Shown here: positions 1-64,000 of the stretch, piece by piece
How the letters are laid out: every line of letters starts with the position of its first letter
Position numbering within the stretch: the stretch's first letter is position 1
Made by a program: the position numbers and the translations under genes
Virus record (IMG/VR): IMGVR_UViG_3300008259_000030
Coordinates: 1 to 64,000 of that record
From: a virus
Length of the DNA: 64,000 bases
Reading direction: 5' to 3' (one strand)
The notes under the pieces: model-generated
What the model was told of the DNA's origin: nothing
What the model saw: only the letters and a program-made list of their open reading frames with translations
Databases searched by the model: none

Positions 1-744
1 CATTAACGGTTGACCTGACCAGTTTGAATGTCTGTTGTCATCTTCAGCACCAAACGCTGCTACGTTATAAGGTCCGCAACTATAAAATCCTGCCGGAGAT
101 GCTGTGTGATATTGAAAACAGCAAGGACACTGTGGGTAGCAACCAAAGAATACTGAACAACTGAAATGACCACAACAGTTTGTGTCACCGCCGTAAGCAC
201 AAGCAATCCAAATACCGTTAAAATAATTACAGATAACACCGCAGTTATCGTTAAATGGTCCTGTAAAACAGTGTGATTGGTTAACAAAGCAACAGAACAA
301 TGATGTTCCTGTAGAGCACATACCGCGGCCACCTGCTCCGCCCTGGGCACAGATACAACCGTTTTGAGCAGCAGCACACTGAGTCCAACATACTCCAGTA
401 GGATCTGAACAACCACGGAAACACAATGTGGAACTGTTACCACAACTGTTACCAATAGTACCTCTTACAAAATCGGTTGAACTAACACAAATTGTTTTTT
501 TAGAATAAGCACCTGCGTTACCTGGAGTACCTCCACCGCAGCAGCACATCTGTGCTCCGGATCCGCCAGCACCCCATACTTCAATTACTGCTCTACCAGT
601 TGATGGAGGATTCCAACAAAACCCGTTACAAAAGTTTGTATACATGGTACCTGGTGTGAACACATAGATTCTGCCTGTTTCTAGGTTTTCCTCTACGCGA
701 CCAGTTGTTCTTGATCTTATTAAATTTTGAAACGATGTAGGCAT
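1..744 (-). CDS. Cys/Gly-rich virion protein, copy 1 (C-terminus off the left edge)
   Basis: The start is ATG at 742-744 and the frame stays open to base 1, so the C-terminus is missing. The protein begins MPTSFQNLI and carries the block WGAGGSGAQMCCCGGG near residue 60, followed by many short Gly and Cys runs. It is a paralogue of the next two genes, sharing the MPTSF start, an E-x-LE-x-GRI segment, WGAGGSGA-CCCGGG, CSTGTS and the WSG motif. Gly-rich GAGGSG segments of this type are typical of glycine-rich domains at the ends of phage tail fibres, so a fibre-tip or adhesin role is an inference. The Cys density is very unusual for a virion protein made in the cytoplasm. No catalytic motif is visible. 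Confidence 0.8.
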   Translation of the reverse strand, partial: MPTSFQNLIRSRTTGRVEENLETGRIYVFTPGTMYTNFCNGFCWNPPSTGRAVIEVWGAGGSGAQMCCCGGGTPGNAGAYSKKTICVSSTDFVRGTIGNSCGNSSTLCFRGCSDPTGVCWTQCAAAQNGCICAQGGAGGRGMCSTGTSLFCCFVNQSHCFTGPFNDNCGVICNYFNGIWIACAYGGDTNCCGHFSCSVFFGCYPQCPCCFQYHTASPAGFYSCGPYNVAAFGAEDDNRHSNWSGQPLM

Positions 745-755
745 TATTTTATCTC

Positions 756-1751
756 TTATAAATCTCTTACTGTACCATCTTGTACGAATCGGATACGAAT
801 AGCACCATGACCGCCACGATATGCGTGATCACGCACATCAGGACAAGGAAACGGTGGTAATCCTGGAAACCCTGGCGGAACAAATGGTATACATCCGTTA
901 CCGTCATAACATCCGCAAGTTCTACCGCCAGTCCAACATGAGTGAGCACCGTCAACACCGCGACCTGGTTGGCGTCCTGCTACGTTTAACCCATATAAGA
1001 AACCATTTAGTGCCATTCCGCTCCAGCTAGAGTGGCCGCTATCGCCCTCATTAGTGTAGGTAATTTCCGCACCGCAATCGCTGTAATATCCCGGTGGCGT
1101 TGCTACGTGGAAAAATGTAGAACATGGACAGCTTGGTGTACATCCAAAGAAAGTAGCACGGCTAAAACCGCCTCTTGCGTTAACATCGCCACCAAACGCA
1201 TCAGCACAACATGATGCTGTACCTGTTCCGTAGTTACAGATAATTCCACAGTTGGCATTAAATGGACCAGTTCCGCAGAATCCGCCAGCTTGGAAACAGC
1301 ACCACATTGATGTTCCTGTAGAACAGAAAGTAGTACCTCCGCGGCCACCTTGAGCACACATACATCCGTTAGTTGTTGTAGAACGCCAGCATACACCTGT
1401 GGGTTCTGAGCAACCTCGGAAACATAAATCGTTTGAATTGCCGCAGCTAAATCCAATAGTTCCTGTAATTAAGCAGCCAGAAGCTACACAGATAGTTTTC
1501 TTAGAGTAAGCTCCAGGATTACCTGGAATACCGCCACCGCAGCAGCACATCTTAGCACCACTACCGCCAGCACCCCAAATTTCAACTGTAGCAAGTCCGC
1601 TAGCAGGAGCAATCCAACAAACTTCGCCGCACATCTTTGTTCGGACATTACCATGAGTGTATGCCCAAATTCGACCTTGTTCGAGATTTTCTTCTTCGAA
1701 TGCGATAAACGGTAATTTTGCCTGAACAAGACCTTTAAATGATGTTGGCAT
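756..1751 (-). CDS. Cys/Gly-rich virion protein, copy 2 (331 aa)
   Basis: Complete paralogue of its two neighbours, 331 aa, with about 30 cysteines (roughly 9% of residues). Visible landmarks are MPTSFKGLV at the start, WGAGGSGAKMCCCGGG near residue 60-75, CSTGTSMWCC near the middle, a CGCYDGNGC cluster, and a C-terminal GGHGAIRIRF. The last resembles the closing GG-x-G-x-(V/I)-x-I strand of glycine-rich tail-fibre domains. The gap to copy 1 is 11 bases and to copy 3 one base, so the three are surely co-transcribed. Function is inferred as a distal adhesion component. Whether the cysteines form disulfides or bind metal cannot be told from sequence. Confidence 0.85.
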   Translation of the reverse strand: MPTSFKGLVQAKLPFIAFEEENLEQGRIWAYTHGNVRTKMCGEVCWIAPASGLATVEIWGAGGSGAKMCCCGGGIPGNPGAYSKKTICVASGCLITGTIGFSCGNSNDLCFRGCSEPTGVCWRSTTTNGCMCAQGGRGGTTFCSTGTSMWCCFQAGGFCGTGPFNANCGIICNYGTGTASCCADAFGGDVNARGGFSRATFFGCTPSCPCSTFFHVATPPGYYSDCGAEITYTNEGDSGHSSWSGMALNGFLYGLNVAGRQPGRGVDGAHSCWTGGRTCGCYDGNGCIPFVPPGFPGLPPFPCPDVRDHAYRGGHGAIRIRFVQDGTVRDL

Positions 1752-1752
1752 C

Positions 1753-2721
1753 TTATTGTCCCTCTATAAATCTAATACGGATAGCACCGTGTCCGCCGCG
1801 ACGACCGTGGTCGCGAACTTCAGGACATGGATTAGGAGGAGTTCCAGGATAACCTGGACCTACACCTGTGTAGCATCCTTCGTTGTCATAACAGCCGCAG
1901 CCGCCGCCAAATCCCCAACAGTACGACCAGGGGATGCCGTGTGTTGGTTGTCTTGACTGTGCGTTTAATGCTGATTGATGTTGATGGGCACCTTGGCCCG
2001 ACCAGTTTGAGAATTCGTTGCTGTTTTCTGTACCAAATACTACAACTCCGCCGCATTTAGAAACATATCCCGGTGGTGTTGCTACGTGGTAGGTAAAAGA
2101 ACAGATGCATGGGCCTTGACAGCCTAAAAATGCTGTACAGCTAAATCCGCCGCAACGGTTAACGTCGCCGCCGTAACCACAGGCAATCCAAATTCCACCA
2201 AAGTAATTACAGATCGTTCCGCAGTTATCGTTGTATGGGCCTCGAGAACAATATCCGTTAGCAGAAAAACAGCAATATAATGACGTTCCTGTAGTACAGA
2301 AACTTCTACCGCCTGCTCCGCCCTGGGCACATAAGCAGCCCGACGCCCCGCAGTTTCCTGTCCATGTTACACCAGTTGCGTCTGAGCAACCTCGGAAACA
2401 GATAGCATCTGCGTTACCGCAGCTAAATCCCACTGCTCCGCAGACATAACAGCCCGATTCTACTCGGATAGCTTTCTTTGAATAAGCACCTGCGTTGCCA
2501 GGAAGTCCTCCTCCGCAGCAGCACATACGAGCACCACTACCGCCAGCACCCCAAATTTCTATAACTGCTGTACCTCTAGCAGGGGCTTTCCAACAAATTT
2601 GATAGTTGGTATAGTTGTTGCCCGGTGTATATAGCCAGATTCTGCCACGCTCGAGATGTTCCTCGGTAGCGTAGATACCATCGCCTTTGATCTGAACTAA
2701 ATTCCTAAATGATGTTGGCAT
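1753..2721 (-). CDS. Cys/Gly-rich virion protein, copy 3 (322 aa)
   Basis: First gene of the Cys-rich triplet in transcription order, 322 aa. It follows the same plan: MPTSFRNLV, a GRIWLYTPG segment, WGAGGSGARMCCCGGG, CTTGTSLYCC, a CGCYDNEGC cluster and the C-terminal GGHGAIRIRFIEGQ. Divergence is concentrated between the conserved Cys/Gly blocks, as expected for surface loops on a shared scaffold. It lies downstream of two small structural-type genes and the 2006-aa fibre, which supports a role in the adhesion apparatus. The family is recognised only as glycine-rich tail-fibre-like; the exact role is unknown. Confidence 0.85.
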   Translation of the reverse strand: MPTSFRNLVQIKGDGIYATEEHLERGRIWLYTPGNNYTNYQICWKAPARGTAVIEIWGAGGSGARMCCCGGGLPGNAGAYSKKAIRVESGCYVCGAVGFSCGNADAICFRGCSDATGVTWTGNCGASGCLCAQGGAGGRSFCTTGTSLYCCFSANGYCSRGPYNDNCGTICNYFGGIWIACGYGGDVNRCGGFSCTAFLGCQGPCICSFTYHVATPPGYVSKCGGVVVFGTENSNEFSNWSGQGAHQHQSALNAQSRQPTHGIPWSYCWGFGGGCGCYDNEGCYTGVGPGYPGTPPNPCPEVRDHGRRGGHGAIRIRFIEGQ

Positions 2722-2742
2722 GTTTCTTCCTGTTTTTATTCA

Positions 2743-3075
2743 TCAAGCAGATGCTACTACCCACCCGTATGTTGAGCCTGTATAAACCAAAGTAATGATC
2801 GATCCATTAACGTCGATGGTTAAATCGTCGTTGATGTTTTGAATTTTAGCACCATTTCTACCAACTGTAATGTTGTTAGTTGCTGCTACACCGCCAATAT
2901 CGATAATCTGTATCGTATCGTTGAGTAGTAACGTAGAAACGTTTGGTAGTGTGATTGTAAAAGCACCACCCGCACTAGACGCTAAAATGCGATCATTGAC
3001 TGAAGCGTTAAAGGCTGCAGAAACTTCACGAATAACGTTATTCGCTGTGCCTGTTGTTGTAATATATCTTCCCAT
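2743..3075 (-). CDS. small beta-rich structural protein (110 aa)
   Basis: ATG start at 3073-3075. The protein begins MGRYITTTGTANNVIREVSA and continues with alternating hydrophobic and Thr/Ser residues typical of beta-strands (FTITLPNVS, DTIQIIDIGG, ITVGRNGAKI, GSIITLVYTG) and ends YGWVVASA. This pattern resembles short trimeric fibre or connector domains, with an INDDLTIDVNGS repeat-like segment. No domain is firmly recognised. A CATAAATA late-promoter-like box lies 21 bases upstream, and the gene heads the Cys-rich triplet. A small virion protein in the adhesion module is the best guess. Confidence 0.75.
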   Translation of the reverse strand: MGRYITTTGTANNVIREVSAAFNASVNDRILASSAGGAFTITLPNVSTLLLNDTIQIIDIGGVAATNNITVGRNGAKIQNINDDLTIDVNGSIITLVYTGSTYGWVVASA

Positions 3076-3095
3076 GTAAATCCCCTGTCAATGTA

Positions 3096-3103
3096 TATTT
3101 ATG
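3096..3103 (-). promoter_or_regulatory. late-promoter-like -10 box (CATAAATA)
   Basis: On the minus strand this reads CATAAATA, one base from the T4 late consensus TATAAATA. It lies 21 bases upstream of the 110-aa gene and overlaps the stop of the gene before it. Read by a gp55-type sigma factor, which this window encodes. The spacing suits a short leader. Confidence 0.45.
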
Positions 3104-3419
3104 CTGTTGGTGTTTCTATGCCGAACGCTACTGCACTAACGTTAGCACCGCTGGAATAGACTACTAAAAGTCTACCTGCGTCCATAACAATACCTGTGCG
3201 TTCTAGAACACCCTTGCCCAAAACTTCTGTGTCAAATTCAATCCATTCTGCTGCTACGGGCGTTGCAGCAGCGGATACAGCTACTCTTACAGCAACCGCT
3301 TGGTTGCCTCTGTTACAGATTGACAAGGTAACCACCGAAAATGTGTCCGACGGAACTGTGTATACTGTTGTATTTGTAGCTGCTGCTATATCGTTAGCAC
3401 CTAATCTACCTGTTGCCAT
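3099..3419 (-). CDS. small beta-sandwich-like virion protein (106 aa)
   Basis: ATG at 3417-3419. The sequence shows MATGRLGAN, then TTVYTVPSDTFSVVTLSICN and VRVAVS, an ERTG-I-V-MDAG turn and a closing strand ANVSAVAFGIE. The same order of strands (TVYTVP-like start, NRG-like turn, xRxG-V-AGD-like turn, VSAxVxGxE end) recurs in the proteins at 15569-15898 and 29572-29943, so the three look like one family of small beta-sandwich proteins placed between fibre genes. A fibre accessory or decoration role is inferred only. The end of the gene overlaps the promoter box of the next gene. Confidence 0.78.
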   Translation of the reverse strand: MATGRLGANDIAAATNTTVYTVPSDTFSVVTLSICNRGNQAVAVRVAVSAAATPVAAEWIEFDTEVLGKGVLERTGIVMDAGRLLVVYSSGANVSAVAFGIETPTA

Positions 3420-3431
3420 TTAAAATCTCCA

Positions 3432-6400
3432 TTAACTATGTAAAAATAAGTTCATAGCCACCGGTACTCCATTAATACCACCAATGAAATTCATCGGAGC
3501 AAGCACGTTAATGCGGCCGCCTGTGGTGGTTGTAATGTAGTCATTAGCTACAAATATCTGACCTGCTGTGAGAGTATTTACGTTCAGGGTACTGGAACCT
3601 GAACCAATTTGTGAAGCAATATAAGCCTTAATTGCTCTCTGAGTAGGTATAACTGAATCTGAATCCTGTGTAAAGAACGGATCTGTACTGAATTCAGTGA
3701 TTGTAGCACCCCCTGTGCCCAATTCTACCGAGCCCAAGCTGAGCTCTTGTAGTCCTGCAATGTTAAACGCATCTGCGTTTAGTGTAGCAGTACCTGTACT
3801 TTGTTCGACTGTGAATAATCCACCAACTCGGAAGTTACCGTCCTGGTCTGTTGATGTGTAGAACACACGACCACCATTGCTTTCCACAGTTTCATTGGTT
3901 GGAATTGGATCAATCAGTGGCAATCCTGGATAATTTGTACTGGTGAAATTACCAGTACCAATATCTAAGAAGTCATGGCCTGTTAGTCGAACCTGTGAAT
4001 AACGTATCCTAATTTCAAAAGGATCTTCGTGTGGCACAGCTTCGGGTATTTCAATAGGTGGGCTTACCTGTAATCTAGCTGTATAAGGCCCGGTTCCTAG
4101 TAGTTGTGTAACAGTGACTAATTTATAGAACTGTCCAGGTAAACTGTTAAATTCAACGTTTGATCCTGGTACCGGTATAGAATATAATCCCTTAACGTCA
4201 ACATAGCTGCCATTTTGGAATATATCAGCATAACCATCTCCAACTACCGAACCTGTAGCCACTTCCCAATCAGCACCCCTAGTGATAAATGTAGGATTCG
4301 CTAGTACACCGTTGCCTACTCGCACTGTATGTGGTGCTTCGTAGGTATTATTAGGATCTGTGACAGTTAACGCAGGCGGAGTTACTGAACTATAACCGCT
4401 ACCTGGTTCTATTACTCTAAATTCCACAATCTTAGTATCAGCAACTCTAGCACGTACATAAGCTCTTGTTCCGGTTACCAATGCTGCCGGACCTGCTACT
4501 GTTGACTGCGGAATAATCCATAATGGAGATCCGTTTGGATTGCCAAATATTGGTCTTCCTGTAGTAGTATAAGCAGCAGTACCCTGTGTCCAAGTACGGC
4601 CATCCTGTGATTTCCAATGTGCTGTAGAAGAAGCAGATCCTGTTGCTACAAAGGTACCTTGCCCGTATCCTACTTTACCAACAGTGATAGTGTTTAATAC
4701 TCCGGTCCAACTAGTTCCATCGTTGCTAACAGCAATATTAGATCCTGTAGAACTCACAGCCACAAACACATTATTTCCATACGCAATACTGCTCCAGTCG
4801 GCGAGCCCTGTAAGAGCAGCCGAAGTCCATGTAATACCGTCTAAACTATATGCCGAGGTTACTGATCCAGGAGCACCTGCCGTAGAAACAGCAAAGAATC
4901 TGCCTTTACCGTAGGTAATGCTTGGCCAATTTGTACGTGTAGGTAAATTATTAGCACCGTTAGCCCAAGTTGTACCATTAGTAGATACTAGTGGAGTGGC
5001 AGAATCCGCTCTAACAGCAACAAAACGACCTCCACCAAACGCTACAGATGTTACATCACTAATTTGCGGTATAGTTGCTGAGTTCCAAGTTACTCCGCCG
5101 TCTGTACTATAAGCTGCTCCTGTGGCAGCATTTCCTAATGCTACAACGTAGGAAACTCCGCCAATATCCCCACTGGCTATCGCTGTCCATATGTTGATTG
5201 ATGGTAGAGTAGATGTTTGCCAAGTTGTACCATTGGTTGAATAATATGCTGTGTTAGTTGATACTCCGCCATTCGCCAGTAGTATTACAAAATTACCACC
5301 CCTGCCTTTGCCTTCATAGGAAAATGTTAATATTTCTCCGACTACTAACCCTGGAGTTGAATCTACGGTTTCGATACGTATTCTAAGATCATTGGCAGGT
5401 GTTGTTCCTCCTAATGAAGTGCCTAAGATGGTCAACAAATTATTATTAACATAATTTTGTCCGGCTTGATTTAAAGTAACAGTATATGTTTCACCATTTC
5501 TAGTTATATTAAATGTAGCACCGGTTCCAGCACCGCCTGAAGCAGACACATTGGTAAATGTTTGTCTTACATTGGCATAAACAGCATCTGATTGACCAAC
5601 TACTGAGCCTCCTGAGACGCTAGGAGAACTTTCGGTAGGTGCTGCTACTGTTACTCTTGGTTCAATGATGTATAATGATGAGGGATCTGGTGCTACAATA
5701 GCTGTACCTGGCACAACATGATCCCATCCACTAGTGCCAGTTGACTCTCTATAAACTCCTGCTAGTTTAGAACCAGCATTGTAGGTGTTGATATAACCAT
5801 ATTGACCTACACCAGTTCCGGATTGGATATAAATTCTCATACCAATATAAGCTGAACTGGTTTGATCGTCAGTGGCTGCTAGGGTAATTGAACTAGTTGT
5901 TCCACTTTGAGCAACGTTTTCTGAACTTAGATAATCAAGGCCGCCAAATTGTCCTGAACTGTCGTCATTGTCTAACAATCTAACTTCAAAAATACCGCCA
6001 TCTCTAGTCTCATTACCAACAGTAGTAAATGATGTTCCTGGTCCGTTAAATGTAAACGTGCCTGAGGTATAATCAATACCAGCATTTTGATATTCAACAC
6101 GTAGTACCTGTTGACCGTTGGTTAATACTTTTGTGATCAGTGCTTCTTCGTATCGGTTATTAACTATACCTGTGATTGCTGTTTCTGTAGCATCAACCCC
6201 TTCTGCTACACAACCGTATGTTCCGTATGAGCTGTTACCGTTAGTAGCACGTATCTTACCACCGTCTTCTGCTAGATACCCAATATGTCCGTAATATCCA
6301 AACACAGATACAAGTTCTGTTCTACCTAGATTGGTACACCATACACCAATACCGTCTGAAATTACTTGTGTAAAATCGTTACTGACGATAGATTTATTAC

Positions 6401-9400
6401 CGCCGTTGTGTAGATCTCCATCGATCTTACATCCCACACAGGCTGTACCAAATGTTGTTACGTTTTGTACATAACAAGATCTTGTGGTAATCCATACTCG
6501 TTGGTCATTAGGGCCCCAGCCTGGATCAAGACTTACGTAAGCACCGGCTGTTGGTCTATAAGTTCCATATGCGTTAGGTCCAACTAATGTTCCTGTTAAT
6601 CCCTGTACAGTCATATTTCTAACACCTGTACTGTTTCTAACCAAGAACATGTTTTCTGTTATAGAACCAGTCACGCCATTAACATACCATTCTGCTGATG
6701 TTAAAGTTCTATAATTACCAGTGTAGACTAAATCAAACTTGATAGCATCGATGTATTCGCCAACATCTCTAGCACAGGCAGCAAGACTGTAAGTGTAAGA
6801 TGGGTAAGTTAACGCAATGTACGCATGAACTTCAGCAATAATAAATTGTCTATTCAATTCTAGTTGACGCACCGCCGCATACACATTATAACTTGATGCT
6901 GCAGCATTTGAGCCAGCCATTGTAGGAGCACTACCTACTGCGTTTAGATAAAAATCAACATGATCATAGGCATTTTGAACTAGTGTTTCAACTAGCGTGC
7001 CTTCTGTAGCAGTTGCGAAAGGCTTAGTTTGACTCTGTGTTTCAGTATTTGGATTTGTACCAGTTGTTGTTTTTGTTACAGTTGTACCTTCTACAATATC
7101 AGCAATAATAGCTTTAATTCGTGTAAGAGCATCTAAACTCTTAGGAACATCAGTAGCATCAATCTGACTAGCAGCAGGTCTAATGTTAGTAGAACGTAGT
7201 TCGTCGCCTACTACCGCAGTGTCTACAGGAACAATAATAGGTAGCGTTTCATAGAATACACCAGTCTTAACTAGTATAGTTCTTTGAGGTTTGACTTCTG
7301 CTCCCACACTTCCTAATGTACCGCTAGAAATTGCTGTAGTAATTAGTGTTTTTAGATTAGCGATTTCTGTAAATGAAGAATCTTCAGCTACATAATCAGT
7401 GTCAATAATCTGTAAAATTCTATCATTAACAGGAACACTGTTAGTAACTTGATAATTTGTTCCAGGTGCTGTGTTGAGTAATACACAGGTGTTAACTAAA
7501 GTATTGACAGCATAGTTTATGGCTGCTACTGTTTCTTCTTTTTGTCCTAGGCCGTAGAAAGTTGAAGCATTTGTAACATATTCAACCGCAGCCTGTCTAG
7601 ATCTTACGTTTCCGCCGTGACGGATATCCCATAACAATGCGTCAATGATTAAACCTACATCACGCTCGCACTTGGTTGTATCATAAGAAAAACTAGATAC
7701 AAACGGTGAAATGTTGTTTGTGATTTGATAGTTAATCCACTGTACAGTTTCCCTCTGTACAAACTGTCTATTAATTTCTAATATAAAAGCAGCTTCAGGA
7801 TTTCGTGTCCCTTTTTCAATTTGATCAGCTGCGTATCTTACAGTTCTCCATGGTTTATCTAGTGTGATACCGTATGTCGGTGCCACTTCATCAGTTCCGT
7901 CAAGACTTACATAATACAACTGATCAACTTCGCCCCAATATTTCCACTCGGGTGCTGCGGCACTATTGACAACTAGAACTTGTCCATCTGAACCAATAGG
8001 TAATCTAGTTGGTCCAGCACCGCCGTAATAAACAAGATCGCCCTGTGTAGTTAATACCGACGATTCTTGACCGTTGGCTAATAGATTCCAGTATGTTCCT
8101 GAAATGTCTACGTCTGGTCTGTTTGTTGCTGTAGCAGATGTGTGTGCTAATACACAGATATAACTGTTAGGTCCATAACGAACAGCATCACCTAGTACGT
8201 AACCATAACCGTTAGCCCATGTTCCTAACCAACGAATGCCCGGATTTAATTGTTCCCAATAGGTTAGATTAGGTGGTTTCTGATTGTTATTATCTTCTAT
8301 AGCAACATAGGTGTAACCGCTGAGTCTTACTACGTCTCCAACTTTATAGTTGGTAGAACCTGACCAGTCCTGTTGAAATTTAAATGCTGTGGTAAACAGA
8401 TCCCAATTCTGAGCACCTGTGACTGCCTCTGTTGGTTTGATATTACTATGGTTAGTGACTGCTACATACGCATATCCACCATAGGTAACAATGTCACCAG
8501 GCTGATAAACACTTGACGAATTCCAACTGTTTTCAAATTGTAATCCTTCTAGGAATTGTGCCCAGTAACCCGAATCTTCATCTTGTTCAAATGTTCTTGA
8601 TACACTAGAAGTATGTTTTTGTAAACAGATGTAGACACCGTTACCAGTCTTAACAAGATCGTTTACTTTATAATTTTGATCTACAGGATCCCACGCACCT
8701 AAGTATTCAACACCTTGGTTGAAATAATCCCACTTGCTTTGATCTGCTTCAAGACCCAGTGTAAAGGTTGCTGCGGCAGGGTGTCCTTCATTACATACAT
8801 ACGTAGTTCCGCCAAAAGAAACTACATCATTAATTTTATATCGAGTTGACGGAGCCCAAGGACCTTTCCAGTCAAACGCTTCTGAGAACTGATCCCATTT
8901 ATTAATATCTGCCTTTTGACCTGCGGTTAGTCTATCTAAACCTTCAAGTCCCATTGCGGCAGTTGGAGCAGATATGTGGCCTAGATTACAGAGATATGTG
9001 TTGCCGCCGTACTTGACAATATCGTTAAGTCTATATCTGGTGTCAGTGGTCCAGTCACCTCGCCATTCAAATCCCTCAGCAAACTGATCCCATTTAGACT
9101 GTGTACTATCGCCCAAGTCAAGGTCTACTTCAAGGCCATCGCTGGCGTTAGCAGCAGATGTATGACCTACCAAACAGATGTATAGCTGTCCGCCGTATTT
9201 GACTATGTCGTTGACAAAGTATTCTGTGTCGACCGTCCAGTCACCTCTCCATGCTTGTCCATCGCTGGCTTGATTCCAACGTGCTGGGAAGTTATCCGCA
9301 TCTACATAGAAATTTGAATCAGCTGTATGCCCAATTACGCAGATGTAAACTTTACCGTTTACTCGAACTACGTCATCTTTAAGGTAAGAGGTACCCGCAG

Positions 9401-9452
9401 CCCATTCGCCTTTCCATATAAATCTAATTCTACCTAATTTAAACTCTGCCAT
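3432..9452 (-). CDS. giant tail fibre: CBM5/12-like repeats, BNR-like repeats, DGNFRVG module (2006 aa)
   Basis: Residues 1-465 hold eight repeats of the form W+GxWxxxTxYxxxDIVxYGGxxYxCxxGHTS, like the carbohydrate-binding module 5/12 fold. A beta-helix-like part follows, with WRTVRYAADQ near 535 and GTYGCVAEGVD near 1085. Residues about 1390-1645 contain BNR/sialidase-type repeats (STDGGVTWNS, YGNNVFVAVSS). The C-terminus has RLTGHDFLDIGTGNF, TSTDQDGNFRVGGLF near 1866 and PTQRAIKAYIASQI near 1940. The same order is found in the next gene, so the two are duplicated fibres. The likely role is host-surface recognition by glycan binding; this is inference from the modules. A GATAAATA late box lies 25 bases upstream. 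Confidence 0.9.
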   Translation of the reverse strand: MAEFKLGRIRFIWKGEWAAGTSYLKDDVVRVNGKVYICVIGHTADSNFYVDADNFPARWNQASDGQAWRGDWTVDTEYFVNDIVKYGGQLYICLVGHTSAANASDGLEVDLDLGDSTQSKWDQFAEGFEWRGDWTTDTRYRLNDIVKYGGNTYLCNLGHISAPTAAMGLEGLDRLTAGQKADINKWDQFSEAFDWKGPWAPSTRYKINDVVSFGGTTYVCNEGHPAAATFTLGLEADQSKWDYFNQGVEYLGAWDPVDQNYKVNDLVKTGNGVYICLQKHTSSVSRTFEQDEDSGYWAQFLEGLQFENSWNSSSVYQPGDIVTYGGYAYVAVTNHSNIKPTEAVTGAQNWDLFTTAFKFQQDWSGSTNYKVGDVVRLSGYTYVAIEDNNNQKPPNLTYWEQLNPGIRWLGTWANGYGYVLGDAVRYGPNSYICVLAHTSATATNRPDVDISGTYWNLLANGQESSVLTTQGDLVYYGGAGPTRLPIGSDGQVLVVNSAAAPEWKYWGEVDQLYYVSLDGTDEVAPTYGITLDKPWRTVRYAADQIEKGTRNPEAAFILEINRQFVQRETVQWINYQITNNISPFVSSFSYDTTKCERDVGLIIDALLWDIRHGGNVRSRQAAVEYVTNASTFYGLGQKEETVAAINYAVNTLVNTCVLLNTAPGTNYQVTNSVPVNDRILQIIDTDYVAEDSSFTEIANLKTLITTAISSGTLGSVGAEVKPQRTILVKTGVFYETLPIIVPVDTAVVGDELRSTNIRPAASQIDATDVPKSLDALTRIKAIIADIVEGTTVTKTTTGTNPNTETQSQTKPFATATEGTLVETLVQNAYDHVDFYLNAVGSAPTMAGSNAAASSYNVYAAVRQLELNRQFIIAEVHAYIALTYPSYTYSLAACARDVGEYIDAIKFDLVYTGNYRTLTSAEWYVNGVTGSITENMFLVRNSTGVRNMTVQGLTGTLVGPNAYGTYRPTAGAYVSLDPGWGPNDQRVWITTRSCYVQNVTTFGTACVGCKIDGDLHNGGNKSIVSNDFTQVISDGIGVWCTNLGRTELVSVFGYYGHIGYLAEDGGKIRATNGNSSYGTYGCVAEGVDATETAITGIVNNRYEEALITKVLTNGQQVLRVEYQNAGIDYTSGTFTFNGPGTSFTTVGNETRDGGIFEVRLLDNDDSSGQFGGLDYLSSENVAQSGTTSSITLAATDDQTSSAYIGMRIYIQSGTGVGQYGYINTYNAGSKLAGVYRESTGTSGWDHVVPGTAIVAPDPSSLYIIEPRVTVAAPTESSPSVSGGSVVGQSDAVYANVRQTFTNVSASGGAGTGATFNITRNGETYTVTLNQAGQNYVNNNLLTILGTSLGGTTPANDLRIRIETVDSTPGLVVGEILTFSYEGKGRGGNFVILLANGGVSTNTAYYSTNGTTWQTSTLPSINIWTAIASGDIGGVSYVVALGNAATGAAYSTDGGVTWNSATIPQISDVTSVAFGGGRFVAVRADSATPLVSTNGTTWANGANNLPTRTNWPSITYGKGRFFAVSTAGAPGSVTSAYSLDGITWTSAALTGLADWSSIAYGNNVFVAVSSTGSNIAVSNDGTSWTGVLNTITVGKVGYGQGTFVATGSASSTAHWKSQDGRTWTQGTAAYTTTGRPIFGNPNGSPLWIIPQSTVAGPAALVTGTRAYVRARVADTKIVEFRVIEPGSGYSSVTPPALTVTDPNNTYEAPHTVRVGNGVLANPTFITRGADWEVATGSVVGDGYADIFQNGSYVDVKGLYSIPVPGSNVEFNSLPGQFYKLVTVTQLLGTGPYTARLQVSPPIEIPEAVPHEDPFEIRIRYSQVRLTGHDFLDIGTGNFTSTNYPGLPLIDPIPTNETVESNGGRVFYTSTDQDGNFRVGGLFTVEQSTGTATLNADAFNIAGLQELSLGSVELGTGGATITEFSTDPFFTQDSDSVIPTQRAIKAYIASQIGSGSSTLNVNTLTAGQIFVANDYITTTTGGRINVLAPMNFIGGINGVPVAMNLFLHS
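3823..3875. repeat. 53-base identical repeat, copy 1 (in the 2006-aa fibre)
   Basis: Identical base for base with 9934-9986 in the paralogous fibre gene. It codes for the TSTDQDGNFRVG module. Such identity between otherwise diverged genes suggests recent recombination or gene conversion. Confidence 0.8.
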
Positions 9453-9476
9453 CGATTACTCCGATCTTCGATACCA

Positions 9477-9484
9477 TATTTATC
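9477..9484 (-). promoter_or_regulatory. late-promoter-like -10 box (GATAAATA)
   Basis: Minus-strand GATAAATA, one base from TATAAATA, 25 bases upstream of the 2006-aa fibre start and just after the stop of the 1897-aa fibre. The placement matches an independent late promoter for the left-hand fibre gene. Confidence 0.55.
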
Positions 9485-9494
9485 TAATATGTTT

Positions 9495-12400
9495 TTAACC
9501 TAAATCCCTACCAACTTCTTGCCCGTCTAAGTTGCTGTTAAAAGCGTCTGAAAACATGCTCATAGCCAGCATCATACCCGAAGCCCCTTTTCTCATATTC
9601 ATATTTCTTGGTAGATTTACGTAGGTATTTGTAGTACTACCAATATTATTTGGTCCACCTATTCTAACAGTACCAGCAATTAATGTACCTGTAGCTGCTT
9701 CTGAACCTCCACCAGAAATACGTCTTTCAATATAGGCTTTAATAGCCCTTTGTGTAGGAACAACATTATTTGAATCAGCAGCAAATGTAACATCTGTTGA
9801 AAATTCACGTATAACTACGCCCGTACCACCTACACGAATCCCGCCTAATCTTAGTTCTGACAGTCCGCCTAAGTCAAAATAGTCAGCACTAATTGTAACT
9901 ACACCAGTGGCTTGCTCAACAGCAAACAGCTCTCCAACTCGGAAGTTACCGTCCTGGTCTGTTGATGTGTAGAACACACGACCACCGCCCCTGTAATAAA
10001 CTTCATTTTCGGGTGCTAGATTTATAAGATTAGTAGTGGGATAATTTGTTTGGGTAAAATTACCTGTTCCTATCTCTAAGAAATCGTGACCTGTTAGTCG
10101 AACCTGACTGTATTTTTCACGTATTTCTACTGGTGAATCATGTACAGGTGTTGTAGTTCTGTTGAAATCTGGACCTACCCTAATTGCTAATCTGTAGTTA
10201 CCAAATGAACCACTTAATACCTGTACTGTTAATACTCTATAGACTCTGTTATCTGTACCATCAGATGCTACCGCAGCATCATTGTCAGCTAACACTAGAT
10301 ATTTGTTTAATCCTGCTACCGCGGCACTTGGATTAGTTAATGGATATTCTCTTTCTAACCACGATAATCCCAATCTAGAAGAATAAGCTGTTGAACCGGT
10401 TCCAGAAAATAGAACAAACTTTCTATTAGCAAATATTATATGAGCCCAGTCGTCAGTAGATGGAGCTGCTGCGGCATCCCAAGTATTGCCATCGTCTTCT
10501 GACAACGCTATTTGATTACTGTTTCTAGCAATTAATATTATATGATTATTACCGTAGGCAAGATCTGACCATTCTGCTGTGCCGGTTATAGTTCTTAGCA
10601 ACCAGGTTTGACCGTCTACGGAAATAGCTACCTTATCATTGTTTGTAGAAATTGCTATAAAATTGTTAGCACCGTGTTTAACTTTGATCCATTGAGCACT
10701 AACTGGTAACGATGCTGTTTGCCATGTTACTCCGTCATCGTCGGAATACAACGTACTGGTTGAACCGTTGGAAATAACTACCCATTTTCCATTTAGATAA
10801 TCAACTGATGACCAATTAGCATTAGGTACTGTTATTGTAGTCCAGCTAATTCCGTTGGTGCTTCTTGCGAATACTGTGCCATAAGCTACTGCTATGTACA
10901 CACCGTTACCAAATTTTATGTCACGCCAGTCTCTTTGTTGAGAAATTGTAGTGCTAGTCCACCCTTCTCCGTTAGCTGAATATACTATTTGAGCTAATCC
11001 TTCGCTTTGGTAAGTAATTCCTACAAATTTATCAGTACCAGCAGTAACTCCGGCCCATGGTCCCGACACCGGCAGTACTGATGGTAGCCAATTAATGGTA
11101 TTAATTTCAAAGTTAGCACCAGTTCTAACTATTCTTGGCATGCCATCAACAATTATATTGCCACCTAATTCGTAAACATCAGCGTATCCGTCGCCGGATA
11201 CTGTTACTCTGGTTGTTGATGTCTTGTATCCAACACCTCGGTTAAGGAATGTAGGGTTAGCTAATACTCCATTTCCTATCCTAAATTCGTATTCAGGATT
11301 TGATGTTGATACAGGATCGCTAAGAGTAAACACCGGTTGAGCATTATAACCGCTACCGGGTTCCCATATTTTTATTGACTGTATTCTTCCGCCTGTTATA
11401 ACAGGTCTGCCTCTAAATGTTGCCCCATATTGAAATGTGTCAACAGTCCCAGAATCTTCGGATAGTAGTACCCATCTTCCTCTATCAGCAGTGTCTGGGA
11501 CAAATGCTAGGGCATGTCTATTAAGACTGCCGCTGTCTAATTGTTTTAATTCCCAAGAAAATCCTCCGCTATCAGATACTGCCGCATACTGTGTAGAGGA
11601 AGAACTGATCGCAACAAATAATCCTTGATCGTAGCTGATTCTACGCCATGCTGTGTCAAACGGCAACACTGATAGATACCAAGTAAGCCCATCAAAGCTG
11701 TAAGCTACCGCATTGCTATTTGAGGATATTGCTACAAAGCGATTGTTTCCATAGCACATATCAGTCCACTGCGGTTGTGTTGAATCGCCAAACGCAGGGA
11801 TATCTGAACCTGCCGTCCATGTTACTCCCGAATCGGTGCTAACTGCTGTTTTACCATTAGTTGAAATTATAACAAATTTGTTTTTACCATGAGCTACAGC
11901 TCTCCACGGTGCTGATGTTGGTGTCGAGCTTAATGTCCATGAAGATGTATTTACTATTACCGATGTTGTTAAGGTTGGTGCGGTAGCTACAAACGTTCCG
12001 TTACCGCCTGCAATATTAGTACAATTAGAAAATCCAAGAGCAGTACCCACATCGGCTACACTAAAGGTAAATGATCCAGAGATCCATGTTGCTACCATAG
12101 TAGAAGTTTGACTAGTTACTGCTGCTATACGAGATCCGTCCCAGGCCACTGAGGTATAAAGTTGAGCATTGTTAGCAGAACTAGCTACAGATAGATTAGT
12201 TTCGTCATTGCCTATATAGATAGCTCCTACACTACCGTCTGCTGGTCTTCCTGCGGCAACAAACCTATCTATCTCTTTGATATAAATTGCGTCTAAGAAA
12301 TATCTTCGATCGTAGGGAGAAGAATCAGCGGAGTATGCCGGCGGTGCTGTAATAACACGTGGTTCAATCCTATAAACTGATGTAGTATCTAATAATGCCG

Positions 12401-15188
12401 GTAAAGGGTACCCAGGAATAACGTGAGTCCATCCTAGAGCACCATCATACTCATTATATACATCTATTCTTTTTGTAACTATATCGTAAGAACCAATTGT
12501 TCCATATTGACCTGTACCGGTTCCGCTGGTGATAATTATTCTAGCACCAATATAATCAGCTGAGAATCTTTCGTCGTTTGAGGCAATAGTAATACCGGTA
12601 GTATCGCCGCCTTGAGCATTGTTACCGGTAGACTGGAATCCGCCACCGCCTAAAAATCCCCCTTCTTCAGGATCTAGTAATCTCCACTCGAATATTCCAC
12701 CATCTCTAAACTCGTCTACAATCACAGACGCCCCAGCACCCGATCCTAAGAAACTCATTGTTGCTGAAGTGTAATGTTCGCCCGCATTGCTGAACTCTAA
12801 ATTTAAAATTTCGTCGTTGGCTTCTCCGGAGAATGCTGAGACTACTATTGCTTCGCCTGTTCGGTTATTAACAGAACCTTCTGCTGGGGTTTCTGTTTCG
12901 TCTACACCTTCTGCTACACAGCCGTATGTTCCGTATGAGCTGTTACCATTGGTAGCACGTATTTTGCCCCCGTTTTCCGCTAGGTATCCCATGTGTCCAT
13001 AGTACGAGAACACAGAAACTAATTCAGATAAACCGTTATTGGTAACCCATGCTCCAATACCGTCTGATAAGATCTGCGTAAAATCGTTAGCAACGATAGA
13101 TTTGTTACCGCCTCCATGTAATGCTCCATCTACTTTTAATCCGGTACATCCGTTGCCAAATGTAGTTACGTTTTGAACATAGCAGGATTTTGTGGTAATC
13201 CATACAGAGCTGTCAGCGGTTCCAGATCCTGGATCCAAACTAACATAAGCACCAGCAGTTGGTCTTCTGGTACCATACTGATTGATACTGCTGAGAGTTC
13301 CGTTGAGACCTCGTAACGTCATATTTCTAATGCCCGATCCATTGTTTACGTAGAACATGTCTGACAATCTATAGTCTAAAGGATCAGGATATGGATCACC
13401 ATCAACATCGTATGAAATATTATTAGGATCGTATAGCGGTTCTATGATTGTGCTTCTAAGTTCTTCTCCAACAATAGCAACATCTCTAGGAACTTTAATT
13501 GGTAAAATTTCTGAATAGACGCCCGATTTGACAAAAATTGTAGCTGGGCCCACGGCAAAATTACAGGCATATCTCACAGTTCTAAAAGCACTGTTTAAAC
13601 TAGTACCATTGTCTGGAAGGTCAGCACCTTCTCTGCTAACATAATAAACTTTTTGTATCTGACCAAATGTTTCCCAAGAAGGAGCATTGTCAACTACTTT
13701 TAGAGTTTGTCCTGCAACTCCTATAGGCAGTCTTGACTGACCTATAGTACTGCCGTCTTCGGTTTCGTCATATACTTTAATGTCGCCTTGATATCTTAAA
13801 CTGTTAGTAGGCTCACCTCTAATCAATAAAGCCCATAGATTACTATCATAGTCGTTGTCAGGACGCTGATTAATATTTGAGGCTAAATGTTTTACTAGAC
13901 ATCTGTAAGTGTTATCCTCAAATACAACAATATCACCAATGGCATAAGTTTCATCAATTTCCCATTCTTTTCTATATTTTTCTCCAGGAATTACTAATTC
14001 CCAAGCAATTGCGTCGATATTAGGATCTGTTATGTTGTCATCAATAGCAGCATAGAATTGTCCGTTACGTCTAACCACTTCGCCTACAAAATAAGCTGTA
14101 TTATTAATCCATTCTCCCGCTACTCTAAAACCAATGTTTAACAGTTTCCAGAATGCTATAGAGCTGTCATCGTTTTGTGCTGCTGAAGTAGCAGGATTTT
14201 GCCCAGTGTTATTATTAAGGGCTTCGTATGAATATCCGCCATATCTAACAACGTCGCCGCGTTGATATACAGTATTAGAATCCCAATCATTTTCAAATTC
14301 AAAACCGGGAATATATACCTGCCACTTGGTTAAATCAAATTCGTCAGTGCTGGTATGATAATCCACACAGATCCATACATTTCCGCCAAACTTAACCACA
14401 TCGTTGAGTTTATATCTAACGCCAGGGGTCACTGGGTCTACTATAGCAGGCACCCAATTGCCTTTGTATTCTATGTTTTTATAAACAATTTCCCAGTCTG
14501 CTTGATTAGATTCTAGTCCGTCTGCTGCTGTTAACGCAGATGTGTGACCGTCTATACATCTATAAACTATACCGCCGTATTTGACAATGTCATTTTTTCT
14601 ATAGCGTCGATTAGTAGTCCACGCCTGTCTCCACTGTTGTGCTGGATTAACTATTTCCCAATTGGCAAAATTGCCTTCAAGACCTGTGGTTATATCGCTG
14701 GAAATATTTCTAGCTGTACATCTATATACAATGCCGTTATATTTTACAACGTCTCTTACAGAATAAGTAGTTGACGGTTGCCAATCTCCTTTCCAATCAT
14801 CTGATCTAGCATAAGATACCCAATGACTTTGATCGCCTTCTAGTCCAATAGCTGCTGTGTTAGATGTGTGTGAGCTAATACAGACATAAGAAATACTTTT
14901 ATATTTGACAATATCGCCCACGTTATAGGTTGTAAATGGTGTCCAATCTCCACGCCATTCGTATCCGTCAAACATTAATTCCCAACGCGGTTCGTTGGAG
15001 GCAGGAATAGTTTCTTGATTTATAAAATTTAAATCAACATAAAAACTTTGAGTAGATGATGTATGTCTTTTGATACAAACGTAACTCTTACCACCAAATC
15101 TAACAACATCGTCAACGATGTAATTTAAACTTGGTTGCCAGTCACCTTTCCAGGTAAACTTTAATCTACTGATCTTATATTCTGCCAT
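9495..15188 (-). CDS. giant tail fibre paralogue: CBM5/12-like and two BNR-like blocks (1897 aa)
   Basis: Paralogue of the 2006-aa fibre. Residues 1-460 contain eight CBM5/12-like repeats (WKGDWQPSLNY, WRGDWTPFTTY and so on, each with a DIVKYGGxxYxC core). A beta-helix-like part has FRTVRYACNF near 543 and GTYGCVAEGVDETET near 758. BNR-like repeats (STDSGVTWTAGS, YGNNRFVAISS) come in two blocks, about residues 970-1250 and 1370-1640, one more than in its sister. The C-terminal part keeps RLTGHDFLEIGTGNF, TSTDQDGNFRVGELF near 1743 and PTQRAIKAYIERRI near 1814. A 53-base stretch of DNA is identical to the sister gene. Inferred role: host-surface binding fibre. Confidence 0.9.
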   Translation of the reverse strand: MAEYKISRLKFTWKGDWQPSLNYIVDDVVRFGGKSYVCIKRHTSSTQSFYVDLNFINQETIPASNEPRWELMFDGYEWRGDWTPFTTYNVGDIVKYKSISYVCISSHTSNTAAIGLEGDQSHWVSYARSDDWKGDWQPSTTYSVRDVVKYNGIVYRCTARNISSDITTGLEGNFANWEIVNPAQQWRQAWTTNRRYRKNDIVKYGGIVYRCIDGHTSALTAADGLESNQADWEIVYKNIEYKGNWVPAIVDPVTPGVRYKLNDVVKFGGNVWICVDYHTSTDEFDLTKWQVYIPGFEFENDWDSNTVYQRGDVVRYGGYSYEALNNNTGQNPATSAAQNDDSSIAFWKLLNIGFRVAGEWINNTAYFVGEVVRRNGQFYAAIDDNITDPNIDAIAWELVIPGEKYRKEWEIDETYAIGDIVVFEDNTYRCLVKHLASNINQRPDNDYDSNLWALLIRGEPTNSLRYQGDIKVYDETEDGSTIGQSRLPIGVAGQTLKVVDNAPSWETFGQIQKVYYVSREGADLPDNGTSLNSAFRTVRYACNFAVGPATIFVKSGVYSEILPIKVPRDVAIVGEELRSTIIEPLYDPNNISYDVDGDPYPDPLDYRLSDMFYVNNGSGIRNMTLRGLNGTLSSINQYGTRRPTAGAYVSLDPGSGTADSSVWITTKSCYVQNVTTFGNGCTGLKVDGALHGGGNKSIVANDFTQILSDGIGAWVTNNGLSELVSVFSYYGHMGYLAENGGKIRATNGNSSYGTYGCVAEGVDETETPAEGSVNNRTGEAIVVSAFSGEANDEILNLEFSNAGEHYTSATMSFLGSGAGASVIVDEFRDGGIFEWRLLDPEEGGFLGGGGFQSTGNNAQGGDTTGITIASNDERFSADYIGARIIITSGTGTGQYGTIGSYDIVTKRIDVYNEYDGALGWTHVIPGYPLPALLDTTSVYRIEPRVITAPPAYSADSSPYDRRYFLDAIYIKEIDRFVAAGRPADGSVGAIYIGNDETNLSVASSANNAQLYTSVAWDGSRIAAVTSQTSTMVATWISGSFTFSVADVGTALGFSNCTNIAGGNGTFVATAPTLTTSVIVNTSSWTLSSTPTSAPWRAVAHGKNKFVIISTNGKTAVSTDSGVTWTAGSDIPAFGDSTQPQWTDMCYGNNRFVAISSNSNAVAYSFDGLTWYLSVLPFDTAWRRISYDQGLFVAISSSSTQYAAVSDSGGFSWELKQLDSGSLNRHALAFVPDTADRGRWVLLSEDSGTVDTFQYGATFRGRPVITGGRIQSIKIWEPGSGYNAQPVFTLSDPVSTSNPEYEFRIGNGVLANPTFLNRGVGYKTSTTRVTVSGDGYADVYELGGNIIVDGMPRIVRTGANFEINTINWLPSVLPVSGPWAGVTAGTDKFVGITYQSEGLAQIVYSANGEGWTSTTISQQRDWRDIKFGNGVYIAVAYGTVFARSTNGISWTTITVPNANWSSVDYLNGKWVVISNGSTSTLYSDDDGVTWQTASLPVSAQWIKVKHGANNFIAISTNNDKVAISVDGQTWLLRTITGTAEWSDLAYGNNHIILIARNSNQIALSEDDGNTWDAAAAPSTDDWAHIIFANRKFVLFSGTGSTAYSSRLGLSWLEREYPLTNPSAAVAGLNKYLVLADNDAAVASDGTDNRVYRVLTVQVLSGSFGNYRLAIRVGPDFNRTTTPVHDSPVEIREKYSQVRLTGHDFLEIGTGNFTQTNYPTTNLINLAPENEVYYRGGGRVFYTSTDQDGNFRVGELFAVEQATGVVTISADYFDLGGLSELRLGGIRVGGTGVVIREFSTDVTFAADSNNVVPTQRAIKAYIERRISGGGSEAATGTLIAGTVRIGGPNNIGSTTNTYVNLPRNMNMRKGASGMMLAMSMFSDAFNSNLDGQEVGRDLG
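9934..9986. repeat. 53-base identical repeat, copy 2 (in the 1897-aa fibre)
   Basis: Second copy of the 53-base stretch at 3823-3875, in the same place of the paralogous protein (TSTDQDGNFRVG). Confidence 0.8.
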
Positions 15189-15198
15189 AATTTATCTC

Positions 15199-15558
15199 TT
15201 AAATTCCTGTAGGATACTGGTACTCTTCACTGATCCTTACTACTAGTTGTCCGTCATCGTCGATATAATAAAACAAATTTCTGTTGTCCCATCGATATTG
15301 TTGATAGGTAAGATTTCTATATACTATGTCGTGGTTTACATCAATGCCTTCAAAGAAATCTGTACCTACTTCAAAGTCATTATAGTTGTCTTCTGGTATA
15401 CCGGGATGATTAATTTCAATAACATCGTCGGCATCTAACTGGTCTAGTCTTCCTAGATATAACTCTCCATCTGCGGTTCTTCGTAGACCATAGAAAAATC
15501 TAGGAACACCTACCCCTAAAATTCCTTCTACGTTAAAATCACCTATATAATATGTCAT
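15199..15558 (-). CDS. small acidic aromatic-rich structural protein (119 aa)
   Basis: I chose ATG at 15556-15558, which has an AAGGA Shine-Dalgarno just upstream. An in-frame TTG at 15582 would add eight residues but lies inside the preceding gene. The protein begins MTYYIGDFNVEGILGVGVPRF and is rich in Tyr, Asp and Glu (FFEGIDVNHDIVYRNLTYQQ, YYIDDDGQLVVRI). No domain is recognised. Sitting between a fibre gene and a small beta-sandwich gene, it is probably a minor structural or fibre-associated protein. Confidence 0.72.
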   Translation of the reverse strand: MTYYIGDFNVEGILGVGVPRFFYGLRRTADGELYLGRLDQLDADDVIEINHPGIPEDNYNDFEVGTDFFEGIDVNHDIVYRNLTYQQYRWDNRNLFYYIDDDGQLVVRISEEYQYPTGI

Positions 15559-15568
15559 CTCTATTTCC

Positions 15569-15898
15569 TTATACGATCTCAACGTAGCTTACAATTACAT
15601 CTGCGGCATTTTCTCTGTCTGCGGACGCTGCTAAAAGATTATTTTCAGCCATTACTAGTTTTTCACCGCCATTAATCACTCGTAAACTTTGATTAGCTGG
15701 TATAGTAACGTCTTTGATAAAATATCCTGTAGTTGATGTGTTGTCGGTTAGAGTGATGCTGACTTTAATAACAGCACTGGTTAAGTTAGTTACACTTAGA
15801 CCAATTACTGTAACTCGACTAGCCGCAGTGGTTTCTACCATATGCGTAGATAAGGTACTTAAATCTTTAATTACTTTGTTTCTAAAAAACGTTGCCAT
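15569..15898 (-). CDS. small beta-sandwich-like virion protein, second family member (109 aa)
   Basis: ATG at 15896-15898. The strand pattern SRVTVIGLSVTNLTSAVIKV, VTIPANQSLRVINGG, EKLVMAENNLLAASADREN, VIVSYVEIV matches that of the proteins at 3099-3419 and 29572-29943: an N-terminal stretch, a strand ending in an N-x turn, an IPA-x-(E/Q) turn, and an (A/G)-x-(D/N)-x-(L/I)-x-(A/V) strand near the end. The gene is 8 bases downstream of the 2111-aa fibre and 10 bases upstream of the next start. It is probably a small accessory virion protein; the exact role is unknown. Confidence 0.75.
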   Translation of the reverse strand: MATFFRNKVIKDLSTLSTHMVETTAASRVTVIGLSVTNLTSAVIKVSITLTDNTSTTGYFIKDVTIPANQSLRVINGGEKLVMAENNLLAASADRENAADVIVSYVEIV

Positions 15899-15906
15899 TC
15901 AATTGA

Positions 15907-18900
15907 TCATCCAAAAATTAATGCTGTAGTAATAGCTAAACCTTCTGCTTCTGAATAAGTTATTCCTGTACCGCTACTGCCTGCTGCCGAAACCCATGTT
16001 ACTCCGTCATATACTTCTACACGCTGGTCTGTGGTGTTATAACGCATCATTCCAGTTTCAAATAACACTCCCCGTTCTATGTCCGATCCCCTAGGAAGGA
16101 CAAACCCGTTAGTACCGTTAATTTTAAAATATCCGGTACCTGTTTGATTAAACGAAGTTATAGCATCATTCTGTGTGTTTGTAATAGTGTTATTTCTAAT
16201 AGCAAAAACACCAATGACTGTGCTACCAGTACCATTAGGAGCTAATATTAAGTTCCCGTCTGTATTGGTAGTAGAAATCGTATTACCTGTGATATTTATA
16301 TTACCTATATCTACGTTACTTGTAGAAAATTGGGTAGCATTTAAGGTAGCACGATTAAGCCCGTTGATATAAAAGCTGATTACATTATCGTTAGCACCGG
16401 GTGTAGTTTCGGGGGTGATATATGTGTTTTCATCTAAATCATATACACCGTCTAATCTACGCCAATTTGTGCCATCAAAACCTTCGTAATAATTGTCGTC
16501 GGTATTATATCTGATATAACCCGCTTGTCCGGTAGGCCGTTGTGCCTCAGTTCCTCTAGGCAATCTCACTGCCTGTGTACCTTGGAAATCTACTATACCG
16601 GTACCATTTGGTGCTATTATTAAATTAGTATCGGTTAGTGTAGATATCTGATTTTGATTTACTATAACTGATTCTAATTCTATACCGCCGGTGCCGTTAG
16701 CTCTTAATTCTAAGTTGGTATTTGACGTATTTGTAGTAATCAAATTACCGCTGATTGTAATTGAACCTAAATTAATTATTGGTGCTGTTACCGAGCCTGA
16801 TGCTACGATATCAGTAGTAGTAATATCTCCTGATACTGTTAGATTCTGTGCGATTTCAACGTTGTTAAACGGCACAATAATAATTCCGCCACCTGTAGCT
16901 TGGAATGTAAGGTCGCTACCAGGAGTAGTAGTTCTAATCACATTTCCTTCTACACGTATATTACTAAACTGAGCTGTTCCAGTAATATTCATGTTTCCGG
17001 TTAAATTATAAGCTCCGGTTTGATTTACTGTACCGGTATGATTAGCTACACCATTGTGAGTCAATGTGCCGGTAATTTGTGTATTGTTTAATTGTACATC
17101 TGTTGTAACTACCAACCCGCCATTAACAATTAGGTCGGTGTTGTCTATAACCACACTGCCTGTACCGTTGGCACGTAATTCTAGATCTGAATTAGAAAGC
17201 GTAGTGGTAATTCTGTTACCGCGTACTACTATGTCACCTGTATCTATTTCATTAGACTGTAAAGATCCAAATGTACCAACAACATTATTGGCATATAATG
17301 TACCGTTAACAAAAAGATCGTTTTCTATTAATACATCATTTTCTGGAACATAGATTATACCCGAGCCCGGAGCATCTAATACTAGATTAAATCCGTTGGC
17401 AGATGAAATCTGATTACCGTTAATACGTATATCGGCTATTTCTGTTAGCCCGCTAACATCTAAATTGCCGTTGAGTGTATAGTCGCCGGTTTGTGTAGTG
17501 TTTCCAGTATGATTGGTATTACCTATTTGTGTTAGTGTACCTGTTACATCTGTGTTTTGTAAATCTGTAATTCCAGAAACAGTTATATCATTTTGTATTA
17601 ACACGTCAGCATCAGGAACAACCACATTGCCTGTACCATTAGCACGTAATTCTAAATCCGAGTTTGACAGTGTAGTAGTTATAAAATTGTTCTGTATGCG
17701 AACATCGCTGGTCTGTACTATTTCTGTTTGTAAAATGGTTAGAGATAAGTTTTCAACAGTCAACGTACCATTAACTGTTAGATCTTGACCAACAGTAACA
17801 TCGTTAGATGGAACAGAAATTATTCCTGAACCGCTAGCAAATAATTCTAAATTGCTGTTTGAATCTGTTGTGTATAGTTGATTACCATCAATACGGATAT
17901 CTTCAAATTGAGCATAGCTGGTAACTGTGAGATTTCCTGTTAGTGTGTAATCTCCAGTGTGTGTAGTTGTGCCCGTTTGATTTAAATCACCTGTGTGATT
18001 TATAACACCTGTAACATCTGTGGTGCCTAATAGCGTAGTAACTCCGGTCACTGTTAGGTCTTGATTTACATAAAGATCGCTGGTTACAGATACAATACCT
18101 GTGCCGTTGGCTCTTAGTTCTAGATCACTATTTGAATCAGTGGTTGATATTACATTATTTTCTATTAAAATATTACCGTTGGTATACCTATCGGCAGTTA
18201 TATCTGTAGCAACATTTAATGTATTAGAAGAAATATCTCCAACTACAACCAAGTCCCCAGTAACTTCAAGGTCAGTACCATCTACAATTACTTTACCAGT
18301 ACCTGCTGCTCTAAGTTCTAGATCACTGTTTGATATGGTAGTTGTTATGAAATTGTCATCTATCAAAACATTTTCAAACTGAGCAGCATTTCCTACTGAA
18401 ATATTTCCTGTTACGGATAAATCTCCAGTTTGTGTATAGTTGCCAACTTGTATAATGTTGCCGTTTACAGTTAAAGTACCTGTGATATTTGTAACGGTTA
18501 AATTAGTATTTCCTATAACTTCTAGGTCTTCGTCAATTTGTACGTCACTCGCTGATACGTATATCTTTCCGGTGCCGTTTGACCTAAGCTCTAAATCTGA
18601 ATTTGATAATGTTGTTGTAATCGTGTTGCTGTTGATTACAATATTTTCATTTCTAATTGTAGTTGAAGTAACTGTGCCAGTATTGTTTATATTCACACCA
18701 GTAATTTGACCGTCGACTGTTAGATCTTGATCAATCTGTACATCGTTTGATGGAACATAAATCTTTCCTGTGCCTGCTGCTTCAAGTTGGAGGTCTTGAT
18801 TGCTATTTTTTGTACGGATATTATTCTGTACAATTTCAATATTTTCAAGATCTAGTGAAGCTGCGAAGAATGAGCCACTAACACTTAGATCACCATTCTG

Positions 18901-21900
18901 TATCACATCGCCTGTGATGGTGCTATTACCAGTTAGATTTAAAGCACCTACGATATTAGTTGTTTGAAGATTTGTAGTACCAAGTACTGTAAACGTATCA
19001 TTAACTTGTAAATTGTTGCTAGGTATAAGGACTTTACCAGTGCCTGCTGCGGATAATTCTAAATCACAATTTGAATCTAATGTTGAAATCTTATTATCTA
19101 CAATTTCAATGTTATCAGCAGTTAGTCTGTTAACAAAAATCTGTCTCCAACGCTCAACAGTTGTTCCTAGGTCGTATGTATCGTTTAATTTAGGAATAAT
19201 GTCGCTGTCAATCCTAGCTTCTATGTTGACAGAATCTGTGGTTTGATCGCCTATGGTAATATTGCCGCCAATCGTTACATTACCTGTTACGTCAAGATCG
19301 CCTGCGATATTAACATTGTTTAAGAAATTAACTTCACCTGTAAATGAATTGATATTCATTACTTGAGTCAGTGTTTCTACAGTATTATTTGATATACGGA
19401 AATCGCCAGTTTCAATTTTAGTAGCGTCGATATATGTTTGATTTACGCCGTCATTGAATAGCAAACTGCCTGTTACTGCTACGTTAGAGTTACTAAAAAT
19501 AACTTCGCCAGTATCTTGATTAATATAAAACTGATCGCCTACACGGAAATCGCCTTTGTGATCAACCGATGTATAATAAATCTTAGCACGATTAGTTTCA
19601 ACTACTTCGTTGGCTTGTATAACTGTGGTAGGGTCATTATTAGAGTCTCCTCCGTTGCCAATGTAGGCTAAGTTTTGTCCAATGAGATACGCAATAACGC
19701 CGTCGCCGTCGCCATATGCTCCATAGTTGCCGTATACGCAGGCAGAGCCAATACTTCTTAATTCAGCACCAAAGTCCGAATAGTCAGCAAAATCTATAGC
19801 AGAAGCAGTTCCGCTTGTAGTTGTATTTCTGATGTCTTGTGTAGTGTTACCGTCATCTAAAATGATAGTTGAATTATTTGTACCATTAAAATGTAATAAC
19901 AATACTGTTGAAGTATCGCTGGTAAAGGCTGCTGTAGGTACAGTTACTGAAGTAGTATATTTGGCTACACCTTTGACTACACGCAGTTCGTCAACATAAC
20001 CAGTTGATGGAGAACTGCCAGTCCAGCTTGCTCCAACTCTCAATGGTCTTTCTGGATAATTGTTAGCATCTGTATAGGTAGTAGGTGTTACGGTTCCGTT
20101 AACAGCAAGTTTAGTTACTCCGCCGACTCTAAACAGTGCGATATGATTAAATGTACCTGCGGTACAGGCCGCACTTGATGTAATTCTATAGGCATTACTA
20201 ACAAACAATCTAATGTTGCCGGCAGCGTTCATTTCAAGGTATACCGCTGTGTCGTTACTAGCTGTTCTACAGTCTAATAATACCTGCTGTATTCCTAGGG
20301 CAGTTGGTCTCCAGAAAAATTCAATAGTAAAATCACCAGTACCGTAACCAAAATCTGGTTGACTAGAATATGTGATAAAATCCCCAGTGCCGTCTAATAC
20401 TAAACTTGCTGTGCCAAATTTTTTCTGTGCTGTGCTTAGTTTAGCGTCACCGCCTAATGATACTGTTTTGCCTATGCGATCTTCTGGAGTCTCCCATCCT
20501 AGACTCTTACCGTCAATATTATAAAAATCCCCGTCTATACTTTCAATAATACCACTAGCAAGTACTGTGGTTCCGTCTGTGTCATAATAACTTATAGTAT
20601 CGCCTACTTGCCAAGTTCCTGTAGTATTTGAAATTTTTATTCGAGTCTTTCCATCGCCAGCAAACCCATCGTTGCTGCTGAATAAACTTATACCTTTGTT
20701 GGCATAATAAGTGAATGAATTTAACCATTCTACTCTAGCACCGTTGGTAGCCGATAGAGCATCTACGCCAGGAGTGATAAATGTTACAGAATGGAATAAC
20801 ATTGATGCTTCTCTAGATGTAGCAGTAGCATACGCACCGTCTACATAAGCACCTTTACCTGCGTCTGCTGATCCAAATCCCAAAGGATCGCCTACGCCAA
20901 CTATAGTACCTTTGGTTAATACTGAAATGTTTCTTACATACGGTGATCTAGTTGTTACTTCAAAATCTGTAGCAAAACGGAAAGCATAACCGTTGTCTGG
21001 AAATACCCTGTTGCCACCATTACAGCTAAATGTTAAGTTGGAAAGGAAAACTCTATCTCCAAGGCTAGCAGTTCCGCCGGTGTGTGTTAGTACCAGGACG
21101 CCTGTAGTATGAGTATAAGTTGCTCCTGTAATGTTTCCGCTGCTGCTGTCAATAAATTCAATAGTTCCGCCGCTAACATAAGCATGAGCGAACGGTGAAG
21201 TTCCTACGTCTACTGTAGTTGTTCCGGGTGCTGCTGAAGTAACTGTAAAATAATTTCCGCCGCTATAAAAATCTGCTACAGTTAAATCTTCTACGGTTGT
21301 TTCTCCGTTCATTAAGAAACAGTCATTGTATTCTGTAGCAGTAGTTGGTACAATTCTTACGGAGCGTATACCTGTGCCTTTTACCGTAACTCCTACAGGA
21401 ACTTCTAACGGAAATGCCTCTTCGTAAACTCCGGGATAAAGATATATGGTTGTTCCGGCAGGGGCTATGCTCAAGGCATATTTTAAAGTTCTTAAAGAAT
21501 CGTTTGGATGTTCGCCTTCATGTGTATCGTTGCCGTTAACTGCTGACACATAAAGCATATTTCCGGGAAGTGCTGAAATATTAACACCGTCAATAATTAA
21601 ATTCTGAGAAGTAATTATATCAGCGTATAAATTTCTAGTCCAAACATCGTACCAGCGTTTGCCGCCTGTAATCGGGTTTGATCCTATATTGTATGCTTCG
21701 TTAGCATCAGGAATTATGTTACTGTTAATTTCTGCGTTGAAAGTAATAGTATCAGTAGTAGCATCTCCTAATACAATATTACCGTCTGCGGTAATTGCTC
21801 CATCAACTTGTAGATCTCCAGCAACCTGTACTCCAGACTTGATGTCTATTATACCAGTACCACTTGGGCGTATTTCTAAATTAGCATTAGATTCATTAGT

Positions 21901-22242
21901 AGCTATGATATTATTAAAAATATCTATTGAATCTATGGAAAACTTACTGGTTCTTAGAGCAGAACCTTCTGGCAGATTAAAAGTTAAATCGCCGTCGTAT
22001 GTTATCGTGTTTGGTGAAAATAAGAAGTCTCCAATTTGTGCCGTAGAGCCTGTGACTTCTAAATTTGTTGTGCGGGTCGTGCCGTTTACTTGAAGTTCGT
22101 GACTAGGAGTAGCAGTCTTTATGCCGATTCGCCTATTGTTAACATCAAGATAAAGTAGGTCGGTCTCAAAGGCCAGATCCACACCTTGGCGTAGAAGGTT
22201 AGCCTTTAAGAGCGGACCGCTAATTCGACCAAGCTGGCTCAT
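15907..22242 (-). CDS. giant beta-helix/repeat tail fibre with a LamG-like insert (2111 aa)
   Basis: The N-terminus LGRISGPLLKANLLRQGVDL is shared with the next fibre gene. Residues about 225-480 resemble a pectin-lyase-type parallel beta-helix (SLRTLKYALSIAP, TIYLYPGVYEEAFPLEVP). Residues about 610-790 look like a LamG/concanavalin-A-type domain (DFTIEFFWRP, NIRLFVSN, GYVDELRVVKGVA, VLLLHFNG), which its paralogue lacks. TSVDHKGDFRVGDQF lies near 890. About 14 degenerate copies of a 'xNxDLELRANGTGxVxV' repeat follow, spaced roughly 60-90 residues, to about 1880. Two RYNTxxxxxExxDGxxW modules close the protein. It is a long trimeric-fibre-like protein, inferred to bind the host surface. Confidence 0.9.
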   Translation of the reverse strand: MSQLGRISGPLLKANLLRQGVDLAFETDLLYLDVNNRRIGIKTATPSHELQVNGTTRTTNLEVTGSTAQIGDFLFSPNTITYDGDLTFNLPEGSALRTSKFSIDSIDIFNNIIATNESNANLEIRPSGTGIIDIKSGVQVAGDLQVDGAITADGNIVLGDATTDTITFNAEINSNIIPDANEAYNIGSNPITGGKRWYDVWTRNLYADIITSQNLIIDGVNISALPGNMLYVSAVNGNDTHEGEHPNDSLRTLKYALSIAPAGTTIYLYPGVYEEAFPLEVPVGVTVKGTGIRSVRIVPTTATEYNDCFLMNGETTVEDLTVADFYSGGNYFTVTSAAPGTTTVDVGTSPFAHAYVSGGTIEFIDSSSGNITGATYTHTTGVLVLTHTGGTASLGDRVFLSNLTFSCNGGNRVFPDNGYAFRFATDFEVTTRSPYVRNISVLTKGTIVGVGDPLGFGSADAGKGAYVDGAYATATSREASMLFHSVTFITPGVDALSATNGARVEWLNSFTYYANKGISLFSSNDGFAGDGKTRIKISNTTGTWQVGDTISYYDTDGTTVLASGIIESIDGDFYNIDGKSLGWETPEDRIGKTVSLGGDAKLSTAQKKFGTASLVLDGTGDFITYSSQPDFGYGTGDFTIEFFWRPTALGIQQVLLDCRTASNDTAVYLEMNAAGNIRLFVSNAYRITSSAACTAGTFNHIALFRVGGVTKLAVNGTVTPTTYTDANNYPERPLRVGASWTGSSPSTGYVDELRVVKGVAKYTTSVTVPTAAFTSDTSTVLLLHFNGTNNSTIILDDGNTTQDIRNTTTSGTASAIDFADYSDFGAELRSIGSACVYGNYGAYGDGDGVIAYLIGQNLAYIGNGGDSNNDPTTVIQANEVVETNRAKIYYTSVDHKGDFRVGDQFYINQDTGEVIFSNSNVAVTGSLLFNDGVNQTYIDATKIETGDFRISNNTVETLTQVMNINSFTGEVNFLNNVNIAGDLDVTGNVTIGGNITIGDQTTDSVNIEARIDSDIIPKLNDTYDLGTTVERWRQIFVNRLTADNIEIVDNKISTLDSNCDLELSAAGTGKVLIPSNNLQVNDTFTVLGTTNLQTTNIVGALNLTGNSTITGDVIQNGDLSVSGSFFAASLDLENIEIVQNNIRTKNSNQDLQLEAAGTGKIYVPSNDVQIDQDLTVDGQITGVNINNTGTVTSTTIRNENIVINSNTITTTLSNSDLELRSNGTGKIYVSASDVQIDEDLEVIGNTNLTVTNITGTLTVNGNIIQVGNYTQTGDLSVTGNISVGNAAQFENVLIDDNFITTTISNSDLELRAAGTGKVIVDGTDLEVTGDLVVVGDISSNTLNVATDITADRYTNGNILIENNVISTTDSNSDLELRANGTGIVSVTSDLYVNQDLTVTGVTTLLGTTDVTGVINHTGDLNQTGTTTHTGDYTLTGNLTVTSYAQFEDIRIDGNQLYTTDSNSNLELFASGSGIISVPSNDVTVGQDLTVNGTLTVENLSLTILQTEIVQTSDVRIQNNFITTTLSNSDLELRANGTGNVVVPDADVLIQNDITVSGITDLQNTDVTGTLTQIGNTNHTGNTTQTGDYTLNGNLDVSGLTEIADIRINGNQISSANGFNLVLDAPGSGIIYVPENDVLIENDLFVNGTLYANNVVGTFGSLQSNEIDTGDIVVRGNRITTTLSNSDLELRANGTGSVVIDNTDLIVNGGLVVTTDVQLNNTQITGTLTHNGVANHTGTVNQTGAYNLTGNMNITGTAQFSNIRVEGNVIRTTTPGSDLTFQATGGGIIIVPFNNVEIAQNLTVSGDITTTDIVASGSVTAPIINLGSITISGNLITTNTSNTNLELRANGTGGIELESVIVNQNQISTLTDTNLIIAPNGTGIVDFQGTQAVRLPRGTEAQRPTGQAGYIRYNTDDNYYEGFDGTNWRRLDGVYDLDENTYITPETTPGANDNVISFYINGLNRATLNATQFSTSNVDIGNINITGNTISTTNTDGNLILAPNGTGSTVIGVFAIRNNTITNTQNDAITSFNQTGTGYFKINGTNGFVLPRGSDIERGVLFETGMMRYNTTDQRVEVYDGVTWVSAAGSSGTGITYSEAEGLAITTALIFG

Positions 22243-22350
22243 TCGCTCTCCTTTTCACCCCGTGTTTCACGGTTAACCACCTTACATTGCGGGTTTACCA
22301 CAGTTTAACCATACAAGGATTGGTCGTCCTTGTAATCAATAGTATTTATC
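22243..22350 (-). promoter_or_regulatory. late promoter and structured leader of the 2111-aa fibre
   Basis: A minus-strand GATAAATA box lies at 22343-22350, about 100 bases upstream of the fibre start, leaving an unusually long leader. The leader can fold: CAAGGA at 22314-22319 pairs with TCCTTG at 22327-22332, and CGTG at 22261-22264 pairs with CACG at 22268-22271. It ends with a strong Shine-Dalgarno, AAAAGGAGAG, before the ATG. Confidence 0.5.
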
Positions 22351-22361
22351 GTTTGGGTAGA

Positions 22362-25300
22362 TTAACCAAGTAGGATGGCGTAGATCTCATTTAGCTCTTG
22401 TATTTCTGCTAAAGTAGCGTTTGTTGATGTACCTGCTAGAGTAGAGTAAGCAATACCGTTAAAAACTTCAGGGGCACTAAGATCGGTATTGAATCGAATA
22501 TCACCAACTTCGGGCATTGCTGGTCGACTATCAGAATCGCCGGTGGGTATTACTAGTGCTGTGGTTGTGTTAAATTTAATGTATCCAGATCCGGTATTTT
22601 GTAAAACCATATTTTCTGTAGGATCTGTATTAGTTAATGTAGTACCGGTAAACAGAATATCACCCATAACAACATTTAGGGTATCTGGTATGAATTTTGA
22701 AATAGTGGTTGAGGTATGTAGATATAGATCAGTCGACGATGCTCTTTGATAAATGCCTTCAGTGTATGATAAAGAACTAGGATAGTCAATGACAAAAGTC
22801 ATTGTTGTAACATCCCAGGCTGTGCCTAGAGTATAGTTTCTTATAAATGTGTTTGATCCGTTGCTTATAATGGCCCAAAATGCTGTTCCGTCATCGTTAA
22901 ACGCTTGTCCTTTAGCATAATATCCTGTAGGAAGTGAGAAAGTATATGTGGTTGGCCCAGTCATGCCAACTATTGTCCAAGCTGTCGCACAGGTGTATAC
23001 CTGAAATGATACTTGACTTACCGCAGTGTTCCGATTTATTTCATAAAATTTTGTTCCGTCAGCATTGAACCAAGGTTGAGATAACGCAATTATTCCGATA
23101 TTTACTTTATTGATATGGCTAGCCGTTGTTATATCCCAAGGGGTTGATAAACTATATTCAAAAACAAAAACATTAAGATTAAGAAATCCACCACCATTGC
23201 CCATAACCCAAAATTTTGTGCCATCGTATTTAAAATAAGGCCCTGTATTGTTTAACGTTCCCATACCGCCAACGGTTATAGCATTTAGATCTTGAATTGA
23301 AAAGGTTGTATGATCTCCAATTGACGAAATATCCCATGGTGTTGATAAGGGATAAGAAACCACATTGCGATTGTTATAAGAAAATGCCACAGTTCCGTCA
23401 GGTTTAAAAAATATTCCTCTTAGAGTTCTTGCGGTAGCCGGAGCACTTAACATTTGTCCGGACGAGTCTATACTGTAGACTATATCCCCATTAATGCCGC
23501 CCGGTGTTAAATTTATGTCACTGTTGCTGATGCTAGAAATAGTGTTACCACTGAATAGCAACGACCCTGTTAATAGTGCTGTAAGATTAACTGTAGAACT
23601 GTTAATACTCATCCTAGAAACATTGTTTACTCTAAAATCTAAAACATCAGTATCTAATGCTCTTACAGAAGTAGCACGATTTCTAGAAAAAATACCCCCG
23701 TAAGTTATAGCACCGTTGTTAGTCCAACCTTCAAATCTAGATACAGAGGTATTAAATCTTAATTCTCCTGTTAGACCGGTTAATTTATTGAGACTGGTCC
23801 CTGTAGGTAATTTAACAGCATCGGTCTTATCAAAGTCTACTATTCTGCCAGTAAACGGAACCACATTCAAATTAGCATTAGTATCTACCGTAGATATGAT
23901 ATTGTTTAAGATACTGGTTTTTTCTAATATAACTCTACCAGTGCCTGACCCTAATAGATGTAAATTACTGTTTGATAGTGTGGTCTCTATAAAATTATCT
24001 TTGATACGGATGTCGTCGTTAAACAATGTATCTGTGAGTATAGTTGTACCCGTAATGTTCCTAGAAAATATATCGCCAGCAACTGACAAATTCTGACTCA
24101 GTAAAGCAGAATCATTTAGCAAGATTTTAGCAGAGCCTTGGGCTCTAAGATCAATATTGCTGTTTGAGGTAGTAGTGGCAATTCTAAAATCAATAAAGTT
24201 ATAATCTTCAAATAGAGCTTGACCGTTGGTTGTTAAATTACCGGTTAGATTATATTCCCCTGCTAGATTATATGCTCCAGTATGTTGTTTTGTTCCGGTT
24301 AATCCAAATATGCCATCAATAGCCGTAGCTGTAAAAGTAGAATTGCCAGTTAAGTTTAATTGTCCTGTAGCAATTTCTAGTGTAGGTTGTACAGTCACTC
24401 TTCCGGTACCGTGTGCAGCTAACTCTAGATCTGTGTTTGAAGTAATTGTTTCTATGTAATTGTTTTGGATTCTGATCTGATCAGTTTCATAGATATCGCT
24501 GGCTACGTCATTAGGGAATGTTATGTTCTGTACAGCTATGTAAGCGTCATTTACAGTGAGATCATTTTCTATAACTACATTAGCATTCGGTATTACAATA
24601 TTGCCGATCCCGCCCGATGCTATTAATTCTAAATCTGAATTTGAACTAGTAGTAGCAACCGTATTTCCAGATATAATTACATCGCCGTTGGTAAACTGAT
24701 CTGCTATCAAATCCCCTGTAATACTCACATCGCCAGTCTGGATAATGTTTCCAGTTTGGTTTAACTGTCCTACTAATACTAGATCTGTTATCTGAGTATT
24801 CAGTAATGTCGATGTTCCAGAAATGGTAAGGTTATTGTCAATTTCAAAATTGTCAGTGATATTAACTTGACCAGTACCGTTAGCACGTAATTCAAGATCA
24901 GCGTTAGATACTGTGGTTGTAATAAAATTTTCTTGTACAAGAATATCATCGACAAAAATTGATAATCCTGTCGCCTGCGTTCTAACAGTTAGATCATCAG
25001 AAATTAACTCGCCTTGTATTTCTAAATTGTTTTCAATTATTAGGTCGTCATTGAATACGACAAGTCTAGCTGGTTGTGCCAATAATTCAATATTTGTGTT
25101 AGATGATAATCTATTTCCTTCTATTCTTAGATTTTGATATTGGCCGGTTCCTGATACTGATAAAAATCCCTGTATTGTAGTAGCACCCGTAATATCAGCA
25201 TTGCCTATTCTTACTAGATCGTTAGTGTGTGTTACCGTAGCTGATATGTTTAAATCTAATAAGTTGCTAGATCCCAAAACTGAAAGATATGTATCAGCAA

Positions 25301-28300
25301 TTAAATCAGTGTCTACTATGTTTAATAATCCAACAGGGTCTAATACTAAATTAGTGTTTAAATTATTAGATTCTATCGCATTACCTGTGACGGTAACACC
25401 GTTTAAAATCATAGCAGACGATGTTACTTGATATGCTATAGATGCTAGATTAGTTGAAATTGTATTTTGTACTGATACATTATTGTCTACAAGAACATTT
25501 TCCTGTAACAAAACTTTTCCCAAACCTGCTGCTTGTAATAATAAATCATTATTAGCTAGTGTGGTTGATATTACGTTGCCTTGAATAGAGATATCTTCAA
25601 ATTCTATGTAATTAACATTTAAATTATTAGATATAGCAAGATTGCCAGTAATTGCAGCGTTGCCGGATAATATGATCTCGCTAGTGCTGTTTATAGAATC
25701 AACTGTAATTGATTTTAAATTTGTTGTTCCGTTTACGGTTAAATCTTGATCTATTAGTAGACTATCAGTTTTTACTTTTCCTGTGCCGTCGGCATTTACT
25801 ATTAAATCTTGTGCGGGTGTTTCTATTACGTTTCCGTATATTTTAACTCCCGCATCAAAAATATCTGATGTTATCTGAGAGAGTTGTACGTTAGACGAAT
25901 TAATATTGTTGTATATTAAATTTTGATCTATTTGTACATCGTTAATAGGCACATAGATATTTCCAGTGCCGTTAGCACGTAATTCAAGATCTGAATTTGA
26001 TTGTGCTGTAGATATTACATTACTATCAACAGATATGTCGCCAAAACTTAAACTAGGAACTGATAATGCGAGGTTGTTAGATAACTGATAATCGCCACTC
26101 ACTGTTGTATTGCCTGTGAGTATTTGATTTCCAGTTTGTGTAAATGCTCCTAAGATATTTGTATCTTTGAGATTTAAAATATTAACAGCATCAAACCCTG
26201 TCTCTACTTGTAATGCGTCAAAGATAACTTTTCCTGTGCCTGCGGCATATAATTCTAAATCACTGTTACTAGATTTAGTATAAATTTTATTGTCGTCAAA
26301 TACAATCTCACCAAAATCGGCTTTACCTAACCAGATAGAATTCCAAGTTAGTACTGACGAGCCTAATGAAGAAACATTAGGATATTTAGGAATAATATCA
26401 CTATCAACCTCGCTGGCAAATGTTACAGTATCTATAGCACCAGCATTACCAATGTTGATAGTACCATCTATGCTAAGATTTCCTGTTAGATCTAGGTTAC
26501 CTGCGATATTACTAGTTTGTAGTGTTTGCGGAGCTACCGCAGATTTAATGTTTAAGTCGCCTGTAGCAGTTGATAATAAATTACCCTGAAATATAACGTC
26601 ACCGGTTTCAATTTTTTCAGCATTTAAAATTGTTATATCGGTGCCATCTGAGAAAATAATTTCATTAATACCGCTGACACTTTGTCCAATACCATTAAAT
26701 GTTACAAGTCCGGTTTCTTGGTCTACAAAAAATGCTTCGCCTACACGGAAATTGCCATTATGGTCATCACTTTGCCAGTATATTCTAGCATTGTTTAGGG
26801 TAACAGTTTCATTGACTTGTATAACTGTAGTAGGATCATTTGTGACATTAGTACCTGTGCCAATGTAGGCAAAGTTATGATTAATCAGATACATCAATAC
26901 ACTGTCGCCGTCGCCCTCGGCACCAACGTTGCCATACACATTAGCAGAGCCAATACTCCTTAATTCTGCTCCATAGATTGTAGTAGATCCGTCTGAGCTT
27001 AATCTTCCTAGACTACCGTTAGTAGCATACAGACCTTTACTGGCAAAATATGTAAATGAATTTAACCACTCGACTCTAACACCGTTAGTCATGTATAGTC
27101 CAACAGAGTTAGGAACTATAAATGTCACAGAATGGAATAACATGCTGGCTGTTATTGACTGCGGCACTACAGCACTACCATCAACTAAAGCACCTCTACC
27201 AGCGGGTGCTGCGGCAGATCCTGTAGGAGATGAAAATATCGGAATACCAACACCGCCAACTAGTGATGTAGTTACATAAATTCTCCACTGATTAGTATTA
27301 ATTGGGTCTTCAATTATATAATCAACAATGTATATTGTGCCTGCTACATTAATAGTCCACCCTGCTTCTACAGTAGTTTCAAAGTTAGCCGGTAAATTAG
27401 TTTTGAAATATGCTACCCATTTTTCACCAACTGAACTTCCTGAGGTATCCCAAATATCGTTTGTAATGATCTGTGTTGTTCCAACATCTGGATAGAAGCT
27501 AATAGGTTTAAGCTGACCGGCTGGATTAAAAGTTGTATCAACGGTCATTCTCCACTCTGTTGGAGATAAAGGTTCGGTGGCAATTGATATAACTGTGTAG
27601 AATAGAGGAGGATTAGGATACCTATCAATAACTGCGGTTTGACCTACTAGCGAATCTACAAGAGCTTGGCTGTAAAATGTTTTAGATAAAGTTACACTAT
27701 CACTAGTCAATGACACGCCAGTGGGTGCTGGGCCAACTGTGATATTAGTAGGTGTTAATGTTCCGGTAACTTCTTGTGTTATAACAGTTACGTTTTGTAC
27801 ATATGGCGATCTTTCAGAAGCATCATATCCATCAGCAAATCTAAAACCGTACCCTTCGTTGGTTGTTTCGTTATAAAAGAAATCTCTTACTGTGAGATTT
27901 GAAACAGTTGATCCAGCATTAAGTAAAAAACAATCTTTAAACTCACTGCTAGAGTCTGGTTCAACAATTACAGTTCTAATGTCTGTACCGTTGACTGTAA
28001 CACCGGCTGGCACTTCTAACGGAAATGTTTCTTGATATACTCCTGGATAGATAGTAACCGTGTCACCGTTGGTGGCAAAACTTAAAGCATGTTTGATAGT
28101 TCTAAATCCGCCGAGCTGATGAGTACCGTCATTCCATATACCACTGTCTTCACCTAATGTACTAACGTAATATGAATTTCCCGGTCTAAGAGCTACGTTA
28201 GGATTAATATTGCTCTTTAATGTTAACCCGTCATTTCCTTCTATGTTTCCCGCAATCGTAGCATTTCCGTCAAGTAATACTATACCTGTACCGTGAGGCG

Positions 28301-28685
28301 ATAGCTCTATATTTTCATTGCTAATAACGCCTTGAATATAGTTGTCATTGAAAATTAAACTGGGAGTTTCTAAAATGTCAGCAAACAAAGTGCCTGTGGC
28401 ATTTATAGTTACATTGCCGGTATAGCTGGTTATAGTTCCAGTATCTCCGTCAAGGTAGAGATTAGTTAACTGTGCATCATTATCAACTATTAACCCTACA
28501 GTGGATATAGTTCCGTCAACTGTAAGTTCTCTAGGCATAGCATTGGTATTGATACCAAGCCTGCGTGAATTTACATCGAGATAGAGATTGTTATCTCCAA
28601 ACTGATTTTCAAAGACAAGGTCCACTCCCAACCGTTCAAGGTTGGCCTTAAGCATTGGACCGGAAATTCTACCTAGATCTGCCAA
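22362..28685 (-). CDS. giant beta-helix/repeat tail fibre with propeller-like insert (2107 aa)
   Basis: Paralogue of the 2111-aa fibre. It starts LGRISGPMLKANLERLGVDL and has a beta-helix-like part (residues about 170-530: FRTIKHALSFATNGDTVTIY, PGVYQETFPLEVPAG) and SDDHNGNFRVGEAFFVDQET near 645. About 15 degenerate 'SNxDLELxAxGTGxVxx' repeats follow between about 815 and 1600. It lacks the LamG-like insert. Near residues 1755-2000 it has its own insert with FKPDGTVAF, FKYDGTKFWVMG, YSLSTPWDI-type repeats, like the beta-propeller blades seen in some phage fibres. It ends with GDIRFNTDLSAPEVFNG. The likely role is a host-binding fibre; promoter GATAAATA lies 19 bases upstream. Confidence 0.9.
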   Translation of the reverse strand: MADLGRISGPMLKANLERLGVDLVFENQFGDNNLYLDVNSRRLGINTNAMPRELTVDGTISTVGLIVDNDAQLTNLYLDGDTGTITSYTGNVTINATGTLFADILETPSLIFNDNYIQGVISNENIELSPHGTGIVLLDGNATIAGNIEGNDGLTLKSNINPNVALRPGNSYYVSTLGEDSGIWNDGTHQLGGFRTIKHALSFATNGDTVTIYPGVYQETFPLEVPAGVTVNGTDIRTVIVEPDSSSEFKDCFLLNAGSTVSNLTVRDFFYNETTNEGYGFRFADGYDASERSPYVQNVTVITQEVTGTLTPTNITVGPAPTGVSLTSDSVTLSKTFYSQALVDSLVGQTAVIDRYPNPPLFYTVISIATEPLSPTEWRMTVDTTFNPAGQLKPISFYPDVGTTQIITNDIWDTSGSSVGEKWVAYFKTNLPANFETTVEAGWTINVAGTIYIVDYIIEDPINTNQWRIYVTTSLVGGVGIPIFSSPTGSAAAPAGRGALVDGSAVVPQSITASMLFHSVTFIVPNSVGLYMTNGVRVEWLNSFTYFASKGLYATNGSLGRLSSDGSTTIYGAELRSIGSANVYGNVGAEGDGDSVLMYLINHNFAYIGTGTNVTNDPTTVIQVNETVTLNNARIYWQSDDHNGNFRVGEAFFVDQETGLVTFNGIGQSVSGINEIIFSDGTDITILNAEKIETGDVIFQGNLLSTATGDLNIKSAVAPQTLQTSNIAGNLDLTGNLSIDGTINIGNAGAIDTVTFASEVDSDIIPKYPNVSSLGSSVLTWNSIWLGKADFGEIVFDDNKIYTKSSNSDLELYAAGTGKVIFDALQVETGFDAVNILNLKDTNILGAFTQTGNQILTGNTTVSGDYQLSNNLALSVPSLSFGDISVDSNVISTAQSNSDLELRANGTGNIYVPINDVQIDQNLIYNNINSSNVQLSQITSDIFDAGVKIYGNVIETPAQDLIVNADGTGKVKTDSLLIDQDLTVNGTTNLKSITVDSINSTSEIILSGNAAITGNLAISNNLNVNYIEFEDISIQGNVISTTLANNDLLLQAAGLGKVLLQENVLVDNNVSVQNTISTNLASIAYQVTSSAMILNGVTVTGNAIESNNLNTNLVLDPVGLLNIVDTDLIADTYLSVLGSSNLLDLNISATVTHTNDLVRIGNADITGATTIQGFLSVSGTGQYQNLRIEGNRLSSNTNIELLAQPARLVVFNDDLIIENNLEIQGELISDDLTVRTQATGLSIFVDDILVQENFITTTVSNADLELRANGTGQVNITDNFEIDNNLTISGTSTLLNTQITDLVLVGQLNQTGNIIQTGDVSITGDLIADQFTNGDVIISGNTVATTSSNSDLELIASGGIGNIVIPNANVVIENDLTVNDAYIAVQNITFPNDVASDIYETDQIRIQNNYIETITSNTDLELAAHGTGRVTVQPTLEIATGQLNLTGNSTFTATAIDGIFGLTGTKQHTGAYNLAGEYNLTGNLTTNGQALFEDYNFIDFRIATTTSNSNIDLRAQGSAKILLNDSALLSQNLSVAGDIFSRNITGTTILTDTLFNDDIRIKDNFIETTLSNSNLHLLGSGTGRVILEKTSILNNIISTVDTNANLNVVPFTGRIVDFDKTDAVKLPTGTSLNKLTGLTGELRFNTSVSRFEGWTNNGAITYGGIFSRNRATSVRALDTDVLDFRVNNVSRMSINSSTVNLTALLTGSLLFSGNTISSISNSDINLTPGGINGDIVYSIDSSGQMLSAPATARTLRGIFFKPDGTVAFSYNNRNVVSYPLSTPWDISSIGDHTTFSIQDLNAITVGGMGTLNNTGPYFKYDGTKFWVMGNGGGFLNLNVFVFEYSLSTPWDITTASHINKVNIGIIALSQPWFNADGTKFYEINRNTAVSQVSFQVYTCATAWTIVGMTGPTTYTFSLPTGYYAKGQAFNDDGTAFWAIISNGSNTFIRNYTLGTAWDVTTMTFVIDYPSSLSYTEGIYQRASSTDLYLHTSTTISKFIPDTLNVVMGDILFTGTTLTNTDPTENMVLQNTGSGYIKFNTTTALVIPTGDSDSRPAMPEVGDIRFNTDLSAPEVFNGIAYSTLAGTSTNATLAEIQELNEIYAILLG

Positions 28686-28703
28686 AATACGCCCCTTATT
28701 TGA

Positions 28704-28711
28704 TATTTATC
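28704..28711 (-). promoter_or_regulatory. late-promoter-like -10 box (GATAAATA)
   Basis: Minus-strand GATAAATA, one base from the T4 late consensus, 19 bases upstream of the 2107-aa fibre start in the short gap after the 282-aa gene. Confidence 0.55.
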
Positions 28712-28726
28712 GGAGCGATTGAGTGA

Positions 28727-29575
28727 TTATTGATCGTACCCGAAATAAACAATAACTGGTTTTGTGTCAGGTACTGCTGAAAGAAATTTAATATGCCAAC
28801 CTGGTTTAGCAATCTTTACATTGTATGTACTAGGCCCAGTTTCGCCCGTAACTGTAACGGTTGGAGTGCTAGCACCTGTGTAACCAGTTCCCGGATTTGT
28901 AATATTAATTTCTGTAATAGCACCAGTGCCGTCTGTAGTTCCTAACCCTGTTGCTGTTACACCCGTTACATCCGGAGCACTAAAAACTACAGGAATAGTT
29001 GTACTGCTTGGAGTTAAGCCTGTGCCGCCCGTAACTACTTCTACACCAACAACAATTCCGTCTGATTCTATTAAATCGAAGTTTGTACCCGAAACCTGAA
29101 ATACGTTTTCTACAATGACTATCATGTTGTCAACGTAATCTAAAGGGTCGTGTCCTTGTTCTAACCCTGGAACATAGTCTAAAGGATCTCCGCTAATAGG
29201 AAACCATTTGCTGATATCTTCATTAGGTTGTAAAACTGCATCCCAGTTGCCTACTCCAAGTTCTTCTTTACGCACCCGGGCTGGTCCTGACATTCTTAAT
29301 GGATACCACTGTCCTTCGTAATACATTTCAAATCCTACTGGTCTAGTAGGATCCCAATAAACAGCAGTATCAGCGATCTCGTGGCCGCTGTTGGCATCTG
29401 TGTTATAGCGTATCATACCTTCTGTGGGGTAGTACGGTCTAAATATCTGTTCTCCAGTGGGCATTTTGATACTGCTTTTAGATTCAATATTAACTTGGTT
29501 GGTAGGATATTGAATGATAAAAGTTTTATCATTTGGAGTATACTTAGAAAGATTTTGACTTTTAAGATATTTCAT
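28727..29575 (-). CDS. structural protein with RYNT-type module and Gly/Thr beta repeats (282 aa)
   Basis: ATG at 29573-29575, overlapping the previous gene's stop by four bases, so translation is probably coupled. The segment GMIRYNTDANSG with FEMYYEGQWYPL near residues 54-90 matches the RYNTxxxxxExxxGxxW module that ends the two giant repeat fibres. The second half has GTGL and NPGTGYTGASTPTVTVTGET-type beta-strand repeats and ends VIVYFGYDQ. No enzymatic motif is seen. It is probably a virion or fibre-associated protein. Confidence 0.75.
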   Translation of the reverse strand: MKYLKSQNLSKYTPNDKTFIIQYPTNQVNIESKSSIKMPTGEQIFRPYYPTEGMIRYNTDANSGHEIADTAVYWDPTRPVGFEMYYEGQWYPLRMSGPARVRKEELGVGNWDAVLQPNEDISKWFPISGDPLDYVPGLEQGHDPLDYVDNMIVIVENVFQVSGTNFDLIESDGIVVGVEVVTGGTGLTPSSTTIPVVFSAPDVTGVTATGLGTTDGTGAITEINITNPGTGYTGASTPTVTVTGETGPSTYNVKIAKPGWHIKFLSAVPDTKPVIVYFGYDQ

Positions 29576-29943
29576 ACAGGTAGTACACTCACCGTAGCAA
29601 CAACTTTGCTGTTTTCAGAAGCACGGGCACGTATACTGTCGCCGGCACCTAACACAACTCTTTCAGTATCAAAGAATACTGTTTCCCCTGCTGGGATTCT
29701 TAAAGATTTAATAATAGCATTTACCAACGGATCGGCAGCAGCTCCGGACTTTACAAGATACACATCAATATTAGTATCTCCTCCTGCGGCACCGGTACTT
29801 AATGCTAGGGTCGAGTCGTCTGGATCAGCAACGTTACAGAATATCATAGTTGTTACAGCACTTTGAGAATTTAAATCTCCTGGGGTGCCCGGTGCTGTAA
29901 AAATTGTTTCAATGTCAACTGTTAATAATTTATTTTCTATCAT
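29572..29943 (-). CDS. small beta-sandwich-like virion protein, third family member (123 aa)
   Basis: ATG at 29941-29943. Strands VTTMIFCNVADPDDSTLALS, TNIDVYLVKSG, LRIPAGETVFFDTERVVLGA, GDSIRARASENSKVVATVSV form the same order as in the proteins at 3099-3419 and 15569-15898, including the IPAGE turn and the GxGDxIxAxAS strand. Proteins of this sort are common beside fibre genes in marine T4-like phages. It lies 9 bases downstream of the 512-aa structural gene and overlaps the next gene. Confidence 0.78.
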   Translation of the reverse strand: MIENKLLTVDIETIFTAPGTPGDLNSQSAVTTMIFCNVADPDDSTLALSTGAAGGDTNIDVYLVKSGAAADPLVNAIIKSLRIPAGETVFFDTERVVLGAGDSIRARASENSKVVATVSVLPV

Positions 29944-29952
29944 GTTTGATCC

Positions 29953-31491
29953 TTAAAAAAGCATACTCATTACAAGAGCTTTTTGTTTACTTATTAGTTC
30001 ATTTTTAACAGGGTATGTTAAAAGATTAGCAGGAGTGTTTTCTGCCGCTGGGTTATTAGTTACCCATTGATCCCAACTTAGACTTTGTTTTAGATTATTA
30101 AAATATAGTCCAGTGCCACCGGGCGTTGGTCTTACTAATACATCGTCGTTGGGATTTCCGTATACTACTGTTGATCCTGCTACATAATTTAAAGCTACTG
30201 TAGGTGTAGCCTGTGCTTCAAACTGAATACCTCTGTTAATTTCAACTTTACCACTGCCTAATGTTGTAAGTTTAATATTAGTGTCAGTAATTATGTTAGC
30301 AATTTCATTATCTTCAATTTCAAAATCTTGTATCTTAACTCTATTTTCGTAGAACGTTGAAGATAAAACACCGTCTACCACAACACGAACTTGACTTTCT
30401 GTCAGTGATGGGTTAGCACCAGCACTAAATGTAATTAACGGAACATAATCGTACTCACCAGGATCATTGACTGTAATAGATGATATGGCTCTGTAACTGG
30501 GCGAAAACACATCTAAGTCTACTGCGGCTATTGCTGAAGCAGTAAGTACGCCTGCTCCTAGGTCAGTTCCTGGTTGAAAATTAACTGTAACTGTTTCGTA
30601 ATCGTTACCAGAATTAGTAATTTCAACTTCTTCTACACCCCATACTACATCAAACTTAGCTCCAAACCCTAAACCGTTGGTACTAGTTGATATGTTATAG
30701 ATAGATGGCGGGATTCCAGCAAACAGTCCGCCATCTATAACGGTAAACGTTAATATTCCGCCGCTAACATCAACAGAATCAACACGGATTTTTCCGTCTC
30801 TACGAGTCGATCCGCCTACTAATAATAATTCATCATTAACTGAGTAATTAGCACCCGGTACTGTTATTTGTGCTAATTGAATAGACATTATAGAGATAGC
30901 ACTAGCACCACCGTCAATGTCTTGAACTATTACATAAGTATCATCTCTTTTAATTTCGTTGTCTGGCTGTCTATTTAAAATAGCTACATCAACGTATTTC
31001 TTATTAGGTACATCATCGTCTTGCGTAACTTGATTTTCGTAGTTAGTTGTTCCAGCAACAGAAATTACGCCTAATCCAGAACCAATAACAGTAAGATCGC
31101 CATTGTCTATAAAAGGATTAGTTAAAATTCTTCTTACTTTTAAATTACTATCAGTGTACGATGATAGGCCTCCAGCAACAGTTACAATTTCCCAAGTACC
31201 TGCCGCCTCATCATACCAAAATGTTGGAAACGGGTTTCTAGTAGAATCGTCGCTGAAACCTCGATCAATTTGTATACCGGCATAACCTTCAGTAACACCA
31301 TCACCCGTTTCACCTTTGTTTAAGGTGATGATGTTATCTTCAATATCTAAATTTGTCACATTTACAGTTACATAGTCGCCTTCAACTCGTAAATTTCCAG
31401 TGACTAAGACTTCATTGGTGTCAAGAGTTATCCTGCCATCAATCTGCGTTTTTATTTTATAATCGCAATTAGTCTGTAAAACCTGTGCCAT
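29953..31491 (-). CDS. virion structural protein, marine T4-like type (512 aa)
   Basis: ATG at 31489-31491. The N-terminus carries the segments DYVTVNVTNLDIEDNIITLN and KGETGDGVTEGYAGIQIDRG, which I recognise as a recurring structural-protein signature in marine T4-like phages. It is followed by FPTFWYDEAAGTWEIV. The middle has beta-rich repeats (GANYSVNDELLLVGGS, SGNDYETVTVNFQPG) like those in the 282-aa protein. It ends LISKQKALVMSMLF, an end similar to the MLAMSMF near the end of the 1897-aa fibre. A likely fibre-base or connector protein; specific role unknown. Confidence 0.8.
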   Translation of the reverse strand: MAQVLQTNCDYKIKTQIDGRITLDTNEVLVTGNLRVEGDYVTVNVTNLDIEDNIITLNKGETGDGVTEGYAGIQIDRGFSDDSTRNPFPTFWYDEAAGTWEIVTVAGGLSSYTDSNLKVRRILTNPFIDNGDLTVIGSGLGVISVAGTTNYENQVTQDDDVPNKKYVDVAILNRQPDNEIKRDDTYVIVQDIDGGASAISIMSIQLAQITVPGANYSVNDELLLVGGSTRRDGKIRVDSVDVSGGILTFTVIDGGLFAGIPPSIYNISTSTNGLGFGAKFDVVWGVEEVEITNSGNDYETVTVNFQPGTDLGAGVLTASAIAAVDLDVFSPSYRAISSITVNDPGEYDYVPLITFSAGANPSLTESQVRVVVDGVLSSTFYENRVKIQDFEIEDNEIANIITDTNIKLTTLGSGKVEINRGIQFEAQATPTVALNYVAGSTVVYGNPNDDVLVRPTPGGTGLYFNNLKQSLSWDQWVTNNPAAENTPANLLTYPVKNELISKQKALVMSMLF

Positions 31492-31504
31492 GACGTATCC
31501 TAGA

Positions 31505-31912
31505 TTAGATAGCGGTTAGTTGGATATAATCGCTAGTAGAATCGTTAACTAAAATCCAAGTATAACGATTATTACTAAAATCAGTAGCTACACGTTTTGT
31601 GATCTTAGCAATTGGAGTTGGAGCAGCAGCGTTACCGCCAATGTATCCGTTTAATCTCATCTCGCCATTACTGTCAGGAATAGCAGACTGTAGTACGCAT
31701 GGTCCTAAAATAGTGCCAGCTTGATTTTTTAGAACAAAAGTTTTAGCACCGCGTTGTTTGTAAATGTATGCGTAATTTGTTGAAGCATTGTACGTAGCAT
31801 CAGTGTAAGCTGTGCCGCCTGCGTAGGCTTCAACTCTTACACCTGTGTTAGTAGTTGCTGGGGTACCGATGGCGTCTGTGCCAAGTACATCTTTTCTTAA
31901 TGGACGTCCCAT
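31505..31912 (-). CDS. small virion structural protein (135 aa)
   Basis: The protein starts MGRPLRKDVLGTDAIGTP and continues with beta-type segments (VRVEAYAGGTAYTD, AYIYKQRGAKTFVLKNQAGT, RYTWILVNDSTSDYIQLTAI). A good Shine-Dalgarno, AAGGAGAAA, precedes the ATG. A GATAAATA box is 82 bases upstream. It is the first gene of the adhesion module after the head genes. Proteins of this sort are annotated as structural in marine T4-like phages; exact role unknown. Confidence 0.78.
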   Translation of the reverse strand: MGRPLRKDVLGTDAIGTPATTNTGVRVEAYAGGTAYTDATYNASTNYAYIYKQRGAKTFVLKNQAGTILGPCVLQSAIPDSNGEMRLNGYIGGNAAAPTPIAKITKRVATDFSNNRYTWILVNDSTSDYIQLTAI

Positions 31913-31993
31913 TTGTTTCTCCTTAATTTGACGTTCTAGGTCTACGCTGCGGGTTACAGCATAAGTTACTCTGCGAGTACGCTCTAGATACTT

Positions 31994-32001
31994 TATTTAT
32001 C
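31994..32001 (-). promoter_or_regulatory. late-promoter-like -10 box (GATAAATA)
   Basis: Minus-strand GATAAATA, one base from TATAAATA. It overlaps the stop of the small gene to its right and lies 82 bases upstream of the 135-aa structural gene, giving a roughly 70-base leader. Confidence 0.5.
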
Positions 32002-32266
32002 CGCGGCTGAGTAAGGACATGAGTTCCATTTTTTCAGCTATAGCAATAATTCTATTAATTTCATCTAGTTCTTTCTGTGCTATTTCTAGATATTTTTTGC
32101 TTTTTGTTTGTCTATAATGAACACCAGCAATTGAAAAATTTTGTATATGCCGCTCTATTATATTTTCAATTTGATTAACATCATGATTAAACATAGAAAA
32201 CTTTTTTCGCCAAATCTCTATTTGACGTCTAAGTTCTGGAAAATCTTGATCTGACTCAACCTTCAT
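31997..32266 (-). CDS. small helical protein of unknown function (89 aa)
   Basis: I chose ATG at 32264-32266. A TTG at 32285-32287 would extend it to 96 aa, but that codon sits in the terminator stem after gp23. The protein (MKVESDQDFPELRRQIEIWR ... AQKELDEINRIIAIAEKMEL) is predicted to be mostly alpha-helical with heptad-like spacing and no cysteine. No family is recognised. It lies between the gp23 terminator and the fibre module, so its transcription would depend on read-through or an unrecognised promoter. Confidence 0.65.
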   Translation of the reverse strand: MKVESDQDFPELRRQIEIWRKKFSMFNHDVNQIENIIERHIQNFSIAGVHYRQTKSKKYLEIAQKELDEINRIIAIAEKMELMSLLSRG

Positions 32267-32285
32267 GACGATATTTAAGTCAAAC

Positions 32286-32309
32286 AAAAAGGCTCCGAAG
32301 AGCCTTTTT
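32286..32309 (-). terminator. rho-independent terminator after gp23
   Basis: On the minus strand the RNA has the stem AAAAAGGCTC / GAGCCTTTTT (10 bp, perfect) closed by a UUCG tetraloop in a C(UUCG)G context, and ends in a T run. It is 26 bases downstream of the gp23 stop, where strong transcription of the capsid gene would need stopping. Confidence 0.88.
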
Positions 32310-32335
32310 GAAACATATAAAATGTTTTTACTAGA

Positions 32336-33511
32336 TTAGCTAAATTTAACGCTAGCGTAGTTGGTAGAAATATCAACTTTACCTAGGTAATCAGCTGCGT
32401 TACCTAGAGAAGAAGCTGCATTTGTTAACTCAACATAACCATAACGTGTCATGAAGCTTACGACTGGTTCAAATGTTGCTGGATCAAGTACAACACCGCT
32501 TGACATCAATGGGATGTATGGGCAGTAGAATGCTGGAGCATCAGATTCGCTAGAACCTTTGTATCCGATCAACACATCTGTGTTGTCAGTTGCGTATGCG
32601 TCAACATACACTTTCATAGCACTGTTCAATGTACCAACAAACTTGGTGTTTGTAGGTGCTTCGAATGTACCTTCTGTTGTTCTTGCGAACGCAGAAGTTG
32701 TAGCACTTTGAAGAATTGTTAGTGCAAATGGGCTAACAACTGCGTAGTTACCAGCACCACGACGTGTACGCTGAGCGATCAAGTTAGCAACACGGTTGAT
32801 TTGAACAGCTAAAGCAGCGTGTTCGTCACCAACGAATGTAGCAGTACCTGAAACGGCAGCTTGGTTATAAGTCTCAACTGCTGTACCAGCTAAGGTACGT
32901 AGTGAGCCAAGAACCTCTTGGTCAATTTCAGCTGTAATTTCTTGAGCTAAAGCAGCCATAATTTCTGCTTCGATGTCAATGCCTTGTTGGGCTTGTGCAT
33001 CTTGAGCAGCTTCAAACGTCCAGCGAGCAGACAATTTACGTGTCTTAGCTTCAACTGTTTGTTTCAAGATTTGGATGCTCATCTTACGACCAGCCACACC
33101 TTCTAGGCTAGCAGTAGAAGCAGCTTTACCAGCAGGATCAGTACCAGTACCGGAGTAGCTAGTAGCGATCTTGAATGGGCTTAGAGCCTCTTCACCAGCT
33201 GATACGTTATCGTTAGCATCGCTGTAACGAACACGTAGAGTGTGAATTTGACCAACTGGACCAGTCATTGGTTGTACACCAACGAGTTCATTAGCGATGA
33301 CTGTAGGCATCACACGTCTGATCACTGGAAGGATCACACGATTTAGGGTTGCAACGTTACCGGCAGAAGTAGCACCAGCAGTGGCACTCTCCGACAAATA
33401 CTTGCGGGTATTTTCAAGAGTAGTGGCCATTACTGAACGACGAGTTCCTTGTAGGCCTTCTAGAAGTGCCTCTTTGGTTTCCTGCCAGCGTGACTCGAGT
33501 AGTTCTGACAT
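32336..33511 (-). CDS. 23: major capsid protein gp23
   Basis: A 391-aa protein with the start MSELLESRWQETKEALLEGL and the segments TRKYLSESATAGATSAGNVA, LPVIRRVMPTVIANELVGVQ, PMTGPVG and HTLRVRY that mark gp23 of marine T4-like phages. The end RYGYVELTNAASSLGNAADY also fits. It is shorter than coliphage T4 gp23 (521 aa), as is usual in the marine branch. In T4 the N-terminus is removed by the gp21 protease during maturation. The gene follows gp21 and gp22 in T4 order, has an AAGGAGAA Shine-Dalgarno, and is followed by a strong terminator. Confidence 0.95.
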   Translation of the reverse strand: MSELLESRWQETKEALLEGLQGTRRSVMATTLENTRKYLSESATAGATSAGNVATLNRVILPVIRRVMPTVIANELVGVQPMTGPVGQIHTLRVRYSDANDNVSAGEEALSPFKIATSYSGTGTDPAGKAASTASLEGVAGRKMSIQILKQTVEAKTRKLSARWTFEAAQDAQAQQGIDIEAEIMAALAQEITAEIDQEVLGSLRTLAGTAVETYNQAAVSGTATFVGDEHAALAVQINRVANLIAQRTRRGAGNYAVVSPFALTILQSATTSAFARTTEGTFEAPTNTKFVGTLNSAMKVYVDAYATDNTDVLIGYKGSSESDAPAFYCPYIPLMSSGVVLDPATFEPVVSFMTRYGYVELTNAASSLGNAADYLGKVDISTNYASVKFS

Positions 33512-33522
33512 ATTAGTTCTCC

Positions 33523-34614
33523 TTAAACTTTAAGTCCCGCGAGCTTGCGGATATGTATAATATCAGCAGTATTTTCCTGACTGCTGATTTGAGTTGCCTC
33601 TTTATTGCCTGTCACTTCCTTGCCTTCTGTTAGTGCCTTCTTTTTAGGAGCCTCGCCGGCCATAACGGCTGGGAGATATTTGTCAAATGCCGTATTCAAC
33701 TTTTCAGTCTGTACAGACTCAAGAAGTTGACTCATAACTGTTTTCTTATCTCCAGTTAACGGATTTAACAATTCGCTCATGATCTTTTCACGCTGAGCCA
33801 TGCCTTTTACAACACGGATTTCGCGATCCTTAGATTCTACGATCTGTTCCTTTTCTTGAATTGCCTTAACGGCTTCTTCAAGTTCTGCTTCTTTTTGCTC
33901 AACTACTTTTAATAGTTTAGCAGTTTCGCTTTTCTCATTGAGATGGCTCGAAGCATATTCGCTTGCGAAGCTTTCAAAAATTCTGCGACCAAAATCATTC
34001 TTACGAGCAGCTTCGATGTCTTCTTTAAGTTGTGTCATTTCTGCTGTTAACTTAGTGATAACAACGTTCTCGACTAGCTTAGAAGCCTTAGCAATAAATT
34101 CTGTTTTGACAGCATTGAATTTTTCTTTGCTCTCACGTACAAGTTTAACCTTGGTATCAACAAGGTCTTTCTTATCAGTGTGGAACTCAGAAATTTCTTT
34201 AGCTAGAGCATTTACAATGAAACTCTCTAATTTAGAAACATTCTCTGCTACAGATTTACGATCTTCGTGTAGTTCTTTTAATTCTGCCGCTAATTGACGT
34301 AGAACAAATTCCTTCATTTTCTCGGAATCGTCTTTCATCTTTTTAGCATATTTGGTTTTAGCTTCGATAAGTTGATTACGATCTTCGGCAAGCTCAGCAA
34401 GCTCAGCTTGTAGACGATCACCAACCATTTTATCAACGGCTTCTACCATGGCAGTTTTATCATGTTCGTATTTTTCTGCGAATTCTTCACGAAGTTCTGC
34501 TGTCATTTGATCACGGGTTTCTTGAATTCTGCTGTTCCAAGCGGATTCAATTTCCGATTTGATTTCTTCGGAAATCACATTGTTTTCAAATAATTGCTTA
34601 ACGATGTCTAGCAT
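33523..34614 (-). CDS. 22: prohead core scaffold protein gp22
   Basis: A 363-aa protein rich in Lys and Glu with long predicted coiled-coil helices (KYEHDKTAMVEAVDKMVGDR, LVDTKVKLVRESKEKFNAV). Its C-terminal part has MSELLNPLTGDKKTVMSQLL and TAFDKYLPAVMAGE, typical of marine gp22. In T4 gp22 forms the inner scaffold of the prohead and is degraded by gp21. Its place between gp21 and gp23, with 11 bases to gp23, supports the call. The Shine-Dalgarno is GGAGAA. Confidence 0.92.
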   Translation of the reverse strand: MLDIVKQLFENNVISEEIKSEIESAWNSRIQETRDQMTAELREEFAEKYEHDKTAMVEAVDKMVGDRLQAELAELAEDRNQLIEAKTKYAKKMKDDSEKMKEFVLRQLAAELKELHEDRKSVAENVSKLESFIVNALAKEISEFHTDKKDLVDTKVKLVRESKEKFNAVKTEFIAKASKLVENVVITKLTAEMTQLKEDIEAARKNDFGRRIFESFASEYASSHLNEKSETAKLLKVVEQKEAELEEAVKAIQEKEQIVESKDREIRVVKGMAQREKIMSELLNPLTGDKKTVMSQLLESVQTEKLNTAFDKYLPAVMAGEAPKKKALTEGKEVTGNKEATQISSQENTADIIHIRKLAGLKV

Positions 34615-34629
34615 GTGATTCTCCTACTG

Positions 34630-35259
34630 TTATTTGAGTCCTGAAATAATCTTTTTCAGGCTCTCTGCTATGTATTGCTGTGCCTTTGGATCGCCTTGTA
34701 CTTCCCTTGCTATTTTAAATGCCTTGTAACCACCTGCTTGATTCATCAAGTGTTCATAAACTGGTGTTGGATAAGCACCAGGAGCTGAAGGTTGAGCAAC
34801 AACGTCAACGGTAATAATTTCAAAACCTTTGACTTTGCCGTCTCCATCAACATCACCGGAACCCCTCGAACTTACGCCTAATTTTACTCCGCTCTCCAAC
34901 ATGGTTTGAATTAATTGTCCCATAGGAGTAGGAAGTAGTTTTAATTTTCCGTAACCATTTGGACCGTCCATCCACATTTTTGTAATCATGTGACTGACAC
35001 GGTCTAGGTTGATACGTAGGTCTTCGGGGTGATCTACTTCTCCGAGAACTGAATAACCGCCCGCAATTTGATCATTGACAGTTTTGACAGCCCTAGCGAT
35101 TTCAGAGGAGGGGTAAACTCTCTGATTTTGGTTTCTAATATCGCCTTGGATACAGATACCATTCAGATGTAGAGTTTTACCGCCCTTATCATCTTCGGTA
35201 CTTTCAAGGACCAGCTGTGCTTGGTCGAAACTCAGATTTTCTCTTAGATAGTTTTTCAC
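34630..35259 (-). CDS. 21: prohead core protease gp21
   Basis: The start is GTG at 35257-35259, giving 209 aa, close to T4 gp21. The family is a herpes-assemblin-like serine protease. The catalytic His is probably in GEVDHPEDLRINLDRVSHMI and the catalytic Ser in KLGVSSRGSGDVDGDGKVKG. The protein cleaves scaffold and capsid proteins in the prohead. It lies between the acidic core protein and gp22, as in T4. The non-ATG start may lower its level relative to the scaffold. Confidence 0.92.
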   Translation of the reverse strand: MKNYLRENLSFDQAQLVLESTEDDKGGKTLHLNGICIQGDIRNQNQRVYPSSEIARAVKTVNDQIAGGYSVLGEVDHPEDLRINLDRVSHMITKMWMDGPNGYGKLKLLPTPMGQLIQTMLESGVKLGVSSRGSGDVDGDGKVKGFEIITVDVVAQPSAPGAYPTPVYEHLMNQAGGYKAFKIAREVQGDPKAQQYIAESLKKIISGLK

Positions 35260-35273
35260 CTAGATCGTTCCGA

Positions 35274-36161
35274 TTATCTGCTACCGCGGATGATTGATGT
35301 AGCATCTACACCACTTTCAGCAGTACCTTTCTTTTCAGCTCCATGTCCTTGGCTATTCTTGCTATAGAATGCTTTGGCGTTGGTGCCTCCAACTACGTTA
35401 ACATTACCGGTATTCATATCTTGTGGCTTTTGCTTTGTTAGGCCGTTACCCTTAATGGTACCGCCAGCTCCAGCGTAAGATGGGCTATCTTCTTTGCTAG
35501 AAAGAATGTTAGCAGTTGTACCGCCCATGTCGTTTTTACCTGCTACTGATGACTTTGTATTGTCAGCTTTTTCAGCAGCACCTTTCTTTTCAGCACCGTG
35601 ACCTGCTGGAACTTTCTCAACATATTCACGTACTGTTTCTAGATCAAATTCATCTTTCATCATGCCTGGCATGTTGTCCATGTCCATGTCGCTTGGACCG
35701 CCCATGTTATCAGCATCTGGCTCAGCATGGTCACCGCCGGCATATTTTGCGAAAGCAGCTTCTAGTTCGTCAACGATGTCTTTTAGATCGCCTTTAGTAG
35801 CTGGCTCATCGTCCTCGCCTTCTTCTTCACCTTCTTCGCCACCAAACTCTTCTTCGTCTTCTTCACCTTCACCCGGTGCTGCGATGTCTGTTTCGAGGTC
35901 GCCAGTTTCATCATCGCCTTCTGCGGTGATGTCTTCAAAATTTTCGTCTAGATCGTCTTCGTTTGTTTCGTCTAGATCTTCGTCTGCTGTTTCGTCTAGA
36001 TCTTCATCTTTGACTTCTTCGTCGATTTCAGAATCGATAAGATTTTCATAAATTTCACGGGATTTACCAACTACGTACTCGTGAAACATTTCTTCTGCTT
36101 TTTGTTGTTCGTTGTTCAGCAAGTGTTCTAACACTGCTGCGATTTGATTTTTATCTGCCAT
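35274..36161 (-). CDS. acidic prohead core protein, gp67-like (295 aa)
   Basis: The N-terminus (QIAAVLEHLLNNEQQKAEEM, FHEYVVGKSREIYENLID) is helical and is followed by a strongly acidic run from about residue 45 to 125 (DEDLDETADEDLDETNEDDL and similar). That is the plan of T4 gp67, a prohead core protein, but this protein is much longer than T4 gp67 (80 aa). The rest contains two copies of a GHGAEKKG(A/T)AE motif, possibly at or near gp21 cleavage sites, though I cannot confirm this. A strong Shine-Dalgarno (TTGGAGG) precedes the ATG. Confidence 0.75.
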   Translation of the reverse strand: MADKNQIAAVLEHLLNNEQQKAEEMFHEYVVGKSREIYENLIDSEIDEEVKDEDLDETADEDLDETNEDDLDENFEDITAEGDDETGDLETDIAAPGEGEEDEEEFGGEEGEEEGEDDEPATKGDLKDIVDELEAAFAKYAGGDHAEPDADNMGGPSDMDMDNMPGMMKDEFDLETVREYVEKVPAGHGAEKKGAAEKADNTKSSVAGKNDMGGTTANILSSKEDSPSYAGAGGTIKGNGLTKQKPQDMNTGNVNVVGGTNAKAFYSKNSQGHGAEKKGTAESGVDATSIIRGSR

Positions 36162-36253
36162 GATTTTTCCTCCAAAATGGTTAGGCTGTCAAGTTATATT
36201 TAACTATTAATATAAAGATCGGGATTAAATGGTACTTTTTTGATGAATTTTGA
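36162..36253. other. 92-base intergenic gap in the head operon
   Basis: AT-rich gap between the acidic core gene and the GT42-like gene. The minus strand has GTTAAATATAAC at about 36197-36208, a weak match to a late box (TTAAATAT), and a strong Shine-Dalgarno (TTGGAGG) for the downstream gene. No terminator hairpin was seen. Confidence 0.3.
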
Positions 36254-36886
36254 TCATTTAAATATCGCCTTATGTAGATCTTTTTTCAATTCATCATAAG
36301 TTACGTGACTGAAATTTTCTGTTATACCTGCTAGTATAGGAGGTATAAAATCTTTTTTATCTTCTACTATTCGATAGTATTTAATTTTTCTAAACTCTCT
36401 TATGACTTTTTCGGTCTGATTTACCCAATTTCCAAAATAAGTTGCTGGTTCGTAGCTGCGTCTATAGTTAGGAGTGTCGGCATATACATTGTTTAATTTG
36501 CCTTCAGATCCTTGGAAATCAAAACCAGAAATATAAATTTCATCATAGCCATGTGTACTAGCTAACCACAATGCTGTAGGTCCAGAACTCCATCCTTTGT
36601 GCGGATTAAAGAACTGAAATCCTTCTAATTTTAATACATTTTTGTTAGGGTTAGTCCACACCTGTTTGCCAAATTGCCAACGAGAATTGGCAATTTCTCT
36701 TACCATTTTCTCATCTACTGCTATAAGAAAATCCGGCTCATACTCTCTATAAAGAGCGTTACACCCGTAGATTTTTCCGTATTTTTTTAGTTCTGGAAGG
36801 TTGAGTCGCAGCCTACTACGGCCGTTGCCTAGCACAAATGCGACACGTTTAGGCTGGTTGTTCTTCTGCGTTTGGTGGCTGTCCAT
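36254..36886 (-). CDS. GT42/DUF115-like protein in the head operon (210 aa)
   Basis: Residues about 14-50 read KRVAFVLGNGRSRLRL ... GKIYGCNALYREYEPDFLIA, then WSSGPTALWLASTHGYDEIY and ISGFDFQG. The order GNGxSR, xCNALYRE, (S)SGxxALxLAxxxGYxEIYxSGxDF closely follows that of CstII-type sialyltransferases (GT42) and related DUF115 proteins. A nucleotide-sugar role is therefore possible, but catalytic residues were not confirmed and the protein is short. The gene overlaps the preceding one by 38 bases. Its place between gp20 and gp21 is odd for an enzyme; it may modify the virion or host surface. Confidence 0.7.
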   Translation of the reverse strand: MDSHQTQKNNQPKRVAFVLGNGRSRLRLNLPELKKYGKIYGCNALYREYEPDFLIAVDEKMVREIANSRWQFGKQVWTNPNKNVLKLEGFQFFNPHKGWSSGPTALWLASTHGYDEIYISGFDFQGSEGKLNNVYADTPNYRRSYEPATYFGNWVNQTEKVIREFRKIKYYRIVEDKKDFIPPILAGITENFSHVTYDELKKDLHKAIFK

Positions 36887-37097
36887 ACATCTGCTGTATA
36901 AATTCTAGTTCCGCAGCCTGCTCAAACTCATGTGCTTCACTTTGTTTTCTTAATTGATTAATTTGTCGTAGAGTAAGAGACATTTTTCGTGTGTCATCTT
37001 TGTCAAGGACAGACTTGTCACGCTGATTTTCGTAGCGTTTGTCGTCTACGTACTCAGCTTGTTTATCGTTAAAATAGAAAAATTCTAGAAGCTTCAT
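36849..37097 (-). CDS. small charged protein between gp20 and the prohead genes (82 aa)
   Basis: ATG at 37095-37097. The protein MKLLEFFYFNDKQAEYVDDK ... LRQINQLRKQSEAHEFEQAA ... EFIQQMYGQPPNAEEQPA is charged and mostly helical, with a proline-rich tail. It starts 11 bases after gp20 and its 3' end overlaps the next gene by 38 bases. Small genes here are common in marine T4-like phages and may be prohead assembly factors. No firm family is recognised. Confidence 0.72.
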   Translation of the reverse strand: MKLLEFFYFNDKQAEYVDDKRYENQRDKSVLDKDDTRKMSLTLRQINQLRKQSEAHEFEQAAELEFIQQMYGQPPNAEEQPA

Positions 37098-37108
37098 TCT
37101 AATATTTA

Positions 37109-38827
37109 TTAGATTGCCGTCGGAGTTGTCGGCGTTGCTGCAGCTGTGTCCCCACCTTCTGGGGCTGGATTTTCAGCTTGAGCGGCTAAATCATCTGGTG
37201 CTTCTTGATCTTGTGCCTCCATATCTGCTGATATTCCACCGGGTGTTACACCTACTGATCTCATTTCGCTTGCTGCATTCATTGCGGCTGATACCAGCGT
37301 TCCGTTTTCTTCTTTCCACATACGCTCGTTTTCTGTAATTTCTTCTTGACTTAATCCTAAGAAGCGTTTTAGAGCAAAGCGTTTACTCATAAAAGGAACT
37401 TCCTGTAGTGCTGCGAATGTCTGTACTCGAGCATTATCAAGTTCACTCTGACGATAGGCCGCAAAGTTTTGCGGAGGATTAAACTTTAATTCAAATAAAC
37501 TGTTGTCAATATTAATGCCAGTATCGATCAACCATGTTTTAAATTCTAAATCGAATTCTTCAATTAAATTTGTCTGTAAACGTTTACAGTATTCATTAAA
37601 ACGTAGCTCTTGGATGTAGGCTGTGCCTACTTTTCCGTCTGTGAATGCTGCTTGGCTATCGTCAGGCATTGTAGGAAGATAGCTGCTAGGAATACGTAAC
37701 GCACGGAATAATTTATTAGTGAAATAACGTAAGTCGTCGATTTCACCTAGGTTAGTACCGCCTGGTAAAGTGTCGACTTTTGATCCGCGGCCTTCTGCTG
37801 TCTGCGGGAAAAAGTAATCTTCTGATATGCTTAATGGATTATAACTAGCATCGATCATATTAGCACCGCCGCCAGACTGACTAGGTATGCGTCTTTGATT
37901 AATTTCGTTTTTAACACGTTCTACAAAGCTCATAGCCATGTGTGCTGGCATGTTACCAACGTCAATATAGAACACTCTGCGTTCTGGAGCACGTTGTACA
38001 CGATAGATAATAATAGCGTCTTCAAGCAGTTCTTTCTGCTTGTAGACTTTGAATACTGATTCTAATAATGAATTGCCGAACGGATAGTTATTGTCTAACC
38101 CTTCTGACAAACTCAAATGTACAATATGTTTAGCATCAATGGCTAGTTCTTCTTGAGTAGTACTAAACCTAGTACCTGTCTGTGTAGGTGCTGTGCCTAC
38201 CATACCTCGCCCAAAAGATCCGCCACTGACATATGAAGCAGAACCTGCTGGAGTTTTATTTGTATTATTCAGTAATGAAGTTGCTACTAGATTTCTAAAA
38301 TTGAAATTCATATCACGAACTACATACTGCTCGGGCTTTTTACCTTCAGATTCGTTGACTATAATTTTTACTAGTTTAGCAGGATCGACATAATGAAGTT
38401 TTTGTGTTTCTGGATCTCTAATAAAAAACGAATCGCCGTATTTGAAAACGTTACGCACAATGCGGAACATACGTGTTTCAAATTGTTGGAACTTATGCCA
38501 CTTCTGTAATCCATCTTTAAGGATTTTAACTTCTGTAGCTGTTGGTTGTCCTTTGAAATTAATTTGGAAAGCTGTGTTGTTTTCTCTGTTAGTTTGTGTA
38601 CAGAATTCTGCTAGGATGTCTAGGGCAGCATTAACTTCTGAATCCATGTCCATAGTTTCATACTGCATGTATCGTTCTACACGATTTGGAGTACCAGCAT
38701 ATACATCAGGTAAAAAACTAGAATAGTTTGAGCGTGCCGGGCCTGGTCTAGAACCATTCCCTAATGGGCTCATGGATCCTGCTTGTTTAGCTACAGGTAC
38801 AGGCGTAAAATATTTTTTCCAACTCAA
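37109..38827 (-). CDS. 20: portal vertex protein gp20
   Basis: The start is TTG at 38825-38827, preceded by GGAG seven bases upstream; the N-terminal MSWKKYFTPVPV is the usual gp20 start in this group, so TTG is preferred over the ATG 18 codons further in. The 572-aa protein shows QYETMDMDSEVNAALDILAE, RIVRNVFKYGDSFFIRDPET, YRVQRAPERRVFYIDVGNMP and GTAYIQELRFNEYCKRLQTN, all marine gp20 signatures. It forms the dodecameric head-tail connector and packaging portal. It opens the head operon here, without gp17-gp19 upstream, unlike T4. Confidence 0.94.
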   Translation of the reverse strand: MSWKKYFTPVPVAKQAGSMSPLGNGSRPGPARSNYSSFLPDVYAGTPNRVERYMQYETMDMDSEVNAALDILAEFCTQTNRENNTAFQINFKGQPTATEVKILKDGLQKWHKFQQFETRMFRIVRNVFKYGDSFFIRDPETQKLHYVDPAKLVKIIVNESEGKKPEQYVVRDMNFNFRNLVATSLLNNTNKTPAGSASYVSGGSFGRGMVGTAPTQTGTRFSTTQEELAIDAKHIVHLSLSEGLDNNYPFGNSLLESVFKVYKQKELLEDAIIIYRVQRAPERRVFYIDVGNMPAHMAMSFVERVKNEINQRRIPSQSGGGANMIDASYNPLSISEDYFFPQTAEGRGSKVDTLPGGTNLGEIDDLRYFTNKLFRALRIPSSYLPTMPDDSQAAFTDGKVGTAYIQELRFNEYCKRLQTNLIEEFDLEFKTWLIDTGINIDNSLFELKFNPPQNFAAYRQSELDNARVQTFAALQEVPFMSKRFALKRFLGLSQEEITENERMWKEENGTLVSAAMNAASEMRSVGVTPGGISADMEAQDQEAPDDLAAQAENPAPEGGDTAAATPTTPTAI

Positions 38828-38848
38828 TTTATTCTCCAGTGCTTGACC

Positions 38849-41332
38849 TTAGGTCATAGCTAACAGTTTAGAACGCTCTAATCCAACATCTTGTTTTGCT
38901 ACATCAATCATGCGATTAATATTACTATTTAAACGTTTTACTACATCTCTCATCGAGATCTGAGCACTTGTATTGATCACATTTTGAAGTTGTCCTGGTG
39001 ATACTACTGCTTCTTTTCCGTGAAGCGTGGCCATTGTACCGCGTTTAAAGTTTCCAAACAATCCTCCAAGGGTTCCAAGAGTACCAGTATTCATACCCAT
39101 ATAAGTTGAAGGATATTCTTTGCGTAACCTTTCTACTTCATCAGCATACTCTTTTCTCTCCATAATCCTTTGAATTTTAGGGAGATTTCTATTTTTTGTT
39201 TGGGCAAACAAAGCAGGATCAAACATTACTTGTCTTAAAGGATTTAGGTTTGTGCCTATTCCACGGATGCCTTTGTTTAAAAGATTAGCCACTGCTTCTC
39301 TTTGTAACAGCGTTAACCCTCCAAATTGATCTCTATCGTCTGGCATCGAAGCACCTGCCTGTGCTTTACGTTCTCTAAGTGCTAGAATTGCTGCGGTAAG
39401 AGCAGCATCTGTAACTCGACTGCCGCTGCCTCCTTCATAAGTGCTGTCGTAAGATCTAAAACGTCCATCTGAGCCTCTTAATAAATCTCTAATATAATAT
39501 GTTTTGCCATCTATAACAACTTTTTCATCTTCTGGACTTACCGGCATCCTTCTTTCTTCTTTAGGCAAAATTAACTGGTCTCTATTTTCTCTGGCAAATC
39601 TAAGCCTAGCTTCAGCTTCTGCCGCCATCCGATCAAGGTCTGGACCAATTCCTATTTTTGCTAACCACTTTGCTGCACCTTCAACATTAAATGTTGAATA
39701 TATTGCTTTTCGCATGTACATATGAAAATATATAATGGCCGCTTCAAACATGCTTTCAAATATATTTTTCATGTATACAAGCGTGTCATCATCTGTGAGA
39801 TTTGCAAAAAAGTTTTTTACATACGGTAACGCATCATTAGCTAATTGTATTAGATATTTGCTAAACGCTCTTAGTTGGTCGGGTATCATAGCTATTTTAA
39901 ATTCTTTGGCTAGTTCTTTCATGATAGGAAAGAATCCTTTTAATAGTGCTCGATAGACACGATATACCGATCTTTGAAATTTTCTTAGAGTATCTGTAAA
40001 CGCATCTGTTTTTCCTTGCTCTTTTTTAGCTGCTTCAACCATCTTAACAAATTGACCTTCCATGTCTTTGCTTAGACCGCCTTGTTTAATCATAAATTCC
40101 ATTGCTGGTGTAAGAGCCTTAACTAGCTTTTTAGAACTTTCATTTCCCGATACTGAACCTTTTATTATACCTTCCAAATCTTTCATAGCTTCTTTAGAAT
40201 TAGCTAATTGACTGCCTATGGTATTATTAACATAATCTTCAAATACTTTAGGACTAACACTGGTGTCTTTGGCCATTTTAATAATAGTATCCATAGACCT
40301 TTCAAAACTTGGCCCTAACGCATACTGTAATGCTATTACAGTATCATTGATAGATTGAACACCTAATTCTCTAGATTTAAATAATTCTGCTCCTTGAGCA
40401 CCAAATACCATAGAAAAACTCTGTAAAGCTGTTTCCATCCTAGCCTGCTGAGCAGGTAATAATTTTCCAACTTTTAGTTTATATGATAGGTCTTGGTTAG
40501 CTGCCGCTGCGGCTTCTTGACGCTGCTCTTTACCCATGCCTGTTATTTTTTGAAAAGCATCTATTTGACTAGCGTATTGTAAAAATTCGTTGCTAGTGCT
40601 ATTAAGATTGTTTTCTGTTACAGCTTTTCCTCTTCTAGTTGCAGCATAGAATTCTAATAGTAAATCATTTTGTTGATATGTGTTATATCCCCATCGATCT
40701 AATATATCTGACACTCGATCAGAATCCATAAACATAGCAGCAGATAATTTTCGTAAATTATCTATACCGGTAGTCATTGTACCTCCGCCTAACGATACTA
40801 ACGTTTCTGCGTTACTTCCAACCAACGATACAAGCTCGTCAGTAGACAATCCCATATCTAAAGCAGTTTCTTTAAATTTAAAAATACTATAATTAAATGT
40901 TGCTCCGTGTTTGTTTGCTTCTCGCAGCCCGTCGTTCCAAGATTCTAAAGCCACTATAGTTTCTGTTACAATGCCGGCAAGATCACCTAAAGTGTCTCCC
41001 ACAACTGGAAGTTTTTTAATTAAATCATCTTGTATAAATTTTCCGTAAGCACTGAGTTTATCTTCACCCCTAGCTATCATAGAGATAAAATTCTTACCAG
41101 CACTAACTGTATTTGATAGTCCGGCAGTTAATGTAGTAAAACTTTTTTTTAGTAATTTAAGTGATGTACCAGCAGCACCAGCTTCGTCAGATACGTCGTC
41201 GCCGCCTCTATTATTGTTAGAGTTATCTTTATAGTATCTAACAATTTCTTGAAGCGTGGTTTCGGACGCAGCGTTGTTAATTACTCCGCTACCTAATTTT
41301 GAACTAAAGTATTCTACAGTATTTTTAGCCAT
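38849..41332 (-). CDS. tape-measure-like virion protein, paralogue without M23 domain (827 aa)
   Basis: MAKNTVEYFSSKLGSGVINN, a helical body with hydrophobic stretches (near residues 75-130 and 480-560) and a C-terminal segment GTLGTLGGLFGNFKRGTMAT near residue 757 are shared with the next gene, so the two are paralogues. Length, helix content and the place before the baseplate genes suggest a tail-tape-measure or internal tail protein. It lacks the M23 metallopeptidase part of its sister. The two genes overlap at TAATG (41330-41334), so translation is probably coupled. The tape-measure role is an inference. Confidence 0.75.
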   Translation of the reverse strand: MAKNTVEYFSSKLGSGVINNAASETTLQEIVRYYKDNSNNNRGGDDVSDEAGAAGTSLKLLKKSFTTLTAGLSNTVSAGKNFISMIARGEDKLSAYGKFIQDDLIKKLPVVGDTLGDLAGIVTETIVALESWNDGLREANKHGATFNYSIFKFKETALDMGLSTDELVSLVGSNAETLVSLGGGTMTTGIDNLRKLSAAMFMDSDRVSDILDRWGYNTYQQNDLLLEFYAATRRGKAVTENNLNSTSNEFLQYASQIDAFQKITGMGKEQRQEAAAAANQDLSYKLKVGKLLPAQQARMETALQSFSMVFGAQGAELFKSRELGVQSINDTVIALQYALGPSFERSMDTIIKMAKDTSVSPKVFEDYVNNTIGSQLANSKEAMKDLEGIIKGSVSGNESSKKLVKALTPAMEFMIKQGGLSKDMEGQFVKMVEAAKKEQGKTDAFTDTLRKFQRSVYRVYRALLKGFFPIMKELAKEFKIAMIPDQLRAFSKYLIQLANDALPYVKNFFANLTDDDTLVYMKNIFESMFEAAIIYFHMYMRKAIYSTFNVEGAAKWLAKIGIGPDLDRMAAEAEARLRFARENRDQLILPKEERRMPVSPEDEKVVIDGKTYYIRDLLRGSDGRFRSYDSTYEGGSGSRVTDAALTAAILALRERKAQAGASMPDDRDQFGGLTLLQREAVANLLNKGIRGIGTNLNPLRQVMFDPALFAQTKNRNLPKIQRIMERKEYADEVERLRKEYPSTYMGMNTGTLGTLGGLFGNFKRGTMATLHGKEAVVSPGQLQNVINTSAQISMRDVVKRLNSNINRMIDVAKQDVGLERSKLLAMT

Positions 41333-43920
41333 TATGCTATCGTCATTTGATTATTTTCTATGTAGGAAAGTTGAGATCTTGATAGATTAGTGCGTTCTCT
41401 CATTAACATTTCTAATCTTGCAAAATTTACATCTATAGATTCCAACAATTCTTTAGTGGCCATATTGCCAGCACCTGTCATAACATTATTCATTTGCTCA
41501 GGAGTCATAACAGCTTTTGTACCTTCTAACATAACATCTGTAGCTGATCCAAAATCTTTAAACAAACTACCATAAGTTCCTAAAGTTCCTGTACTCATAC
41601 CTGGCTTTATTAACGATGTAGGATCAAATTTTACTCCGTTGCGTCTAGCTTCTAAATGTAAATGTCGACCTGTAGAAGTTCCTGCTCCCGGATCGCCCTT
41701 GCCGCCTCCTGATATTCCTATCTCTGTGCCAGCCGTTACTGTACCGCCATGTAGTTTTCTAGTAAATTGGTCTTGTGTGTCTGTTTGGTGTAAATGACCG
41801 TAAAGTAATTCAACACCGTCAGCACCTAAAATTTTTGCATAGTATCCGTAACCTGATTCATATCCGTATGAAACTTTTCCGTCTATGCCGGCTCTTATTT
41901 TTGCTTTATCTGCCTTTACATCCACACCCGGATGTACACTTTCACGCATCACGTTACCATCAGCATCGCGATATTGACGTATATTACCAAATTCGCTGTT
42001 TATTGCTAAAGATGATCCTTTTCCTACGGGATTAAAAATAGCTAGTTTATCTTTTAATTCAGCAACTATTTTATCTGAAGCAGCTACTACGCCCTGATCT
42101 TTTTTACCGGTTTCGGTTACTGAGCTTGCCCTACCACTCTTATTTGGTACTGCTGCCCCTCTTTCTGATTGTGGTGTATATCTTTCTGGTAACTTTGGAC
42201 GAAGTATATTTTGTCTCTGTTCGTGATCTTCTAGGGCTTTTGCTAATGCGTTATCTCTATCTACAGCAAAATCGCCCATCCTATCTTTATCAAACATGGT
42301 TTTAGCATGGTACATAAAATTAATGCCCATACGTTCAAAGAAATATGTTACTTCGTTCCAAATAAAGTCTCTGCCGTTTTCATCTCCTAGATATTTGAAA
42401 AATGTTATCACATCAGGCAGATACTTTTCAACACTATCTTTGATCCAGTTACCAAACGCTTTTACTTTACCTGGTAAATCTTGTCTTTCTAAAACTTTTC
42501 CTAAATCATCCAACAATGGATATAAAAAATCCATTAGCTGAAATTTTAAATCCTGCATAGCCATTTCAAAGTCATTGAGGAACTTAGTAATTTCGTCTCT
42601 AGCTTTTTGTTCGTCTCTAGCTTTCTTAAACATGGCTCTAAGATCTTTTTCAGTTAACTTAGATACATCTCCGTATTTTACTAATTGATTTAGAATAGGA
42701 TTTATAGCAGCGGTAAGAGATTTAGCATCACCGTAACTAGCACCGGCAGCAGCTAATAATCCTTCTAAACCGGATGTTGATTTAGCAGATTTTAGCATCA
42801 CTGAAATAATATCATCTTCTATCCTACTAGACATTTTATCTATAGTAACATTAGTATCTAAAGCAGTGTTGATAGAATCTTTCATAGACCTAACTAATTG
42901 CGGTTGTAATACCATTAAGTTTCTAGCACCTTCATCGCCCGGCGGCATTTGAAGATACAATGATTTAAACAGTTCAGCACCAGACTGGCCATACATAGCG
43001 GTGTAATTGGCTAACGTGTTAAGTAACTTAGATCGTTCTTTTTCATCTAGTTTTTGTAAAGCCATTTTGAATACAACGTCTTTAGTTGCTACAGCCATTT
43101 CTTCTTCTAATTTTTTTACACTTTTTCCTGTTAATGAAGTCAATCTCATTATGTTGAGTTGAAACTTTTCATAACTGTCTGCAACATCGGCATCTGAACG
43201 TTTATCTCTAAGTAATCCCCCGCCCATAATATCAATGTAACTAATCAATCCTTCATTAACATTCCTAGCATTCATACCCATTTGTCTTAGAGTTTGTGTT
43301 GCTTTGCCGCCATCTCTATTCAACAATCTGGATATTTTACTAAATCTCTCAGCACCTTCAGTAACTGTTTTTCCTAGGTTCAGCATCACTGATGAGTTGC
43401 TAGAAATCATTTTCATATACGAATCAATATCCATAGCCGCATCCGTTGCTGCTTTTGAAGCTCTAAGGATACTGTTACCAAATGTTGCTCCAGTTTGAGT
43501 GCCTGTTTTTAAACTCTCATTCCAATCTTCAAACACTTCAATGCTGTCACTGATTATTCCACCTAGTCCACCTAACAGGCCTCCAACGATAGGCAATTTA
43601 GCAATAACTTGATCATTTAATGTTTTGGTATAAGAACTCATCTTGGTGTTGCCTGTTAGCAACATTGCTCCCATACTGCCCACGGCACCTATTACGTTGC
43701 CAATCTGATTACCTAGACCGTTGGCTAATTTTGACATTACATCTAGATTTTTAGCTGGATTTTTTGTCTTGCTCGATCCGCCACCGCCGCCACCACCTGG
43801 AGATTTAGATTCTGATTTAATTGCGGCCAGTAGTTCACGCATAGTAGCCTCGCTAGCTATGTTGTTTAATACTGTACCGTCTAGTTCTCCGCCTAGGATT
43901 TCTACTGTAGTTTTTGCCAT
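41332..43920 (-). CDS. tape-measure-like virion protein with M23 endopeptidase domain (862 aa)
   Basis: A long helical body (residues 1-600) starts MAKTTVEILGGELDGTVLNN, with a Gly-rich linker near residue 40. Residues about 655-760 form an M23/LytM zinc endopeptidase domain. The first ligands are in ESVHPGVDVKA (HxxxD), with YGHLHQTD near 706 and GRHLHLEAR near 753 (the HxH motif). This enzyme class cuts peptidoglycan cross-links, so it probably helps the tail cross the cell wall. The C-terminal GTLGTYGSLFKDFGSATD is shared with the paralogue. A perfect late promoter lies 59 bases upstream. Confidence 0.85.
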   Translation of the reverse strand: MAKTTVEILGGELDGTVLNNIASEATMRELLAAIKSESKSPGGGGGGGSSKTKNPAKNLDVMSKLANGLGNQIGNVIGAVGSMGAMLLTGNTKMSSYTKTLNDQVIAKLPIVGGLLGGLGGIISDSIEVFEDWNESLKTGTQTGATFGNSILRASKAATDAAMDIDSYMKMISSNSSVMLNLGKTVTEGAERFSKISRLLNRDGGKATQTLRQMGMNARNVNEGLISYIDIMGGGLLRDKRSDADVADSYEKFQLNIMRLTSLTGKSVKKLEEEMAVATKDVVFKMALQKLDEKERSKLLNTLANYTAMYGQSGAELFKSLYLQMPPGDEGARNLMVLQPQLVRSMKDSINTALDTNVTIDKMSSRIEDDIISVMLKSAKSTSGLEGLLAAAGASYGDAKSLTAAINPILNQLVKYGDVSKLTEKDLRAMFKKARDEQKARDEITKFLNDFEMAMQDLKFQLMDFLYPLLDDLGKVLERQDLPGKVKAFGNWIKDSVEKYLPDVITFFKYLGDENGRDFIWNEVTYFFERMGINFMYHAKTMFDKDRMGDFAVDRDNALAKALEDHEQRQNILRPKLPERYTPQSERGAAVPNKSGRASSVTETGKKDQGVVAASDKIVAELKDKLAIFNPVGKGSSLAINSEFGNIRQYRDADGNVMRESVHPGVDVKADKAKIRAGIDGKVSYGYESGYGYYAKILGADGVELLYGHLHQTDTQDQFTRKLHGGTVTAGTEIGISGGGKGDPGAGTSTGRHLHLEARRNGVKFDPTSLIKPGMSTGTLGTYGSLFKDFGSATDVMLEGTKAVMTPEQMNNVMTGAGNMATKELLESIDVNFARLEMLMRERTNLSRSQLSYIENNQMTIA

Positions 43921-43958
43921 TTGAGTGTCCGGAATTATAATACCAGAAAATCTGTGTA

Positions 43959-43966
43959 TATAAATA
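43959..43966 (+). promoter_or_regulatory. late promoter box TATAAATA for gp26
   Basis: A perfect T4 late -10 consensus, 32 bases upstream of the gp26 ATG. It faces the minus-strand box at 43979-43986, separated by 12 bases. With usual T4 late spacing, transcription would start near 43972. Confidence 0.75.
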
Positions 43967-43978
43967 TCTTGCTACGTT

Positions 43979-43986
43979 TATTTATA
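43979..43986 (-). promoter_or_regulatory. late promoter box TATAAATA for the tape-measure pair
   Basis: Perfect TATAAATA on the minus strand, 59 bases upstream of the M23 tape-measure start. It is the mirror image of the plus-strand box at 43959-43966. The predicted start near 43973 nearly coincides with that of the opposite promoter. Confidence 0.75.
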
Positions 43987-43997
43987 GGTGGAAAAAC

Positions 43998-44891
43998 ATG
44001 CCAGATTTTGATCCAAGTAAGTTTCAGTCTCAACAAAATGCTGCTCCAGCAGTTAATCCTCTAGCGGCGTTTTTTAGACAACCAAAGATCTATGTTTCTC
44101 TGCCGTCAAAAGGTGAATTTTATCCGGAAGGGTCGTTAAAAAAGACCACTAACAACGAATATCCTGTGTTCGCCATGACGGCCAGAGATGAATTGTTATT
44201 TAAAACCCCAGACGCATTGATGAACGGGGTAGCAACTAGAGAAGTTATCAGTAGTTGCATCCCTAACATTTTAGATCCTTGGAAGATTCCAAGTCTTGAT
44301 GTTGATGCGGTGTTATCAGCAATTAGGATTGCCACATATGGCGAGGAAATGGAAGTTTCTGTTAGATGCCCGCAATGTGAAAATCTTAATGACTCTATGG
44401 TTGATCTACGTGATGTGTTGGATAGATTAAACAAAATTAATTTTGATACCAAAGTTGAAATTGGTTCAGACATGATTGTGTATCTGCGTCCGATGACTTA
44501 CGAAGAAATTACTAAAACTGCGTTGAAAGCGTTTGAGCATCAGCGAATTTTTCAAGTAATCAACGATGATACAATTGAAGAGCAGGAAAAATTAAAAATT
44601 TTCCAAGAAAGTTTTATTAAGTTAACCGATTTAACTATAGATACTGCTGTAAAGTGTATTACAAAGATTGAAAGTTCTGCTGGTATGACTGAAGATCCTG
44701 CTTTTATAAAAGAATTTTTACAAAAGACTGATAAGTCTGTGTTTGAACAGATTAACACCGCAGTGAGCAAAACTAGAGAAACTGGAAACCTTAGCAGCTT
44801 TCATAGTAAATGCCAAAAATGCGAACACGAATGGGACGTTGAGCTTACTATGGACCAATCGGATTTTTTCGGCAACGGCTTTCGACGTTAA
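43998..44891 (+). CDS. 26: baseplate hub protein gp26 (297 aa, unshifted form)
   Basis: The segments FFRQPKIYVSLPSKGEFYPE, YPVFAMTARDELLFKTPDAL and CIPNILDPWKIPSLDVDAVL are the signature of the T4 gp26 baseplate hub family in marine phages. Two CxxC pairs (RCPQCENLN near residue 117, SKCQKCEHEW near 272) suggest a zinc-ribbon-like site. The last codons in the normal frame give DFFGNGFRR, but a slippery T TTT TTC lies at 44864-44870, so a fraction of ribosomes may shift to -1 and make a longer product. A GGTGGAA Shine-Dalgarno precedes the ATG. The late promoter is just upstream. Confidence 0.88.
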   Translation: MPDFDPSKFQSQQNAAPAVNPLAAFFRQPKIYVSLPSKGEFYPEGSLKKTTNNEYPVFAMTARDELLFKTPDALMNGVATREVISSCIPNILDPWKIPSLDVDAVLSAIRIATYGEEMEVSVRCPQCENLNDSMVDLRDVLDRLNKINFDTKVEIGSDMIVYLRPMTYEEITKTALKAFEHQRIFQVINDDTIEEQEKLKIFQESFIKLTDLTIDTAVKCITKIESSAGMTEDPAFIKEFLQKTDKSVFEQINTAVSKTRETGNLSSFHSKCQKCEHEWDVELTMDQSDFFGNGFRR

Positions 44892-44923
44892 GTATCCCCG
44901 AGGTATTAGCCGAGTCGAAAGCC
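44864..44923 (+). promoter_or_regulatory. putative -1 ribosomal frameshift signal
   Basis: The heptamer T TTT TTC (44864-44870) is in the correct phase with gp26 codons GAT TTT TTC. Six bases later begins a perfect 10-bp stem, GGCTTTCGAC (44877-44886) with GTCGAAAGCC (44914-44923), closing a 27-base loop. The -1 frame is open from 44843 to the stop at 45098-45100. Slippery heptamer, short spacer and stable stem are the three standard elements of programmed -1 frameshifting. Confidence 0.8.
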
Positions 44924-45100
44924 CTTGATGAACAGGCAAAGCAGATCAAACTGGAAGCTATGCGTTCAGTTTGGTATATGCGTGGCGGATTGTCATTTGC
45001 CGAAGCCATGAACCTCAGCTGGGACGAAAGAGAGTTAGTCCTTGAGATAGTCAAGGACAACATGGATATTACTAAGAGTTCTGGACTACCGTTTTTTTAA
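44870..45100 (+). CDS. gp26 -1 frame extension, gp51-like position
   Basis: After a -1 slip on T TTT TTC the frame continues RQRLSTLSIPEVLAESKALD ... EAMRSVWYMRGGLSFAEAMN ... ELVLEIVKDNMDITKSSGLP and stops at 45098-45100. The shifted product would be about 367 aa (291 from gp26 plus 76), against 297 aa unshifted. The shifted frame has no ATG, GTG or TTG before 44960. A separate 46-codon product from ATG 44960 (weak GGAAG upstream) is the alternative. The gene lies where T4 has gene 51, a hub assembly factor, but I cannot confirm homology. The stop overlaps the convergent minus-strand stop at 45097-45099. Confidence 0.75.
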   Translation, partial: RQRLSTLSIPEVLAESKALDEQAKQIKLEAMRSVWYMRGGLSFAEAMNLSWDERELVLEIVKDNMDITKSSGLPFF

Positions 45101-46173
45101 CCAGCACGTACAGCTTTTAATAACTGAAGTGCTTTAGCAGTCTGAGCAGGATCCATCTTAACCAATTCTCCAAAAGCATTAGACATTACATTCATTTGCT
45201 CTCTAGTTAATGGATTACCAGCCATATAGCTAGTAACTGATTTTCTTAATTGATTAGCATCGATACCAGGAAGCAATTCTGATAGTTTACCGTAGTTAAG
45301 GCTACCTTTGGTTTTAGTTGGTTCTTCACCGCCTGACATACCTTGTTTAACTCCACGAATAAACGATGATCCTACACCGCTGCCGCCAGCGTCATCTCCA
45401 GCGTCACCGCCTGATCGGCTAATGTCTTGAGCTGAAGCACCTTGCCCACCAATGACCGCATCAAGTTGTTGACCCATTTTGGCTTTAAGGATATCAGTAA
45501 CTGCTGCTTTGATAATACTGTCTACTGTTGAATTCTTAAGTTCTACTTCGTCAATGATTGTTTCACTAACTGGGTTGTATCGTAATCCTGCTAATTGAGC
45601 AATGCGTGATAATTCACCAATGCTCTCAGCTGATTTGTTCTTTTTTCCTTTAGGAGGAACTTCATCGGCAGGTGCTTCAGGAGCACCTGGAGCTGCTGTA
45701 TCAGCGGGAGTTTCTGGAGCACCTGGAGCTGCTGTATCAGCGGGAGTTTCTGGAGCACCTGGCTCAGCGGGTGTCTCAGGAGCAGCATCACTGCTTGGAT
45801 CTGCTGGAACTTCTATCGTACCAGTAGGTTCAACTCTATCTGCCCCAAGTTCTTTGGCAATATCACCAGTTGCTGCACTACCCGATGCCATAGCTGCTTG
45901 TTTTAACGCAGCTTCGGCTCCTGCTGTAGGAAAACCGTTGGATTTTAAAAAGGCAATTAACGCATCCGAATTAGGTTTTTGATCTGTTTGACCTAGATAA
46001 AAGTCAAATTGTTTTCTGAGGCCATTAGCATACTTGGCCATGTCAAGAGCACCCTTAGCAGAACTACTTCCAAACTTAGAAGCAATACCTAGACCAGCCC
46101 TTTTTAACATACCTACAGGTGCTTCAGATACCTGTTGTTGTTGTTTTTGAGATAATATATCAGTGATTTTCAT
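45097..46173 (-). CDS. Ala/Pro-rich protein with 12-aa tandem repeats (358 aa)
   Basis: MKITDILSQKQQQQVSEAPV, then a helical N-terminal part (SKFGSSSAKGALDMAKYANG), a low-complexity Ala/Pro/Glu linker near residues 125-170, and a C-terminal helical part ending AQTAKALQLLKAVRAG. The linker has perfect repeats of APGAPETPADTA, coded by two identical 36-base units at 45680-45751 and a partial third. No family is recognised. A perfect late box is 29 bases upstream, so it is probably a late structural or assembly protein. The stop overlaps the convergent gp26-extension stop. Confidence 0.72.
   Translation of the reverse strand: MKITDILSQKQQQQVSEAPVGMLKRAGLGIASKFGSSSAKGALDMAKYANGLRKQFDFYLGQTDQKPNSDALIAFLKSNGFPTAGAEAALKQAAMASGSAATGDIAKELGADRVEPTGTIEVPADPSSDAAPETPAEPGAPETPADTAAPGAPETPADTAAPGAPEAPADEVPPKGKKNKSAESIGELSRIAQLAGLRYNPVSETIIDEVELKNSTVDSIIKAAVTDILKAKMGQQLDAVIGGQGASAQDISRSGGDAGDDAGGSGVGSSFIRGVKQGMSGGEEPTKTKGSLNYGKLSELLPGIDANQLRKSVTSYMAGNPLTREQMNVMSNAFGELVKMDPAQTAKALQLLKAVRAG
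45680..45751 (-). repeat. 36-base perfect tandem repeat (2 copies, plus partial)
   Basis: Units 45680-45715 and 45716-45751 are identical, and a partial third starts at 45752. They code for APGAPETPADTA. A perfect unit of this kind can change copy number by slippage, so the linker length of the protein is likely to vary among relatives. Confidence 0.85.
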
Positions 46174-46201
46174 TTAAAAGTGTCCTAAGAACTTATAGAG
46201 T

Positions 46202-46209
46202 TATTTATA
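46202..46209 (-). promoter_or_regulatory. late promoter box TATAAATA for the Ala/Pro-rich gene
   Basis: Perfect TATAAATA on the minus strand, 29 bases upstream of the 358-aa gene start. A perfect 8-bp hairpin (46217-46235) sits directly upstream of it. Confidence 0.75.
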
Positions 46210-46235
46210 TGTTTAGGAGTGAGCCAAGCTCACTC

Positions 46236-46269
46236 GTGTCTATCGCTAACGCTCAGACACATTTTTTTT
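46236..46269 (+). terminator. plus-strand terminator-like hairpin with T8
   Basis: GTGTCT (46236-46241) pairs with AGACAC (46255-46260), followed by A and eight T. It could stop transcription of gp26 and its extension running on past the convergent minus-strand gene, or a short RNA. No plus-strand gene ends nearby. Orientation is clear from the T run. Confidence 0.55.
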
Positions 46270-46624
46270 AGAGTTAACTGCGAAGCAGTTTTAACTATTA
46301 TCCAGATCGTTCAGTCACACTTAGCCCTTGCGGGCTAAAAGATGAACATTATCCGAGTCGAACATTGTCACACAGCAGTAGAGCATTACAGAGGCGGTCA
46401 GCCGGTACCTCGAGCTCCGTCTTATTCCTGACGGCGAACTATAATTTGCCTGCTATCGCATATTATAGTCGTGGGTTTTTCTCCCTCATTAGCCTTTTAA
46501 ACTTGTCTTTTCGTACAGTAAACCGGTTATAGGCGTATCCGATCATCGTCCTGTTAAGGATAGTACTGTAGTTATCCTTCGCCAATTTAGGATCCTTACC
46601 GTGCGACATCACCACGGATTTTGG

Positions 46625-46656
46625 GCACCATATTAGTCACCGGTGCGGGTTTTTTT
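46625..46656 (+). terminator. plus-strand terminator-like hairpin with T7
   Basis: GCACC (46625-46629) pairs with GGTGC (46642-46646), followed by GGG and seven T. It ends six bases before the stop of the convergent GIY-YIG gene. This would be the natural 3' end of a plus-strand non-coding RNA from the block upstream. Confidence 0.45.
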
Positions 46657-46661
46657 GGCGA

Positions 46662-47096
46662 TTATTTTGCCTTTTTATGTTCTTCTAGACGCTGTCTAAG
46701 TATGTTTGATCCGCCAACTCTGACGTTTATAATGCCATTATAATAGTCATCTGTTTCTAAAACCCTGCGTTCAAACTGCTCTCTTGCCTCTAGATATGAC
46801 ATTTCTGCCTTAGATTTACAAAGATAAATGATTTCTCTGGTGAAGTTTTCCGGACCTAGTGCTTGGACATCTGCTTGTAGCCTATCAGAAGAACTCCAGT
46901 AGTCACGCCAATCGCTTTCTACTACAGATCTTCTTTTAAGTTTTTTGCCTTTGAGTGGTGGTTTTGTGCGTTTAAACTGTGTTAGTTTCTTGCCTATGTA
47001 TTTTTGTCCGGTCTTAAGATTCGTGATTAGATAAACAAAGCCAATGTAGCCTTCTGGAATTTCATCTACAGGTTGATTTTGATATGTCCACAGCAC
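46662..47096 (-). CDS. GIY-YIG family nuclease (144 aa)
   Basis: Residues about 19-37 read GFVYLITNLKTGQKYIGKK, matching the GIY...YIG pair of the GIY-YIG nuclease fold. A conserved-looking WRDYWSS follows near residue 65, and a Glu in the helix (EAREQFERR) could be the metal ligand. The start is GTG at 47094-47096, directly after the previous gene's TGA. Such small nucleases beside gp46 occur in marine T4-like phages. Whether it is a homing enzyme or a DNA-repair nuclease cannot be settled; the structured non-coding block next to it is worth considering. Confidence 0.8.
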   Translation of the reverse strand: MLWTYQNQPVDEIPEGYIGFVYLITNLKTGQKYIGKKLTQFKRTKPPLKGKKLKRRSVVESDWRDYWSSSDRLQADVQALGPENFTREIIYLCKSKAEMSYLEAREQFERRVLETDDYYNGIINVRVGGSNILRQRLEEHKKAK

Positions 47097-47327
47097 TCAC
47101 TTAGTTATTTTTGGGGGTCTGCCTAACATGCCTTTTCTGGCTCGCTTACGTGTTTGCCTTTTTTCTTGAATTTCTACTCGTCTTATACTTGCTTCGTTGC
47201 GTATTTCTGATAGCCAATACCGTGCCTTTATGCCTGCCTCGTCAGATCCTTTGTACTCAAAGCGGTCTTGCCACTTGAAGTACTCTTGGAATGCTTTAAT
47301 CATACGATCGTGAGCATCTGTGCTCAA
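47097..47327 (-). CDS. small basic protein with AT-hook-like tail (76 aa)
   Basis: The TTG start at 47325-47327 overlaps the gp46 TGA stop (TTGA), so translation is coupled; an ATG eight codons further in is the alternative. The protein (DRMIKAFQEYFKWQDRFEYK ... ARYWLSEIRNEASIRRVEIQ) ends in a basic tail RKRARKGMLGRPPKITK with a GRPPK core like an AT-hook. This suggests DNA binding, but the family is not known. Linked to gp46/gp47 recombination genes. Confidence 0.75.
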   Translation of the reverse strand: MSTDAHDRMIKAFQEYFKWQDRFEYKGSDEAGIKARYWLSEIRNEASIRRVEIQEKRQTRKRARKGMLGRPPKITK

Positions 47328-49102
47328 GCTACGATCTCCACATCATTTGAATAACTGGTAAAACCGTTTTCTTTTATTACTTTCAGCACATGATTTACCC
47401 TGCTGGTTAGATCATCCCTGTGCGATATTAAGAATACATTCTTGTTACGTTCACGGGTCATGCGTTTCAATACTGCAATAGAACTTTCAACACCGCTGGA
47501 ATCCATGCCGCTATCAACTAGTTCGTCAATAAACAACAAGTTGATGGGCTGATATAGGTTTTCCCATACATCGCGGAACGCCCAACTTAGACTTAATATA
47601 AGTCTATTACGTTCTCCACGGCTGAGATTATCAAAGTCTAGGTCTTGTCCTAGTTGTGTAATGATTACTGATAGATCGTTTTGGAATTCTACTATATGCG
47701 GTAACCCAATTTTGTCTAGATAATAAGTCAAACGCTGATTTAAGAACGCTAGATTTTGATCAATAATACGTTTGCGTACAAAACTGTCTTTGTTAGTCAA
47801 CAGTTTGTATAAAAACTCTTGATGATCCTTAAGTTTTGTTAACTCATTAACTGCTTCCCAGTCTATTTCTTGTACTGCGGTATTTTTTAAATCATCGATT
47901 TGTTCGGCATAGGGATTGGTTTCTGCTTCTTTTATAGTGATATCTTTTTCTAAACCTGAAAGCGTATTTTTGTGATTTAATGCTTCTTCAAGATTATCAT
48001 AACTTACCTGCGGACACGCATTAAGTTCGCCCAATAATCCTAGTGCTTCTTTGAGAGTATCTAATTCTTTTTGGTGTTCGTTAACAGAATTAGTACTGTC
48101 TTCTAACTGTTTGGTTTTAGTAGAGACCATACTTTCATGTTTTTCGTCATGTAAGTCTTGGCCACAGCTATGACATTTATGATCAGCTAAAAGATTTAAT
48201 TCTTTTTCTAGCTTGTCTAAGGTTTTTTGTTCTTTTTCAAAAGTAGTAACCTGTTTTGCGATCATCGCAGTTAGATTATCGTGTTCTTTTTTGTTTTTGT
48301 TCCACTCTATTAGAGCACGTTGATTAATAATTTCCTGATCAATATCGATAGTACCTAGTATGTCAATACTTTTTCTAAGGTTCTCTAAGGCTTTTTCTTT
48401 TTGATCTTCCCACAGTTTTTGTTTACGTTCTAAACTTTCAATACTCTGTTGTATTTTTTCGTTAGAGATCTTAATAGTCTCTATCCTTGTGTTTTCTGTG
48501 GCAATAGCATCTTTGGTCTGTTTGACTTGTTCTTTGAGATTTTCGGCTTTCTCGCTGAGTAAAGTAATTCCCAGCAGTTGCTCAATAATACTTCGTTGAT
48601 CAGCAGCCTTCATTGACAAGAACGGCTCAGTGTAGGTATTCAAAGCCACAAGATGTTTGAACATTTCGTGTGTCATTCCAAACATTTCTTCAATGGCTTT
48701 TTGTGTTTCTCTAGAATCGCCCTGACTCTCGTCTAGGTCATCTAACTCTTGTTCTTGACCGTTAACACTAAACTTTAATAAGTTGGGCTTACGTCCACGT
48801 TCAATATGATATTCAATACCGTCTTTTTCAAACGTTACAGTAGCTAACATTCCTTTGCCGTTGATCTTGTTAACGAGATTGTCTTTCTTAATGTTAGTTA
48901 AAGCATTGCCGTAGATAGCATAACTTAGTCCATTAATGATTGTAGTTTTACCAGTGCCGTTACGAGCACCGCTGTCATCTCCGCCTAGGTCTAAATTTTC
49001 ACCTAACACTAAAGTTAATTGTCCGCGGTCAAAATCAATAGCTTGGGTTTGATTCCCCACACTCATAAAATTTTTAACAGTAAGATTTTTTATTTTAATC
49101 AT
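47324..49102 (-). CDS. 46: recombination endonuclease subunit gp46 (Rad50/SbcC-like)
   Basis: A 592-aa SMC-like ATPase. Walker A is in ARNGTGKTTIINGLSYAIYG near residue 45, the zinc-hook CHSCGQ lies near residue 310 between two coiled coils, the signature is LSRGERNRLILSLSWAFRDV near 495 and Walker B is LLFIDELVDSGMD near 525. With gp47 it resects DNA ends to start recombination-dependent replication and repair in T4. It follows gp47 with a four-base overlap (ATGA-type), and both follow gp55. Confidence 0.95.
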   Translation of the reverse strand: MIKIKNLTVKNFMSVGNQTQAIDFDRGQLTLVLGENLDLGGDDSGARNGTGKTTIINGLSYAIYGNALTNIKKDNLVNKINGKGMLATVTFEKDGIEYHIERGRKPNLLKFSVNGQEQELDDLDESQGDSRETQKAIEEMFGMTHEMFKHLVALNTYTEPFLSMKAADQRSIIEQLLGITLLSEKAENLKEQVKQTKDAIATENTRIETIKISNEKIQQSIESLERKQKLWEDQKEKALENLRKSIDILGTIDIDQEIINQRALIEWNKNKKEHDNLTAMIAKQVTTFEKEQKTLDKLEKELNLLADHKCHSCGQDLHDEKHESMVSTKTKQLEDSTNSVNEHQKELDTLKEALGLLGELNACPQVSYDNLEEALNHKNTLSGLEKDITIKEAETNPYAEQIDDLKNTAVQEIDWEAVNELTKLKDHQEFLYKLLTNKDSFVRKRIIDQNLAFLNQRLTYYLDKIGLPHIVEFQNDLSVIITQLGQDLDFDNLSRGERNRLILSLSWAFRDVWENLYQPINLLFIDELVDSGMDSSGVESSIAVLKRMTRERNKNVFLISHRDDLTSRVNHVLKVIKENGFTSYSNDVEIVA

Positions 49103-50109
49103 AAGTCTCTGTAAATGTCCAACAATAATTTTTTGTCATAGGAATCGCTTTCAATAGCATCAATCTGATTCATCACAATCGTATCAACTGATTCAAAATT
49201 AACGTCTATGGCCACTGCATTGCTTTCTACCTCTACTTTTTCAGGTATAAGCATAAGTTCTCTAAGATTATACTGAGGTATAAACTGTTCTTTGATAAAG
49301 TTAGCCTCTTCAAATGTAATAGGTAGATCTATAGTAACTCTACAGTGCATTTTTTCTTTAAGCAAAGAATCTGGACTATCTATAATTTGGCTTAACTTGT
49401 AGGTTCTAAACGTAGGCTGTCCGGGCCAAATACGATATTCTGGTTTTCCGCCCCACTCTAACATCATCATGCCGCGGTCGTCGTCTCCGGCATCGGCATA
49501 GTTGTGCGGAAAAGCATTACCAATGTAAGTGATATTCCTGCTAGTCTGACGCTTATGGAAGTGTCCAGAGAATACATATTCTTGATTTACAAAATGTGTG
49601 CTCTGTAATTGTCCATGATCGGGCATCTGTACCATAGCATTCATGTAGAAATTTGGAAGCTCAAGATGTCCAAAAATATAACGACTCTTGATCTTAGGAA
49701 CCTTTTGCCATTCATCACCTACTAGCCACGGTAGAATAGTAACATCGCCCTCAGTGAACGGATCTCTAATAGGTACTACATTAGGAAACAATCTCATAAA
49801 CTCTATAGAGTTAATTTCACGTTTATCTTTATAAAATAAATCATGGTTTCCTAAAATAAAATATACTTTTTCAAAGTTTTGGCTTAGACGTTCTAGATTT
49901 GAAACGGTATAGTTCATGGTACTGACATCAGTGGTCGCACGATTGTGATGCCAGTCACCTAAAAATATAGCAGTTTCACACCCTTCATCTTTGGCAGTGT
50001 CGCAAAACCATTTGACAAACTCTTCACAATCGGCATTATGCGTTCGACTGCCTGATTTTAATCCAAAATGTATATCTGTAAAACACGCTGCTTTTTTGAA
50101 TAGACTCAT
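49099..50109 (-). CDS. 47: recombination endonuclease subunit gp47 (Mre11/SbcD-like)
   Basis: A 336-aa metallophosphatase. Visible motifs in order are FTDIHFG near residue 10, LGDWHHNR near 50, LGNHDLFY near 94 and FSGHFHKRQ near 185, the standard dinuclear-metal site of Mre11/SbcD. It pairs with gp46. Upstream by 31 bases is gp55. Confidence 0.95.
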   Translation of the reverse strand: MSLFKKAACFTDIHFGLKSGSRTHNADCEEFVKWFCDTAKDEGCETAIFLGDWHHNRATTDVSTMNYTVSNLERLSQNFEKVYFILGNHDLFYKDKREINSIEFMRLFPNVVPIRDPFTEGDVTILPWLVGDEWQKVPKIKSRYIFGHLELPNFYMNAMVQMPDHGQLQSTHFVNQEYVFSGHFHKRQTSRNITYIGNAFPHNYADAGDDDRGMMMLEWGGKPEYRIWPGQPTFRTYKLSQIIDSPDSLLKEKMHCRVTIDLPITFEEANFIKEQFIPQYNLRELMLIPEKVEVESNAVAIDVNFESVDTIVMNQIDAIESDSYDKKLLLDIYRDL

Positions 50110-50140
50110 AAAGTTATTATACTATTTTTGTTATAAAAGA

Positions 50141-50995
50141 TCAATCCCAATCACCGCCTTCGGTTGTAACTGGCCCAGGAGCAGCAACTCCGCCGCCACC
50201 GCCGCTGTTCTGTCTAGTCCATGAAGGATTCATACCATTCATTTCGAGAATGTCGTCTCGAATGTTTTGATTGCGTTTTTCAATGTTGATAATTCTAACG
50301 AATGAGTTAGTAACAGCAGCGGTATAATAAGCAAAAGGATTATTAGATTTACTTTCATCAAATTGTAGTCCTATCTGAGTTAGTTGAAGAATGGCTTGCC
50401 CTTTCATTTCGTCGTTATAGGTATAACCTCTAACGTTACCGCGGGTAGCATAGCGTTCACAGAGTTTGATAAACATGCGAGCTAGGTCATTGGTCATCTG
50501 ACCGTGATCCTTACAGAACTCTCCAGAGTCAATGCCGCCCTTCCAATGACTTTTTCCTACACATATAAGATTGTTATTCTCATCATATTTCCAGTGCTGA
50601 AATGGCGGAAAGTTGACCTTTTCATGACTGTCTGCTCTAGACTTAACTGTCTTCTTACGCCCTGGTGCTAGAGGTATATGATCAAAGGTCATGATTCTAA
50701 ACACAAGGTCGTGTTTGTTAATTTTTTTATAATCTATTTCTGAATCTTTAGCAGATGCTTTTTTATTGGTCTGCTGTGCTATTTCGTGTGCTTTCTTGCT
50801 TTCTTTAGCAGCTCTGTTTCGTTTGGCCTCTGCAATAGTTCTCACATTTAGTTTGTCAAGATTGGGTACTATTAGATCATAATCTGAATATTCTGGGCTG
50901 GTATAAAAACAAAATGTATTTTTACTTCTGTGTATTTCTGCTAGTAAATCCTTGTTTGTTAAGTACTTTACTTTTGGTGGTTGTATTATTGTCAT
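50141..50995 (-). CDS. 55: late-transcription sigma factor gp55
   Basis: A 284-aa protein with the segments CERYATRGNVRGYTYNDEMK, QLTQIGLQFDESKSNNPFAY and AVTNSFVRIINIEKRNQNIR, which resemble sigma-70 region 2 and mark gp55 in marine T4-like phages. It directs host RNA polymerase to TATAAATA late promoters, several of which are seen in this window. An extra N-terminal stretch of about 90 residues makes it longer than T4 gp55 (185 aa). The C-terminus is a Gly-rich tail (QNSGGGGGVAAPGPV). Confidence 0.88.
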   Translation of the reverse strand: MTIIQPPKVKYLTNKDLLAEIHRSKNTFCFYTSPEYSDYDLIVPNLDKLNVRTIAEAKRNRAAKESKKAHEIAQQTNKKASAKDSEIDYKKINKHDLVFRIMTFDHIPLAPGRKKTVKSRADSHEKVNFPPFQHWKYDENNNLICVGKSHWKGGIDSGEFCKDHGQMTNDLARMFIKLCERYATRGNVRGYTYNDEMKGQAILQLTQIGLQFDESKSNNPFAYYTAAVTNSFVRIINIEKRNQNIRDDILEMNGMNPSWTRQNSGGGGGVAAPGPVTTEGGDWD

Positions 50996-51039
50996 CTATT
51001 GATTCCTCTGGAAATATAATAATAGCACATTTTTAAGAA

Positions 51040-51047
51040 AATAAATA
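51040..51047 (+). promoter_or_regulatory. late-promoter-like box (AATAAATA)
   Basis: AATAAATA, one base from TATAAATA, 20 bases upstream of the first baseplate gene of the plus-strand module, in the gap between divergent gp55 and gp48-like genes. Confidence 0.5.
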
Positions 51048-51066
51048 GTCTAAAGGATACCAATTT

Positions 51067-52086
51067 ATGCCATTACCATTAAACACGGAAACTACTATTG
51101 GCGGAGTAGCAGTTGTTGTGAAGTCAGCCCCGGAAAGATCGTCAGGACCAAATAGAAGTGGTTCCAGCGATACTCCTCAGAATGCTGCCGATCAGGCGGT
51201 GAGTGCGTATGCCGCCCCGGGTGGTAGTAATAGTTATAACAATAGGCCTAAGGGACTGAATATTCCTGATTTCAGTGGCTTAGACAAAGCGTTGGGAACT
51301 CTAGGATCAATAGCTGCTTTAATATCGCTTGGAAAGTCTGCTTATGAAAATGTCAAAGATCTAAAGTTTGATCTTGGTGCCTTATCGTATAAACGATTAA
51401 CAACTACCTCGGTACCAACTTTAAACATGTGGACGGCTGGGGTTGATCTCAACGACAAAGAACCAACTAGACGCAGTGTTACCGGCGATTCTCGTATACG
51501 GTTGAACACTGATTTTACTGTATTTAATGGCTTTTCAGAAAATCCATATTTTAAACGGTTAATAGAAACCGGAGGTTTAATATTTCCCTATACTCCAAAT
51601 ATTTCTTTAACATACAAAGCTAATTATTCAAGCACTGAAGGAATTGTTCATTCAAATTTTCCTTTCCAAGCATACAAAAATAGTCAGATTGAAGATATAA
51701 CTATACAAGGCGAATTTACTGTACAGAATGCTTCTGAAGGTCAATACTGGATGGCAGCAAATCATTTCCTGCGTTCAGCTACCAAAATGTTTTATGGTAA
51801 ATCAGTCCCTGCCGGATTTCCGCCGGTTGTGTGTACGTTAACTGGCTACGGGCCAGAAATGTTGCCTTCTCTGCCAGTGGTAGTTAAATCTTTTCAGGTA
51901 GACCTTAAAGATAACGTACAGTATCTAACAGTTCCGTCATTGGTACAGTCTGGAGCAAGCGGAAACAACAGTGTTCCAATGCACAGTACTATAACGGTTG
52001 TTGTTAGTCCTATGTACAATAGAGAACAAGTACGAAGAGAATTTAATCTTGCTGAGTACTCAGCAGGTAGACTAACAGGATTTTAA
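51067..52086 (+). CDS. 48: baseplate tail-tube cap, gp48-like (339 aa)
   Basis: An Ser/Gly-rich N-terminus is followed by a folded part with ENPYFKRLIETGGLIFPYTP, ISLTYKANYSSTEGIVHSNF, FQAYKNSQIEDITIQGEFTV, YWMAANHFLRSATKMFYG and GPEMLPSLPVVVKSFQVDLK. This series matches marine gp48/gp54-type tail tube initiator proteins. I prefer gp48 because its order before gp53 and gp5 fits, but gp54 is not excluded. It starts the plus-strand baseplate module. Confidence 0.72.
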   Translation: MPLPLNTETTIGGVAVVVKSAPERSSGPNRSGSSDTPQNAADQAVSAYAAPGGSNSYNNRPKGLNIPDFSGLDKALGTLGSIAALISLGKSAYENVKDLKFDLGALSYKRLTTTSVPTLNMWTAGVDLNDKEPTRRSVTGDSRIRLNTDFTVFNGFSENPYFKRLIETGGLIFPYTPNISLTYKANYSSTEGIVHSNFPFQAYKNSQIEDITIQGEFTVQNASEGQYWMAANHFLRSATKMFYGKSVPAGFPPVVCTLTGYGPEMLPSLPVVVKSFQVDLKDNVQYLTVPSLVQSGASGNNSVPMHSTITVVVSPMYNREQVRREFNLAEYSAGRLTGF

Positions 52087-52088
52087 TA

Positions 52089-52388
52089 ATGGCCACATAT
52101 AAAAATACATCACCTTGGTTTAAGACTAGACAAAATTCTCTTTACTTAGATATCTTAAAGATTAGACCAGTGCCATCTAGCGATACTGATTTTACCTATA
52201 TCATAGATACAAAATATAAACATAGACCCGATCTATTAGCCTATGATCTTTATGGAACACCTAAGCTGTGGTGGGTATTTGTACAAAGAAATATGTCTAT
52301 TATTAAAGATCCTATATATGATTTTGAACCGGGATTAGAAATAAAAATACCTCAAAAAAATAATTTAATGAATTATTTAGGAATATAA
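52089..52388 (+). CDS. 53: baseplate wedge protein gp53 (99 aa)
   Basis: The protein YKNTSPWFKTRQNSLYLDIL, IIDTKYKHRPDLLAYDLYGT, PKLWWVFVQRNMSIIKDPIY matches the gp53 wedge family core: (T/S)PW, a YxYRPDLLAYDLYGxxxLWWVF segment and an I-x-DPxYDxxPG motif. T4 gp53 is longer (196 aa); a short form with only the core is typical in marine phages. It is two bases after gp48-like and one base before the next gene. Confidence 0.85.
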   Translation: MATYKNTSPWFKTRQNSLYLDILKIRPVPSSDTDFTYIIDTKYKHRPDLLAYDLYGTPKLWWVFVQRNMSIIKDPIYDFEPGLEIKIPQKNNLMNYLGI

Positions 52389-52389
52389 G

Positions 52390-54714
52390 ATGGCTAATCA
52401 AATAAATGCCGTAGTGGGGGGTACGTTGCCAGACCGGGCAATAGTTGACTTACGAAAAGAACTAGACAGCGGTAGTCCTGCTAAACAATTTGGCAATGTA
52501 GAAGATAATATTTTAAAATATTATACCAATGTTATTCCTGTTTTTACCTTAGCACCATTGACACCAACAAATTTAGATTCTTTGCAATCTAACGGAACGT
52601 TTGGTACTGCTTTACAAAATGTAGTGCTATCTTCTGCCGGGCGGTACGATGCCGAGCGGGTTGCTACTTTTTATGGTTCTCCTGAATATTTTATCAACAA
52701 CGTTGAAATTTACACGTTTGCTACGCCAACAAAAATATCTGGCCTGTCTGGTAATCTTACTATAAATTTTGATGTTCATGAACCTTACAGTCTAGGCCTA
52801 TTCATGCAGAGTTTACAGACTGCTGCTATTAAGTCTGGATATACAAATTATATAGAATGTGCTTGGTTATTAAGAATAGAATTTCTTGGATATACACCTA
52901 ACACTTTTAAACAACAGATAATTCCAGGCACAACAAGAGATTATCCAATAAAATTACAACAAATACAGTTTACGTCTAACGAAGGTGGCAGCAAATATAC
53001 TGTGAGATGTTTAGATTTTAATCTTGAAGCATTTAATAACGTATATGGAAGTGTAGAAGGTAGTATAACAGTCGAAGGCGGCACCGTTGGAGAAGCTCTA
53101 GCAGATCTAACTAAGAAACTAAACGAAGCACAATTAAAATTAAAAGACAGTAAGTTGATAGTTAATGAAGACACATATAAAATTATAGTATCCGGAGCCG
53201 AACCAGATAAAATTTTAAAATCTAAATTTGTCAACGCAGACGGACAACCTGCTGAGCGTGGATCAAACAGTACTACTGTTAAAAACGAATCTGCGGACAG
53301 GGATCAAAAACAAGGAGGAAAACGAAGTTTTCCTTTTCCTGCGTTAGAAGGTCGTCCTCGAAAAATTGAAGACATCATTAAAGAAATAATGAAAACTTCT
53401 GAGTACTGTGTTAACGCTTTAAAAAATATTCCAAAGGACGGTTATGTTGTTTGGTATAGGCCTTCGGCAAAATTAAAATATAAAGGCCAAAAATTTCAGT
53501 TAGATACTGTGCAAAACAGACCAGCATACGACATAGAATATTATATTAGGCCTTACAGAGCTCATCATTCAAATTGGAAACTGCCTTCAGACGAAACCAA
53601 AGGATTTGCCCCTGACGACATTCCTGCTCAAATTAAAAAGAAATATGATTATCTGTACACTGGACAAAACGATGATATTATTCGCTGGGAACTAAAATTT
53701 GACAATACCTTTTATACTGCTATGTCAGCTCAAGGATATAATAGTCAACGAGGAGCTATAGACAGCGACGGAAAAACTATTAAACCCGAGGATGTAGGTG
53801 GAAACACACCTGGTACTAATATTAAAGGATTAACTTTAGAAACTCATGCGGGAAAAATGTTAAGAGACAAAAGATCATCTTATGCTGCTCCACAAGGCGG
53901 CGGCACCAAAGATACGGCAGAAATAAGAGTAGCTAGAGCATTTGAACAGGCTATGTTGTTAGATACAGAAATGATAATGTTAGATCTTACCATACTAGGT
54001 GACCCGTACTATCTAACTAAATCTGGAGTTTTTATAGACAATGTAGCACCAGTAGCACCAGGAGCTCAGGTCAACAGTGACGGAACGATGGCCAGCGAAG
54101 AAGTTGAAATTCGACTTTATCTAAGATTTAAGAGTCCTGTTGATGCTCCTCCTAAAGGAAGGTCGCTGTTCCTATTTCCAGCAGCTGGTTTTACGGACAG
54201 TCCTTACAGCGGCTTGTTTAGAATCAGAACAGTTAAAAGTAAATTTATTGACGGAGTTTTTACACAAGAATTAAATTTATTTAGAGATCGAGGACAACAG
54301 CCTGAAGAATTAATCAACCAGAAATCAGACCCATTCTTACAAAGTCCAGGACTATCACCTACTCCTGATCCTAATAGAGCTCAGCTAAACGGAACTCCGG
54401 CAGCAGCAGCAGTTGAACCTGCTATTGCAAGCACTCCGGAGGTATCTGCCGCACCTGCGGCTGCCGCACCTGCGGCTGTCTCCAGTGATAAGTTTGATGT
54501 CCAGTCGAATTCACCAGTTGTTAAAGAATCAGCTACAGTGGAAGTACAAACATTTCCAGTAACTACTTCTACAGTTGAAGTTACTCGTGAATGGCGAGCT
54601 ACCGATAATCAACCTCCGCCTTTTCAAAAGGAAGGTAATGTTAAAACTGGACCTCAGGGACAAAAACTAGAGTATAGTGAAGATTTAGAAAGACAGCTCA
54701 ATAATGGCAATTAA
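52390..54714 (+). CDS. large baseplate or hub-type virion protein (774 aa)
   Basis: MANQINAVVGGTLPDRAIVD, SPEYFINNVEIYTFATPTKI, ITINFDVHEPYSLGLFMQSL-type segment near residue 140, and a beta-rich middle. It ends in an Ala/Pro-rich tail (residues about 660-720, AAAAVEPAIAS, PAAAAPAAVSS). Its position between gp53 and the gp5 spike suggests a hub or hub-adaptor protein, perhaps doing the job of T4 gp27. No T4 homologue can be confirmed from sequence alone. Confidence 0.75.
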   Translation: MANQINAVVGGTLPDRAIVDLRKELDSGSPAKQFGNVEDNILKYYTNVIPVFTLAPLTPTNLDSLQSNGTFGTALQNVVLSSAGRYDAERVATFYGSPEYFINNVEIYTFATPTKISGLSGNLTINFDVHEPYSLGLFMQSLQTAAIKSGYTNYIECAWLLRIEFLGYTPNTFKQQIIPGTTRDYPIKLQQIQFTSNEGGSKYTVRCLDFNLEAFNNVYGSVEGSITVEGGTVGEALADLTKKLNEAQLKLKDSKLIVNEDTYKIIVSGAEPDKILKSKFVNADGQPAERGSNSTTVKNESADRDQKQGGKRSFPFPALEGRPRKIEDIIKEIMKTSEYCVNALKNIPKDGYVVWYRPSAKLKYKGQKFQLDTVQNRPAYDIEYYIRPYRAHHSNWKLPSDETKGFAPDDIPAQIKKKYDYLYTGQNDDIIRWELKFDNTFYTAMSAQGYNSQRGAIDSDGKTIKPEDVGGNTPGTNIKGLTLETHAGKMLRDKRSSYAAPQGGGTKDTAEIRVARAFEQAMLLDTEMIMLDLTILGDPYYLTKSGVFIDNVAPVAPGAQVNSDGTMASEEVEIRLYLRFKSPVDAPPKGRSLFLFPAAGFTDSPYSGLFRIRTVKSKFIDGVFTQELNLFRDRGQQPEELINQKSDPFLQSPGLSPTPDPNRAQLNGTPAAAAVEPAIASTPEVSAAPAAAAPAAVSSDKFDVQSNSPVVKESATVEVQTFPVTTSTVEVTREWRATDNQPPPFQKEGNVKTGPQGQKLEYSEDLERQLNNGN

Positions 54715-54728
54715 ATTAGGAAATAATA

Positions 54729-56366
54729 ATGGCACAGACGCATAGATTAAATGAAGAGCGATATCAAGAACAGAGGTCGCTAGGAATCCGTTTAGCCAAA
54801 GTAGTTGCCCATAAAGATCCAAATTTTATGGGGAGATTAACAGTAACTCTAATTACTACAGATTCTGATCCAATAGGCCTAGAAGGTCAAACAGTGGACG
54901 TATATTATTGTCCTCCATTTTTTGGCTCTACAAACTATGTGTTCAATGGTTCTAATACTGGCAACGAAAACGCATTTAATGACACACAAAAATCCTATGG
55001 GATGAGTTTTATTCCGCCAGATATTGGAGTAACTGTATTATGTGTATTTGAATCAGAAACCGGCAAGGGATTTTGGGTAGGATGTGTTCCTGATACCTAT
55101 ATGAACAATATGGTCCCTGCTATAGCTGCTTCATCAGCAGTCGACTTATCACCCACTCAAAAAGAAGATTTTGGAAATATTCCGCTTCCTGTAGCAGAAT
55201 ATAATAGGGCAATACAAAGAAAAGAAGGCCCCGACGAAACTAAAAAACCAGTCCATCCTATAGCAGGATTTATGTTGGAACAGGGACTAATCGAGGATGA
55301 TATACGCGGTAGAACTTCATCTACTATGCGAAGAAATCAAACACCATCTGTGTTTGGTATATCAACACCAGGGCCCTTAGACAAACGTCCAGGTGCTAAA
55401 AGAATGCCCACTGGAACTTCAGATGATAAAACTAAACCAATACCAGTAAGCAGAGTAGGCGGCACACAATTTGTCATGGATGACGGCGATGACAGATTTG
55501 TAAGAAAAACGCCAGCAGCAGAAGGTCCTCCAGAATATGCCAATGTTCTTAAGGGAGAAAAAGGCGATGTTAGAATTCCCATCAGCGAATATTTTAGAGT
55601 AAGAACTAGAACAGGTCACCAGATACTATTACATAACTCTGAAGATTTAATTTACATAGGAAATTCAAGAGGAACATCGTGGATTGAATTAACCAGTAAC
55701 GGAAAAATTGATATCTTTGCGGCAGATTCTGTGAGTATACATACTCAAGGAGATTTTAATTTTAGAGCAGATAGAGATATTAATTTAGAAGCTGGACGTA
55801 ATATTAATGTCCGTGCTGAAAAAAATTACACCCAAGATATTGAAAAAGATTTTTCATCGTATATTGGCGGTACCGTTAACAACTATGTTGGCGGAGAAAT
55901 ACAAAATGTGTTTGAGGGATCATTATTACAAACAGTAGGAGAAAGCCTAGAATTAACTGTTGGGTCTGATCAAAAAATTAAAGTTGCTGGTAACAGTCAT
56001 CTAACAGCTGGTACAAGTATATTTTCAACAGCAGGAACAGACAGTCATTTTTTAAGCGGTAGTAAGCATGTACAATACGCCGAACGCATAGAAATTAAAT
56101 GTGATCCAGCAACCCCTGCTCAATCTCCGATATTAGCGGAGCGTATTGTAAAAGAGGAACGGATCAAACTTCATCCTAACGAAGTAGTTGATGCTTCGCA
56201 AAAATATGCTCAAACAAGATATCAATCATTTAATCTGGTACAAAGCATAATGAAACGTATGCCTATGCACGAGCCGTGGTACAAACATGAAAATGTAAAT
56301 CCTCAAGAGAGTGCGTTAGAAAAGACTGATAGAGAAACTCGTCAAGCTCTTCCGCCCGCTACATAA
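54729..56366 (+). CDS. 5: baseplate spike gp5 (OB fold plus beta-helix, no lysozyme)
   Basis: Residues 1-130 resemble the gp5/VgrG OB fold (LGIRLAKVVAHKDPNFMGRL, GMSFIPPDIGVTVLCVFESE). The C-terminal half (residues about 310-440) has needle-type repeats (DSVSIHTQGDFNFRADRDIN, LEAGRNINVRAEKNYTQDIE, GSLLQTVGESLELTVGSDQK) like the beta-helical spike of T4 gp5. The lysozyme domain that T4 gp5 has between them is absent, as in other marine relatives. The M23 domain of the tape-measure-like protein may supply wall digestion instead. Confidence 0.88.
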   Translation: MAQTHRLNEERYQEQRSLGIRLAKVVAHKDPNFMGRLTVTLITTDSDPIGLEGQTVDVYYCPPFFGSTNYVFNGSNTGNENAFNDTQKSYGMSFIPPDIGVTVLCVFESETGKGFWVGCVPDTYMNNMVPAIAASSAVDLSPTQKEDFGNIPLPVAEYNRAIQRKEGPDETKKPVHPIAGFMLEQGLIEDDIRGRTSSTMRRNQTPSVFGISTPGPLDKRPGAKRMPTGTSDDKTKPIPVSRVGGTQFVMDDGDDRFVRKTPAAEGPPEYANVLKGEKGDVRIPISEYFRVRTRTGHQILLHNSEDLIYIGNSRGTSWIELTSNGKIDIFAADSVSIHTQGDFNFRADRDINLEAGRNINVRAEKNYTQDIEKDFSSYIGGTVNNYVGGEIQNVFEGSLLQTVGESLELTVGSDQKIKVAGNSHLTAGTSIFSTAGTDSHFLSGSKHVQYAERIEIKCDPATPAQSPILAERIVKEERIKLHPNEVVDASQKYAQTRYQSFNLVQSIMKRMPMHEPWYKHENVNPQESALEKTDRETRQALPPAT

Positions 56367-56380
56367 AATAAGGAATAAAA

Positions 56381-56824
56381 ATGTCTAATAAAATTTATAA
56401 TGTAAAAAAAGTTGATTCGATCAAAGCGTCAACTGGAAATGATAGGATCAGCGGAGGCATTGCTTACAAGGGATTTGGCAGCAGGGCTATTCGACAAAAA
56501 TTTAAATTATATGATATAGATCTTGTCAAACAAGATATCATGAACGCCTTTAATATTAAAAAAGGCGAAAAGATGGAAAACCCAGAATTTGGAACTATAA
56601 TTTGGTCTATGATATATGAACCGATGAATGATAATAATATCAAGGTAATAGAGGATGATGTTATAAGAATACTTAAAGCAGATCCTAGAATTGAAGTTAA
56701 AAGTATAGCAGTTGTCCCTAATGAGCAAGGAATAAGAATTGAAGCTGATCTTAAGTATATAGAATTTGATATTACAGAAGAAATGTTTATTGCCTTTAAT
56801 CGAACCGATATTCCAAGATTCTAA
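56381..56824 (+). CDS. 25: baseplate wedge protein gp25 (147 aa)
   Basis: The C-terminal half (KKGEKMENPEFGTIIWSMIY, DVIRILKADPRIEVKSIAVV, LKYIEFDITEEMFIAFNRTD) has the GPW/gp25 family pattern: RPxFGxxLxxxLFEP-like segment, IxxxDPRI and a closing beta strand. gp25 joins wedge proteins to the sheath in T4. It is directly after gp5 and before gp6. Confidence 0.93.
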   Translation: MSNKIYNVKKVDSIKASTGNDRISGGIAYKGFGSRAIRQKFKLYDIDLVKQDIMNAFNIKKGEKMENPEFGTIIWSMIYEPMNDNNIKVIEDDVIRILKADPRIEVKSIAVVPNEQGIRIEADLKYIEFDITEEMFIAFNRTDIPRF

Positions 56825-56849
56825 GATAATATGCGTATATTTTAAAAAA

Positions 56850-56857
56850 AATAAATA
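56850..56857 (+). promoter_or_regulatory. late-promoter-like box (AATAAATA)
   Basis: AATAAATA, one base from TATAAATA, 18 bases upstream of the gp6 ATG, in a 51-base AT-rich gap after gp25. Confidence 0.5.
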
Positions 56858-56875
56858 TTACACAGGACACATTAG

Positions 56876-59800
56876 ATGACTACAACTACTAGACAAAATA
56901 ACCTAATTTTAGCTGAAGACTGGACTAGAATTTATCAAACTTTCCGTAATGCGGATTTTCAAAGTTACGACTTTGAAAACCTTCGCAGGGTAATGATTAA
57001 CTATATCAAAGAAAATTATCCAGAAGATTTCAACGATTTTATAGAAAGTTCCGAATACGTAGCATTAATAGATCTGATAGCTTTTCTAGGGCAGAGCCTA
57101 GCATTTAGGATTGACTTAAACAGCAGAGAAAATTTTATTGAATTAGCTGATAGAAAAGAAAGTGTATTACGTCTAGCTAGAATGCTGTCTTACAACGCCA
57201 AGAGGAACAAATCTGCGTCGGGGTTGTTAAAATTTGAATCTGTTTCAACAACAGAAGGGCTAGTTGATAGCAACGGAACAAATCTATCTAATCAAATTAT
57301 TGTATGGAACGATCCAGCAAACTCTAATTGGTATGAGCAATTTATATCAATTTTAAATGCTGCTATGATACCAAACGTTGAGTTTGGAAAAGAACAATCA
57401 AATAAAATTATAGATGGAATTAGAACAGAGCAGTATAGACTCAATTCTTTTAGTTCTGGACTGCCAATTTTTTCCTTCAGCAAATCTGTAGCTGGCAGAT
57501 CTATAGGGTTTGAACTAGTTAGTACAGGACTAGCTGAGTTTAGAGATTTTATATTTGAAGAAGCACCAGTTCCAAGTCGACAAGTAGGATTTGTTTATAG
57601 ACAAGACGGCAAAGGTACAGCAAGTAATAATACTGGATTCTTCATGATGTTTAAACAAGGAACATTAGAAAGTGCGGATTTCAGTATATCTCGCCCAACG
57701 CCAAATGAAATAGTTTCTATTACTACTCAAAATATTAATAATGATGATGTGTGGTTATATTCTATTGATGGTTCAAGTAATATCACAAACGCTTGGACAG
57801 AAGTTTCATCAGTTGCTGGAAACAACATTGTTTTTAATAGTTTAAGTAATAATCAAAGAAATGTTTATTCAGTAATCACACAAGCTAACGATGCTGTAGA
57901 TTTACAATTCTCAGACGGGGTGTATGGAAAATTACCTCAAGGAACTTTTAGATTTTATTATAGAGTAAGCAACGGTCAAAGTTATGTTGTAAATCCTTCA
58001 GAAATGAAGGCAATTACTATATCAGTTCCTTACATTAATAAACGTGGAACTCAACACAGTCTATCAATAACTTTAAGTTTAGAATATACTGTTGACAACG
58101 CTTCATCATCGGAGACTATAGATTCTATTAGATCTAAAGCTCCGGCTTTGTACTACACTCAAAACAGGATGATTACCGGAGAAGATTATAATATCGCTCC
58201 ATTGTCAAGCTCGCAGGAAGTAATAAAAGTCAAAGCCATTAATAGAACTAGCAGTGGCATTAGTAGAAATTTTGATATCATCGACGCTTCTGGAAAATAT
58301 TCTAAAATAAACATTTTTGCCGATGACGGATTAATTTATAGAAAAGACGAAGAACGATATTATTCTTTCAAATATACTAATTCTGCTACAGTTTTAAATT
58401 TTATAAGAAATATAGTTCAACCAGCACTGAGCTCTTTTCAAACGTATAATTTTTATCTTACAAATTTTGATAAAATTTTTACAGCTGACGTGAATGTCAA
58501 ATGGATTAAATCTACTACAGAAGAAAACGCATCAACTGGATATTTTGGAAACGTATTTGATTCGTTTCCTATCAAAATTGGATCTTATACAAGCAGTAAT
58601 TTAAAATATATAGAGCTAGGAAGTCTCATTAAATTTATTCCACCTTCGGCAGACAAAGCATTCTATAACGGAGAAATAGTTAACTATGATCCTTCAAATG
58701 CCAATCATAAAAAATTTATATGGACTAAAGTTGTTAAATTAATAGGCGACGGAACCAATGCTGGAAAGGGAAATCTAAGTTCGGGTAAAGGGCCTATAAC
58801 CTATAGTGAAAATATTCCCACAGGATCTCTGCCTAGTCAAGTAGTAGCTAAATTTGTAACAACATTGCCAACAGATATTGAAAATGAAATTTTAAATCTA
58901 ACATTTAGTTCTGAGACGTTTGGTTTAAGATACGATGTATTAGATGGTATGTGGAAAGTAATAAGCTCTACAAACATCGATTTAGAAAATGATTTTAATT
59001 TAGGACAAGCTGGTAATACCAGCAACGAAGCTGTTGACACCTCGTGGATTGTGGCATTTGTTTATGACGGTGATGAATATAGAGTTAGAGTAAGAGGTAC
59101 AGAATATATTTTTTCTAGCATTTTACAAAACAGATTTTATTTTGATAGAGGCGAAAAAGTATACGACAGTCGTGCTAGAACCGTAATTAAAGATCAAGTT
59201 AAAGTATTGGCCATTAATACTTCGCCTTTAAGTTCTATATTAAGCAATACAGAAATAGCCAACGAAATAGTAAATTTAAGACAGGTAAATCCGTTATTTT
59301 CCGTAGCAGACGTATTAGCAATAGTGGACAGGCAGCAAACACTAAAAGATGATATATCTTTTGAGATAGCTGATTCTGTGAGGTTTCAAGACGGTTATAA
59401 GAGCTCCGATTCTGTTAAGATATCGTTCTATGATAGCGACAACGACGGAGTTATAGACAATCCTGATTCATTTGATGAAATAGTAGGATCTAATATCAAT
59501 AACAAATATGTGTTTTTCCAACAAGTGCAAGATGAGAATGGATTTGATGTCTTTAATTATATTCCAAATGTTAATAACAAGTTTATTATTGTAGACAAAG
59601 AAGTTAATGCTAACGTTAATGATTACGATCATAACCAATTAATTTATTTTTATGATAGGGCTGAAAATTTAATTAAAAAAGTTGACCTTATAACTCGTTC
59701 TTTTGTCCTAGAACCTAGTTATGTAGGATATATCGGTAGAGATAATTTAAAATTTCAATACATTCATAATGCCAGTGAAAATAGAAGAATTGACCCTAGT

Positions 59801-60388
59801 GTCAGTAATATTATTGACATATATCTTTTAACTAGGTCGTATGATGACAACTATCGATTATGGCTCACTGGCGGTTTACCAACTAAACCTGCAGAGCCCT
59901 CTTCTGAAAGTTTAAGCATACAATTTGGATCTACGCTCGGCCCAATTAAATCTATCAGCGATGAAATAGTTTATCATCCTGTAAAATATTTTCCTTTATT
60001 TGGGGACAAGGCAAGTCCAGAGTTTCAGGCAATTTTTAAAGTTGTAAAAAATCCTAACCGAGTTATAAATGATAACGATCTCAAAGTGAGAATAATTAAT
60101 AGTATCAATGAATTTTTTGATGTAGGCAATTGGGATTTTGGCGATAGATTTTTTGCTAGCGAATTGATCACTTATATTGTTTCTAATAATTCTCCTAATA
60201 TTAGTAATATTGCGTTAGTACCAAAACAAGAAAATCAAGCGTACGGAAGTTTATCAGAAATAAGAGCTCAGCCAGATGAAATTCTAGTAAGTGCTGCTAC
60301 AGTGGATAGTATTGAAATATTATACAATATTACAGCTACAGAATTAAATCTTTTGAATAGTCAGGTTGTAACTAGGACAGCAAAATAA
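56876..60388 (+). CDS. 6: baseplate wedge protein gp6 (1170 aa)
   Basis: The N-terminal part (FENLRRVMINYIKENYPEDF, YVALIDLIAFLGQSLAFRID, LNSRENFIELADRKESVLRL) is the gp6 wedge signature. It is much longer than T4 gp6 (660 aa), like the marine form. The C-terminus has SNNSPNISNIALVPKQENQA. gp6 dimers form the inner ring of the baseplate. It overlaps the next gene by one base (TAATG). Confidence 0.92.
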   Translation: MTTTTRQNNLILAEDWTRIYQTFRNADFQSYDFENLRRVMINYIKENYPEDFNDFIESSEYVALIDLIAFLGQSLAFRIDLNSRENFIELADRKESVLRLARMLSYNAKRNKSASGLLKFESVSTTEGLVDSNGTNLSNQIIVWNDPANSNWYEQFISILNAAMIPNVEFGKEQSNKIIDGIRTEQYRLNSFSSGLPIFSFSKSVAGRSIGFELVSTGLAEFRDFIFEEAPVPSRQVGFVYRQDGKGTASNNTGFFMMFKQGTLESADFSISRPTPNEIVSITTQNINNDDVWLYSIDGSSNITNAWTEVSSVAGNNIVFNSLSNNQRNVYSVITQANDAVDLQFSDGVYGKLPQGTFRFYYRVSNGQSYVVNPSEMKAITISVPYINKRGTQHSLSITLSLEYTVDNASSSETIDSIRSKAPALYYTQNRMITGEDYNIAPLSSSQEVIKVKAINRTSSGISRNFDIIDASGKYSKINIFADDGLIYRKDEERYYSFKYTNSATVLNFIRNIVQPALSSFQTYNFYLTNFDKIFTADVNVKWIKSTTEENASTGYFGNVFDSFPIKIGSYTSSNLKYIELGSLIKFIPPSADKAFYNGEIVNYDPSNANHKKFIWTKVVKLIGDGTNAGKGNLSSGKGPITYSENIPTGSLPSQVVAKFVTTLPTDIENEILNLTFSSETFGLRYDVLDGMWKVISSTNIDLENDFNLGQAGNTSNEAVDTSWIVAFVYDGDEYRVRVRGTEYIFSSILQNRFYFDRGEKVYDSRARTVIKDQVKVLAINTSPLSSILSNTEIANEIVNLRQVNPLFSVADVLAIVDRQQTLKDDISFEIADSVRFQDGYKSSDSVKISFYDSDNDGVIDNPDSFDEIVGSNINNKYVFFQQVQDENGFDVFNYIPNVNNKFIIVDKEVNANVNDYDHNQLIYFYDRAENLIKKVDLITRSFVLEPSYVGYIGRDNLKFQYIHNASENRRIDPSVSNIIDIYLLTRSYDDNYRLWLTGGLPTKPAEPSSESLSIQFGSTLGPIKSISDEIVYHPVKYFPLFGDKASPEFQAIFKVVKNPNRVINDNDLKVRIINSINEFFDVGNWDFGDRFFASELITYIVSNNSPNISNIALVPKQENQAYGSLSEIRAQPDEILVSAATVDSIEILYNITATELNLLNSQVVTRTAK

Positions 60389-63300
60389 TGTCAAATAAAA
60401 TTTTCAAAAAAAGCGAACTACCAGTAAGAAGAACCGTTGATCTACTTCCTGATATTTTTAAAACAAGTACTAATGATAAGTTTCTTTCAACTACGCTAGA
60501 TGCGTTAGTCCAACCCGGTACTTTAGAAAGATTGTCGGGATTTGTTGGTCGTCGTTATGGAAAAACATTTAATTCTCAAGACATTTATGTTGATGTAGAA
60601 AAATCTTTAAGATCATCTTATCAACTAGAACCTGCGGTAGTAATAGAAAGCGGTCAGAAAGTAAAGAAAGTATACGACTATGTTGATTTAAAAAATCAAT
60701 TAAAATTTTTTAATAACTTATCTGAAAGAGACGATTTAGCAACTTATCAAGAACAATATAGTTGGAACCCTCCTATCGATTGGGACAAGTTTATAAACTA
60801 TAGAGAATATTATTGGTTGCCAGTTGGACCAGAAACAGTCTCAGTAGCCGGCCAAGCAGAAAATGTTATATCTAGCTATCGTGTACGTTCAGACGGCCAG
60901 AACGAATGGTTGTTCTACCCAGACGGATTAAAAAGAAATCCTCAACTTACTCTTTACAGAGGTCAAACATATATTTTTGATGTTAATAGTCCCGGTGATC
61001 CGTTTGTTATCAGATCCGGAAATCTCAAAGGTAATCAAGAAAATTATAATAAAGGTGTAACTAATAACGGAATTGAAGTTGGTACTATAACATTTGAAGT
61101 TCCGTTAGATGCTCCAGAATTATTATATTATCAAAGCGAAAATAATATTAATCGTGTTGGCAGTTTTGTAATTGCGTCTGTTTTAGAAAATTCTTTTATA
61201 GACGTTGAAAAAGAAATTCTTGGTAAGGTAAATTACACAAGTTCTAATAATATAAAATTTACCAATGGATTAAAAGTACAATTTGTAGGTAAAGTACAGC
61301 CTGCTATCTACAATGATAGTTTATGGCTAGTAGAAGGAGTTGGCGAATCTATTAAATTAGTAAATTTTGCCGAACTAGAAATTCCGCCTATTATTTCTAA
61401 TGAGATAGAAATTACTTTTGATGATGGCGGCTTCGATACTTTGCCTTTTGACGATGCTTCGTCATATCCTACACAAAAAGACTATATTACCATTAATAAA
61501 AGTAGTAAAGATAAAAATCCGTGGGCACGTTATAATAGATGGTTCCATAGAGATGTTATAGAATATGCTGCTAATATAAACGGAGTACCGCCGTCGTTAA
61601 CAGAAACTGACAGAGCCAAGCGTCCTATAATAGAATTCCTTCCAAATATTCAATTGTTTAATCATGGGTCAACGCCTAAGAAAACAGTTGATTTGATAGA
61701 CGATTTTACTAAAGATGTATTTTCAACTATAGAAGGATCTGCCGGTTATAATATTGACGGGCAATCGGTTGAGGATGGCGATAGAATTTTATTTTTAAAT
61801 GACACTGATCCATTTGTTAAGAATAAAATTTTTGAAGTAAAGATTATAACTGTTCAAACTAGTACAAACACTATTAATAGAACCCAAATTAGTTTAGTTG
61901 AAACCAATGATACTGATCCTATTATAGGTGAAGCCATAATCATATCCAAGGGTAGTGTGCTAAACAAAGGTAGGATGTATCATTATGATGGCGAACAGTG
62001 GGTACGTAGTCAAACAAAAACTTCTATAAATCAATTTCCGTTATTTGATTTGTTTGATGACGAGGGAGTTTCGTTTTCCGACAATCAAAAATATGAAACA
62101 TCAACCTTTGCTGGAAGTGAACTTATTAGCTATAAAATAGGAAACGGACCGGTAGATAAAGAATTAGGGTTTTCGTTGTCCTATTTGAATATTAATAATT
62201 CTGGAGATATTTTATTTGAAGTTGATTTTGAAAAAGATTCATTTTTATATCAACAGTCTGGACAAACTATTAATAAATTATCAGCGTCCGGTTTTTTTAA
62301 AAATCATCAAACTGAAGAATTTTTTAACGGGTGGATTAAAACTAATCCTAATTTAAGACAACCTATCCTTGACACTTTTATTATAGAAAGTGATACAAAT
62401 TCAATAACATCGTCGGCGTGTATTTGGTCAGGCAATGCTACAGAACATATATTATTCTACATCAACGGTAAAAAAATTAACACAAGTTTTACCAGCACGT
62501 TTGTAGCAGATACAAGAACTTTTGTTTTTGACCAAACTTTAAAAGCAGGGGAAACTGTAACTTTAAAAATCTTTACGACCGACGAGCCAAATTTAGGTTA
62601 TTATGAAATTCCTAATTCTTTAGAAAAAAATCCCCTAAATGAAAACCTAGAACAATTTACTCTAGGCCAGGCCAATGATCATTTAAAAACTATGATTGAA
62701 GTAGACACCGGATTCCAAGGAGAATTTCCAGGAGCTAGTAATATCAGAGATATAGTGAATTATAGACAGAACGGTTCTAGATTTATGAAACGAGCTAGTC
62801 TAGGAGTATTGGCATTTCCATTATTATGTGATAAAGATATTAATCTAATAAAGTCTATTAGACACGCAGCCAACGAATACGAAAAGTTTAAAAATAATTT
62901 TATTACTCTAGCTAGCGAATTAGATTTTGATCAACGTAGTATTGTGGAATTTGTAGATAAAATTTTAGATAAGATGTCTAAATCTAATGTTATTGATTTT
63001 CCTTTTGCTACATCGGACATGATCGGTAGCGGTGCTTATAAAGTAATTAATTATACTGTTGAAGATGAAGGCATTACAACTTTTGCTTTAAATGAAAAAT
63101 TTGACTTAGATACAAATTCATCTCGTGCTGTCTACGTGTATGTTAACGATATCCAAATGTTACATGGGTTTGATTATGTATTTGATTCTACCTTTGGATT
63201 TGTAAAATTATTAGTAAATCTAAACGAAAATGACAGAATCGAGATTAGAGAATATCTAACAACAACTTATAATTTTATTCCAGAAACGCCTACTAAATTA

Positions 63301-64000
63301 GGGTTGTACAAAAAATTTACTCCTAGAATTTATCTTGATGACACTCTGGTAGAACCTACAGAAGTAATACAAGGACACGACGGCAGTATTACGATTGCTT
63401 TTGGTGATTTAAGAGATGATATTATATTGGAATTAGAAAAGAGAATCTATAATAATCTTAAAATAAAATATGATACAGAAATTTTTGATGTTGATAGATT
63501 TTTTAAAGGATATCACGGCCAAGCAATATATGATGTATCTACAATAGACGATGTTATAGAGACAGATTTTTTAAAATGGTCTAATAATTTAGGAATTGAC
63601 ATTTATAAAAATGAAGTTTATCAGTCCGAAAATCCTTTTACATACACATATTTTAGAGCCACTGATAGAAACAAAAAACTTAAACTTCCGCAATATTGGA
63701 GAGGTATATACAAATTTTTATACGATACTGATAGACCTCACACATGCCCCTGGGAGATGTTAGGGTTCAGCGAAAAGCCCTTATGGTGGGAAGAAGAATA
63801 TGGTCCTGCTCCTTATACCAAAGGTAACCTATTATTATGGGAAGATTTAGAACAGGGAATTATAAGACAAGGCCCAACTACGGGAGCAAACCCTAGATAT
63901 GCTAAGCCGGGTCTATTAGATTACATTCCTGTAGATGATCATGGAAATTTATTATCACCGCAAGACGCTTCTGCGATTATAGATTATTCATTGAATAAAA
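60388..64000 (+). CDS. 7: baseplate wedge protein gp7 (partial, right edge)
   Basis: ATG at 60388-60390 overlaps the gp6 stop. The frame is open to the right edge (about 1204 codons), so the C-terminus is missing. Segments SELPVRRTVDLLPDIFKTST, YSWNPPIDWDKFINYREYYW, HTCPWEMLGFSEKPLWWEEE and YGPAPYT are landmarks of the large marine gp7. gp7 forms the outer wedge core with gp6. The visible part already exceeds T4 gp7 (1032 aa). Confidence 0.9.
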   Translation, partial: MSNKIFKKSELPVRRTVDLLPDIFKTSTNDKFLSTTLDALVQPGTLERLSGFVGRRYGKTFNSQDIYVDVEKSLRSSYQLEPAVVIESGQKVKKVYDYVDLKNQLKFFNNLSERDDLATYQEQYSWNPPIDWDKFINYREYYWLPVGPETVSVAGQAENVISSYRVRSDGQNEWLFYPDGLKRNPQLTLYRGQTYIFDVNSPGDPFVIRSGNLKGNQENYNKGVTNNGIEVGTITFEVPLDAPELLYYQSENNINRVGSFVIASVLENSFIDVEKEILGKVNYTSSNNIKFTNGLKVQFVGKVQPAIYNDSLWLVEGVGESIKLVNFAELEIPPIISNEIEITFDDGGFDTLPFDDASSYPTQKDYITINKSSKDKNPWARYNRWFHRDVIEYAANINGVPPSLTETDRAKRPIIEFLPNIQLFNHGSTPKKTVDLIDDFTKDVFSTIEGSAGYNIDGQSVEDGDRILFLNDTDPFVKNKIFEVKIITVQTSTNTINRTQISLVETNDTDPIIGEAIIISKGSVLNKGRMYHYDGEQWVRSQTKTSINQFPLFDLFDDEGVSFSDNQKYETSTFAGSELISYKIGNGPVDKELGFSLSYLNINNSGDILFEVDFEKDSFLYQQSGQTINKLSASGFFKNHQTEEFFNGWIKTNPNLRQPILDTFIIESDTNSITSSACIWSGNATEHILFYINGKKINTSFTSTFVADTRTFVFDQTLKAGETVTLKIFTTDEPNLGYYEIPNSLEKNPLNENLEQFTLGQANDHLKTMIEVDTGFQGEFPGASNIRDIVNYRQNGSRFMKRASLGVLAFPLLCDKDINLIKSIRHAANEYEKFKNNFITLASELDFDQRSIVEFVDKILDKMSKSNVIDFPFATSDMIGSGAYKVINYTVEDEGITTFALNEKFDLDTNSSRAVYVYVNDIQMLHGFDYVFDSTFGFVKLLVNLNENDRIEIREYLTTTYNFIPETPTKLGLYKKFTPRIYLDDTLVEPTEVIQGHDGSITIAFGDLRDDIILELEKRIYNNLKIKYDTEIFDVDRFFKGYHGQAIYDVSTIDDVIETDFLKWSNNLGIDIYKNEVYQSENPFTYTYFRATDRNKKLKLPQYWRGIYKFLYDTDRPHTCPWEMLGFSEKPLWWEEEYGPAPYTKGNLLLWEDLEQGIIRQGPTTGANPRYAKPGLLDYIPVDDHGNLLSPQDASAIIDYSLNK

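Follow-up and report, generated by a model that had tools for sequence, protein, structure and literature searches.

Three tandem genes lie at the very start of an 83,489-base virus record (IMG/VR IMGVR_UViG_3300008259_000030), bases 1-64000 of which form the window, that is, the whole stretch of DNA analysed here. The portal protein of this virus shares 50% identity with its counterparts in jumbo T4-like phages, e.g., Phosso and PA5oct. All three genes are on the minus strand: P1 (1753-2721) encodes 322 amino acids including 30 cysteines, P2 (756-1751) 331 amino acids including 30 cysteines, and P3 (1-744), which is truncated at the contig start, 248 amino acids including 28 cysteines. In relatives, P3 orthologues are complete, with 320-322 amino acids and 31-33 cysteines. 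The genes of such trios are closely spaced, often with intergenic gaps of a few bases, and here the ATG of P2 lies one base past the TAA stop of P1. Pairwise identity among the three proteins is 57-63%. The first-pass annotation had described them as tandem paralogues with about 30 cysteines each, amounting to some 9% of the residues, and the open reading frames bear this out: the cysteine content is 9.1-11.3% in the trio versus 0.37% (72/19,499) in the 32 other window open reading frames tallied. The clusters that it had pointed out are also present, CCCGGG and CxTGTSxxCC in all three proteins and CGCYxxxGC in both complete copies, P3 ending before this position. P1 can be divided into an N-terminal helix, a predicted TNF-like beta sandwich and a loop region rich in cysteine and glycine.

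Gene neighbourhood in jumbo phages and cyanophages

The genes preceding the trio are on the same strand and encode tail proteins. Directly upstream of the trio operon is a large tail fibre of 2006 amino acids (3432-9452; phrog_9851), and a second one of 1897 amino acids (9495-15188; phrog_9851) precedes it. Both fibres have N-terminal arrays of CBM_5_12 repeats, chitin-binding-type carbohydrate-binding modules, seven in the former and six in the latter. Between the fibre and P1 are a small tail-fibre protein of 106 amino acids (3099-3419; phrog_11338), which has counterparts in the cultured cyanophages S-CAM3 (gp160) and P-SSM2 (PSSM2_302), and a small tail protein of 110 amino acids (2743-3075), the counterpart of which at the same place in S-CAM3 is gp159.

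In jumbo relatives the order is large fibre, 106-residue protein, protein of about 110 residues, cysteine-rich trio, protein of about 215 residues (phrog_9740), GT9-like protein of about 313 residues (phrog_8954) and Nol-like carbamoyltransferase. The same order is found in S-CAM3: fibre gp161, gp160, gp159, cysteine-rich gp158, gp157 and gp156 (36, 35 and 24 cysteines), gp155, gp154 and carbamoyltransferase gp153. That of P-SSM2 differs in detail, with fibre 301, 302, 303, cysteine-rich 304, 305, cysteine-rich 306, 307 and carbamoyltransferase 308, PSSM2_304 and PSSM2_306 having 36 cysteines each. Together with the predicted fold described below, this context supports the earlier assignment of the trio to tail-fibre-type proteins.

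Several other features of the neighbourhood deserve mention. The GT9-like glycosyltransferase and the Nol-like carbamoyltransferase lie downstream of the tail-tip genes in jumbo phages (contig L003, 9696-12439) as in S-CAM3 and P-SSM2. The usual role of a Nol-like carbamoyltransferase is O-carbamoylation of sugars, and the conserved pair suggests a sugar decoration tied to the tail module; the idea that the carbamoyltransferase acts on cysteine thiols was discarded for want of support. In S-CAM3 (gp149; contig L096, 13897-14253) and P-SSM2 (PSSM2_312; contig L093, 39636-39992), genes annotated as cysteine dioxygenase occur several genes downstream of the cysteine-rich proteins. They are probably cupins of the sugar cluster, the coincidence with cysteine-rich proteins being curious. 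The protein of about 215 residues (L003, 8966-9610, and relatives), which follows the cysteine-rich genes of the fibre locus, gives a confident AlphaFold model (pLDDT 93.7), but no PDB fold match below E 0.5 was obtained and neither Tfa nor gp25 was among the best 50; a role as a Tfa/gp25-type chaperone is not claimed. Finally, cysteine-rich phage genes are also present on PAOW01000006.1, which was assigned to a "Euryarchaeota archaeon" metagenome-assembled genome but is most likely a misbinned phage contig.

Family, predicted fold and conservation of the cysteines

Are these proteins peculiar to one virus? A search of viral metagenomes, as the first-pass annotation had proposed, found 163 relatives in IMG/VR, the longest contig measuring 364 kb, so the trio is no local oddity. 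The three window proteins match the profile of phrog_4205, a family of unknown function, over most of their length (E 6.6e-8, 5.2e-9 and 6e-10), as do 87 of 90 relatives and, with E-values down to 4e-20, the P-SSM2 proteins. The WGAGG...CCCGGG...GAYxKK block of the family resembles the glycine-run block of Pfam Gly_rich_2 (PF21722). The three window proteins gave no match to this Pfam family at E<=1, and weak matches were found in 4 of the 90 relatives (best E 0.0024); only S-CAM3 gp156, the cysteine-rich homologue at the same place, passes the curated threshold (33.9 bits; cut-off 24.3). A tblastn search of isolated phages with proteins of the window and of relatives produced no match, for one query even at E 10, and homologues in isolates were therefore reached via fold search and PHROG. 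The cyanophage members of phrog_4205 thus reached share the cysteine richness (24-36 residues in S-CAM3 gp156-158 and 36 in each of the two P-SSM2 proteins) and the gene order with the trio, but they are too divergent for tblastn and are annotated only as hypothetical.

A PDB sequence search with the profile of a 90-row non-redundant alignment gave no match at E<=10, and no solved homologue with these cysteines was found. The AlphaFold2 model built from this alignment has a pLDDT of 83.7 and a pTM of 0.83. Its best PDB match by Foldseek is the tail fibre of cyanophage Pam3 (gp24, 7ypx/7yfw; E 1.4e-5, probability 1.00, TM-score 0.38/0.47, rmsd 8.7 A), followed by the Bxb1 tail tip (E 1.1e-4) and the glycine-rich TG domains of ALK/LTK (E 1.5e-4 and weaker). 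The TG domains carry a glycine-rich lattice on a TNF-like sandwich, but they are animal receptor domains without a functional link to the phage trio. As Pam3 and the Bxb1 tip reach only low TM-scores (0.31-0.47, with rmsd about 9-13 A), the fold match is partial and supports the architecture without proving it. Among viral folds (BFVD), S-CAM3 comes first (1e-14) and P-SSM2 next (8e-10), and these are followed by glycine-rich-domain proteins of phages and giant viruses. The polyglycine domain of the S16 gp38 adhesin of the S16/T-even type was absent from the best 50 PDB fold matches.

Pam3 gp24 is built from an N-terminal helical part, a TNF-like domain and a glycine-rich one whose extended strands run about 5 A apart, and its variable distal tip has been proposed to bind the receptor (PMC9608196). 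The model appears to share the helix, the sandwich and the glycine-rich loops, and gp24 is likewise encoded by a myovirus tail-fibre gene, but gp24 is one protein forming a homotrimer, and neither "cysteine" nor "disulfide" appears in its paper (PMC9608196). The trio too has a tail-fibre context; no fold of a Tfa-type chaperone was found for its downstream neighbour.

The 90-row alignment has about 20 cysteine columns conserved at 88% or more, several of them at 100%. The first-pass annotation had asked whether the clusters are kept in relatives; they are, in these columns at 0.88-1.00. Since the first seeds contained cysteine, the search was redone with cysteine-free seeds. Starting from the cysteine-poor downstream neighbour of about 215 residues, an automatic rule found a cysteine-rich gene directly upstream at 67 of 74 loci; at the other seven the rule itself seems to have gone wrong through parsing or overlaps, and several of the contigs concerned were independently seen to have cysteine-rich copies at that site. 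With a cysteine-free DNA pattern for the C-terminal VRDHGxRGGxGA, 68 of 69 motif-bearing open reading frames had at least 6% cysteine (median 10%), the single low-cysteine one looking like a chance match. The return of cysteine-rich genes from cysteine-free seeds rules out selection bias from the initial seeds. When boundaries are drawn from our own reading of the predicted strands, cysteine accounts for 12.6% of the loop columns versus 5.1% of the TNF-like columns, and within the loops the cysteine and glycine columns have an entropy of about 0.5 bit versus 2.0 bits for the remaining columns. By inspection, the CCC of CCCGGG occupies the position of glycine runs in other glycine-rich domains. 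Judging from gene order, profiles and modelled fold, the family is a real, uncharacterised kind of predicted phage tail tip, shared by numerous related phages, among them cyanophages in culture.

A conserved set of three chains

The copy number is exactly three in 29 of the 33 virus records searched whole, many of which are closely related and hence not independent. The remaining four comprise one with three copies, one of them frame-broken, two with four copies and one 89-kb fragment with one copy near its end. In the first of these, IMGVR_UViG_3300010883_000060, the broken copy (35190-36142) results either from an error in sequencing or from decay of the subunit; the two records with four tandem copies (L168 and L169) have long branches. 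In ten records the set is split into a tandem pair and a third copy about 22 kb away, the total still being three, and the split-off copy adjoins a baseplate-type gene where examined. With a k-mer cut-off, 39 distinct tandem trios could be counted.

When the labels P1, P2 and P3 were mapped on a 72-row tree of 24 full trios, 4 changes sufficed versus 34 after shuffling, and one clade for each was not rejected (AU p 0.31-0.57); the labels were also placed on a larger tree. Divergence of the three genes thus most likely preceded that of the phages, and one gene cannot stand in for another. As far as phylogeny and position indicate, the copies are orthologous by position, three non-interchangeable subunits kept as a set. 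The simplest reading of such a set is that the three chains work together, and we infer from this a 1:1:1 heterotrimer. Comparable logic is seen in C1q, with its three distinct chains A, B and C. The four copies in two records and the two in P-SSM2 count against a fixed set of three.

The trio could instead form three separate homotrimeric tips, each paralogue being an adhesin for a different fibre or host. This is quite possible, though short of probable: the paralogues are divergent and position-specific, one copy stands apart beside a baseplate-type gene in the split records, and Pam3 gp24 is a homotrimer (PMC9608196), but a constant three in many phages is less expected if host range drove the gain and loss of tips, and the genes are tightly packed. 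That the proteins are no virion components at all, but secreted or intracellular cysteine-rich proteins placed by chance in a tail operon, is very improbable in view of the place right after tail-fibre genes kept in jumbo phages and cyanophages, the predicted fold resemblance to a virion fibre and the lack of an obvious signal peptide in the translations inspected.

The cysteines and a proposed tail tip

What do the cysteines do? The first-pass annotation had offered a tip cross-linked after release, or metal binding, and the sequences favour neither decisively. Cysteine parity per chain is random (60 even, 57 odd), the sums per trio are odd in 29 of 39, and the commonest state lacks a single core cysteine (42 of 120 rows). 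Odd counts and single losses argue against every cysteine being paired, be it inside one chain or inside a closed heterotrimer. Co-loss of cysteines revealed no clear disulfide pairs, the strongest candidate, T119/C195, being mostly one-sided. As to oxidants and their partners, DsbA was found in none of 15 large records and thioredoxin in one of them; glutaredoxin, which is unremarkable for T4-like phages, was found in 4 of 14 records. Erv1/ALR was found in 0 of 14, yet a control also matched nowhere, which makes this search uninformative.

Disulfides formed after lysis are our preferred reading of the role of the cysteines, for three reasons. Neighbouring glycine-rich strands are spaced in a way that would accommodate disulfides. 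Glycine-rich antifreeze proteins forming polyproline II bundles are predicted to have 2-4 disulfides (PMC10235112), and virions of Agrobacterium phage Milano are disulfide-networked (PMC10811340). Milano serves as an analogy, being a contractile-tailed phage with structural disulfides in its virion, but the 2.1% cysteine of its structural proteins is spread across sheath, tube and baseplate (PMC10811340), versus 10% in the proposed tip.

The cysteines might instead bind zinc, iron or copper, giving a cysteine-only, metal-rich tip that folds in the cytoplasm without oxidation. The many conserved CxC, CC and CCC motifs and synthesis by the phage in a reducing compartment speak for metal, and odd numbers and single losses would not trouble it. 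It is nevertheless distinctly unlikely: histidine reaches at least 70% in only two columns (0.72 each), the available part of its paper does not present the fold neighbour Pam3 gp24 as a metalloprotein, and no metalloprotein family was matched in the searches. Alternatively, the cysteines may stay reduced and serve as small, weakly polar substitutes for glycine or serine in tight strand packing, with redox state irrelevant. The location of CCC at the glycine runs of other domains, the frequent single losses and the failure to find a phage-encoded oxidant (subject to the uninformative Erv1/ALR search) are in its favour. It remains an unlikely reading, as the near-invariance of about 20 cysteines exceeds what is expected of a residue exchangeable with serine, alanine or glycine, and extracellular virions are exposed to oxygen.

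The best reading of the sequences and model is a receptor-binding tail tip with a glycine-rich lattice pinned by cysteines, probably via disulfides formed after lysis. In each chain a short helix at the N-terminus would be followed by a TNF-like beta sandwich and distal glycine-rich extended loops like those of Pam3 gp24, but, unlike in Pam3 gp24, many loop positions would be cysteines, in CCCGGG, CxC and CC motifs. P1, P2 and P3 would function jointly, the simplest arrangements being a 1:1:1 heterotrimer or three distinct tips on one fibre. The cysteines would be reduced during assembly and oxidised after lysis, and would then pin neighbouring extended strands, which at the Pam3 spacing would be within disulfide reach, both within and between chains. 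This fixed scaffold would bear the variable loops that meet the host surface. We give about an even chance to the proposal as a whole, namely distal receptor-binding fibre tips of a T4-like jumbo phage in which the chains act together and post-lysis oxidation sets a scaffold for variable loops. Its narrower form, a tip of three co-inherited, non-interchangeable paralogues at 1:1:1 whose lattice dozens of cysteines, reduced inside the cell, would staple once lysis exposes them to oxidation, is rather doubtful.

TNF-like and glycine-rich fibre tips are already known, as is phrog_4205 as a listed family. A literature search covering few subscription journals found no description of cysteine-rich glycine-rich fibre tips and no virion proteomics for any of the homologues, and within that literature neither the framework of cysteines nor the retention of three copies appears to have been described. 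S-CAM3, S-CAM1 and P-SSM2 are cultured, and therefore the question is directly testable. Phage fibre tips determine host range, and a widespread family that combines a near-invariant cysteine framework with variable loops and is retained as a trio suggests an undescribed way to build a rigid, possibly redox-switched adhesin in a reducing cytoplasm. If true, a heterotrimeric receptor-binding head set by redox would be the first such description for phages.

Follow-up and report, generated by a model that had tools for sequence, protein, structure and literature searches.

The slippery site of phage lambda, which makes the tail-assembly chaperones gpG and gpGT, is GGGAAAG, and the contractile-tailed phage P2 produces its gpE/E' pair by a -1 frameshift on T_TTT_TTG. 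The tail-assembly chaperones (TACs) of T4-like phages were identified by Vladimirov, Gautam and Davidson (Virology 2022, 566:9-15), whose abstract reportedly states that several T4-like groups have conserved the frameshift, T4 itself relying on genes 26 and 51 instead. Poly-T -1 frameshift signals in T4-like TAC-N genes are mentioned, citing Vladimirov et al., in a passage of PMC12846349, and T4-like phages with separate short and long genes instead are mentioned, citing the same work, in a passage of PMC10885494. For T4, PMC3004832 counts both gp26 and gp51 among the hub assembly chaperones and states that the finished particle lacks gp51, but genetic work cited in the same article puts gp26 in the hub. 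No primary description of the gp26/gp51 frameshift was found in the literature searched. A preliminary description of the present locus knew of no earlier account of such a frameshift in T4-type phages, a claim of novelty that fails, since the passages cited above attribute frameshifted TACs in some T4-like groups to Vladimirov et al. 2022. A frameshifted T4-like TAC is already known; the lineage and a quantified, moving stem are what is added here.

Organisation of the gp26 3' end

The window, by which we mean the whole stretch of 64,000 nucleotides that was analysed, is part of an 83-kb virus record. The features at and around the gp26-like gene are the following.

41332-43920, minus strand: protein of 862 aa, a candidate tape measure that carries an M23 peptidase domain (Peptidase_M23, E 3e-12)
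43998-44891, plus strand: gp26-like ORF of 297 aa, predicted short form (TAC-N), assigned by PF12322 and phrog_150
44864-44870, plus strand: slippery heptamer T_TTT_TTC, read from the sequence, invariant and in phase in the relatives sampled
44870-45100, plus strand: -1 frame extension of 76 aa (TAC-C, gp51 position), supported by the open frame, dN/dS and invariant residues
join(43998..44870,44870..45097), plus strand: predicted long product of 367 aa (291 + 76), from the sequence
44877-44886, plus strand: 5' arm of the stem, GGCTTTCGAC, 6 nt after the heptamer, supported by randomisation, fold and covariation
44914-44923, plus strand: 3' arm of the stem, GTCGAAAGCC, supported by randomisation, fold and covariation

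The 3' end of the gp26-like ORF reads ...DQSDFFGNGFRR, with the heptamer TTTTTTC phased T_TTT_TTC in its frame and the stop codon at 44889-44891. Reading in the -1 frame resumes at CGG 44870 and yields RQRLSTLSIPEVLAESKALDEQAKQIKLEAMRSVWYMRGGLSFAEAMNLSWDERELVLEIVKDNMDITKSSGLPFF; this frame is open up to 45097, is closed by TAA at 45098-45100, and has its earliest ATG, GTG or TTG in the window at 44960 (an ATG), 71 nt past the gp26 stop. The two arms of the stem pair perfectly over 10 bp, and the gp26 stop codon lies within the 27-nt loop that they enclose. The preliminary description had reported this same arrangement, namely the heptamer in the gp26 frame, a six-base spacer, the perfect stem, a -1 frame without a start before 44960, and products of 297 and about 367 aa; all of its coordinates were verified, and the sequence predicts products of 297 and 367 aa.

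The window's 42 ORFs of at least 100 aa were scanned for in-frame X_XXY_YYZ heptamers, of which they hold 108. The gp26 heptamer is the sole one situated at most 60 nt from its own stop, the sole one with a -1 frame that stays open for 90 nt or more beyond the stop, and the sole one accompanied by a stem of such strength. The locus has two marks of a frameshift cassette, a heptamer near the end of the 0 frame and an overlapping -1 frame that is under coding selection and has no start of its own. Furthermore, the stem of the window exceeds protein-preserving synonymous randomisation (p = 0.002-0.004) and the RNA fold gives z = -3.55 versus dinucleotide shuffles. A structure 3-9 nt downstream, as a stimulatory element is placed, is present in the window; a minority of relatives have a weak one or none.

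Conservation of the heptamer and variation of the stem

Relatives were sampled in two independent ways. In the first, 26 representatives were chosen by gp26 peptides, and all 26 carry TTTTTTC 10-25 nt upstream of the gp26 stop together with an open -1 frame. In the second, loci were chosen by the -1 domain alone, using a narrower alignment instead of a 13-sequence one that was too diverse for the locus search, and the best 80 of 522 relatives (66 distinct sequences) were retained. TTTTTTC stands directly ahead of the -1 domain and in phase in 80/80 of these loci, the run being exactly T6 followed by C in every one of them, and neither an in-frame fusion nor a loss of the heptamer was found among these best 80 of 522. 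Relatives that keep the downstream domain and lack the heptamer, which the preliminary description had named as evidence against its proposal, were encountered in neither sampling. A programmed -1 frameshift on the plan of lambda G/GT and P2 E/E' is strongly supported. Among the three elements whose conservation the preliminary description had proposed to follow by alignment, the heptamer and the open -1 frame are kept in the relatives sampled and the stem is weak in some loci.

The nearest isolates to the uncultivated aquatic lineage of the window are Atu_ph07 and Phosso, and both carry T_TTT_TTC with a -1 extension, as do 121Q, RaK2, PA5oct and Vibrio 2.275 and the cyanophages S-SM2, P-HM2, S-CRM01 and S-PRM1. 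A T_TTT_TTT version is present in HTVC008M, RAS14, nACB2 and Cr30, and no such site was found at the gp26 3' end of T4, IME-SM1, Vibrio D503 and Maynard. Loci L031, L033, L043, L044, L100 and L110 have a -1-frame ATG that overlaps the stop of gp26 or lies next to it, and a certain amount of reinitiation could there supply the C-terminal domain on its own as well. In two annotated genomes the -1 domain is cut to an internal start, namely as gp687 of Atu_ph07 (NC_042013.1, locus L044, 5930-6052) and as gp51 of P-HM2 (GU075905.1, locus L134, 1589-1681).

The stem was examined in 64 dereplicated loci, where the best stem starting 3-9 nt past the heptamer was set against 500 randomised versions that preserve the -1 protein and the pooled codon usage. 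The loci score 20.6 on average and the randomised sequences 11.6; the z of about 26 overstates independence, the loci being akin, and the randomisation leaves out the constraint that the 0 frame puts on the first 10-25 nt. Taken singly, 75% of the 64 loci reach p < 0.05. Covariation is thin in the window's own clade, which shows one compensatory pair (111/500 shuffles as high), and the larger clade with a 75-aa extension was therefore used, its members being taken with or without a stem. In this clade 92% of the stem cells pair, double-change stem cells number 19 versus 4.2 expected (0/500 shuffles as high), and every measure drops when the stem partner is slid. A compensatory change from A-U to U-A is found in locus L007.

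The stem is not universal across relatives; it is weak, for example, in L021, L023, L096, L103, cyanophage S-SM2 and pelagiphage HTVC008M. Across loci it sits 3-7 nt behind the heptamer and the length of its loop varies by lineage from 8 to 52 nt, so that the 3' arm has been rebuilt at different places. We lean, by a small degree, towards a reading in which the heptamer is fixed in a large, mostly uncultivated T4-like clade and the stimulatory stem has been repeatedly rebuilt, its 5' arm staying and its 3' arm moving. Selection would then act on the pause, not on a particular structure, and would presumably keep the short and the long chaperone at a set ratio.

The gp26-like protein, the -1 domain and their neighbours

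The gp26-like protein matches Pfam T4_baseplate (PF12322) over residues 31-291 with an E of 4.5e-16 and 59.6 bits versus a cutoff of 24.5, which places it in the T4-type gp26 family above the curated cutoff and over most of its length. It also matches PHROG 150 (phrog_150, baseplate hub; E 3.9e-21), T4 gp26 is matched by profile, and its fold matches in BFVD are T4-like baseplate hub proteins (E 9e-24). Cyanophage gp26 and T4 gp26 match each other in sequence (H142, E 2e-8). A short and a C-terminally extended form, as in a TAC pair, are predicted here from the sequence (297 and 367 aa), and gp26 is better read as the TAC short form, which the -1 domain extends at the C terminus, than as a structural part of the hub. 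Of the earlier view of a T4-type hub gene at the gene 51 position, the assignment to the gp26 family is retained (PF12322/phrog_150) and the structural hub reading is replaced by that of a chaperone short form.

In the -1 frame past the gp26 overlap, changes fall mainly at third positions, and dN/dS within the clade is 0.03-0.2 where estimable; the -1 domain evolves as a protein. Its residues R1, W35, R38, G40 and N64 are invariant in 40 sequences, and the conserved residues start straight after the heptamer. AlphaFold2 gives an all-helical -1 domain with a pLDDT of 91. A tblastn search with the domain gave hits immediately behind gp26 in both Atu_ph07 and Phosso. Searches of the -1 product against Pfam and PHROGs gave nothing significant, and a PDB fold search with the -1 domain and the gp26 part gave no reliable match. 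The profile comparison of the -1 product with T4 gp51 is not significant, and cyanophage gp51 resembles T4 gp51 in its C-terminal motif by eye only.

Two large divergent genes adjoin the gp26-like ORF. The 862-aa protein matches TMP_2 weakly (E 9e-4, below the cutoff), and the annotation of the RaK2 gene at its position notes similarity to a tape measure protein. This protein, encoded divergently from gp26, is likely the client of the chaperone; its identity as a tape measure is weak. The genes at 38849-41332 and 41332-43920, both on the minus strand, encode proteins of 827 and 862 aa with ends that are similar by eye (start MAK.TVE.., end TGTLGT..G) and may be a paralogous tape-measure-like pair. 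On the other side, 45097-46173 (minus strand) encodes a 358-aa protein with near-perfect Pro/Ala-rich repeats (APGAPETPADTA), and the stop codon of its gene shares bases with that of the -1 frame on the opposite strand.

Probable frameshift, alternative readings and described systems

The analysis establishes the site, its phase, the stem, conservation and covariation, the coding selection on the -1 frame and the protein family, whereas the occurrence of slippage, its efficiency and the chaperone role of the products are inferred. The cassette is very probably a programmed -1 ribosomal frameshift on the lambda G/GT plan that would give a short (297-aa) and a long (367-aa) tail-assembly chaperone. 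Ribosomes translating gp26 would arrive at T_TTT_TTC, where the stem-loop downstream probably causes a pause, and the tRNA-Phe in the P site and in the A site would shift back by one base to pair with TTT TTT. A minority would continue in the -1 frame beyond the gp26 stop and make the 367-aa protein, and the majority would terminate at 44889 and make the 297-aa one. Going by homology and architecture, the short and the long product would be TAC-N and TAC-NC (compare gpG and gpGT of lambda), which, as the tail is assembled, would cover the tape-measure protein and bring in tube subunits.

It is very improbable that the downstream ORF is instead a separate small gene (gp51), translated without frameshift, either from a start codon of its own or through termination and reinitiation at the stop of gp26. 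Databases do annotate a separate gene (Phosso 319, Atu_ph07 gp687, S-SM2 gp51 and P-HM2 gp51), and the -1-frame ATG at or overlapping the gp26 stop in the loci named above would suit such a gene. However, the window and many relatives have no ATG, GTG or TTG ahead of the conserved N-terminal part of the domain, whose conserved residues begin right behind the heptamer, and T_TTT_TTC, although invariant and exact in its phase and spacing, would be left without a role. This reading was rejected on the missing start and the invariant heptamer.

Still less probable is slippage of the RNA polymerase on the T6 run, which would join both frames through mRNAs with extra T. The site is indeed a homopolymer of six T, with longer runs in HTVC008M, RAS14, nACB2 and Cr30, but six T is short for bacterial transcriptional slippage. 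Moreover, T6 followed by C in the X_XXY_YYZ phase is kept in all of the best 80 of 522 loci, and a covarying stem 3-7 nt downstream fits ribosomal, not transcriptional, slippage. The position in a homopolymer would equally suit a once-continuous gene broken by an indel or by a sequencing error, yet the same offset occurs in 66 distinct sequences from independent assemblies and also in isolate genomes, selection acts on both frames, and the fetched loci include zero in-frame fusions. On these grounds the broken-gene reading was rejected, and we give it a negligible probability.

With programmed ribosomal frameshifting as the preferred reading, this would be a widespread route to the long TAC in phages of the gp26 family, where T4 uses two genes. 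The phages covered comprise uncultivated freshwater and marine phages, rhizobial and enteric jumbo phages, and cyanophages. The cassette would represent a bacterial -1 frameshift that is well conserved and stimulated by a stem, and of which nature offers dozens of variants to test, and annotations that list a truncated or separate gp51 would be corrected by the frameshift reading.

Compared with the T4-like TACs of Vladimirov et al., as far as the citing passages describe them, the locus shares a TAC-N of the gp26 family, a -1 TAC-C at the gene 51 position and a poly-T site. The lineage described here has a 76-aa C-terminal domain with a WYMRGG motif and a strong covarying stem-loop. The TAC of Vandenendeviridae (phage Adele, PMC12846349) likewise uses a -1 frameshift, with a conserved GTTTTT at the end of TAC-N; it belongs to another phage family, and the part of the description seen mentions no stem. 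T4 gp26 falls in the same family by profile match, whereas T4 has genes 26 and 51 as two distinct genes, divergently oriented on opposite strands, and its gene 26 is without a heptamer near its end. With lambda gpG/gpGT, the locus has in common a predicted short form, a predicted minor -1 long form and the putative role of chaperone for the tape measure, but its candidate tape-measure genes lie on the opposite strand. Unlike that of P2 gpE/E', the heptamer here ends in C and is accompanied by a 10-bp stem.
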